Of a stretch of DNA of 39,740 bases, positions 1 to 39,740 are shown piece by piece (position 1 is the first letter of the stretch; each line of letters opens with the position of its first letter). Source of the DNA: an uncultured Methanobrevibacter sp. GTDB lineage: Archaea; Methanobacteriota; Methanobacteria; Methanobacteriales; Methanobacteriaceae. The DNA is taken from positions 1 through 39,740 of the forward strand of contig NZ_CACWVY010000020.1 of assembly GCF_902764455.1 (NCBI RefSeq), written 5' to 3'. A model generated the notes under the pieces. That model ran no database searches. It was not told the origin of the DNA and was given only the letters and a program-made list of their open reading frames with translations. Position numbers and translations under genes: made by a program.

Positions 1-2920
1 TCCGCTTTAGAAACAGTAAACGGAATAGAAGTCACATTATTCTCATAATTATCATCCACATACTCAACAGCAATGTCATAACGACCCGCATTTAAAGCAG
101 CCTCAACATCACCCTCACCATTTACAACATCAGCAATTAGCCTTTTACCGCCGACAATAACGGTATATCTACCATCAACATCAGCATTAATAATAATTGT
201 GGCATTTTCACCATAAACAACATCTGAAGAATAAACTAAAACATCATTAACAACTTTGCCAACAGTTATTGTTATACTGTCACAGGCAGGAGCATAATCA
301 GCATCCCCACTGTAATTTGCATAGATTACATAAGATCCAGCATTCAAACCGGACAACACAAATGACTCATTAACACCAACAACCTGGATAACAGTGCCGT
401 TAGCAAAACTGTAGGTTACATTACCAGTTGCATCACCAGGAAGACCTTGAGCAATCTCAACAGCACCACCATAAGCAATTTCACTAGAATTAGCAATTAT
501 GTTAAAGTTAGTGCCAGTTTGAGTAACTTCAAAGACAGTCTCATTATCTGCAGAGTTGTAATTATCAGTACCATTAAAGCTTACAGATGCAGTATAGTTA
601 CCTACATTCAATATTCCAATATCAAAGCTACCAATACCATCCTTAACAGTTACAGGAGCCTCAAAATTACCAATAACTACTTTGTACTCTCCATCGACAC
701 TGGCAAAGACATTACCACTAACCTCGGCAGTATAAACCTTATCTAAAACCTCAATACTCACAGCAATATCCGCTTTAAATACTGTAAATGAATCGTCTAT
801 TGTGTAGACATCATAATTGTCATCAGTGAAATTGATTTTAGCTGTGTAATCGCCTGCATCAAGAGCAATAATCTCCATTCCTTGACCATTAACAACATTA
901 ACAAACAATTCCTCATCACCAATATTCACAATATAAGCACCGTCAACATTAGAACTCACATTAACAACAGACAGTTCCCCGTAAACAGAATCATCAACAG
1001 AAACTGCCAAAATAATTGATGCCTTCAGGACCCTGAATGATTTGGAATCGCCGCTTCCAGCCACATTGTATGTTTCAATATTGGTGACATTTACAGTATA
1101 ATCTCCTGCATCCAAATCAGTAATCAAGACACTGTAATCTGTTTCATTTTCATCATAAACGACATTACCGTTTGCATCAGTTATCTTAACATTTACAACA
1201 GTCGGGTTTTCAACTTCAAATCCTATTAAAACATTTTCACCATAGACAACATCACTGACATCATGCAATATGGTCTCGGAATCATATTTGAAAACAGTAA
1301 AATTACTTACAGAATAATTTCCAAACACGTTTTCAGTTTCCAAATTAGTCACATTAACTGTATAGTCACCTGCAGGCAAACCTGAAACAGTGACATTGAA
1401 AATATTCGCGTTTTCTTCATGATAAACAATATTTCCCAGAGAATCCCTAACAACAACATCAATTATTCCAGGGACATAAACATAATATTCAATTAATACA
1501 TCATCACCAACATAAACAGAAGCAATATCATCAATATAAACAGTGGAATTGCCTTTAAAAATGGTGAAATTCATTGAAACACTGCAACCTGTGATGTTCT
1601 CATCACCAGGATTAATAATCTCAATTGAATAACTGCCAAGAGTTAAATTACCTAACCTATATAGGAAATAACCATAATCATTAGTTAAATTTCCACCGGA
1701 AATTTCATTACCATTACTGTCACGAACAACAACGTAAACATCTGTAAGATTATCCCCATCAAATTCCACATCGAAATAATAACCCCATGGAAGAGTATCA
1801 TTGAAGTATATAATATCAATTATTGAATTTGCCTTAGATATGGTGAATGCTTTTGTATAATTGCTTCCAGCAACGTTATCAGTTTTTAAATTGCTTGCAA
1901 ATAAAACGTATTCGCCGGCAGACAAATCCGGCATTGGCAGGTAATCCCCTTCAATGATTTCATTGAAAACTATTTTACCTGTTTTATCTCTAATTTCAAC
2001 AACAACAGTTGTACGGTTATCAACAATAACATCAACCTCTACATCATCACCATAAACATAATCATCCAAACCCGCAACAACAATTGAAGAACCGACTTTT
2101 AAAACATTGAAGACTTTAGAATCACTGCTGTAACTGGTACTATCAGATTCTTCAACAGAAAGTGTAATGTTATAACGACCACTGTCAAAATACAAATCAG
2201 AGATTGAAGTGTTTGTTGATGTGAAATTATATTTAACATCACCAGTAGCCAAATCGCAAATAACCACATGGACATCTGAAGCATTAACAACCTCATATGT
2301 TATTAAAACATCATCATAGAAATAATCAGACACATCATCAACTTTAACTGATGATTTAACTTTCAATACATCAAATACCATCGAATCGGAAGAAGTTTCA
2401 TGATTATTATCACCCACATTGGTTACGGTAAGATTATATGAACCTGCAAGCAGATTAACATAAAGACAATCCGCATGAACGCTCATGTTTACAATAACTT
2501 CGCCTGTCTTTAAATCAACGATTTTTGCAGTGACATTAGTCCTATTGGATACAGTAAAGTTTATCTGATAATCATTAAAAGCATAGAGAGAACTGAGCTT
2601 ATCTACAATAACAACATCAGATCCAATTTTATAAACTTCAAATGTTGCAATAACAGAACTGGATTCATATTCATCATTTCCTACATTGGTGTATGTTAAT
2701 GTGTATACTCCGGCATCCAATGATTCGACATTAATCTCTGTCATGTCACCTGTTTGTCTGAAAATAACCTCGCCGGAAGCATCACTAATTTCAATAACTG
2801 CACCGGTAAAGTTAATACACTCCACTTTAACGTTTAAAACTTCACCACAGGTAATGTTATCCAATGAAACGATATCAACACTGGATGAAAACTTAGAAAC
2901 ATCTAACAACACACAATCAG
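1..2920 (-). repeat. Tandem Ig-like (BIG-type) protein repeats, about 80-95 aa each
   Basis: This C-terminal part of the giant adhesin contains about ten to eleven consecutive units. Each ends in a short F.V.K-like strand (for example FDVLK, FNVLK, FTISK, FTIFK, FTVFK, FRVLK) followed by V.V and a VYG/YGE motif, and each has a central L.AG.Y.V element. The units differ at DNA level, so they are old duplications. They probably form a stalk that holds the beta-helix head away from the cell wall (inference). The array continues past base 1. Confidence 0.75.
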
Positions 2921-5900
2921 AACTATAATCAGAAAGTGAATCAATTACAGAAGCATTAACTTCATGTTCACCACAAGGATAACAATAAACATCCAAAATC
3001 CAAACAGTACCCTGTGAACTTTCATTATAGTCAATTGTTGGATTAATATTAAATTCCAAATCATTGACCTTAATAATATTGCCATTATCGTCATAAACTG
3101 TAGCATTTAAAGTCAAATTATCATAGATTAACAAATCATAATACTTTTCACCAGGAATAACAATTCTGGTTTTTGAAGTTATAGTACCATCATTATCAAT
3201 GTATTGAGATTTGCTTAATGTATTTTTGGATAAATATAACTCAGAATCTATTGATACGAAAATCGGATTGATTAAATTAACCTCATCAAACTTAGAGGAG
3301 TAAATCTCAGCATTGGAATCAATCAAGTTAACACAATAAGAACCTACATCACTGCCTTTGAAACTACTATTGTTAACAGTTAAAGTACTATAAAATGCGT
3401 TGATAATATTTGTATTATTTATAAATGTGGAATCTGAAATGAAAACATCATAAGCAGATTTCAAATCAACAACATTGGAATTATTGAGGAAATAACAACC
3501 CACAATTTCCACAGTACCATCAACAACAGATATCACATCAGCATTACTGATAAATGAAACATTATCGAAAGCAGCATATCCCCCATCAACAGAAACAGTA
3601 TTTTTGGAATTAACAATAGACACATCATATACAGCAACATATTCACCAGCAATATTAAACACACCGGCTTTATTTGAAGCATCTATGACATGTCCGTCAC
3701 CATCAATCTCAATGTGTGATTTTTTAATTAAAATTCCACTCTTAAGTTTCTCATCATAATCGTAATACCTGTAGTCATGCTGCAAAACAACTTTGCCATT
3801 AGCATTATTGATTAATTTCTGAAGAGCAGTAAATGAATCATCATCACAACTTACATTAAAGTAAACCTCTTCATTGACATTATAACAGGACATTTCCAGA
3901 TAACCTGGCCCAATACCGTCGCCGATAAACTCTAATTCGGCAACACCATCAATCAGTGTGGCCTCAGAAACATTGATGTCTCCACCAACACAGGACAAGT
4001 CAAAAGTGACTGGAATTATACCAGTGAATGTAGAATTAGTTCCTTTAGTTGCATCATACATATTGGTCAAGTTAAGAGTAATGATTGCCTTATCACCAAC
4101 AAACAAGTCGAATTTGGACACATCAACTGTTAAAAACAACCATTTATTTAATTCAACCTGGTCGCCTTCAACAACAGGAGCGACATCATAATCATCAATT
4201 GTATTTCCAAACCAGTTTTCATTCGCAGCAAACCAGAACGGACAATAAATTACAGAACCTGTTGAATTTAAAACAATTGAACTGGACAACTTATCGCCTG
4301 CAGCATTGGAATATATAACACTACCATTTTCCGCATAACCATTAACCAAAATGAAATTATACAATTCAATGGAATTAGTAGTAAGATTAAATAAACGGGC
4401 CTGATTTGCACCGTCAATCACATGACCATTACCATTGACCATCAAACTTTTATTAATCACAATACCGTTCTTCAAATCACCATCAAAGTTAGGGTAATAT
4501 TTATAAGACCTGTTTAAGACTATACTGTCATGAACACTTGCGTTATTGATAATTTCCTGCAATTTTGTAAATGAATCTTCAGGAACCCTAACTACATTAA
4601 ATGTAACTGTTTTATTAAATGAATAATATTTAAAATCAACACTTCCCACACCATCATTAACAGGCATGTAAGACGCATTGCCTTTGCCGTCAACCAATTC
4701 AAGCTTATCCAAAGCTACAGCATTATTGACAGATGAAACATCGAAACAAACAGCAGGAAGATTAGTTTCCACATCATAAACCTTCCGGGAGGTACGGTCA
4801 TAAGCATTATTCAGACTAACATTAATGACTGCGGATTCATCTATTTTTAAAAGAGTGCCGTTGGCATTGGCATCCAAAAACAACCATCTGTTCAATTTAA
4901 CGCTTGATTCGACATTAGGTTTAACATTGTAATTTTCATTGGTGTTTCCAAACCAGTTATAATCCGCATTAACAATGTCCTTGTTACCTGATGCGATGTC
5001 ATGAAGACAGTTGTTTTCTAGGAAAATTGAATAATGAACATCAGCAACATGAGAATTTAGAGTACCCTTAACACTAATAACACTATAATTTGCCCTATTT
5101 GACATAAACAAGGATTTATAAATCCTATTTAAATCATCGGGACTAGCATCGAGATAAATGGCGGCACCATTTTTAGCAGAATTGTTTACAAATACTCCAG
5201 TAACTGAAACCTCAGAAGAAATAGAAAGAATTGCACCACCTATTTTAGCAGCATTATTCACAAATATTGAGTCAATGACAACATTCTTAGATGTATCGAT
5301 ACTAATTGCGCCTCCACCATCAGCAGTATTATTAATGAATGTAGAATCGATAACAACATTATTGGATTCATATACCCTAATCGCACCTCCATCACCTAAA
5401 CCTACAATATTAGTGTTATTGACGAAAGTTGAATTAATCAAAACATTATTAGCCATAATCTGGACTGCAGAACCTTTACTGTTAATGAAAGTAGTGTTTA
5501 ATACTTGAACATCACCACCTGTGATTCTAGCAATATTTGCCATACATTTAGCATCTATTGTAAAACCGTTACCATTCAATATCAATGGTTTATCAATGCT
5601 TATATATCTGAGTTTAGAATCACAAGCTGGCATATACTCATAGTTGCGTGTCAGGTTTAAAACAGGACCTGCATTGTTAATCTGATACTGCAAATCTGAA
5701 AAGGAACCCGGCAGGAAATTTTCAACATAAAATGAGAAATTACAGGACAAATGACTTAAAGTCACAAAATTTGAACTATATGAATAATCAAACATGCCTA
5801 CACCTGAAACAACATCCACAAATCCAATATATTCCCCATTAGAAGAAACATTGAACCCAACATCCAAATAGGTGCTGTTTTCAATCTCTTGAGAAATTGC

Positions 5901-8723
5901 ATTATACGGATTGAGATAAACATACTTTGTTCCAAATGTATCTTTACCGTTAACAAGGTTCAAGACCATCCAATGATCCAAATCAACATTGACGTTCGGT
6001 CTGAAATCAAAATCATTTATAGTATTCCCGAACCAATTGAAATCATAATCTGCAACTGAAGGGTTACCTTTTGTAAACTTAAACATTTCAGTGAAATTAT
6101 TATTCAGGAAAATGTTTTGAACAATGGTAAATGACTTGGAATGAGTACCTTTTACAAGAGAACTGGCATTATTTCCTATAAGTTCACAACCAACCATTGA
6201 CAAAGTAAAGCCATCACCATCACAACGGATTAAGGATGAATTGGAATAACAATCATAAAATTTAGAATCTTTAATCGAAATTACTCCAGCTGAAACATTA
6301 AATACCTCAAAACCATTTCCACAATTAATGAAAGTACAATTTTCTATATAAAAATCTCTTTTAGACTTGATTACATTTTTGAAATTGACTATTTTGACAT
6401 TTTTCAAGGTCAGCTCCCTATAATTCATGTCAAATAATGAAGCGATATTTTTTCCGTCGATAGTATGTCCGTTACCATTAATGACTATATTTATACCAGG
6501 CCTAAATCCATTAATCAGGCTTTTGTCGCAGACATCAGTATACTCATAATCTGCTGTTAAATTCAAGACAGAATCTGCATTACTAATATCATTCTTTAGA
6601 TGTGATAAAGAATGAGTGTAACTAGGAGAATCATATTTCAAATTAATTTTATGAGACCATTTATCTTTTGAAAGAGTAACTGCAGTATTAGTTGTAGTTA
6701 ATGGAATGATAAAATCGCTGAAACCACCAGAATCTATTTTATTGGTATTTGAAGCCGTGTTTGTGAATTCCATATCAAATACAAACTTTAGATAACTGGT
6801 AACCTCATAATCAAACTTATTAGACCATAGGCTTGCTTTAAGAACCGCACTAGGCAGTGAGCCAGTGTGGTCATACTTAACCTCATTCTTAAGATAAATC
6901 CAATTATTTTCAAGATCCACTTTCTTATTAACATCAGGTTTGACATTTTTATTGCTTTCAACATTTCCCCACCAATTTTTCCCGGCGGAAAATGATTTAG
7001 AGGAATACACCGCATTTTTAGGAGTGTTTCCTAGAATAATAGAACCGTAAAGTTCACAAGAGCTGGAGTCACAATAAATATCATAACCTTTTTTAGCGGT
7101 GTTAGTAAAGAAATTGGATAAATGAATTTTTGCATACCTTCCATTGATATAAACAGCACCACCTTCATCTTTAGCCTTATTGTTTACAAACAAGGAATTC
7201 TTTATTGTGTTATATCTTGCTTCTACATAAATGGCTCCACCATCATCATCAGCGGAATTGGAATCAAAAACACACCAGTTAACAACATTATTTCTAGAAT
7301 CAAGATATATTGCTCCGCCCCTCTCGTTAGCATGATTTTTGGTAAAGACACATCCTATAATATCAGGGCAGGAGGATTTTGCATATATCGCGCCACCCCG
7401 TTCTGATGCGGCATTACCAGTAAAATTACAATCTGAAATATGTGCCTTTTCAACATCACTATAATATATTGCACCACCCTTATAACAGGTACGCTCGCCA
7501 CCACCATATCCATTATTACTGAATGAACACCTAGTTATTTGAATAATAAGATTCTTTTCTCTCAAACCGCTGTTTAAATATATTGCACCGCCCAGTTTAT
7601 GAATACCATCACCCAGGTAATTAGAATTGAAAACACTGTCCTCAATTTTAATATTAACACCAGAACACACAGATATTGCACCTCCATAACGATCAGCATG
7701 ATTGTCAATGAATGTGCATCCCTTAACTAAACTACCATCAGCTTCTGTAAGATAAATGGCTCCCCCATGTTTATAATTTTGGACATTAACCAAGCCTCCA
7801 GCACAATTATTAACAAAAACGGAATCTATTATTTTTGCTTTAGTCCGACCTACCTTTATTGCACCCCCATCTCCAGCAGTACAATTTTCAAAACGACAAG
7901 ATTTGATAGTAACAGGACTACAAACAGTAATGGCACCACCATTACTAAGTGCAGTAGAAGACCCTTGATAGAAACCTTCCGGTTTAACCATCTTCCATTT
8001 ACCCATAGCCATACAATTTTTAAAAGTACAATTAATAATATATGATTCAGGACTCTTTCCATATATAAAGATTGCACCTCCACAAAACTCGGCCAAAGTT
8101 TTTGTAAATGTGCAATTAGAAACAATAATAGCGCCCGCCCCCTCAGCAGTTCGAATAATTCCACACGATCCGCCAATAAAATTAATATTTTTTATTTCTA
8201 CAAATCCTAATGAAGGAGCATGATTTATTGTAAAAATCGGTGACCCGGTAATGGTGTAAATACTATGTCCATTACCATCTATTACAATATTCTTAGTTAT
8301 AGTAATAACCGTATCAAAAAGTCCATCACTTAGACTACCATTGTAATCATTATCTAAAGTTACTGTTGAACCCGGTTTGGCATCCTTAATTAACTTCGCA
8401 AGCTCAGTTTTACTTCCTATTTTCGAAGCAGATAACTTATACTCATTACTTGCATTTAAAATTTCATCATTTTCAATGCTTGAACCTAAAACATCACCAT
8501 TCGATGAAGATGTCTTTCTTAAATCAATATCATAATAAGAATCATCATTGACAGCACTTAAAGAATCCGCCTGAAAATCAGATTCCTCCAAACTTAATCC
8601 ATCATTTTCCAAATTCGTAGCATTGCCTAGTTCATTTGCACTAACAAATGATAATGAACATATCAATGCCACAAAGACAATGATAAGCATGATTTTATAA
8701 TTCTTAATAAATTTTACCCCCAT
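1..8723 (-). CDS. Giant adhesin-like surface protein, partial (C-terminus beyond left edge)
   Basis: One frame stays open from the ATG at 8723 to base 1, giving 2907 codons without a stop; I checked the frame at both ends and in the middle. A signal peptide covers about residues 1-30 (hydrophobic core then FVSANELG). At least five right-handed beta-helix modules follow, each opening with an L..I.NA-type helix, a Y.Y..D segment and a GNGH.ID-like motif, starting near residues 108, 706, 1008, 1388 and 1632. The first helix is rich in GGAIY/GGAI turns typical of pectate-lyase-like repeats. From about residue 1938 the protein becomes a chain of some ten Ig-like repeats. Asn-X-Ser/Thr sites are very frequent. 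No catalytic domain is visible. The role is inferred: cell-surface adhesion, as for methanogen adhesin-like proteins. No clear ribosome site precedes the ATG, so a start a few codons downstream (KIMLIIVF) is possible. Confidence 0.9.
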   Translation of the reverse strand, partial: MGVKFIKNYKIMLIIVFVALICSLSFVSANELGNATNLENDGLSLEESDFQADSLSAVNDDSYYDIDLRKTSSSNGDVLGSSIENDEILNASNEYKLSASKIGSKTELAKLIKDAKPGSTVTLDNDYNGSLSDGLFDTVITITKNIVIDGNGHSIYTITGSPIFTINHAPSLGFVEIKNINFIGGSCGIIRTAEGAGAIIVSNCTFTKTLAEFCGGAIFIYGKSPESYIINCTFKNCMAMGKWKMVKPEGFYQGSSTALSNGGAITVCSPVTIKSCRFENCTAGDGGAIKVGRTKAKIIDSVFVNNCAGGLVNVQNYKHGGAIYLTEADGSLVKGCTFIDNHADRYGGAISVCSGVNIKIEDSVFNSNYLGDGIHKLGGAIYLNSGLREKNLIIQITRCSFSNNGYGGGERTCYKGGAIYYSDVEKAHISDCNFTGNAASERGGAIYAKSSCPDIIGCVFTKNHANERGGAIYLDSRNNVVNWCVFDSNSADDDGGAIYVEARYNTIKNSLFVNNKAKDEGGAVYINGRYAKIHLSNFFTNTAKKGYDIYCDSSSCELYGSIILGNTPKNAVYSSKSFSAGKNWWGNVESNKNVKPDVNKKVDLENNWIYLKNEVKYDHTGSLPSAVLKASLWSNKFDYEVTSYLKFVFDMEFTNTASNTNKIDSGGFSDFIIPLTTTNTAVTLSKDKWSHKINLKYDSPSYTHSLSHLKNDISNADSVLNLTADYEYTDVCDKSLINGFRPGINIVINGNGHTIDGKNIASLFDMNYRELTLKNVKIVNFKNVIKSKRDFYIENCTFINCGNGFEVFNVSAGVISIKDSKFYDCYSNSSLIRCDGDGFTLSMVGCELIGNNASSLVKGTHSKSFTIVQNIFLNNNFTEMFKFTKGNPSVADYDFNWFGNTINDFDFRPNVNVDLDHWMVLNLVNGKDTFGTKYVYLNPYNAISQEIENSTYLDVGFNVSSNGEYIGFVDVVSGVGMFDYSYSSNFVTLSHLSCNFSFYVENFLPGSFSDLQYQINNAGPVLNLTRNYEYMPACDSKLRYISIDKPLILNGNGFTIDAKCMANIARITGGDVQVLNTTFINSKGSAVQIMANNVLINSTFVNNTNIVGLGDGGAIRVYESNNVVIDSTFINNTADGGGAISIDTSKNVVIDSIFVNNAAKIGGAILSISSEVSVTGVFVNNSAKNGAAIYLDASPDDLNRIYKSLFMSNRANYSVISVKGTLNSHVADVHYSIFLENNCLHDIASGNKDIVNADYNWFGNTNENYNVKPNVESSVKLNRWLFLDANANGTLLKIDESAVINVSLNNAYDRTSRKVYDVETNLPAVCFDVSSVNNAVALDKLELVDGKGNASYMPVNDGVGSVDFKYYSFNKTVTFNVVRVPEDSFTKLQEIINNASVHDSIVLNRSYKYYPNFDGDLKNGIVINKSLMVNGNGHVIDGANQARLFNLTTNSIELYNFILVNGYAENGSVIYSNAAGDKLSSSIVLNSTGSVIYCPFWFAANENWFGNTIDDYDVAPVVEGDQVELNKWLFLTVDVSKFDLFVGDKAIITLNLTNMYDATKGTNSTFTGIIPVTFDLSCVGGDINVSEATLIDGVAELEFIGDGIGPGYLEMSCYNVNEEVYFNVSCDDDSFTALQKLINNANGKVVLQHDYRYYDYDEKLKSGILIKKSHIEIDGDGHVIDASNKAGVFNIAGEYVAVYDVSIVNSKNTVSVDGGYAAFDNVSFISNADVISVVDGTVEIVGCYFLNNSNVVDLKSAYDVFISDSTFINNTNIINAFYSTLTVNNSSFKGSDVGSYCVNLIDSNAEIYSSKFDEVNLINPIFVSIDSELYLSKNTLSKSQYIDNDGTITSKTRIVIPGEKYYDLLIYDNLTLNATVYDDNGNIIKVNDLEFNINPTIDYNESSQGTVWILDVYCYPCGEHEVNASVIDSLSDYSSDCVLLDVSKFSSSVDIVSLDNITCGEVLNVKVECINFTGAVIEISDASGEVIFRQTGDMTEINVESLDAGVYTLTYTNVGNDEYESSSVIATFEVYKIGSDVVIVDKLSSLYAFNDYQINFTVSNRTNVTAKIVDLKTGEVIVNMSVHADCLYVNLLAGSYNLTVTNVGDNNHETSSDSMVFDVLKVKSSVKVDDVSDYFYDDVLITYEVVNASDVHVVICDLATGDVKYNFTSTNTSISDLYFDSGRYNITLSVEESDSTSYSSDSKVFNVLKVGSSIVVAGLDDYVYGDDVEVDVIVDNRTTVVVEIRDKTGKIVFNEIIEGDYLPMPDLSAGEYVLFASNLKTDNVAGSNYTKAFTISKANSIIDIIYFNDTLPWGYYFDVEFDGDNLTDVYVVVRDSNGNEISGGNLTNDYGYFLYRLGNLTLGSYSIEIINPGDENITGCSVSMNFTIFKGNSTVYIDDIASVYVGDDVLIEYYVYVPGIIDVVVRDSLGNIVYHEENANIFNVTVSGLPAGDYTVNVTNLETENVFGNYSVSNFTVFKYDSETILHDVSDVVYGENVLIGFEVENPTVVNVKITDANGNVVYDENETDYSVLITDLDAGDYTVNVTNIETYNVAGSGDSKSFRVLKASIILAVSVDDSVYGELSVVNVSSNVDGAYIVNIGDEELFVNVVNGQGMEIIALDAGDYTAKINFTDDNYDVYTIDDSFTVFKADIAVSIEVLDKVYTAEVSGNVFASVDGEYKVVIGNFEAPVTVKDGIGSFDIGILNVGNYTASVSFNGTDNYNSADNETVFEVTQTGTNFNIIANSSEIAYGGAVEIAQGLPGDATGNVTYSFANGTVIQVVGVNESFVLSGLNAGSYVIYANYSGDADYAPACDSITITVGKVVNDVLVYSSDVVYGENATIIINADVDGRYTVIVGGKRLIADVVNGEGDVEAALNAGRYDIAVEYVDDNYENNVTSIPFTVSKA

Positions 8724-9101
8724 TTAATTTAATACGAAATATATTTTTGTGAAAGAAAATATAAAAATTTTGTTAAAAAAAAATAGTTGAATGTTAGCAG
8801 AAATTATTGAGTTTGAATTATTGTTCACTTTTTAACTAATTTTTCTATTTTTTATTAAAAAATGTTCCATTATAATTTGCATGATTTTTTAAAGCACAGA
8901 GATTAATTTTTTAAATTAACACCATGATTATTGCTTAATCAACCCAATTATTTATAAATATAAGATACATTCATGAATACACTACAGAGTATAAGGATTA
9001 ATGTCCACACTAAAAAATTAAAATACAATCAAAATTAAATAATTTCTGCCAACACACCACATGTAAAAAAAAAAGAAAAAAGGAAAATAAATTATTTTCC
9101 A
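8724..9101. other. Intergenic region upstream of the giant adhesin
   Basis: This stretch is very AT-rich and has no credible gene. It must hold the adhesin promoter on the minus strand; the best TATA-like sequence on that strand lies at about 8949-8966 (TTATATTTATAAATA), which would imply a 5' leader of over 200 nt. A small AT hairpin (TTAATTT/AAATTAA) lies near 8903-8919. The terminator of the next gene occupies its right end. Confidence 0.5.
9065..9100 (-). terminator. Hairpin plus T-tract terminator of the first peptidase-adhesin
   Basis: On the minus strand, immediately after the stop codon, GGAAAATAATTTATTTTCC can fold on itself (9082-9100). It is followed by a long T-rich tract with only one or two interruptions (9065-9081). 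This fits a U-tract archaeal terminator. Confidence 0.6.
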
Positions 9102-12100
9102 TTAACGTTTGACATTCAAAGTTGTTTTAACAGTGTTTTTTAGATAAATAACACTCATAGAGTATTTTTTACCTATTTTAAGTTTTTCAATAATATTTTT
9201 ATTTATTGTGAACTTAACAATTCCGTTCTTATTGGTTTTTGAGGTGAATTTTTTACCATTAAGTTTTAAAGTTATTTTTTTACCGCTGACTGCTTTTTTA
9301 CCATTCTTGAGAGTTGCCTTGATAATGAGTTTTTTAGAAGACTTTTTAACAGAATATTTCTTGGTTTTAAGATTTTGCTTTACTTTAACAGTTTTTTTGA
9401 CAGCATCTCCTTTGTAAGTTGCAGTTAACTTATATGAGCCTGGTTTTACTGTATTCGGTATTTTAAAAGCAATCATCCCTTTGGCATTGCTTTTGACCTT
9501 GTAAGTTTTTTTGTTAATCTTAATGGTCACTACTTTATTTTTACCGACTGGTTTGGCATTGTCATCAAGTATTTTCGCTTTAAACTTAGATCCGTCAAAG
9601 TAATACATTGCAACATTTTTCACATCTGAAAACCTTGAATAAATCACTATTTTAGTGGTTTTAATCTCACCTGTTTTTGGATTCTTAACTGTGATTTTTT
9701 GTGTTTTAGTCAATTTGGTGAATTTAAGAGTTATATATCCAGAATTATCCGTTTTATAACTTTTAGATTTTCCATTAACAGAAACAGCAACTTTAGTATT
9801 TTTTACAGAGTTTCCGGTAGAATCCACAATTCTAAATTTATAATTACAGTTAGCATTATAAGTTTTTTCAACATTGGAAGAAACAACAGTGTTTTTTATA
9901 ATGATGTAATTGACGATTGAATTTCCCTTGTAATTTGTTGTGATAGCGTACTTTCCAGGGTTAGCGTTGACTTCAAATTTAGCTAATCCATTTTCATCCG
10001 CTTTTACAGTGTGAGTTATTCCTTTGAATTCAAATATAACTTCTTCACCAGGACCGACTTCTGCAACAAACGGAGTTTCATTCTTATAGTATTTCACTAA
10101 ATTTTTAGTAATGTTTAAATCGGAAATGGTGTAAGCTTTTATAATAGCCACACTTTTATCTTTTGCCAAATCAGTCCAATTCTTACCGTCATCACTTACA
10201 AATGAAGTTCCCTTTTGAGTATGGATTCTGAGGTCATCAATAATAGGTGAATTATTTTTAAAGGTTATTCGGAAAACATCCCCTTTTTTGATTTGTACAT
10301 ATTTGTTTAATTTGATTGTTGAATATCCTCCGAATTCACTTGTGCCTTCATGAGAATAAACTTCAACATCATTTACAGATATTTTAAATTCGTATTTCAA
10401 TCCGGTTTTTTCAAAATATGTTCCAACTGCAGCAATTAATTCATCTTCATCAGCAGTAAACACGTTAGAATAATAATTGAAAGTAATACCCATAGATAAT
10501 TCTCCACCAACATCAATTTGATAAATCCTGTTGTAGGAATCGTTATTAATTATATATCCAACACTTTCACGATCTGTAGCAAATGATGTATCATAATATG
10601 AAACATAGAAATATCCGCCGTCAGCCCAGTTGGATCCCCAACTGTTTTTAACAATCCATGCGCCGTCACCTGGAGCGGTTTTTAAGAAATTATATCTGGA
10701 ATAAGTATCATCCCACCCCACAACACAAACTCTATGAGTTGATATTGTCTTACCATAATAATACTGTGCATAGCTTGATTCATTGAAATAAGCAGTTTTG
10801 TTAAAATCTGCATTGTGACTTACTGCCAGAGCACCATATTTAATCAGAGCGTTTTTAATCAAATCATTGTCCAGAGAGTTATTTCTTGGAGGAACAACAA
10901 CCACATTTTGAATGTGAATGTCCTCAGGTGTGATAAGCAATGAAGATATTTTACCAAGTTCGTCATAACTGTCATATTCACTTGGGAAAATCCCCATCCA
11001 ATCTATCAAATATGCTATAGGAGCAAAAGGAGTTCCTCCTTCTTCCGAATTCAACTGTCCATATTTTGAAAATTGAAGCATTGAATTTTGAACATTGTTT
11101 TCAGATAAAGAATAAGATACATTTGCATAACGAAGTAATGCTGACTCTAATGCGGCTACATTACCGAATGCCCAGCAAGAGCCCATGAATCCCTGGTTTT
11201 TAACAGGTGAAACCCAACCGTATTTCCTCAAATCAAATTTTTCAGGCAACTTATCAAATATCAGAGTGTTATTGATTATTATAAACGGATTTGCAGTATT
11301 TTCAAAATTATAGAAGTAATTAGTATTATCAAATGACCATTTATCATCATTGAAAGTATTTCCTTTGTCTATTACTTTTCCATATACTGTATATATGCTT
11401 GTAACATCAGAAGGATTGTTAAAGCAGTTATTTTCTAAAGTCAAATTAGTATCATATGCATAAACTGTTGATACTCCAAATGCTGCATTATTTTCAAAAG
11501 TGCTTTTCTCGATAATTACATTTCCCATATCAAAATAACCTGCACCACCATAAGATATGTTGTCTGATGCAGTATTGGATTTGAATGTTGAATTTGATAT
11601 CCTCACATCAACAAAACTGGTATAAATTGCACCGCCTTCATATTCTGCAACATTATCAGCAAAATTAGAATCTTTAACTATTAAACTTCCGCCTAATTGA
11701 AGAATAGCTCCACCAAATTCAGAATAACAGTCATGGAATTTGCTGTTTTGAACCATGACCTGGCCGTTTCCTTCAAACACATCTGCAAAAACCGCACCAC
11801 CATTTTTTTCACTGTAAACATTATCAAATTCACAATCAGAAATAGTTAACTTAGAAATTGATTTAACACTGATTGCACCTGCTGTTTTATTGGCAGACAA
11901 GTTTTTAAATTTAGAATTTAAAATTAAAATGTTTCCCTCACCAGTAGCAAAAATTGCAGTTGCATATTTAGAATCAGTATTTAAAAAATTAGAGTTCAAA
12001 ACAGTTAAATTTGAATTTTGTGAGTAAATATGGCCCTTAATGATTTTATCAGAACTGCTGGTGAATGTTGAATTGACAACATTGACAACACCCATTGATG

Positions 12101-12653
12101 AAGTAATTGAAGCCCCTTCCTCACCAGATGTATCAATAAATTTACAGTTATTTACATTTAAAGTTGCACCAGTGACAAGAACAGCGCCGCCGTTAAAAGA
12201 ACCAACCCCAGAACAGTTTATAAAAGTCACATTATTCAGGGTCAGCTTTGAGTAGGATATAATAGCGGAACCATATCCGTAAAAAGCATTTTTTATAATC
12301 AGATTGTTTATTTTCACATCTTTTCCAACAACCACAAATGCTCTAGCCTGATTAGAACAGTCTATTGCATGATTATTTCCATTGATTGTAAAATTTTCCT
12401 TAGCAATTCTAATTCCCCGATTATAATTCATATCACTTTGATTATCAAATTTATAATCGGATTCCAAATTAAAACTTGAATTTTCTAAGGCAATATCATA
12501 ATTTAAATCATAATAGGATTTAATATCACCATCATCTTTTAAAACATCACCCATATCACTAGTATCGTTTAAATCAGCAGCAGATATTGCAGTAATTGAA
12601 AACAATAAAACCAGCAATACAAGGGAATATAAAACAATTTTATTAAATTTCAT
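9102..12653 (-). CDS. Secreted adhesin-like protein with papain-like (C1A) cysteine peptidase domain
   Basis: The protein has about 1183 residues: a signal peptide (1-26), a beta-helix region (about 40-430), a papain-family domain (about 465-690), a lectin-like domain that often follows such peptidases (about 700-840), and three or four Lys-rich Ig-like modules to the end. Catalytic residues are all visible: oxyanion Gln487 and Cys493 in NQGFMGSCWAF, His640 in HRVCVVGWDD, and Asn670 in KNSWGSNW. It is therefore probably an active extracellular peptidase, perhaps acting on cell-wall peptide, host or neighbour proteins; the substrate is unknown. I chose the ATG at 12653 because GAGG lies six bases upstream; an ATG at 12659 and a TTG at 12665 are in frame. 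There is no transmembrane tail, so attachment must be non-membrane. It is a paralogue of the gene at 30204-33767. Confidence 0.88.
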   Translation of the reverse strand: MKFNKIVLYSLVLLVLLFSITAISAADLNDTSDMGDVLKDDGDIKSYYDLNYDIALENSSFNLESDYKFDNQSDMNYNRGIRIAKENFTINGNNHAIDCSNQARAFVVVGKDVKINNLIIKNAFYGYGSAIISYSKLTLNNVTFINCSGVGSFNGGAVLVTGATLNVNNCKFIDTSGEEGASITSSMGVVNVVNSTFTSSSDKIIKGHIYSQNSNLTVLNSNFLNTDSKYATAIFATGEGNILILNSKFKNLSANKTAGAISVKSISKLTISDCEFDNVYSEKNGGAVFADVFEGNGQVMVQNSKFHDCYSEFGGAILQLGGSLIVKDSNFADNVAEYEGGAIYTSFVDVRISNSTFKSNTASDNISYGGAGYFDMGNVIIEKSTFENNAAFGVSTVYAYDTNLTLENNCFNNPSDVTSIYTVYGKVIDKGNTFNDDKWSFDNTNYFYNFENTANPFIIINNTLIFDKLPEKFDLRKYGWVSPVKNQGFMGSCWAFGNVAALESALLRYANVSYSLSENNVQNSMLQFSKYGQLNSEEGGTPFAPIAYLIDWMGIFPSEYDSYDELGKISSLLITPEDIHIQNVVVVPPRNNSLDNDLIKNALIKYGALAVSHNADFNKTAYFNESSYAQYYYGKTISTHRVCVVGWDDTYSRYNFLKTAPGDGAWIVKNSWGSNWADGGYFYVSYYDTSFATDRESVGYIINNDSYNRIYQIDVGGELSMGITFNYYSNVFTADEDELIAAVGTYFEKTGLKYEFKISVNDVEVYSHEGTSEFGGYSTIKLNKYVQIKKGDVFRITFKNNSPIIDDLRIHTQKGTSFVSDDGKNWTDLAKDKSVAIIKAYTISDLNITKNLVKYYKNETPFVAEVGPGEEVIFEFKGITHTVKADENGLAKFEVNANPGKYAITTNYKGNSIVNYIIIKNTVVSSNVEKTYNANCNYKFRIVDSTGNSVKNTKVAVSVNGKSKSYKTDNSGYITLKFTKLTKTQKITVKNPKTGEIKTTKIVIYSRFSDVKNVAMYYFDGSKFKAKILDDNAKPVGKNKVVTIKINKKTYKVKSNAKGMIAFKIPNTVKPGSYKLTATYKGDAVKKTVKVKQNLKTKKYSVKKSSKKLIIKATLKNGKKAVSGKKITLKLNGKKFTSKTNKNGIVKFTINKNIIEKLKIGKKYSMSVIYLKNTVKTTLNVKR

Positions 12654-12853
12654 ATTCATCCTCAAAATAAATATACATAAATATATCTTTTAAAAAAAAT
12701 ATTTAAAATTATTTAATATACTTAATTTTAAAAAAGAAATAAACTGAATTAACACCAACATTAACTCTTTAAAATCAGGAATATGAGAGAATTTAAAAAA
12801 AAGTAAAAGAGTTATTAAATAACCCTAAAATTTAAAAAAGAAGATTTAGGAAC

Positions 12854-13126
12854 TTATTCCATTAATCTTCCAACACCAGTAATTTCAATACTGGCTACGC
12901 CTTCAATAGCAGAAACCATTTCTTCCACAGGTTCAGATCCACCTTCACCATCATCAGTGATGAAACTAATGATGATTGCAACTAAACCAAAAGCAATTGG
13001 TTCTTCTTTCATATCATGAAGGGTTGCTCCTTCAGGCATGGAATCTTTAATAGTTGTTTTAATAGCTTCTAAATCTACATCCGGACTGTCTGGCATGATT
13101 TTCATAGTTGTTAATACTTCACCCAT
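12854..13126 (-). CDS. ef1b: Translation elongation factor aEF-1beta
   Basis: This 90-aa protein is the archaeal guanine-nucleotide exchange factor for EF-1alpha. It recharges EF-1alpha with GTP during elongation. The sequence shows the typical archaeal length and pattern: MGEVLTTMKIMPDSPDVDL at the start, a hydrophobic central strand (FGLVAIIISFITDD) and a second half with EEMVSAIEGVASIEITGVGR. A good ribosome site (GGAGG) lies in the 23-bp gap after the zinc-ribbon gene, so it is the last gene of a four-gene operon. Downstream the minus strand is T-rich with a small palindrome near 12811-12823. Confidence 0.95.
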   Translation of the reverse strand: MGEVLTTMKIMPDSPDVDLEAIKTTIKDSMPEGATLHDMKEEPIAFGLVAIIISFITDDGEGGSEPVEEMVSAIEGVASIEITGVGRLME

Positions 13127-13149
13127 TCTAATTCCTCCAATTTACAAAT

Positions 13150-13311
13150 TTATGGTCCTTCAAATCCACATTCACATTTGTAAGCGTGACCGAAAGTACG
13201 GCATTTTTCACATCTTGATATTTTTGCTCCACATTCTGGACACTCGAATTCAACAAAAGGTCCAGTTAATGGAATTTCTTGTTTGCATGAAATACATTCT
13301 ACAGTTTTCAT
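13150..13311 (-). CDS. Small zinc-ribbon protein, HVO_2753-type
   Basis: A 53-aa protein containing eight cysteines in four knuckles: C6-x2-C9, C24-x2-C27, C34-x2-C37 and C46-x-C48. This resembles the small archaeal zinc-finger family that is commonly encoded directly upstream of aEF-1beta, as here. Its start lies 2 bp past the stop of the kinase gene, and its ribosome site (AGGTGA) sits inside that gene's 3' end, so the genes are translationally close. The role is unknown; two structural zinc sites and nucleic-acid or ribosome association are plausible from context only. Confidence 0.9.
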   Translation of the reverse strand: MKTVECISCKQEIPLTGPFVEFECPECGAKISRCEKCRTFGHAYKCECGFEGP

Positions 13312-13313
13312 TT

Positions 13314-13982
13314 TTAATCACCTATTATTTGTGTGTAATCGAAATTATAATCCTTTATATTATCATCTATAAGAGACAAAACCCTTTCGGGATATTTTCC
13401 ATTCACAACATAACAATTAGTCCCAAACTTTAATAAAAGAGACGGCAACATTACATCAATCGATGACTCCTGAAAAGTTAGTAAAGTTTTTGCATCAATT
13501 TTACTTATGAATGTTGAACCTGGCTCCTTCGGTTCTTGGGTATATATACCATTTACATTTGTTACTATTAAAAGGTTTGCATTTAGTAAGTGTGCAACAT
13601 AGGCAGCAATCGAATCTGAAGTTACGTCCCACGAACATTCAAAAGGATCTTCTGACTTTAAGAATTGGGAAACAACAAAAATTGGAGTGAAACCTTCATC
13701 AGAGATATTATTTATATCCTCAATAGAAAATGCCAATTTTACAGATTCCACTTTATCATTTACAAGTTTTGCTATAATGTCCATGCAATCGATAGCTGTC
13801 CAATGATTGGCAGAGTCTGAAAAGTCAAGTTCAGCATCATATTTGCGAATTAAATTTGCAAACTCACCACCACCCAGAATAATGCATGAATCAGTATTTT
13901 TTAACTTATCCGCCAATGTTATTGCATGATTCGGGAACAGACTTCCCCCTATTTTTACAACCTGTTTTATGATAATAATCAC
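13314..13982 (-). CDS. mfnE: Amino acid kinase family protein, probable methanofuran biosynthesis kinase MfnE
   Basis: A 222-aa amino-acid-kinase fold protein. The N-terminal VKIGGSLF (phosphate-binding loop), the IILGGGEFA loop and the IVTNVNGIYTQEP nucleotide-site segment are visible. In methanogens this short kinase subfamily includes MfnE, which phosphorylates 5-(aminomethyl)-3-furanmethanol phosphate to the diphosphate used in methanofuran synthesis. Older annotations call such proteins uridylate- or glutamate-kinase-like, so the specific function is inferred. It starts with GTG at 13982 after an AGGG ribosome-site-like sequence. It is second in the pth2 operon, 45 bp after pth2. Confidence 0.75.
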   Translation of the reverse strand: MIIIIKQVVKIGGSLFPNHAITLADKLKNTDSCIILGGGEFANLIRKYDAELDFSDSANHWTAIDCMDIIAKLVNDKVESVKLAFSIEDINNISDEGFTPIFVVSQFLKSEDPFECSWDVTSDSIAAYVAHLLNANLLIVTNVNGIYTQEPKEPGSTFISKIDAKTLLTFQESSIDVMLPSLLLKFGTNCYVVNGKYPERVLSLIDDNIKDYNFDYTQIIGD

Positions 13983-14027
13983 GACCCTGTTTAATTAAAA
14001 GTAGCTTCAATTAAATGACAGTTTATG

Positions 14028-14366
14028 TTATAAAAGTTTCAAATCTCCTGTTATTTCATCAAGGATTTCATCTTCATCCGGCCCGAGTGCCAAAACGGTA
14101 ACGCTTGATGTAGGTATCTGTGTCCTTCCAGCATCAACTACCAAATAATTAGCAATACCTTTTTTATCTGCAATTTTTTTAAGCTCGGTTAATTCCTCTA
14201 ATGTCTTAACTTTTAAAACTACTTTTGCATAAGCTTCATTTTCCCATTTTCTAATTTTATCTGCCGGTGATTTTTTATATGCACCAATAGCTCCGTGACA
14301 GCACTGAGCGGCAATTTTTCCCTTACGCATTTTTAAATCTGTTCTTACAATCATAACTTGTTTCAT
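14028..14366 (-). CDS. pth2: Peptidyl-tRNA hydrolase, archaeal/eukaryotic type (Pth2)
   Basis: A 112-aa protein with the Pth2 signature: VMIVRTDLKMRKGKIAAQCC at the N-terminus, then the WENEAYAKVVLKV strand and a late DAGRTQIPTSSVTVLALGP segment. It releases peptides from peptidyl-tRNA that dissociates from ribosomes. Length matches the family. GAGG lies a few bases before the ATG. It is the first gene of the minus-strand operon and diverges from the phosphatase pair. Confidence 0.95.
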   Translation of the reverse strand: MKQVMIVRTDLKMRKGKIAAQCCHGAIGAYKKSPADKIRKWENEAYAKVVLKVKTLEELTELKKIADKKGIANYLVVDAGRTQIPTSSVTVLALGPDEDEILDEITGDLKLL

Positions 14367-14560
14367 AATATCCTCAAAAAAATCAAACTAAAAATATTTT
14401 TTCATTAATTAAAATATTCAGATTATTATATTTAAATTTAGCATCACACCCGGCAAATTAAAAAAATATTCTCACATAACTAAAAAAACTAATATAACTT
14501 ATTTAAATACATATATTACATAAGTAATTCATTTTAAAGAAAACATCATAAAGGGATAAA

Positions 14561-16495
14561 ATGCTTAAAAAACTATTTGACAATAAAAAATTCATTTTTA
14601 TTTTCACTTTTACAGTGGAATTTATCTTATATTATTTTTTTGAGCATATGCCCTTTGGAGGAGAGTATATAATCGCCGATGTTGGTATTGCTCCTGTTTT
14701 TGGAATGATGTTTGGTCCTATTGGAGGTTTAGGTCAAGCCCTAGCCAGTCTTACCTGGCAGCTTTTTGAAGGGGCAGATCCAAGAGCAGCATTAATTGAT
14801 TTTACAATAATGTTCTTTATATCCATACTTGCATACAAATTATGGTATACGACCTTTAAAGAAAAGACAATCAACACCCCAAAATTCAATTCAACCTATA
14901 ATATATTTAAATTTTTAATTATAGCTTTGATTCTTGCAATTGTCTATTGGGCATTAATATACATATCATTTGAAGCATATCCCAAAATGTATATAATTTA
15001 TCCATTATCAAGCTTTATTAAACAGACATCATATGCCTTAAATCTGTTTAATTTCACTTTAATATTCGGAATATTCTTCATCAGCATTTTCAACATAGAA
15101 GAATTGCCTATGCAAACACCTAGAAAATGGATAAATCTCATTGATATCAACAATAAATATTTTATAGTAGGTTTTATACTGTTACTGGGCTATCTGATTA
15201 TTGTTCAAGCATTCCACATTGACAACAGTATTACAGACAACATATTCTTTGGAATGACTCTCGTTATGGCAATATTATTCTGCATAAACAAGTTTGAAGC
15301 AAATATAGAAGTAAGAGTCATTAAGTACTCAATCATTGAAAAAATTATACTATTTTTCTTAATAATACTGTCCATTCTATTTATCGTCCTTTTTGATGAA
15401 CTAATTACAATAAGTATGATTTTTACCTACAACTTCAATGAAGATTACATTCAGCTATTCAATTTATGCTTTGGAAGCGGACTGATGATTCTCTTTTGCA
15501 TATTCCACATTTATTATGTTGAAAAGACAATAACCAATCCGATTTATGAACTAATCGATTCACTAAAACAATACAGAAATGATAAAGATTCTGAGCATGA
15601 TGAGAATCACACTAAAAAATTCGAAAAATATCTGAAAAACAACGATGACATGACCAAATTAATTGAATCATTTATCACATTAAGCAACAACATTGAAAAC
15701 AATTTAAATAACCTCGAAAGAACAACTGCAGAAAAAGAGAAAATTGAAACTGAGTTTAAAATTGCAAGCAATATTCAATCAGGAATGCTAAAAACAAACT
15801 TTGATGAATTCTCCAATAACAAGCCTTTCGAAATTTATGGATTAATGAAACCTGCAAAAGTAGTTGGAGGAGCATTTTATGACTATTTTGACATGGATAG
15901 TGATAATGCTGCTTTCGTTATTGGAGATGTAAGTGGAACAGGGGTCCCTGCAACATTATTCATGGTCAAAACCATGCAACTAATTGAAAACCACAGTAAA
16001 TTCAATTCTGATCTCGAAGAACTTTTTGAAAAGGTTAATGATTTAACCTGTAAGGGAAATGACGATAACCTGATTGTTACATCATGGTTTGGAAAATTAA
16101 ATTTCAAGAGCGGAAAATTAAGTTTTGTTAATGCCGGACACAATCCTCCATTAGTCAAACATGACCATCAGGATTTCGAATTTTTGAAAATCAAACCGGA
16201 TATAAATATAGGAAGCACAGAAAATACCAGTTATAAAAAACATGAGATAGATTTAAGTCCTGGAGACATGTTGTTTTTATATACTGACGGAGCAACAGGG
16301 AAAAAGAATAATCCAGAATCCTTTTACACCGATAACCTCTTGAGAGAAACAGTAAACAAATATAAAGATGAAAATCCAGAAAATATAATTAAAAGCATTG
16401 AAACTGATTTATATCAAGTTTACAATTATGATAATCCTAAAGATGACATTACAATGCTGGTAATAAAATATAATGGTTGTGAAAGTTATGAATAG
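14561..16495 (+). CDS. Membrane SpoIIE/RsbU-type PP2C-like protein, probably degenerate at the metal site
   Basis: A 644-aa protein with about eight transmembrane helices (residues 10-330), a short linker with a coiled-coil-like segment (about 370-410), and a C-terminal SpoIIE/RsbU phosphatase domain (about 420-640). The domain keeps GDVSGTG (Asp456), NAGHNPPL and DDITM (Asp628, Asp629). Two expected residues differ: the metal-binding Asp of the usual GGDFYD motif is Ala438 (GGAFYDYF), and the TDG.TE motif reads TDGATG with Gly580. It may therefore be weak or inactive as a phosphatase. GGGAT lies just before the ATG. It overlaps the following paralogue by 8 bp. The N-terminal membrane half may be a sensor. 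No anti-sigma or STAS partner is visible in the window. Confidence 0.85.
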   Translation: MLKKLFDNKKFIFIFTFTVEFILYYFFEHMPFGGEYIIADVGIAPVFGMMFGPIGGLGQALASLTWQLFEGADPRAALIDFTIMFFISILAYKLWYTTFKEKTINTPKFNSTYNIFKFLIIALILAIVYWALIYISFEAYPKMYIIYPLSSFIKQTSYALNLFNFTLIFGIFFISIFNIEELPMQTPRKWINLIDINNKYFIVGFILLLGYLIIVQAFHIDNSITDNIFFGMTLVMAILFCINKFEANIEVRVIKYSIIEKIILFFLIILSILFIVLFDELITISMIFTYNFNEDYIQLFNLCFGSGLMILFCIFHIYYVEKTITNPIYELIDSLKQYRNDKDSEHDENHTKKFEKYLKNNDDMTKLIESFITLSNNIENNLNNLERTTAEKEKIETEFKIASNIQSGMLKTNFDEFSNNKPFEIYGLMKPAKVVGGAFYDYFDMDSDNAAFVIGDVSGTGVPATLFMVKTMQLIENHSKFNSDLEELFEKVNDLTCKGNDDNLIVTSWFGKLNFKSGKLSFVNAGHNPPLVKHDHQDFEFLKIKPDINIGSTENTSYKKHEIDLSPGDMLFLYTDGATGKKNNPESFYTDNLLRETVNKYKDENPENIIKSIETDLYQVYNYDNPKDDITMLVIKYNGCESYE

Positions 16496-18365
16496 AATTA
16501 GAGAACTTTTTAAATCAAATAAATTCAAGATATTATTCGCAATGGCCATGACTTTTACAACAATAATATTTTTCAATATTGTTGATTCCACCTCAGAAGT
16601 GAATCTTGAAATTGCCATTATGCCTGTTTTATGTCTATTATGGGGTCCTTTTGGAATCTTAGGATTTATTATAGTAGAAAGCATATATCTTCTTGTATTT
16701 GACCCTCATGACGCACCATATGTCCTAAAAGTAATCATTATATTTTGTATATGCAACATGTTAATGTGGAAATTATGGTATTCCACAATGAACAGAGACG
16801 GTATGGAAATTCCAAATTTTAACAAATTATACAATATAATTAAATTTTTAGCCATCTTTTTGATTTATGTGGCAGGACTATATATTTTACTAAACGGACT
16901 GGTTAAAGGACAATACGATGTTAAGAATTTACATGACAATATAATAATATTATCACCGTTAAGCATACTGATTATGATAATAGGAATACACCTTGCAATC
17001 AAATATAAAATACCAGTATACACTCCAAAAGGATTGAAACAGGTTTTGCCTAAAAAAGTTTATCCAATTCTACTAATTGCTGCAATCATTATCGGAATGG
17101 TAAATACAATATCCGATAACAATGCCTTTGATTCAACAATAATAAGTATTTTAGTAATGGTGCTCATGATAATCTATATAACAAAACCATTTGGAGAGAA
17201 TTATACAATAAATGAAGATATTAACATAAATTTATTCAATAAAATTAATTCCTCCCTATTTTTACTATTGTTAATCCTTCTTGCAATAACCACTTTGCCA
17301 CTATACGTATTTATTCCGGGCATAATAACTCCAACAGACGTACTTAGCAATTTTGCATACATTATTGAGCAGTTTATATCATTAATCATAATTCCAGTTT
17401 TAATTTATATGTATTATCTGGAAAAAAATATGACAAAACCTATCAACAAACTAACCAAATCATTATCCCGAAATATAACCACACCCCAGGATTATCAAAA
17501 ACTTAACGAAGATTTAAATTCAATAACAGTTAACAATGAACTAAAATCCCTTGCAGGTTCACTGCTTGAAATGGAAGAAGATTTGAATCTTTACAGAAAA
17601 CAGCTGGTTGAAGTTACATCTCAAAAGGAGAGATTTGAAACAGAGATGAAATTGGGCCATGATATACAGGATTCCATGATTCCAAAAAATTTTGAAGAAT
17701 ATAACAATGGCGAAAAATGTGAAATTTGGGGTATGATGGAACCTGCACGTGAAGTTGCAGGCGATTTTTATGACTTTTTCAAAATAGATGATGACAATAT
17801 CGGATTTGTTATTGGAGATGTTAGCGGGAAAGGAATAACCGCCTCACTGATTATGGTTAAGGCAATGACATTAATCCAGGATTATGCAATACACTTCGAA
17901 GATCTTTCAGATGTATTTTATGAAGTAAATAACCTGCTCTGTGAAGGAAATGTTGAAAATCTCTTTGTCACATGCTGGCTTGGAAAAATAAACTTCAAGA
18001 CAAAGAAATTATCCTACGTTAATGCAGGCCATAACCCTCCATTAATCAAACAAAATGAGAATTTTGAATATTACAACATAAACCCCGGAGTAGTTTTAGC
18101 TGCAATGGAAGATATGCCTTATGAAACAAATGAACTCCAATTAAAATCAGGAGATGCAATAATTTTATATACTGACGGAATAACAGAAGCAAATTACAAC
18201 TATAATGATTTTTACGGTGAAGAAAGATTGAAAGACATTTTAAATAAACATAAAAATGATGATCTGGAAAAGATAATAACCTCCGTGAAAAAGGACATAG
18301 ATGATTTCTGTGAAAATCAGGAGCAGTTTGATGACACAACAATGTTTGCAATTAGACTGAAATAG
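16488..18365 (+). CDS. Membrane SpoIIE/RsbU-type serine/threonine phosphatase
   Basis: A 625-aa paralogue of the preceding protein with the same layout: about eight transmembrane helices, a linker with coiled-coil character, then the SpoIIE/RsbU domain. All metal-site motifs are intact: AGDFYDFF (Asp426), GDVSGKG, NAGHNPPL, TDGITEA (Asp563, Glu567) and DDTTM. It is thus expected to dephosphorylate a Ser/Thr phosphoprotein, probably in response to a membrane signal; the target is unknown. I chose the ATG at 16488 because it aligns with the paralogue's N-terminus; an in-frame ATG at 16473 would add five residues. The overlap with the upstream gene indicates one transcript and coupled translation. 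Confidence 0.88.
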   Translation: MNRIRELFKSNKFKILFAMAMTFTTIIFFNIVDSTSEVNLEIAIMPVLCLLWGPFGILGFIIVESIYLLVFDPHDAPYVLKVIIIFCICNMLMWKLWYSTMNRDGMEIPNFNKLYNIIKFLAIFLIYVAGLYILLNGLVKGQYDVKNLHDNIIILSPLSILIMIIGIHLAIKYKIPVYTPKGLKQVLPKKVYPILLIAAIIIGMVNTISDNNAFDSTIISILVMVLMIIYITKPFGENYTINEDININLFNKINSSLFLLLLILLAITTLPLYVFIPGIITPTDVLSNFAYIIEQFISLIIIPVLIYMYYLEKNMTKPINKLTKSLSRNITTPQDYQKLNEDLNSITVNNELKSLAGSLLEMEEDLNLYRKQLVEVTSQKERFETEMKLGHDIQDSMIPKNFEEYNNGEKCEIWGMMEPAREVAGDFYDFFKIDDDNIGFVIGDVSGKGITASLIMVKAMTLIQDYAIHFEDLSDVFYEVNNLLCEGNVENLFVTCWLGKINFKTKKLSYVNAGHNPPLIKQNENFEYYNINPGVVLAAMEDMPYETNELQLKSGDAIILYTDGITEANYNYNDFYGEERLKDILNKHKNDDLEKIITSVKKDIDDFCENQEQFDDTTMFAIRLK

Positions 18366-18486
18366 ATATTCGAACATTATAAGAAATAAATATTAAAAAT
18401 AAATTAGTTTATGAATTTTAAATTTAAAATAAAATTATATATTATTTAAAATTAAAAAATAAGAGTTTTAAATTGAAAATTCAATA

Positions 18487-18709
18487 TTAATTTTTCCCAT
18501 TAAAAAATTGAACTACATCGACTTTGTAGAAGTCGAGGATTCTTACTTCACAGGCCAGTACTCTCCCACAAAATAGATTTACCTTGCTATCCCCACTGTC
18601 TAAGAGGTTCATTGTTTTTTTAAGAAGGATTCTTAACCCTTCATGTTTAATGTTTTTTGAAACATTGACATTCTGTCATGTTGGTTTTGCATGATGGGCA
18701 TGTCCATTT
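18487..18709 (-). pseudogene. Decayed C-terminal fragment of an IS200/IS605-type TnpB gene
   Basis: On the minus strand 18709-18647 reads KWTCPSCKTNM and then a stop, matching the second CxxC knuckle of the TnpB zinc ribbon. One frameshift later (near 18650), 18651-18487 reads IKHEGLRILLKK followed by a tail ending EVRILDFYKVDVVQFF, the position where TnpB proteins have N-I-x-x-EGLRIL and the element-end-encoded tail. No RuvC catalytic motifs remain and there is no start. This is inference from motif order; only the last 75 or so codons survive. Confidence 0.6.
18508..18540 (-). mobile_element. Remnant right-end hairpin of an IS605-type element
   Basis: Directly at the tail of the TnpB fragment lies a subterminal hairpin CGACTT-TGTAG-AAGTCG (18519-18535), flanked on the minus strand by GAATCCT on one side and ATGTAGTTCAA on the other. 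Hairpin plus GTAGTTCA is the usual right-end layout of IS605-group elements, where it also forms the 3' part of the omega (guide) RNA. The left end was not found in the window, so the element is not intact. Confidence 0.5.
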
Positions 18710-18878
18710 TTCTTGGTTGCGGCTTTATTGTAGCGATTGCTATTGAATTTACGTCCTGATAATATTTTATAGTATTCACAAACAAAATTTTTTAAAAGAG
18801 TTAAAATTCTAATTTTACAAACCTTAATTAAATAGAATGTACATAATTATTAATGATTATATTTTTAAGGAGATTATA

Positions 18879-20657
18879 ATGACTCGTATTTCAATTTTAG
18901 ATAAAGACAGATGTCAGCCTAAAAAATGTGATTATCTTTGCATCAATTACTGCCCGGGAGTTAGGATGGATGAAGACACCATAGTAATTGATGAGAACAC
19001 TAAAAAGCCGTTGATATCTGAAGAATTATGTGAAGGGTGCGGTATTTGTACAAACAGGTGCCCGTTTGATGCAATTACAATTATTAACTTACCGGAAGCA
19101 GCAGGTGAACCTATTCACCGCTTTGGACAAAACCAGTTTGAACTGTTTGGCCTCCCATCTCTAGAAGAGGGAACTGTTTTAGGTCTTTTAGGTCAGAATG
19201 GTATCGGTAAATCCACAATAATGAACATATTGTCAGGAAATCTTATACCTAACTTTGGAGACTATGAAAATCAGCCTGAAAACTGGGACAATGTAATTGA
19301 ATATTATAAAGGCTCAGCACTTCAGAAATACTTCAAAGATTTGTCTGAAGGCAACATTAAAACAATATTAAAGCCTCAAATGGTAGACCAACTTCCAAAA
19401 GTTGTAAAAGGCAAAGTTAAAGACCTGCTTTCAAATGTTAATGAAAGAGACAAGCTTGAATATGTTACAAAGGAACTGCAGCTTGAAAACGTGCTTGACC
19501 GGAAAATGGAAAATCTGAGTGGAGGAGAACTTCAAAGAGTAGCAATAGCTGCAACAGTACTTAGAGAAGGTGATTTCTACTACTTTGACGAACCTACATC
19601 ATGGCTTGACGTATCACAAAGACTAAACGCTGTAAAAGTAATCAGATCCCTTGCTGAAGAAGGAAAAAGTGTTTTGGTTATTGAGCACGACCTTGCAACT
19701 TTAGACGCATTATCAGACAATATACATATTTTATACGGTACACCAGGAGGATACGGTGTAGTATCCGGAAGAAAAGGTGTCAGATTAGGTATCAATGCAT
19801 ACATCAAAGGATTTTTAGCAGAAGAAAATGTAAGAATCAGAAGAAATCCTATTGAATTCACCATAAGACCGCCAACCCCAGAAGATGAAGGAGATCCTCT
19901 TGCAAGTTATACTGACCTGAGCAAAGATTATGACGGATTTAAATTAACTGCTGATGAGGGAGAAATCTTTTACGATGAAATTGTAACTGCATTCGGTTCA
20001 AACGGTATTGGAAAAACAACCTTTGCAAAAATGCTTGCAGGAGTCGAAGACCCAACAACAGGCGAAGTTGATGAAGAAGTCACAATAGCTTACAAGCCAC
20101 AATATATCGTTACCAACTTCGAAGGAAGCGTAAGTGACTTTTTATACATGAACGCCCCTAGTTTTGGAAGCAAAATCTTTGAAAGCGAAATAATGAATCC
20201 CCTATCATTGAATGAATTGCTTGACAAACCCGTCAAAGGATTAAGTGGAGGAGAACTTCAAAGATTAGCTATTGCTGCAACACTTGCAAAAGATGCTGAA
20301 ATTTATCTTTTCGACGAACCGACCGCATTTTTAGATGTTGAACAAAGACTGATTGCTGCAAGAGTAATCAGAAAACTGGTTGAAAGCAGAAATGCAGCGT
20401 CATTAATCGTTGACCACGATATAGTATTTATCGACTACATCTCAGACAGGGCGATGGTATTTGATGGAACCCCAGGTTTAAACGGTCACGCATCAAAACC
20501 AACCGACCTTAGAAATGCAATGAATGAATTTTTAGGAAATCTCAATATTACATTTAGAAGAGATAAAGAAACAAAACGTCCACGTGTTAACAAACTTGAC
20601 AGTTACAAAGACCGTGAACAAAAAGAAAAAGGAGAATATTATTACTTATCCGATTAA
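18879..20657 (+). CDS. ABCE1/RLI ribosome-recycling ATPase
   Basis: A 592-aa soluble twin-ATPase that splits post-termination 70S ribosomes together with aRF1/aPelota. The N-terminal Fe-S domain has CX4CX3CX3CP ([15 protein letters not shown]) and CX2CX2CX3CP ([12 protein letters not shown]), enough for two [4Fe-4S] clusters. NBD1 shows Walker [10 protein letters not shown], signature [12 protein letters not shown] and [12 protein letters not shown]2 shows [21 protein letters not shown] and FDEPTAFLD. There are no membrane segments. I chose the ATG at 18879 because AAGGAG lies just upstream and the family starts with this motif; an in-frame ATG at 18837 would add 14 unrelated residues. It is a single-gene unit. 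Confidence 0.96.
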
Positions 20658-20681
20658 ATATTCTCTTAATTTTTTTATTTT

Positions 20682-21059
20682 TTAAATATTTTCCAATTCT
20701 TTTAAAATAAATCTTTTTAATACTTCAACTGCTTTTTCACCATCATCATCCAATCTGACAGCATCCAAAGGATTTAAATCATAAGTTTTAACAACAGCAT
20801 CCGCTGAAATGTTTTTAATTGCATTAACCTCTTTTTCTTTTAAAATAACAGCAGCACAGTCGTCAGCGCATCCTGTTACTGTAACTATTTTTGCATCATC
20901 CAGAATAGGTGAGCAGTTATTTGGCTGAGCAGAGTATTCTGTTATACAAGCCGCAACAATGTTTTCATTTTCCAGCGCAAGTTCAACGCTAGCTGCACGA
21001 ACTACCAAACCTAACGGGCTTAATCCACTACAAGACACTAAAGCTATTTTGTCATTCAT
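20682..21059 (-). CDS. Putative zinc-binding protein, DGC-domain-like
   Basis: A 125-aa protein whose pattern resembles the DGC (putative zinc-binding) family: an N-terminal VSCSGLSPLG loop, a central Cys in CSPIL, and TGCADDCAAV. The clustered cysteines suggest a metal site. Its start overlaps the stop of the Fe-S protein gene by 4 bp, so it is the last gene of that operon. Biochemical function is unknown; a redox or metal-handling role is inferred only from the neighbouring Fe-S protein. It ends 24 bp from the convergent RLI gene. Confidence 0.7.
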   Translation of the reverse strand: MNDKIALVSCSGLSPLGLVVRAASVELALENENIVAACITEYSAQPNNCSPILDDAKIVTVTGCADDCAAVILKEKEVNAIKNISADAVVKTYDLNPLDAVRLDDDGEKAVEVLKRFILKELENI

Positions 21060-21772
21060 TTTTTCATCCTCGAATATCTTTTTTTAACTTTTTCATAACC
21101 TCTTTTATAAAAAGGACATAAATCAATGCATCTGCTGCAGCCTTCACGGTGTGCAGTGCATAATTTTCTTAAAAACCTTCCTTCATCATCAAAAGCCTTT
21201 TCAGGACATCTGTCAATGCAAACACCACATGTTGAGCAGTAATCTTTAACCCAGAGCATATCATTTTCCTTTTTTACAGGCAAATTTTCGATTGAAGTTT
21301 GAATCATGAAAAATCCCAAATTCAATCCTTCCTTAAACATGCACATGTTGCTTCTCGTAATTACCGCATCATTTGACTGAAGTGCAATTGCTCTTAGGCT
21401 TACTCTGTCATCCAAAGGATTGATTAAATCTGCCTTAAAGCCATTTTTTCTCAATATGTCTGCAAGCTCAAATGTTTTAATTCCAACTTCCTGAAATTCT
21501 TCATCCATCAGTTTGCATTTTTCCCTGGAAGGATTCATTTTTAAAATTTCATCAGACATGTGATATTTCAGAATAATAATATTGTCCCAGCTGATATCCC
21601 ATTCATTTTTAAACTCATCACTCAATTTAGAATAGCTCAATCCTGCAAATTGAGATTCAACTGCAATTTCAACAAATTCATTTAAAAAATCATCAGAAAT
21701 AGTGGTTTTTGGATGGTGAGGGTTTTCTATTTTATAAAAATTAGGAATAGGTTGATGATATCTAAATCTCAT
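21056..21772 (-). CDS. 4Fe-4S double-cluster protein, epoxyqueuosine-reductase-like tail
   Basis: A 238-aa cytosolic protein. The first 170 residues carry no motif I can name; the C-terminus carries two ferredoxin-type cluster motifs, Cys179-x2-Cys182-x2-Cys185-x3-Cys189-Pro and Cys205...Cys212-x2-Cys215-x3-Cys219-Pro. This pattern resembles the double-cluster domain of QueG and reductive-dehalogenase-like proteins, but no cobalamin-binding region is recognisable and the protein is shorter. It is likely an electron carrier or small oxidoreductase. It lies 10 bp after the aminotransferase gene and overlaps the DGC gene by 4 bp. Confidence 0.75.
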   Translation of the reverse strand: MRFRYHQPIPNFYKIENPHHPKTTISDDFLNEFVEIAVESQFAGLSYSKLSDEFKNEWDISWDNIIILKYHMSDEILKMNPSREKCKLMDEEFQEVGIKTFELADILRKNGFKADLINPLDDRVSLRAIALQSNDAVITRSNMCMFKEGLNLGFFMIQTSIENLPVKKENDMLWVKDYCSTCGVCIDRCPEKAFDDEGRFLRKLCTAHREGCSRCIDLCPFYKRGYEKVKKRYSRMKK

Positions 21773-21782
21773 ACCATTAACC

Positions 21783-22958
21783 TTATTTTTTCCTTAAAGC
21801 TTCAACAGCCTTAGGGAATTCTTCACAGAATACTTTAATTTCTTCTGTTGGAATTGAAAAACTTATACGTAAGTATCTGTGACCAAATTCTTCAGAAGTG
21901 TATTCTCCTTCTCTTGTGAATAATTTCTTTTCAATTAAATAATTGGACATTTCCTTAGGGTCGATTCCCGCATCGTATAAATCGATTGCCATCATATTTG
22001 CATCAGACGGATAAACCGGCAGGAACACACCATCAATAGGTTCAATCATTTCATTGATTAACCTCTGGTTTTCAAAACAGGTTTCTCTTATTCTGTCATA
22101 CCAATCAGGTTTTGATTTAAGACCTGCAATTGCACCATATTGAGAGATAATATTTACACCTAAATCATTGACAACCGCATTTTTAATAGCATCAATTATT
22201 GGTTTTGAAGAGATTACTCCACCAATTCTCATACCGGCCATTCCGAATATTTTTGAAAAGCTGTAAATGGTTAATGTTTGGCCAGGAGCATAATTTTCAA
22301 CAAGGAAATGTTCCCTTGCAAAATCCTTATATGTAATATCATGTAATAAGTATAAATCATTTTCTTTTGCAATTTCTGCAAATTCTTTGAGTTCATCTTC
22401 AGTGTATGATGAACCTAATGGGTTTAAAGGATCTATTAAAATTACCATACGGGTATTTTCATCCATGTTTTCCCTTAATAACTTTGGAGTCAATTTGTAG
22501 TCGTTTTCTTCAAAATAAATTGGAACATATCTTACTTCGCCTGCAAATCTGTTTGCAAAGTCTCCGATAATAAAGTAACCAGGATCTGATAAAATAACAT
22601 TGTCTTCAGGCTCCAGTAATGCCTGCATTACCAGGTATAAAGATTCTGTTGCACCGGATGTCAGCAATACTTCAAAATCTTCCAGTTGCAAATCATCTAA
22701 AATCAATTGTTTAAGTTCACTGAATCCTTCAGGAGCAGGATATTTGCAGAACTGCTTTTCCTTAATAGCTTCAATCATTGCATCAGATATTGTATCGTCA
22801 TGAAGATGGTTTGTATTCTGTCCCATCCAAATCATGTCTTTATCCATGTACATTTCTTCGAAGAACTCATTTGCACTACTGTAACCTTCAGGAGGCACCC
22901 TTTCAGTTTTTTGAAACTTTTTTTTAGGATGTTTAATGTCAAAATCACTATCTCTCAT
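21783..22958 (-). CDS. PLP-dependent aminotransferase, class I/II (fold type I)
   Basis: A 391-aa protein of the aspartate-aminotransferase superfamily. Visible are LTSGATESLYLV (cofactor phosphate loop), DPLNPLGSSY (Asn179, contacts the PLP ring oxygen), HDITY (Asp207, ring nitrogen) and SFSKIFGMAGMRIGG with the Schiff-base Lys236. A late Arg in HRYLRISFS probably binds the substrate carboxylate. The amino acid used cannot be told from sequence. I chose the ATG at 22958 after GTGAT; a TTG at 22979 would add seven residues. It is followed closely by the Fe-S and DGC genes, suggesting a small shared pathway, and it lies 57 bp after radB on the same strand. Confidence 0.88.
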   Translation of the reverse strand: MRDSDFDIKHPKKKFQKTERVPPEGYSSANEFFEEMYMDKDMIWMGQNTNHLHDDTISDAMIEAIKEKQFCKYPAPEGFSELKQLILDDLQLEDFEVLLTSGATESLYLVMQALLEPEDNVILSDPGYFIIGDFANRFAGEVRYVPIYFEENDYKLTPKLLRENMDENTRMVILIDPLNPLGSSYTEDELKEFAEIAKENDLYLLHDITYKDFAREHFLVENYAPGQTLTIYSFSKIFGMAGMRIGGVISSKPIIDAIKNAVVNDLGVNIISQYGAIAGLKSKPDWYDRIRETCFENQRLINEMIEPIDGVFLPVYPSDANMMAIDLYDAGIDPKEMSNYLIEKKLFTREGEYTSEEFGHRYLRISFSIPTEEIKVFCEEFPKAVEALRKK

Positions 22959-23015
22959 AATATCACACAACAATTCCAAAATAATTATATATTTTTAATT
23001 ATTAATAAAGATAAC

Positions 23016-23720
23016 TTATACAATTCCCCTTGAAGTAATTGAAAAAACTGCCTGATTCCCTTCTGGGAGGCTCCTGTGACGAATCAATGTTGCAACACGC
23101 TTATTTATCTCATCACCACGTTCTAATTGAAGAATTACCTTACTCCAGTATTGTAGAATGGTTCCTCCAACAGCCCTTATGTCATTGTTACCTTCATCAT
23201 CAAATGCATTGTAGATTTGGTTTGTCAGAACTACAGCCACATCATATTTTCTTGCAATTTTAGATAAAACACCCATTTGTTTACCCAATTCCTTATTTAA
23301 CTTTGAAGATTTCATATCATCTACACGATAGAGTGCAACTGCCGAATCCAAAACAATTAAATCCACATCATCATGGTTTTTTCTAAGCCATATTTCAATA
23401 GCCTTTAAATTGTCATTCTGTTCTAAAAAATTAGTCGGTTCAAAAACGATTATGTTATTAGCTACATCTGAAAAATCAGGACCAGAAATCTGCTTGATTC
23501 TATCTATTGAAATTCCGCCTTCAGTGTCAATGTAAATAACCTTTTTACCCCTTCTGGCCACATTAACTGCTAGAGTTAAAGTAATATTACTTTTACCTGA
23601 ACTAGGTGGTCCAAATATTTGAGTTATAACTCCTTTTTCAAAACCTCCTCCAAGCAATGAATCCAGTGATGAATTTGAAGAGATTTTCTGATTATCCTCA
23701 AAATTAGCTAATACTCTCAT
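23016..23720 (-). CDS. radB: RadB, RecA/Rad51-family recombination protein
   Basis: A 234-aa single-core recombinase paralogue found in euryarchaea, thought to modulate RadA in recombination repair. Walker A is GPPSSGKS (residues 37-44), and a Walker B strand VDLIVLDSAVALYRVDD is visible. The N-terminal helix-hairpin-helix domain of RadA is absent, as is usual for RadB, and the C-terminal RHRSLPEG segment is present. There is no ribosome site before the ATG; a TATA-like TTTATATGAT is centred about 25 bases upstream, so the transcript may be leaderless. Confidence 0.95.
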   Translation of the reverse strand: MRVLANFEDNQKISSNSSLDSLLGGGFEKGVITQIFGPPSSGKSNITLTLAVNVARRGKKVIYIDTEGGISIDRIKQISGPDFSDVANNIIVFEPTNFLEQNDNLKAIEIWLRKNHDDVDLIVLDSAVALYRVDDMKSSKLNKELGKQMGVLSKIARKYDVAVVLTNQIYNAFDDEGNNDIRAVGGTILQYWSKVILQLERGDEINKRVATLIRHRSLPEGNQAVFSITSRGIV

Positions 23721-23740
23721 AAGTAAATATTGATTTTCAT

Positions 23741-23750
23741 ATCATATAAA
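23741..23750 (-). promoter_or_regulatory. TATA box of radB, predicting a leaderless transcript
   Basis: On the minus strand TTTATATGAT lies centred about 25 bases before the radB ATG and no ribosome binding site is present between. Archaeal TATA boxes sit about 25 bases before the transcription start, so the mRNA would start at or next to the ATG. Confidence 0.45.
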
Positions 23751-24025
23751 ATTTAACAAAAATTTGGCAATATTGAAATTATATAATTAAATAACTTTTA
23801 GGAGCCTTTAAAACAGGTGAAAAAACATATATCTAGTTAGTTAAACAAAAAAACTAAGATAAATTCATTAATTGTTAATAAAAACAATCTCTTGTGATAT
23901 TAATTCAAAAACCCCACAACACACTGTGACCCATGAGCTCAATTAAAGCTAATAAAGCAGCAATATCTAAAAAAATTAAATTATATCATTTATTTTACCT
24001 TTAGTGAGTATTTGGTTACTTTAAC

Positions 24026-24074
24026 TTTATATACCCCATCCGACAATGCCAATAATACAAAATATCTAGAGGTG
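24026..24074 (+). promoter_or_regulatory. TATA box and ribosome site deciding a TTG start
   Basis: TTTATATA at 24026-24033 is a good archaeal TATA box. It would start transcription near 24055. GAGGTG at 24069-24074 lies five bases before TTG at 24080, which supports TTG as the real start of the surface protein because the encoded MKRKILTILT is a proper signal peptide beginning. Confidence 0.65.
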
Positions 24075-24079
24075 AAAAT

Positions 24080-25153
24080 TTGAAAAGAAAGATACTCACT
24101 ATATTAACCATATTTCTTATTGCAACATCAGGTTTAAGTTTTGTTTCAGCACAGAATGAACTTGATGATATTTTAATTACAGAAAGCGAAGAAGAAAATA
24201 ATGAAAGCAGATCAATTAGACAAAGAGAAACATCTGAAGACAGCCTAAACTTAGCCGAAGAGAGAAATTCACATGAAGACAGAACCGGCGAGGAAGTAAA
24301 GGCACTTGAAAGCGGATACAGAAACGTGTCTTTTGATGACGGATACAACGGTTATTGTGTTAACCATAACTTACAATCCACCAGCAGAGGAGAAAAATTC
24401 ACCGTAGAAAATACTACAAATATCATCAGTTCAAGATACGGAGAATCTGTTGGAAATTACCTGAAAATCTTATTTGTTGACCATTACAACTATACAATGA
24501 ACCCAACAACTGACCTGTCACAAGTAATTTGGACTTTTACCGATTATGATTACAAAAACAGCAACAATGAAATAATTAAATCAATATTGGAAAGTGCTTC
24601 AAATGGCAGAATAATTCCAGATCATGGAGCAGTAACCAAAATAAATAATACAACCGAAGCAATATTTGATTTTGAATTATTAAATTCACAATATGGAAGA
24701 ACTCAGAACTTTTTCGGATACAAAATCAACTATCGTACACTAGAAATCATTGAAGATGAAATTTTAGGTTCAGACCCTGAAAATAATACTACAATAGAAA
24801 ACAACACAACAACAAACAACAATACAGAAAAAACCCCACAAAACAACACAACAATAGAAAACAACACAACAACAAACAACAATACAGAAGAAAACCCACA
24901 AAACAACACAACAATAGAAAACAACACAACAACAAACAACAATACAGAAGAAACCCCACAAAACAACACAACAATAGAAAAACAGGAAAATAACACAATT
25001 ATTTCAAAAACTAATGAAAATCAAACACCAAATTTAAATAAAATTAAAGAAAGTGATTTGGCAAAATATAATACTGGAAATGAATTAACAGTGATTGGAA
25101 TCGCAATTCTAATTATAGGATTTATATTATTGATTAAATACACAAGAGATTAA
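24080..25153 (+). CDS. Anchored surface protein with candidate Cys-Gln thioester domain and Asn/Thr-rich stalk
   Basis: A 357-aa protein starting with TTG. A signal peptide covers residues 1-24 (FVSAQ cleavage). An acidic, charged segment (25-80) precedes a globular region (about 80-230) with GYNGYCVNHNL (Cys93) and LSQVIWTFTDYDY (Gln148). The YC plus [ST]QxxIW pattern is that of TQXA/thioester domains, in which the Cys and Gln side chains form a bond that lets bacterial adhesins attach covalently to host surfaces. Next comes an Asn/Thr-rich stalk of 20-aa repeats full of N-glycosylation sequons (about 235-300), then a transmembrane helix (about 332-353) and a short basic tail. So the protein is predicted to be membrane-anchored with its head outside. 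The thioester assignment is inference from motifs; spacing of 55 residues between Cys and Gln is on the short side. Confidence 0.8.
   Translation: MKRKILTILTIFLIATSGLSFVSAQNELDDILITESEEENNESRSIRQRETSEDSLNLAEERNSHEDRTGEEVKALESGYRNVSFDDGYNGYCVNHNLQSTSRGEKFTVENTTNIISSRYGESVGNYLKILFVDHYNYTMNPTTDLSQVIWTFTDYDYKNSNNEIIKSILESASNGRIIPDHGAVTKINNTTEAIFDFELLNSQYGRTQNFFGYKINYRTLEIIEDEILGSDPENNTTIENNTTTNNNTEKTPQNNTTIENNTTTNNNTEENPQNNTTIENNTTTNNNTEETPQNNTTIEKQENNTIISKTNENQTPNLNKIKESDLAKYNTGNELTVIGIAILIIGFILLIKYTRD
24782..24980 (+). repeat. Three 60-bp tandem repeats plus a partial copy, encoding an Asn/Thr-rich stalk
   Basis: The unit is exactly 60 bp (20 codons), with near-identical copies at about 24782-24840, 24841-24900 and 24901-24960 and a partial fourth to 24980. 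Each encodes NNTTIENNTTTNNNTE plus a short Pro-Gln linker. Near-identity at DNA level suggests recent slippage, so copy number probably varies among strains. Confidence 0.9.
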
Positions 25154-25170
25154 TTATAATCTCTTATTTT
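25144..25170 (+). terminator. Hairpin terminator of the thioester-type protein gene
   Basis: AAGAGATTA (25144-25152) pairs with TAATCTCTT (25157-25165) across a four-base loop and is followed by ATTTTC. The stem includes the stop codon. It lies between two convergent genes and may serve both, but only the plus strand has the T-run. Confidence 0.6.
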
Positions 25171-25745
25171 CTTATTATTTTCGGATTTCTACCAGATAAA
25201 TCCACTATTTTTGATGCATGATTGGATTTCAGTTCACCTACATCAATCACCAAATCAACATCATGATCTAATTGCTCTAAAATCTCCTGAGGAGTTGATA
25301 AAACTTCATCATCTGAAAGGTTAGCACTGGTAGTTGTTATCGGAAATATTCTGGCTAATTTACATGCAATTTCACAATCAGGAACTCTAACGCCAACATA
25401 GCTAGACCCGCTTGTAACTCCTCTTGGAACAATTTTTCTTTTATTTAAAATGAATGTGTAAGGTCCGGGCAAATGATCAGTGATGGCCTTTCTTTGACTT
25501 AAGGAGACCTTTGCAACCAAGTTAATTGCATCCACATCTGAAACCAGAATTGACAGCGGCTTTAATAAACTTCTCTGTTTTATTTCAAAAACACGACGAA
25601 CCGCTTTTGAATCAAATATATTAGCTCCCAAACCATAAACAGTATCGGTAGGGTATAAAACCACACCGCCTCTAGCTAATACATTAACGGCTTCATTAAT
25701 GATGTTTTCATCAAATTTATCTATACTGGTTTTTAATATTTTCAT
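25164..25745 (-). CDS. tsaC: L-threonylcarbamoyladenylate synthase (Sua5/YrdC family)
   Basis: A 193-aa YrdC-domain protein. It makes threonylcarbamoyl-AMP from Thr, bicarbonate and ATP, the first step of t6A37 modification of ANN-decoding tRNAs. Motifs are the PTDTVYGLGAN loop, KQRSLLKPLSIL (the K.R...KPL element), LPGPYTFIL and TTSANLSD. It lacks the C-terminal Sua5 domain, so it is the short form. I chose the ATG at 25745 after TTAGGTAA; a TTG at 25760 would add five residues. It diverges from the phospholipid synthase gene with only 44 bp between. Confidence 0.92.
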   Translation of the reverse strand: MKILKTSIDKFDENIINEAVNVLARGGVVLYPTDTVYGLGANIFDSKAVRRVFEIKQRSLLKPLSILVSDVDAINLVAKVSLSQRKAITDHLPGPYTFILNKRKIVPRGVTSGSSYVGVRVPDCEIACKLARIFPITTTSANLSDDEVLSTPQEILEQLDHDVDLVIDVGELKSNHASKIVDLSGRNPKIIRK

Positions 25746-25760
25746 TTTATTACCTAACAA

Positions 25761-25784
25761 TTATATTAGATGAAAATTTATATA
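25761..25784. promoter_or_regulatory. Overlapping divergent promoters of tsaC and the phospholipid synthase gene
   Basis: The 44-bp gap holds two TATA-like elements: TTATATTA at 25761-25768, about 25 bases before the plus-strand ATG at 25790, and TTATATATAAATTT on the minus strand (25771-25784), about 30 bases before the tsaC ATG. Each lies in the other gene's leader, so the two promoters may compete. Confidence 0.4.
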
Positions 25785-25789
25785 TAATT

Positions 25790-26356
25790 ATGCTTCAATC
25801 TCTAAGACCATTATTAACAAAAATATTGAATCCGATTGCAAAGAATTTAAATATTAATCCAAATATTGTTACAGTAATATCTCCATTCATTGCACTTATT
25901 GCAGCTTATGGATTTGCAAAACATTTACTGATTTTAGGAGCAATAGCCATTTTAGCATCAGGATTTTTAGATGTTGTCGATGGTGCTGTTGCAAGATATC
26001 ATAACAGATCATCTCCTTTCGGAGCGTTTTTAGACTCCACAATGGACAGGTTTGCAGATGCAATAATCTATATTGGAATCATTTTTGGAGGATACTGTGA
26101 CTGGCTTGTCGGTGTTCTAGCGATTCATTCTGCAATAACCGTCAGTTATGTGCGTGCAAGAGCAGAATCCCAAGGAGCAGAATGTAACATTGGAATTGCA
26201 GAACGTGCAGTTCGTATGATTATATTAATGATTGGAGCAATAATAGGATATTTCGCAGGAGATATCTACTTCACATACATTATTTACATATTGGTAATTT
26301 TATCCTACTTTACTGTAGCTCAGAGAATTGTTTATGTTTGGAGGCAATTAAAATGA
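25790..26356 (+). CDS. Archaetidylinositol phosphate synthase (CDP-alcohol phosphatidyltransferase)
   Basis: A 188-aa membrane enzyme with about five or six helices. The CDP-alcohol transferase signature D61-x2-D64-G-x2-A68-R69-x8-G78-x3-D82-x3-D86 is complete. In Methanobacteriales the close homologue joins CDP-archaeol with inositol-1-phosphate to give archaetidylinositol phosphate, a step to inositol ether lipids; a glycerol-phosphate acceptor cannot be excluded from sequence alone. No ribosome site precedes the ATG. Its stop overlaps the start of the DUF357 gene (ATGA). Confidence 0.88.
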   Translation: MLQSLRPLLTKILNPIAKNLNINPNIVTVISPFIALIAAYGFAKHLLILGAIAILASGFLDVVDGAVARYHNRSSPFGAFLDSTMDRFADAIIYIGIIFGGYCDWLVGVLAIHSAITVSYVRARAESQGAECNIGIAERAVRMIILMIGAIIGYFAGDIYFTYIIYILVILSYFTVAQRIVYVWRQLK

Positions 26357-26595
26357 CCGAATTGGAAAGTCCTGAAAAAATAGCAAAAGATATTGCAAAA
26401 TTAGAGAGAAACTTGAATCAGGTAGCTGACATTACTTTTGAAGGAAAGGAAAAAGAAGTTTATGACAGGGCAATTGACTACTGGAACGATTCAAAATATT
26501 ACCTTAAAAAAGAGGATATGAGGACTGCATTCGGTTGCATCGAATACAGTCACGGGCTTTTGGACGCATTGAGGATGATTCATGGAATCATCTAA
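26353..26595 (+). CDS. DUF357 family protein
   Basis: An 80-aa, largely helical, soluble protein that matches the small archaeal DUF357 family (long amphipathic helices, YDRAIDYWNDSKYYLKKED and FGCIEYSHGLLDALR). Function is not known. I chose the ATG at 26353 because GGAGG lies about eight bases upstream and it overlaps the previous stop by 4 bp, so translation is coupled to the phospholipid synthase. It converges on and overlaps the RhuM gene by 4 bp. Confidence 0.88.
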   Translation: MTELESPEKIAKDIAKLERNLNQVADITFEGKEKEVYDRAIDYWNDSKYYLKKEDMRTAFGCIEYSHGLLDALRMIHGII

Positions 26596-27617
26596 TCCTC
26601 AAAACCTTCTATCCTTTTAATATCTTCGATTAACTTATCGAAATCAGACTGATAAATCTTATCCTGAATAACTTTAAATTTCTCATATTCTCCTTTTGCA
26701 ATTTTTTGAGCATCGTTTGATGAAATTTTGCCATTACCTTCCAAAATAGGCAATAGATTTAAATTGATATAATCATCCAAGACCTTTTTCCAATCTTCCA
26801 TAGCCATTGGAATTTCATTTAGTGCACGAGACTCTGCAAGGGTTAAAAATCCATCAACCAATGAATTTAAACGATTTAATTCTCTTTCGTTCAAATAATT
26901 TTTAGATATTACAACATCACTTAAAATGATTTTTCCATTCTGATTGCTCCAATTAGTTAATCCCATGTTAATTTTTTCGCTATTACACCTTTCAGCAATT
27001 ATTTCTGCCGCAGTATGGTTGCTAACTGCATATATTAACTTATTTTGAACATTTGCGAAAAATTCTCGGGTTAGTTGAGCATCCTTGTTGTAATCAAAGC
27101 TTGTTGCATAGATATCCGTAATTTTTTGATTGAATCTTCTTTCAGATGATCGTATATCCCTTACCCTTTCAAGCAGTTGGTTGAAATAGTCAATTCCAAA
27201 TCTTGAGCCATTTTTCAATAACTCATCATCCAAAACAAAACCTTTGATTATTAATTCTTTTAATTGCTGAGTAGCCCAAATTCTAAAGCGTGTTGCATTT
27301 TTAGAGTTAACTCGGTACCCTACTGATATAATAGCATCTAAATTGTAGAAAGTAGTTTTTCTTTTTACTTTACGATTTCCTTCATTTTGAACATGTGCAA
27401 TTTTTGCACAAGTTGAACTTTTAATCAATTCACCAACATCATATATATTTTTTAAATGCTTTGTGATTACAGAACGGTCAACACCAAAGACTTCAGCCAT
27501 TGTCTTTTGAGTTGCCCAAAATGTTTCTCTTTCAGGATCAACAATCACATCCAATGACACTTTACCTTCATCACCCACATATAATAAAGTTTTTTGTATT
27601 TGATTTTCTTCTTGCAT
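26592..27617 (-). CDS. RhuM family protein
   Basis: A 341-aa soluble protein of the RhuM family, named from a Salmonella pathogenicity island. The N-terminal half has a likely DNA-binding KilA-N/Bro-like region (FWATQKTMAEVFGVDRSVITKH, followed by FYNLDAIISVGYRVNS) and the second half is helical with conserved family segments (DYNKDAQLTREFFANVQNK and RALNEIPMAMEDW). The molecular function is unknown; relatives sit in mobile or defence-rich accessory loci, sometimes near Fic-type genes. Here it stands alone, so it may have been acquired by transfer. Full length, no frameshift. Confidence 0.88.
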   Translation of the reverse strand: MQEENQIQKTLLYVGDEGKVSLDVIVDPERETFWATQKTMAEVFGVDRSVITKHLKNIYDVGELIKSSTCAKIAHVQNEGNRKVKRKTTFYNLDAIISVGYRVNSKNATRFRIWATQQLKELIIKGFVLDDELLKNGSRFGIDYFNQLLERVRDIRSSERRFNQKITDIYATSFDYNKDAQLTREFFANVQNKLIYAVSNHTAAEIIAERCNSEKINMGLTNWSNQNGKIILSDVVISKNYLNERELNRLNSLVDGFLTLAESRALNEIPMAMEDWKKVLDDYINLNLLPILEGNGKISSNDAQKIAKGEYEKFKVIQDKIYQSDFDKLIEDIKRIEGFED

Positions 27618-28075
27618 AATCTAACCTCATTTTACAATTAAAGAAATATAATTTAATATTAATATAAATTATAAAATTAATAAGCTTTTTGTTTGAAATA
27701 AAGGCAATTTCACATAGTAAAATCAATATAATTAAGTTAGAACAATATTCCATTGTAATAGCAATATCATGAAATTAAAACAATATTTTCATGCAAGAAC
27801 AATTTTAAAAAAACAGATGATGGAAAGACAAATTATGAAAATTATATTTCATTATAATCGAATAAACACATTTTTACAAGAAATTTAAAATATAACCCAA
27901 AATTATCAAAATAGTTCCATATACAAAACTATTTTATAAAATTTAAGAAAAAAGTTTTATAAGAAAAAATAAATTGCTAATATCCACCATATATCATTTA
28001 AAATACATAATTGGAATAATCCACAGTTACCTGAACAAATAATATCATAAAAAAAAGAAAAGTAAAAATCGATGT
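27618..28075. other. Intergenic region upstream of the RhuM gene
   Basis: These 458 bases are extremely AT-rich. No gene, tRNA or repeat array was found. A CATGAAA/TTTCATG inverted repeat with a 12-base spacer lies at 27768-27793, and an ACAAT/ATTGT pair at about 27742-27756; either could be an operator but nothing more can be said. The ABC-ATPase terminator is at the right end. Confidence 0.5.
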
Positions 28076-28090
28076 TTAAACATCAATTTT
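28049..28090 (-). terminator. Strong hairpin terminator of the ABC exporter operon
   Basis: On the minus strand AAAATTGATG-TTTAAA-CATCGATTTT (28065-28090) forms a near-perfect stem that includes the end of the ATPase gene. It is followed by a T-rich stretch ending in eight Ts (28049-28056). Confidence 0.7.
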
Positions 28091-28774
28091 ACTGTTAATT
28101 AATGAGTCATCACCTGCTGAAATTATTTCACCATCCAAAACTTCGATAACTCTATCTGCAAGTTTAGCTACATCCATATCATGAGTTACAATAATCAGTG
28201 TTACATTCTTATCTTCGTGTAAATCAATTAGTTGCTTAAGGATTTTGCTACTTGTCTTTGAATCTAGTGATCCTGTGGGTTCATCTGCCAATATTATTGA
28301 TGGTTCATTTGCAAGTGCTCGGGCAATAGCTACCCTTTGACGTTCACCACCAGATAACTTATTCGGTTTTATGTCAGCTTTGTCTTTAAGACCAACATCA
28401 TCCAACAGTTTCAACGCCTTGCTTTTCATTTCCTTGGATGACAGTTTCTGCGTAAACATTGGAATTTCAACATTTTCCACAACAGATATATTCGGAATCA
28501 AGTTATGCAGCTGAAAAATGAATCCAATACTTTCGGCTCTGAATTCATTTAGTTTTTTGGATGAATTCAAGTCATGGCCCGCAACATTAATACTTCCAGA
28601 ATCCGGAACATCCAAAGCTCCCAGCATATTTAACAATGTTGACTTACCAGACCCTGACGGACCGATGATTGATACAAATTCACCATCTTTTATTGTGAGA
28701 TTTACACCATTCAATGCCTTGATTTTACCGTCTTCATAGCTTTTATACAAATCATTTATTTCTACAGCATTCAT
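28076..28774 (-). CDS. ABC transporter ATP-binding protein, MacB/LolD type
   Basis: A 232-aa ATPase with Walker A GPSGSGKST, the Q-loop FIFQLHNLIPN, signature LSGGERQRVAIARAL, Walker B IILADEPTGSLD and the H-loop VTHD. The motif set and the LIPNISVVENVEIP segment are those of the MacB/LolD branch, which works with FtsX-fold permeases to export or move envelope molecules by mechanotransmission. It is encoded 9 bp after the permease, with a GAGGTGAG ribosome site. Substrate unknown. Confidence 0.93.
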   Translation of the reverse strand: MNAVEINDLYKSYEDGKIKALNGVNLTIKDGEFVSIIGPSGSGKSTLLNMLGALDVPDSGSINVAGHDLNSSKKLNEFRAESIGFIFQLHNLIPNISVVENVEIPMFTQKLSSKEMKSKALKLLDDVGLKDKADIKPNKLSGGERQRVAIARALANEPSIILADEPTGSLDSKTSSKILKQLIDLHEDKNVTLIIVTHDMDVAKLADRVIEVLDGEIISAGDDSLINSKIDV

Positions 28775-28783
28775 AATCTCACC

Positions 28784-29893
28784 TCATTCATACCTCAACG
28801 CTTCTGTTGGAGGCAGTTTAACCGCTTTGATTGCAGGATAAATTCCTCCGATAATTCCGACAACAATAGCAATTGCAAATGCCTGGATAAATATTTTAGG
28901 TGTAAACAGCGGTTCGATTCCCATTTGAGGTCCAAACAAAGTGCATGCCAAAAATCCTATTAATGAACCGATGATTGCTGATACTATAGTAATTACAAGT
29001 GATTCGCCAACAATCATTGTAAGGATTTTTCTGTTTGACCAGCCGACAGCCTTTAAAACACCAATTTCACGGGTTCTCTCAAACACACTCATAAGCATTG
29101 TGTTGATAATACCAAGACCACCAACTACAATCGCCAGAAGTGAAATCGCCCATGTTGATGCCTGAAGCATGTTCAGCATGTCTGCCATCTGAGTCATCTC
29201 CATTACGGATGTGACCGTTGTGATGTTGTCACCGTATTTTTCATCAATCCTGTCTGCAACTGTCTGAGGGTCTTCGCCCTTATTGACCTTGACATAGATG
29301 TTTGAGATTGAATCCTCATCATCCATCAATTCACCAACTTTGGAAATTGAAGTAAATACTCCCCCAGCCATGTTCTGATCTCCGGTTTCATAGATTCCAA
29401 CGACCTCAAATTCTTCTCCGTCGATTTTGATTTTGTCACCTACACTATAATTATTATCCTCAGCATATATCTCGCCCAAAATAGCTTCTGACGCATTATC
29501 TTCCATTATTCTTCCTTCTTTCATGGAAATATCTGCTAAAGTCGTACCATTTGGATCTATACCTATCAATGTATTCATATAATCATCACCTACCGAAGTG
29601 AGGACTACATAAATCGGATAAGCTTCACTTACTCCCGAAACATTAGCGATTTTTTCTGTCCAATTTGCATCGATAGTGTTGGTTCCATAAGCCGAATCTC
29701 CAGTTTCCTTACCTGAAATTGAAAAATCAGCACCTCCTGCATGAATTGTGTCTTCGAAAGTATTAATTAAACCGTCTGTGATTCCACCAAGAGCAACAAT
29801 TACTACAATACCAATTGCAATACCAATAATTGCCAGAATTGCACTGTTTTTTCTCCTGAATGGATTTTTAAGAATAAATTTTAAAAATGACAT
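28784..29893 (-). CDS. ABC transporter permease, FtsX/MacB type
   Basis: A 369-aa protein with one N-terminal transmembrane helix (about 15-40), a large external MacB-type periplasmic-like core (about 45-235), and three C-terminal helices (about 250-365) with the FtsX-domain pattern FERTREIGVLKAVGWSNRKI and the PTEALRYE end typical of this family. Together with the downstream ATPase it forms a complete exporter. I chose the ATG at 29893 (MSFLKFILKNPFRRK) because it matches family N-termini; the in-frame ATG at 29944 would add 17 residues. There is no ribosome site; a TATA-like sequence centred about 27 bases upstream suggests a leaderless mRNA. Confidence 0.9.
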   Translation of the reverse strand: MSFLKFILKNPFRRKNSAILAIIGIAIGIVVIVALGGITDGLINTFEDTIHAGGADFSISGKETGDSAYGTNTIDANWTEKIANVSGVSEAYPIYVVLTSVGDDYMNTLIGIDPNGTTLADISMKEGRIMEDNASEAILGEIYAEDNNYSVGDKIKIDGEEFEVVGIYETGDQNMAGGVFTSISKVGELMDDEDSISNIYVKVNKGEDPQTVADRIDEKYGDNITTVTSVMEMTQMADMLNMLQASTWAISLLAIVVGGLGIINTMLMSVFERTREIGVLKAVGWSNRKILTMIVGESLVITIVSAIIGSLIGFLACTLFGPQMGIEPLFTPKIFIQAFAIAIVVGIIGGIYPAIKAVKLPPTEALRYE

Positions 29894-29912
29894 AATAATA
29901 AATAGGAATGTA

Positions 29913-29926
29913 GCATATAAATAACT
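29913..29926. promoter_or_regulatory. TATA-like element shared by the ABC permease and the DUF3781 pseudogene
   Basis: GCATATAAATAACT lies 20-33 bases upstream of the permease ATG (minus strand reads AGTTATTTATATGC). The same ATATAAATAACTAAT sequence lies upstream of the intact DUF3781 gene at 33814, so it belongs to the duplicated segment. The permease may have taken over a promoter that came with that duplication (inference). Confidence 0.4.
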
Positions 29927-29966
29927 AATTACACCATTAACCAAGATGCAAAAATCAGCTATTGAA

Positions 29967-30182
29967 ATGCATGAAAAACTACTTTTAGAAGAAATTCATA
30001 CAACTGAAATAGGCATGAATAATACCTGAAAAATCTTAGAATAAGTAAAAAATCAGTGAACTATTGCATTTTCAATCTAAACAAGACAATACAATTGTTT
30101 GAAAAAAGGAAAGAATTATGAAGGATGTTAACGATTGCACAATAACTATCAACTTTAAAATAATTACTGCACTTAAAAAAAA
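29967..30182 (+). pseudogene. Decayed DUF3781 gene copy
   Basis: The sequence aligns along its length with the intact gene at 33864-34103. It starts MHEKLLLEEIHTTEIG (intact: MHKNILLENVDKIHTTEMG), then hits a stop at codon 21 and shows several stops, a 9-base deletion near the start and another loss near the 3' end. Recognisable blocks persist to ATAATTACTGCACTTAAA. Upstream, the promoter-like ATATAAATAACTAAT is also shared. It no longer encodes a protein. Confidence 0.85.
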
Positions 30183-30208
30183 AGGTGTTAGAGAGTTTAA
30201 TCTCTAAC
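30174..30208 (-). terminator. Hairpin plus T-run terminator of the second peptidase-adhesin
   Basis: GTTAGAGA (minus strand, pairing 30201-30208 with 30187-30194) forms an 8-bp stem with a six-base loop, overlapping the stop codon. It is followed by ACC and a run of ten Ts (30174-30183). Confidence 0.75.
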
Positions 30209-33200
30209 GTCTAACATTAAGAGTTGATTTTACAGCATCATTAAGGTAACTTACCTTAACTGTGTATTTTTTGACTTTCAATTTATTGATAGCTGCTTTT
30301 TTGATGGTTACTTTAGCAATTCCCTTTTTGTTGGTTCTTGCTTTGTAAGTTTTACCATTAACTTTGAATTTTACAACTTTGCTTTTAAGTGCTGTTTTTC
30401 CTTTTTTAAGGGTTGCACTTAATACAAGTTTCTTAGCTGATTTTTTAACAGTTACAGTCTTTTTGGTTTTTAATACCTGTTTTACTGTTAATTTGTTTTT
30501 AACTGTTTGACCTTTGTAGGTTGCAGCTATTGTATATTTTCCAGGAGTAACTTTGGAAGGTATTTTCAATATTGCATATCCGTTTGCATTGGTTCTTACC
30601 TTGAATGTCTTTTTGCCGATTTTAATGGTTACCAATTGGTTTTTACCTGCAAATTGACCGTTATCAGCCCTTACACGTACCTTGTATGAGTGTCCGTCAT
30701 AGTAGTACATGTTCACATTTGAATTTCCGGCAAATCTGGACAGGACATTTATAGTTATCCTTAATTGTTCACCAGTTTCTGGATTTGCATAGTCAATATA
30801 ATGTTTTCCTATTTCGTTTTTTGGGTCAATACCAATAGTCAATGTACCATTTGCATCAGTTTTTGCTCCTTTGATTACTTCATTGTCAAATTTAGCAGTT
30901 ACTAAAGTATTTGCAAGAGGAGTTCCATTAGAGTCAAAGAACTGCACAGTGAATGAGCTTTTGGCGTTGTATGCCACGTTCATGCTTTTTTCATCATCAC
31001 TGAATATGGTTGTTTTTACCAATACCATGCTTGAGAATGTTTGATTTTTGTATGTTATAGTTACAAGGTATTCTCCGGCAGGTAAAACTCCCAATGATAT
31101 GCTTCCAGTTCCGTTAGATATTTGTATAGTGTAATTTTTATCTTGGAAACTGGCTTGAATGATGTCGGCTTCTGTAACATTGTAAACTGTAAATATGGTT
31201 TCATTATTATCGAAATATTTCACAACATCTTTTGTAATTACAGGACTGTGGTAAGTGTATGCCTTAACAGAAGCAACCATATTTTTATTTGAAAGATCAA
31301 CAAATTTACCGTTATCCACCGCATAATTTACACCGGTCATATGTGCAGTTCTCATTCCTTCAACATATGGCATTGAAGAGGATTGGATTCTGATTTCAAA
31401 TGTAGAATTAGGATCCACTGCAACATATTTATCCAATTTGATGGTTTCATATCCTGCATGAGTTGATTTTCCACTTTGGCTGTAAGCTACACGATTATTA
31501 AGGAATATTGAAATAGTATATGGAGTATTTGCATTTTCAAAGTAAGTTCCAACAGCAGCAATTATGTCTCCGTTTTCACTTGAATATATCTGTCCGTATG
31601 TATCGTAATTGTAAGAGTAGCCAGAAATTCCGTTCACTTCATTTTGGTATAGTTTTTCATAGAATTCAACATTATCAAAGGTGAATCCTACTGCATTCGC
31701 TTTCAATGACGCATCATAGTATGAAATGTAGAAGTATCCTCCATCTCCCCAGTCGGTTCCCCAGCTGTTTTTACAAATCCATGCACCGTTTCCAGGAGCA
31801 GGAGTTGAAAATTTGTTTTTTGAGAAGTTATCATCCCAACCAACCAAAGTAACGTAATGGTTTCCATTGTATTTGGAGTTGTATATTGACTTGTATTTAT
31901 TGCTGTATGACGGATCTCGTGAATCTGCACCGTATACAAATAGGTTCAATGCACCATATTTTGTTAAATATTGCTTAATGGCATCCATATCATTTATATC
32001 TATGTAAACGGCATTTACTGTACGGTATGCACCATCAGGACTATAAGGTATTTTGGAAATTTTTCCAAGCTCATCATATGAGTCCTCTAATGTATTTGTT
32101 GCTCCAAACCAGCTTACAAAGTAAGCAGCAGACATATGCAATGTTCCGCCTTCAATTTCCTCAATCATTCCATAAATGGAATAACGCAGACCGAGGTTTT
32201 GAATATTATTTTCGGAAATGTCTATTTCTTTTCCGGTTGCAATTAAGAAAGAGGATTCAAATGCACCTGCTGCTCCAAATGCCCAACATGAACCCATTGA
32301 ACCTTGATTTTTAACAGGAGTAACTAATCCTAAATCATTTAAATTGAAATATGAGTCCTTTGCAGAACCGTTAATAGGTCGTGGATCCAATATGATTTTT
32401 TCCCCATTGTATCTTACGATATAGTTAAAGCTTCTGTCATCTATTGTGCTTGTGTATTCACCACAGTTTGTTATGTTGGATCCCTCATCATCAAATCGGG
32501 TGTAAATATCTTTGCCGTTGTTTTTGAACTGTGAATTCATGATTTTATATTGTGTGGAATAACTGTAAATCGCCCCTCCTTCGCTTGCAACATTGTCTGT
32601 GAAAGTACAATTGTCAATTGTTGCGATTTCAAAGTCAAGAAGTACAGCACCACCATATCCATCATTTTCATTTGCTTTATTGTTAGTGAATGTGCCTTTG
32701 TTTATAATTACAGTTGCATTTGAGGTATATATTGCCCCTCCATTTTCATTTACTATATTGTTTGTGAATGTGGAGTTGGTTACAATAAGGACCCCACCTA
32801 ACTGAAGTAATGCTCCTCCAAACTCTGCAGAGTTTTTGTCAAACAATGTATTTTGGATATTAACTAATCCTCCATTACAATTGGTTCCGTCACCGTTAAT
32901 GTCTGCAAAGATAGCTCCACCATTTCGGGCAGCACTGACATTTATAAATTCACACTCATCTACAGTTAAATATGTATAATTGGTCGGATTTCCGCCTTTG
33001 ATTGCAATAGCTCCGGCAGTCGCATTGGCTGTCAGATTAATGAATTTTGATTTTTTGACTGTTGTTAAACCTGAGTTGTATATTGCAGTTGCATATTTTG
33101 AGGCAATGTTTGCAAAAACACTGTTTGAAATCTCTATATTACTGCTACTTCCATAAATCAAACTCCAGGTTATTGGATTTTTGTTTGTAAATGTTGCATT

Positions 33201-33767
33201 ATCCATAACTAATTGAGAGTCCTTTGCAAATATTGCAGACCCTGAACCCTGTGCAGAGGCGTCAATAAACCTGTCGTCAGTACTGTTAAACTCACCACCA
33301 CTGCAGTATACCGCACCTCCAAAATCAGCAGAATTTGTATTCATGAATGTTACATTGACAGTAACAAGTCCTGAATTTACTTGAATTGCACTGTCATTTG
33401 TATTTTTCAAAATGAGATTTTTTAAAGTTAATGTGCCTTCGGATACTTTAAACATGAATGTTTTACCATCGGCATCAATAACATGATTGTTTCCATTTAT
33501 TGTAAAGTTATCTTTAAATTCAATATACTTTATAGTGTCTTTTTCATCATATTTGTAATCGTTTTCTAAAGTTATTGCATCATCTGTTTTATTTATTGCA
33601 TCAAATAAATCAGTGAATGACTTTTCGGAAGCATCAGAAATGACATCTTGTGTATCCGTCAGTTCCAAGGTGTCCTGTGCAGTCTGATTTGCATCTTCAG
33701 CACAAACTACTCCCATGGTCAGTATCAATAAAAATAGAAAGATTACAGATGACTTGATTAATTTCAA
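30204..33767 (-). CDS. Secreted adhesin-like protein with papain-like (C1A) cysteine peptidase domain
   Basis: This 1187-aa paralogue of the 9102-12653 protein has the same architecture: signal peptide (about 1-23, GVVCAED), beta-helix (about 40-430), papain-like domain (about 465-690), lectin-like domain (about 700-840), then Ig-like modules with a Lys-rich end. Catalytic residues are Gln488 and Cys494 (NQGSMGSCWAF), His637 (NHYVTLVGWDD) and Asn667 (KNSWGTDW), so it should be active outside the cell. The start is TTG at 33767, because AGGAGAG lies just upstream and the signal peptide begins there; the longer in-frame extension to 33869 crosses the promoter. It diverges from the DUF3781 gene. 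Confidence 0.88.
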   Translation of the reverse strand: MKLIKSSVIFLFLLILTMGVVCAEDANQTAQDTLELTDTQDVISDASEKSFTDLFDAINKTDDAITLENDYKYDEKDTIKYIEFKDNFTINGNNHVIDADGKTFMFKVSEGTLTLKNLILKNTNDSAIQVNSGLVTVNVTFMNTNSADFGGAVYCSGGEFNSTDDRFIDASAQGSGSAIFAKDSQLVMDNATFTNKNPITWSLIYGSSSNIEISNSVFANIASKYATAIYNSGLTTVKKSKFINLTANATAGAIAIKGGNPTNYTYLTVDECEFINVSAARNGGAIFADINGDGTNCNGGLVNIQNTLFDKNSAEFGGALLQLGGVLIVTNSTFTNNIVNENGGAIYTSNATVIINKGTFTNNKANENDGYGGAVLLDFEIATIDNCTFTDNVASEGGAIYSYSTQYKIMNSQFKNNGKDIYTRFDDEGSNITNCGEYTSTIDDRSFNYIVRYNGEKIILDPRPINGSAKDSYFNLNDLGLVTPVKNQGSMGSCWAFGAAGAFESSFLIATGKEIDISENNIQNLGLRYSIYGMIEEIEGGTLHMSAAYFVSWFGATNTLEDSYDELGKISKIPYSPDGAYRTVNAVYIDINDMDAIKQYLTKYGALNLFVYGADSRDPSYSNKYKSIYNSKYNGNHYVTLVGWDDNFSKNKFSTPAPGNGAWICKNSWGTDWGDGGYFYISYYDASLKANAVGFTFDNVEFYEKLYQNEVNGISGYSYNYDTYGQIYSSENGDIIAAVGTYFENANTPYTISIFLNNRVAYSQSGKSTHAGYETIKLDKYVAVDPNSTFEIRIQSSSMPYVEGMRTAHMTGVNYAVDNGKFVDLSNKNMVASVKAYTYHSPVITKDVVKYFDNNETIFTVYNVTEADIIQASFQDKNYTIQISNGTGSISLGVLPAGEYLVTITYKNQTFSSMVLVKTTIFSDDEKSMNVAYNAKSSFTVQFFDSNGTPLANTLVTAKFDNEVIKGAKTDANGTLTIGIDPKNEIGKHYIDYANPETGEQLRITINVLSRFAGNSNVNMYYYDGHSYKVRVRADNGQFAGKNQLVTIKIGKKTFKVRTNANGYAILKIPSKVTPGKYTIAATYKGQTVKNKLTVKQVLKTKKTVTVKKSAKKLVLSATLKKGKTALKSKVVKFKVNGKTYKARTNKKGIAKVTIKKAAINKLKVKKYTVKVSYLNDAVKSTLNVRR

Positions 33768-33810
33768 TTTAATCTCTCCTATATTTTGTACAATACTATA
33801 TACCATATTA

Positions 33811-33860
33811 TTATATAAATAACTAATCATACAATTAATTTTAATACAAAATAAGGTGAT
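33811..33860 (+). promoter_or_regulatory. TATA box and ribosome site of the DUF3781 gene
   Basis: TTATATAAAT at 33811-33820 is a good TATA box; transcription would start near 33842. AGGTGAT (33854-33860) precedes the ATG at 33864. On the other strand the same AT-rich segment lies about 45 bases before the TTG start of the adhesin, so the region probably drives both genes. Confidence 0.5.
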
Positions 33861-33863
33861 AAA

Positions 33864-34103
33864 ATGCATAAGAATATACTTTTAGAAAATGTTGATAAAA
33901 TTCATACAACAGAAATGGGAGTTGGAAGGATTCAGAAAAATTTAGGCATTAGTGAAGAACCTGTAAGCTATTGCATTTCAAAATTAAAACAGGAAAATTC
34001 TTCTGTTACAAAAGAAGGTAAAAATTACTATGTCAATGTTGATGACTGCATAATTACCATCAATTCCAGCAGTTTTACAATAATAACTGCACATAAAAAA
34101 TAA
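33864..34103 (+). CDS. DUF3781 family protein
   Basis: A 79-aa soluble protein with the DUF3781 pattern: IHTTEMGVGRIQKNLG, then YCISKLK, KEGKNYYVNVDDCIITIN and a terminal FTIITAHK. The N-terminal half is helical and the C-terminal half beta-stranded. Function is unknown in the family. It diverges from the adhesin-peptidase gene and a decayed copy lies on the far side of that gene, in the same orientation. Confidence 0.85.
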   Translation: MHKNILLENVDKIHTTEMGVGRIQKNLGISEEPVSYCISKLKQENSSVTKEGKNYYVNVDDCIITINSSSFTIITAHKK

Positions 34104-34112
34104 TTAATGTGA

Positions 34113-34150
34113 AAAAAAAGTAAAAAAAAGAAGAGATTGAAAATCTCTTA
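34113..34150 (-). terminator. Hairpin plus T-tract terminator of fbp
   Basis: AAGAGATT (34132-34139) pairs with AATCTCTT (34143-34150) with a three-base loop. On the minus strand it is followed by C and eight Ts, then a second run of eight Ts (34113-34120). Confidence 0.75.
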
Positions 34151-34154
34151 AAAT

Positions 34155-35252
34155 CTATTCATCCATATCTTCAAATCTGGATTCTAATTTTTCCATTACA
34201 CCAGGAAGTGAGGTGTATTCCATTTCTTCAGCAGGTAATCTGTGAGGTTCAAATGGACCGTGTCTTCTGATGTAAGTTGCGATTTTAGCAGCTTGTTCAC
34301 GGGTAGGGTCAAATGCAGGGTCATCGAATAAATCGACTGGTCCGATTAATTCACCGTTAGCTACTTGGAAACCTAAACCTACTACTCTAGGAGGTCCGTC
34401 GAATCTGATTGGGTTTGCTTCTGCTTCGGAAACAGGCATCATTGGACCGTTGTGGGATCCTCTCATCCATCCGCTTACCATGTGTGGGAATGCAAATGGG
34501 TCTACACATTCACCGTTTGCAGGGAAACCAGATTGTGCTCTTACCATACATACTGGGTCGTCTTTACCGACGTATTCTCCAGCCATTAAGTTTAATCTTT
34601 CAGTACTTATTGCAGCTGCGATTTCACCGTTTTTCTTCCATACTCTTTTAATTACGTATCTGCCGGTGGAACCAATTAATGCAAGTAAATCATACATTTC
34701 TTCAGGACAGTTTAAGATAACTTTTCTGTGTTCGATTACATCGAATACTTCAAATTTGAATCCATCGTGTAATGAAGGGTCAATAACAAGACCTGCAGTG
34801 TTGAATGGGTCTGCGAAGATTCTGAATACTGGTAAGTTGAATGCACCAGGTTCGGTTTTGTCACAGCAGAAGATTAACACAGGATCAGATGGTCTTTCTT
34901 CGAATTCCATTTCTGCTACACCAGGACCCATACCTTTGATGTTTCCAGAGAAGGTATCGGATAATAAGTCTTGACCTGCACCGTATAATTTTAATTCACG
35001 TGCTCTTTCAGTAGCTTTCATGAATGCATCGTATGCAGTTTTGTGTACTTCTTCGTTTTCTACACCTTTGTCGTGGGTCATGATTAAGTCAATGTCGTCA
35101 CCACAACGGGATATATAGTAATCTTTTAAGATACCTGCTTCTAAAGCTTCGTTTAAAACTTCATCACAAATATCCATTAATTCAGGGTGTGCGACACAAT
35201 GTCCGGACACACTTCCAATATCAGCTTTAATTACACTAACAGTAGTTTTCAT
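34155..35252 (-). CDS. fbp: Fructose-1,6-bisphosphate aldolase/phosphatase (class V FBPase)
   Basis: A 365-aa bifunctional gluconeogenic enzyme of archaea. It condenses dihydroxyacetone phosphate with glyceraldehyde 3-phosphate and then removes the 1-phosphate, giving fructose 6-phosphate without free intermediate. Visible are the N-terminal SVIKADIGSVSGH metal site, DDIDLIMTHDKG, FCCDKTEPGAFN, and AGEYVGKDDP with the expected Schiff-base Lys230, Tyr227 and Asp231/232. The end RRHGPFEPHRLP is typical. Full length. GAGGT precedes the ATG and a TATA-like AATATAAATAC lies at about 35315-35325. It is a single-gene unit. Confidence 0.97.
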   Translation of the reverse strand: MKTTVSVIKADIGSVSGHCVAHPELMDICDEVLNEALEAGILKDYYISRCGDDIDLIMTHDKGVENEEVHKTAYDAFMKATERARELKLYGAGQDLLSDTFSGNIKGMGPGVAEMEFEERPSDPVLIFCCDKTEPGAFNLPVFRIFADPFNTAGLVIDPSLHDGFKFEVFDVIEHRKVILNCPEEMYDLLALIGSTGRYVIKRVWKKNGEIAAAISTERLNLMAGEYVGKDDPVCMVRAQSGFPANGECVDPFAFPHMVSGWMRGSHNGPMMPVSEAEANPIRFDGPPRVVGLGFQVANGELIGPVDLFDDPAFDPTREQAAKIATYIRRHGPFEPHRLPAEEMEYTSLPGVMEKLESRFEDMDE

Positions 35253-35517
35253 ATTAATAACCTCGATTAGTAAATTAATTATTTACTAGACATTTATTAT
35301 TTTTATGATGTATAGTATTTATATTATTATGTTAACATGGTTATTTTTAAAAATGTTGATGAAAAACATGCTTAAGTTTTTGAAAAAAAACCTTTTGAAA
35401 AATCTGTCCATTGAATTACCTCAACCTAAATTGATATCAAGGCAGTTCAATTAGAATATATCAATAATCTAAATTAATGACAAACACTTTAAATGTTTTC
35501 AAAAGCAATATATTACC

Positions 35518-35952
35518 ATGAATTTCATGAATGACTATGCGAATATAAAACAGTTCCAGCTGGTAAGATTCATTAATGAAAACTGCAGCGATGACCATGT
35601 GATATCAAAGATTTCAATAGTGCTTCGCCGGGACAAAATAGAGGCCCCTTTTTACATGATGACAAAAATCAGAATGTCTTCATGCATTGACAGACAAGAC
35701 AACGGAATCATTCACGCCATGGATATAATAAACCATCAGAGGATGCATAATCTGACTGAAGAAAAATTCAATGAAATAAAATCCCTGATTTGTGATAATA
35801 TTGACGGCAGCGACGAATCGGACATGGTTAAAATCTTTAAAGAAGACAAGAGGATGAAGTTAGCTTTGATGTCCAAAAATGACGATGAATTCAAAATCCT
35901 TTTTGAAAAATATCATGAGCTTTTTGAAATGATTGACAGACTCGTAGGATAG
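35518..35952 (+). CDS. Hypothetical protein, 144 aa
   Basis: I do not recognise a family. The protein is soluble, mostly helical by composition, with no signal peptide or membrane segment. Distinctive segments are LRRDKIEAPFYMMTKIRM and HAMDIINHQRMHNL; charged helices make up the C-terminal half. No ribosome site precedes the ATG; a CTTTAAATG element 20-30 bases upstream could give a leaderless transcript. A second ATG at codon 4 is possible. It stands alone between fbp and thiI and is flanked on both sides by the palindrome ATGTTAACAT (35329 and 36014). Confidence 0.75.
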   Translation: MNFMNDYANIKQFQLVRFINENCSDDHVISKISIVLRRDKIEAPFYMMTKIRMSSCIDRQDNGIIHAMDIINHQRMHNLTEEKFNEIKSLICDNIDGSDESDMVKIFKEDKRMKLALMSKNDDEFKILFEKYHELFEMIDRLVG

Positions 35953-36101
35953 TGCATTTGAAACATAGTTTACTGCATACAATATCAGTTCCACCTGTTG
36001 CTTAGATTCAATAATGTTAACATGAACAATATATAACAATCACAAAAAAAGTTTTAAAGCTAAAAATAGCTAAAAGCATATATAATCAAAGTAATTCAAC
36101 T

Positions 36102-36138
36102 TAAAAAAAAAGAAATGGGAAAACTCAATCGAGTTTTC
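36102..36138 (-). terminator. Hairpin plus T-run terminator of thiI
   Basis: GAAAACTC (minus strand 36138-36131) pairs with GAGTTTTC (36126-36119) across a four-base loop and is followed by CCATTTC and nine Ts. The stem overlaps the last codons of thiI. Confidence 0.7.
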
Positions 36139-37279
36139 TAATATTATCAAAAGCCTTTTCGATTTCAGCATCCTGATTCATATCTTCACATGCTTTTTTA
36201 ACTCTTTCCAAATCAGCACGAGTTTCAGGATATCTAGGAACCGCACTGCATCCACCATCATCGATTTTAGATATTTCAAAGGTTCCAATCTTTTTAGCAA
36301 TTTCTGTAATTTCCTCTTTATCCAAACCAATTAATGGGGATAAAATAGGCATATCCACACCATATCTAGTTGCCAATATGTTTGATAAAGTCTGTGAAGC
36401 AACTTGACCTACACTGCTTCCATCCACAATAGCATCGGCACCTAATTTTAAAGCCAATTTTTCAGCTATCCTATACATTCCTGACTTGCATAAAACACAG
36501 GTCATTTTCTCAGGAGCCTTTTCTTTAGCAACACTCAAATATTCTCCATAATCAATAACTCTCCTTTTAATAGGAGTGCCTTTAGCATAAATATTTAACT
36601 GATCGACCAATAAATTAAAGTTTTCAGTAACTTTTGGACCTGAAAATGGATCATTATTACAGTGCAAAGCTACAACTTCACAACCCCTTTTCATCATCAG
36701 ATATGCTGCAACTGGAGAGTCAATACCACTTGAAAGCAAGACTACAACTTTTCCCTGAGTTCCTAACGGCAATCCTCCAGGACCTCTGATTTTTTCATGG
36801 AAAATATAAGTATCATCTTCCCGCACTTCAACAAAAATTGTCAAATCAGGATTTGTCAAATCAACAGGTGCCAAAACAACACGTCTTACAACTCCACCAC
36901 AGTGAGCTGCCATTTCCTGTGAAGTAAAGTCATGCTTTCCTACACGACGGCATTTAATTGCAAATTTGGTGTTTTCATCCAGAATTCCTTCAGCAATCAA
37001 ATCTTTAGTGTATTCTGCCAAAGTTTCATCGATATCTTCATAATTTGTATTAGTCGAAGTGGCCGGTGAGTAAGATACAACACCGAATACCCGATTCAGC
37101 TTTTCAATTCCTTCGTCAAAATCCTTTGGAAAAATGTATATTCTTCCCTGGTTTCTATCAACATCGCATTCAAAAGTAGCTTTAATATTTTTAACTAGCT
37201 TTCTTTCAAAGCGTGACCTTATTTTAGGGCTTTTAAGCCCAATTTCACCATATCTTGCGATAATTAAATCATGATTCAT
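36125..37279 (-). CDS. thiI: tRNA 4-thiouridine synthase ThiI
   Basis: A 384-aa protein with an N-terminal ferredoxin-like and THUMP region (about 60-165), a PP-loop SSGIDS (183-188) that adenylates U8 of tRNA, and the archaeal C-terminal segment. It lacks the rhodanese domain of the E. coli enzyme. A CxxC pair, Cys261 and Cys264 (CVLCK), is present, as in methanogen ThiI where such cysteines are needed for sulfur transfer. Cys344 in DDGGCSAVP is also conserved-looking. No ribosome site precedes the ATG. It ends in a good terminator and is a single-gene unit. Confidence 0.95.
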   Translation of the reverse strand: MNHDLIIARYGEIGLKSPKIRSRFERKLVKNIKATFECDVDRNQGRIYIFPKDFDEGIEKLNRVFGVVSYSPATSTNTNYEDIDETLAEYTKDLIAEGILDENTKFAIKCRRVGKHDFTSQEMAAHCGGVVRRVVLAPVDLTNPDLTIFVEVREDDTYIFHEKIRGPGGLPLGTQGKVVVLLSSGIDSPVAAYLMMKRGCEVVALHCNNDPFSGPKVTENFNLLVDQLNIYAKGTPIKRRVIDYGEYLSVAKEKAPEKMTCVLCKSGMYRIAEKLALKLGADAIVDGSSVGQVASQTLSNILATRYGVDMPILSPLIGLDKEEITEIAKKIGTFEISKIDDGGCSAVPRYPETRADLERVKKACEDMNQDAEIEKAFDNIRKLD

Positions 37280-37449
37280 TTAAAACACTCTTTTAAAGTT
37301 AAGTACACGCTGAAAAAAATAGCAATCCCTTCAATACTAGTTTTTTAAATATAACAGCAAGTATATTTTTTATACTAATCTATTATAAAACTTTTCGAGT
37401 TTCAGAAATTATCTGATTTTTCGAGACTGTGAAATCTTATAGGTTTATA

Positions 37450-37608
37450 TTATTTATAGATGTTTTTTCTGTCCAATTTTCCATTTGGCAGTCTAAATGT
37501 TAGAATTCCATTTTTAGTCCCGTATAATTTTTTAATTATTTCAGGATTGGTTTGTCTGTAGTAATTTTCGACTTTATTAAAATTTCTTTCAATGAATTTT
37601 AAAAAAGC
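37450..37608 (-). pseudogene. Unidentified C-terminal coding fragment, 52 codons
   Basis: On the minus strand an open stretch without a start reads FIERNFNKVENYYRQTNPEI and then IKKLYGTKNGIL before a stop. The segment has a balanced, protein-like composition unlike the surrounding AT runs, and it is immediately preceded in frame by a stop. It looks like the tail of a longer gene, perhaps a transposase, that has lost its front. I cannot name the family with confidence. Confidence 0.4.
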
Positions 37609-37627
37609 CTATGAAACTTTACAGCCT

Positions 37628-37667
37628 CAAAAAAAATAAAAAAGAGAAGATTTTTAAAAAAAATCTT
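37628..37667 (-). terminator. Hairpin plus T-tract terminator of the small secreted protein gene
   Basis: On the minus strand AAGATTTTT-TTT-AAAAATCTT (37647-37667) folds into a nine-base-pair stem and is followed by CTCTTTTTTATTTTTTTT. Confidence 0.65.
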
Positions 37668-37673
37668 TAAAAA

Positions 37674-38048
37674 TTATTTTCTACGTCTTAATGAAACAGC
37701 ACCAATACCTGCCACCGCAAATAATAATACCACTAATGGATTACCAGTTACAGGATTATCTGAAACATTAGTGACATTTTCAGTGCCATTATCTGATTGT
37801 GTAGGTTCGCTAGATACTGCATAATATATATCCGCAGTAGCATTATCAGGTTCTGGAGGTAAAGTGCCATTTACAACACCAATGTCATCCACTTCAGTAC
37901 CGTTGTCTTCCGGATCATCATCAATATCAGTTCCATTATCTGAAGGGTCAACTTCAGTCAAATTAGTATCTTCTGCAAAAACCAGACTTCCACTAATTAA
38001 AATCATGAAAATTGCTAAACCCACAATTAATGTTCTATTAAATTTCAA
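37674..38048 (-). CDS. Small secreted acidic protein with sorting-signal-like C-terminus
   Basis: A 124-aa protein starting with TTG at 38048, supported by GGGAGGT about seven bases upstream and by the encoded MKFNRTLIVGLAIFMILISG signal peptide (cleavage about SLVFA/ED). The mature part is acidic and rich in DNGT and NGT sequons, so probably glycosylated. The tail has three parts: an NPVTGNP motif, a hydrophobic stretch (PLVVLLFAVAGIGAVSL) and RRRK. Motif plus helix plus basic cluster is the general plan of sortase or archaeosortase sorting signals. The exact signal class is not one I can name, so anchoring could also be a simple membrane helix. Confidence 0.8.
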   Translation of the reverse strand: MKFNRTLIVGLAIFMILISGSLVFAEDTNLTEVDPSDNGTDIDDDPEDNGTEVDDIGVVNGTLPPEPDNATADIYYAVSSEPTQSDNGTENVTNVSDNPVTGNPLVVLLFAVAGIGAVSLRRRK

Positions 38049-38425
38049 GATTTAACCTCCCGTAAAAATATATTACATTTCCAATATAAAAATTTTTTGA
38101 AAAAAAGTACAGTAAAATTTAAAAAAAATGAGTCTGTAAAATTTTACAGACTCGATTTTTCAAAAAAGAAAATAGAACAAGAAAGGAGGCAGAAACAACA
38201 AATTAAACATTATTAATAGAATAAAGAGAATTTTTACAAGAATTAACCATAAAAAACCTACAACAAATCAATACATGACAAAGTTTATGATAATGACACA
38301 AAACAATTATAACAAAACTTTAATATTTTGCCTAAAATTGAAATGGTTAACGGAAGTTGAATTAAAAAAATATCAATGAGATTAATTTAAAAAAAATAAA
38401 AAAAGAAAAAATTAACTAAAAATGA
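38049..38425. other. Intergenic region between two secreted-protein genes
   Basis: The region includes a perfect 24-bp palindrome at 38130-38153 and the promoter of the downstream gene; a TATA-like TTTTTATATTGG lies on the minus strand near 38080-38091. Between 38154 and 38425 no gene is visible. A plus-strand GGAGG at about 38185 has no start codon at a proper distance. Confidence 0.5.
38122..38153 (-). terminator. Perfect 24-bp palindrome with T-run (terminator-like)
   Basis: GAGTCTGTAAAA/TTTTACAGACTC at 38130-38153 is a perfect inverted repeat. On the minus strand it is followed by A and eight Ts; on the plus strand by GATTTTT. It lies about 270 bases after the end of the 38426-39478 gene and 80 bases before the next start, so it could end a long 3' untranslated region or a small RNA. 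Confidence 0.6.
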
Positions 38426-39478
38426 TTATTTGATAGTTATTTTTTTACTTGCATTGGATGCTTTGTAATAACCATTTCCAGCAAAGTTAATTTTTGCATT
38501 ATAACTGCCTTTTTTAGTTAATTTAGTTATTTTAAATGTAGCTTTACCTTTGGAATTGGTAGTAGCCTTATAGGTTTTACCATTAATTTTTAAGGTAACT
38601 TTAGCTTTTTTAATAGCTTTTCCCTTATTATTTTTCAAGGTAATGTCATATTTTTTAGTTTTTGCACTAGCCTTGAAAGTTTTTGCTTTAGCAGTTAATT
38701 TGGAAGCTGCTTTTTTAATGGTAATTAGATTTTTAGATACAACATCATTATTATATTCAGTGTAGATATAATAGTCTCCGGCTGCCAAATCTATTGTCAA
38801 AGATGCAGTACCATTGGCATCTGTTCTCGCAATATAATCTTTATTGTTGATTGAGAATATAACATCTTTTCCAGATCCTACTGCTTTATCTGATTCAAGA
38901 ATAGTTGCTTTAAATGTAACTGGACCAGAGTAAACTTCACTCATATCAGTAGCATTTGCAGATAATTTGTTTCCTCCAAACATGTTTAAAATGCTGGTGA
39001 CATCAAAAGTACCATTGGTTCCATTTAAAAAACTTGAGATGTTGAAACTTGTTCCATTACCAAAACCTATAGAACCATTTCCTAAAGATGAGAAATTGAA
39101 TGAGGTTCCATTACCAAAAGTGAAAGTACCGTTAAATAAATCTCCAAAGTTGAATTTTGTTCCATTACCATTATCGAAAGTAATATTTTTGAAATCAAAT
39201 GTGGTATTACCAAAACTAATACCAAGATTATCAGAGTCTTCAGAAGCACTGAGTTCGTCGGAATCATCAGTCACTTCCTCTTTAATCACATTTTCTTTTT
39301 CTACATCATTAACACTTACTTGATTATCATTTTCAGCTACGGATAAAACATCAGATGAATCATCCGCATCAGAAATTACAGCAACATCTGAAATATTGTT
39401 TTCAGCACTTACCGCACTAATCGCAAGCAAGGAAATGAAAACCATTGAAATTAATAATAAACTTTTCTGAATATTCAT
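38426..39478 (-). CDS. Secreted surface protein with Gly/Asn/Phe-rich repeats and Ig-like C-terminal modules
   Basis: A 350-aa protein. Signal peptide about 1-25 (AVSAENN). An acidic, Ser/Asp/Val-rich stretch (26-85) leads to a low-complexity region (about 87-170) of imperfect units such as FGNGTSFNFSS, full of N-glycosylation sites. Two Ig-like domains follow (about 180-260 and 265-350), ending in a Lys-rich module (LKINGKTYKATTNSKGKATF) also found in the two peptidase-adhesins. No membrane anchor is present. GGAGG lies about seven bases before the ATG. Role unknown; probably wall-associated. It is close to, but probably separate from, the 37674 gene. Confidence 0.85.
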   Translation of the reverse strand: MNIQKSLLLISMVFISLLAISAVSAENNISDVAVISDADDSSDVLSVAENDNQVSVNDVEKENVIKEEVTDDSDELSASEDSDNLGISFGNTTFDFKNITFDNGNGTKFNFGDLFNGTFTFGNGTSFNFSSLGNGSIGFGNGTSFNISSFLNGTNGTFDVTSILNMFGGNKLSANATDMSEVYSGPVTFKATILESDKAVGSGKDVIFSINNKDYIARTDANGTASLTIDLAAGDYYIYTEYNNDVVSKNLITIKKAASKLTAKAKTFKASAKTKKYDITLKNNKGKAIKKAKVTLKINGKTYKATTNSKGKATFKITKLTKKGSYNAKINFAGNGYYKASNASKKITIK

Positions 39479-39612
39479 TTTTTTCCTCCTTTTAAATTAT
39501 TATTAAAAATTTTCAATATAGTATATTACATTTTTATTGCATTTAAACATATCTATTTTTTTAAAAAATAACATGAAATAATGAATAAAAATTAAAAAAT
39601 TTAGACTACAGG

Positions 39613-39648
39613 ATGGGACATGACTCCCATTGATTTTTAATTTTTTTT
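39613..39648 (+). terminator. Hairpin with T-rich tail, strand uncertain
   Basis: ATGGGA (39613-39618) pairs with TCCCAT (39625-39630); on the plus strand TGATTTTTAATTTTTTTT follows. An outer AT stem could extend the fold. No plus-strand gene lies just upstream, so what it terminates is unknown. Confidence 0.35.
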
Positions 39649-39667
39649 CGCTTATTTTTCCTTTAAT

Positions 39668-39676
39668 TTTATATAC
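39668..39676 (+). promoter_or_regulatory. TATA-like element near right edge
   Basis: TTTATATAC resembles the TATA box at 24026. An in-frame GTG (39714) and ATG (39729) follow and the frame stays open to the edge, so a plus-strand gene may start here, but only 9 codons are visible. Confidence 0.3.
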
Positions 39677-39740
39677 TATGAAGTACAATCTTTTATTATA
39701 GAGATTAATCTTTGTGGTTGTTTTATTTATGGTTTTAAAA

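Follow-up and report, generated by a model that had tools for sequence, protein, structure and literature searches.

A predicted thioester-domain surface protein in gut Methanobrevibacter, with a candidate Cys93-Gln209 bond

The stretch of DNA analyzed here (the window, 39,740 nucleotides from the genome of an uncultured Methanobrevibacter sp.) carries at 24080-25153 a gene for a 357-aa protein, the parts of which are listed in Table 1. The gene is real, and its neighbors in the window encode RadB, an aminotransferase, Sua5/YrdC, a CDP-alcohol phosphatidyltransferase and an RLI/ABCE1-type protein. An acidic linker leads from the signal-peptide-like N-terminus to the head, Cys93 is the sole cysteine of the protein, and 19 of its 25 NxS/T sequons fall in the stalk region. 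A preliminary description of this DNA had proposed a thioester-forming head, with Cys93 (in GYCVN) and Gln148 (in LSQVIWTF) as the bonded pair, on a sequon-rich repeat stalk with a C-terminal membrane helix; both residues are present in the translation, and the repeat array, its sequons and a C-terminal hydrophobic helix were all found.

Table 1. Features of the gene and of the 357-aa protein that it encodes (coordinates in the window)
Feature	Position	Strand	Basis or remark
Whole gene, 357 aa	24080..25153	+	TTG start; GAGGTGA at 24069-24075 just 5'
Signal-peptide-like N-terminus, residues 1-24, ending FVSA	24080..24151	+	Sequence and hydropathy; similar N-terminus in complete relatives
Head, thioester-domain (TED) family domain, ~155 residues (about 70-225)	24287..24754	+	AlphaFold pLDDT 89.5; best PDB match is a TED; PF08341 matches of relatives
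Cys93 in [YF]C-Phi-zeta motif (GYCVN), predicted thioester cysteine	24356..24358	+	Conservation among 133 domains
Degenerate helix motif S147-Q148-V-I-W151 (canonical TQxx[IV]W)	24518..24532	+	Alignment; PMC4450167, PMC6194298; helix in AlphaFold model
Gln209 in TQNFF (PhiQ-zeta-Phi-Phi-type motif), predicted thioester glutamine	24704..24706	+	Position, conservation, tree
Stalk, 60-bp repeat in 3.4 copies, NNTT sequons abundant	24780..24981	+	Repeat finding, sequence
TGNE-hydrophobic helix-KYTRD C-terminus, residues 332-357, anchor or sorting signal	25073..25150	+	Sequence; recurrence in relatives

The gene adjoins radB in 12 of the 13 loci compared, and in 11 of these 12 it lies between radB and sua5 (at the L035 locus the contig ends inside the gene). 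Such a conserved radB-TED-sua5 arrangement marks this as an inherited chromosomal gene rather than an assembly artefact, and vertical inheritance at a fixed locus across the genus is supported by computation. Close copies come from gut Methanobrevibacter assemblies; searching with the head returned matches in 54 of the 67 genomes of the genus, and by profile search 75 of 139 Methanobacteriaceae genomes, belonging to 4 of 17 genera, contain the domain family. The source genome holds two further copies, one in a protein of 1940 aa that has both Cys and Gln (MCFE ... SQSLF), the other in a 419-aa protein with Ile and Ser.

The 357-aa protein itself gave no sequence-profile match in Pfam, NCBIfam or the PDB, and none to a TED even at E 10, so that the PF08341 comparison suggested in the preliminary description came back empty for the protein itself; a PF08341 search of the source genome also returned no TED. 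The fold and the relatives point to the family. In a structure search of the PDB with the AlphaFold model, the single convincing match of the head was the Clostridium perfringens thioester domain 5a0d (probability 0.99, TM-score 0.43), which bears out the fold part of the proposal, and for the canonical relative L026 (pLDDT 88.8) the Cpa and C. perfringens thioester domains occupied ranks 1-11 at probability 1.00, with the other listed rows at <=0.23. Among 20 near relatives of the head, 15 match the Pfam TED family (PF08341) at E<=0.1, several of them over the curated cut-off, and within the genus 12 genomes have matches over that cut-off, 11 of them on homologues of the head, so databases may already label some members. 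Over 125 columns, a profile built from the 89 members with both Cys and Gln is collinear with nine bacterial-type TEDs (pairwise E 6e-4), the Cys positions and the TQxxIW motifs of the two sets coinciding; against class II TEDs, the local alignment of profiles stops before the Gln strand. When the PDB was searched by profile, the near-relative alignment (A3) found no TED, and a wider alignment (A1) found the Cpa TED 4c0z at E 0.09, with unrelated chains at similar E. That the head is instead an unrelated archaeal surface domain, its Cys and Gln motifs TED-like by chance, would sit well with the lack of a sequence-profile match for the protein itself, with the modest TM-scores (0.42-0.45) and with the implausible company of relatives' Pfam matches at similar E-values (e.g. 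Tudor_krimper), but we regard it as very improbable, since three largely separate lines concur: relatives' Pfam TED matches over cut-off, a fold search in which no fold but the TED scored well, and the collinear profile-profile alignment. Computation supports the assignment of the head to the TED/TQXA family, as the preliminary description had it, and as a short, class-I-like member. The strongest PF08341 match in the genus, L090 (G034:C41:3721-4098), was rejected as archaeal evidence; it resembles SpaA-type pilin TEDs of Clostridia, and is probably bacterial contamination of the assembly.

In TEDs, the thioester is formed between the Cys of a [YFL]C-Phi-zeta motif and a strand Gln within a weak PhiQ-zeta-Phi-Phi motif, and the Gln of a further motif, TQxxPhiW, lies on a helix beside the bond, where it is neither the thioester partner nor required for the bond (Walden et al. 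2015, PMC4450167; Miller et al. 2018, PMC6194298). Conserved Cys93, in GYCVN, conforms to the first motif and stands as the candidate nucleophile that had been proposed. The second is represented by Q-N-F-F at Gln209, with Thr in front of it where the motif has a hydrophobic residue, and the equivalence of Gln209 to the strand Gln of class I TEDs rests on position and conservation, not on direct alignment. In homologues the helix motif reads TQxx[IV]W, which places Gln four positions ahead of Trp, and is intact in most near relatives; the 357-aa protein departs from this pattern, which is common but not essential in TEDs, having LSQVIW, with Ser147 at the canonical helix-Gln place and Gln148 three residues before Trp. 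The column of Gln148 holds Gln in 13 of 133 members and mostly Lys, His, Asp or Asn, with Glu in the 85%-identical orthologue L006. A Cys93-Gln148 thioester, with its partner Gln on the helix, has in its favor the presence of both residues in this protein, and we give it almost no credence: Gln148 is one residue off the motif, its column is unconserved, and solved TEDs do not use the helix Gln as partner (PMC4450167, PMC6194298), so register, conservation and literature together led us to reject the pair. The same two studies rule out a further candidate reading, in which the Gln four residues before Trp is the partner and the clade of the 357-aa protein is thioester-dead.

Across 133 distinct domains, Cys93 and Gln209 occur together in 89, neither occurs in 34, Cys is found without Gln in nine and Gln without Cys in one, Cys being present in 98 in all; the nine belong to a single subfamily, in which another Cys stands two positions beyond the site of the lost Gln. 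When these columns were withheld from tree building, the tree showed one change at Gln209, seven at Cys93 and ten at the helix Gln, and the drift of Cys is almost confined to the clade that follows the loss of Gln209. Such drift of Cys after Gln is what a bonded pair predicts, and as a pattern in sequences it rests on one main loss of Gln and amounts to no formal proof. By mutual information Cys93-Gln209 ranks 174 of 9870 pairs and is not singled out, with Cys93-Gln148 at 5887; a sign test on independent pairs for co-loss of Cys93 and Gln209 had no power. The predicted bond-forming glutamine is almost certainly Gln209, not Gln148, and the conservation among orthologues that was to be expected of a reactive pair fails for Gln148 and holds for the corrected pair, Cys93-Gln209.

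The fold might also be retained without a working thioester, in which case Cys93 and Gln209 would serve packing or non-covalent binding, with adhesion itself non-covalent. A sister clade of 43 rows, in which Gln209 has been lost, Cys has mostly gone too and the fold persists, suggests that the fold can be useful without the bond, and the clade of the 357-aa protein has lost the helix Gln beside the reactive site. We consider this unlikely, though well short of negligible, as Cys93 is kept in 89 of the 90 domains that bear Gln209, over great divergence and while other positions change, and as the helix Gln is reported to be non-essential for bond formation (PMC4450167).

In long relatives, the largest of which reach about 2000 aa, the domain precedes DUF11/DUF7507 repeats and in many cases follows a beta-helix region; DUF11 is an isopeptide-bonded stalk domain (PMC12617251). 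By analogy, these proteins may be the archaeal counterpart of bacterial TIE (thioester-isopeptide-ester) proteins, with which they share a TED-like domain on DUF11/DUF7507 isopeptide-type stalks; they differ in also having beta-helix regions, and the 357-aa protein differs in that its stalk is of low complexity and not Ig-like. In four long adhesin-like examples (L086, L077, L074 and L054), a TED-like domain occurs with DUF11/DUF7507 stalks and an xTGNP C-terminus, and usually with beta-helix regions as well. Four genomes from three other genera of the family encode class-II-like TEDs (L208-L211), which contain an Ig-like insert and are accompanied by DUF11-like repeats; they have a KQNLV/KQSLT motif at the expected Gln site, and in a profile of these domains the Gln region aligns with the bacterial QDVV motif. 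A plasmid search with an archaeal class-II-like TED returned Ig-like domains only. The C-terminus of the 357-aa protein reads NTGNE-helix-KYTRD, the TG being kept in relatives and LP absent, and most complete TED relatives end in a (K/H)xTGN(P)-hydrophobic-short basic sequence, which looks like a sorting signal lacking LP. One sortase is encoded in the source genome (G000:C2:92635-92955).

Compared with class I TEDs (e.g. SfbI, Cpa and CpTIE; PF08341), the archaeal domains share the fold, the [YF]C-Phi-zeta cysteine, the C-terminal Q-zeta-Phi-Phi strand motif, the helix TQxxPhiW in most archaeal relatives, and a head-stalk-anchor layout with a signal peptide, whereas the 357-aa protein is archaeal and shorter, has Ser in place of the helix Gln, and has a predicted bond only. 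In contrast to Gram-positive adhesins it has a sequon-rich repeat stalk, and a TGN-helix C-terminus instead of LPXTG. It resembles the adhesin-like proteins (ALPs) of Methanobrevibacter and Methanosphaera, which are also secreted, anchored, repeat-bearing surface proteins of gut methanogens; in 2024 the ALPs of M. smithii and M. stadtmanae were surveyed structurally (PMC11532034), with beta-helix, Ig-like and anchor domains described and no occurrence of the word thioester. Thioester chemistry in archaea has also been proposed for alpha2-macroglobulin/TEP homologues (PMC8416519), which differ in having an all-helical thioester domain of unrelated fold with a CxEQ motif; the 357-aa protein has no CxEQ, and no alpha2-macroglobulin/TEP fold appeared among the PDB matches listed. 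Adhesin-type TEDs have been reported as exclusive to Gram-positive bacteria (PMC4450167). In the open-access literature we found no paper joining "thioester domain" or "TQXA" with Methanobrevibacter, nor, among the open-access papers that treat thioesters and adhesins together with archaea or methanogens, did we meet a report of the TED family of this head.

In our reading, the gene quite likely encodes a secreted, anchored Methanobrevibacter surface protein, the TED head of which forms a Cys93-Gln209 thioester for covalent attachment. This is the best explanation of a fold family, residue pair, architecture and inheritance that were computed, and from these we infer bond formation, reactivity, covalent attachment and glycosylation. 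The protein would be exported and anchored to the membrane or wall on the surface of gut Methanobrevibacter, its head, carried on a probably glycosylated repeat stalk, most likely forming the internal thioester; a nucleophile of the target, probably a lysine of a surface protein of a partner microbe or host, would then open the thioester, leaving an isopeptide bond from the target to Gln209. Since a rumen methanogen gains by holding hydrogen-producing bacteria or protozoa, a host target is not to be assumed, and such partners are at least as plausible as the host. M. ruminantium co-aggregates with Butyrivibrio, and six of its adhesin-like proteins are upregulated in co-culture (PMC2812497). 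More broadly, gut Methanobacteriaceae may possess old, vertically kept thioester adhesins, both short stalked and long TIE-like, for covalent attachment to microbes or host, with some paralogues having lost the bond and kept the fold, a proposal that we think about equally apt to hold or to fail. With the domain family present in 75 genomes and the reactive pair in most members, covalent adhesion in archaea becomes testable by mass measurement, and a concrete mechanism is offered by which hydrogen-consuming methanogens of the rumen and gut may hold their partners, a matter of relevance to methane mitigation.

Several further features of the relatives and of the window were observed. A tandem paralogue lies directly upstream of the TED gene in many relatives (L005:226-1194, L007:226-1167, L006:1013-1936, L012:223-1254 and similar), and none lies there in the window. 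These paralogues have Ser at the Gln209 place and a new Cys two residues on (SDCLAYK), and in those that keep Cys93 a disulfide might replace the thioester. One relative, L028 (G011:C36:9474-9947), contains several in-frame stops and is an apparent pseudogene. On the reverse strand of the window, 9102-12665 and 30204-33869 encode a pair of large proteins of surface type, which bear papain-like protease and lectin-like domains and resemble adhesin-like proteases reported for M. ruminantium, and 26592-27617 encodes a RhuM-family protein beside the conserved block; on the forward strand, 14561-18365 encodes two adjacent proteins with SpoIIE-type phosphatase domains.
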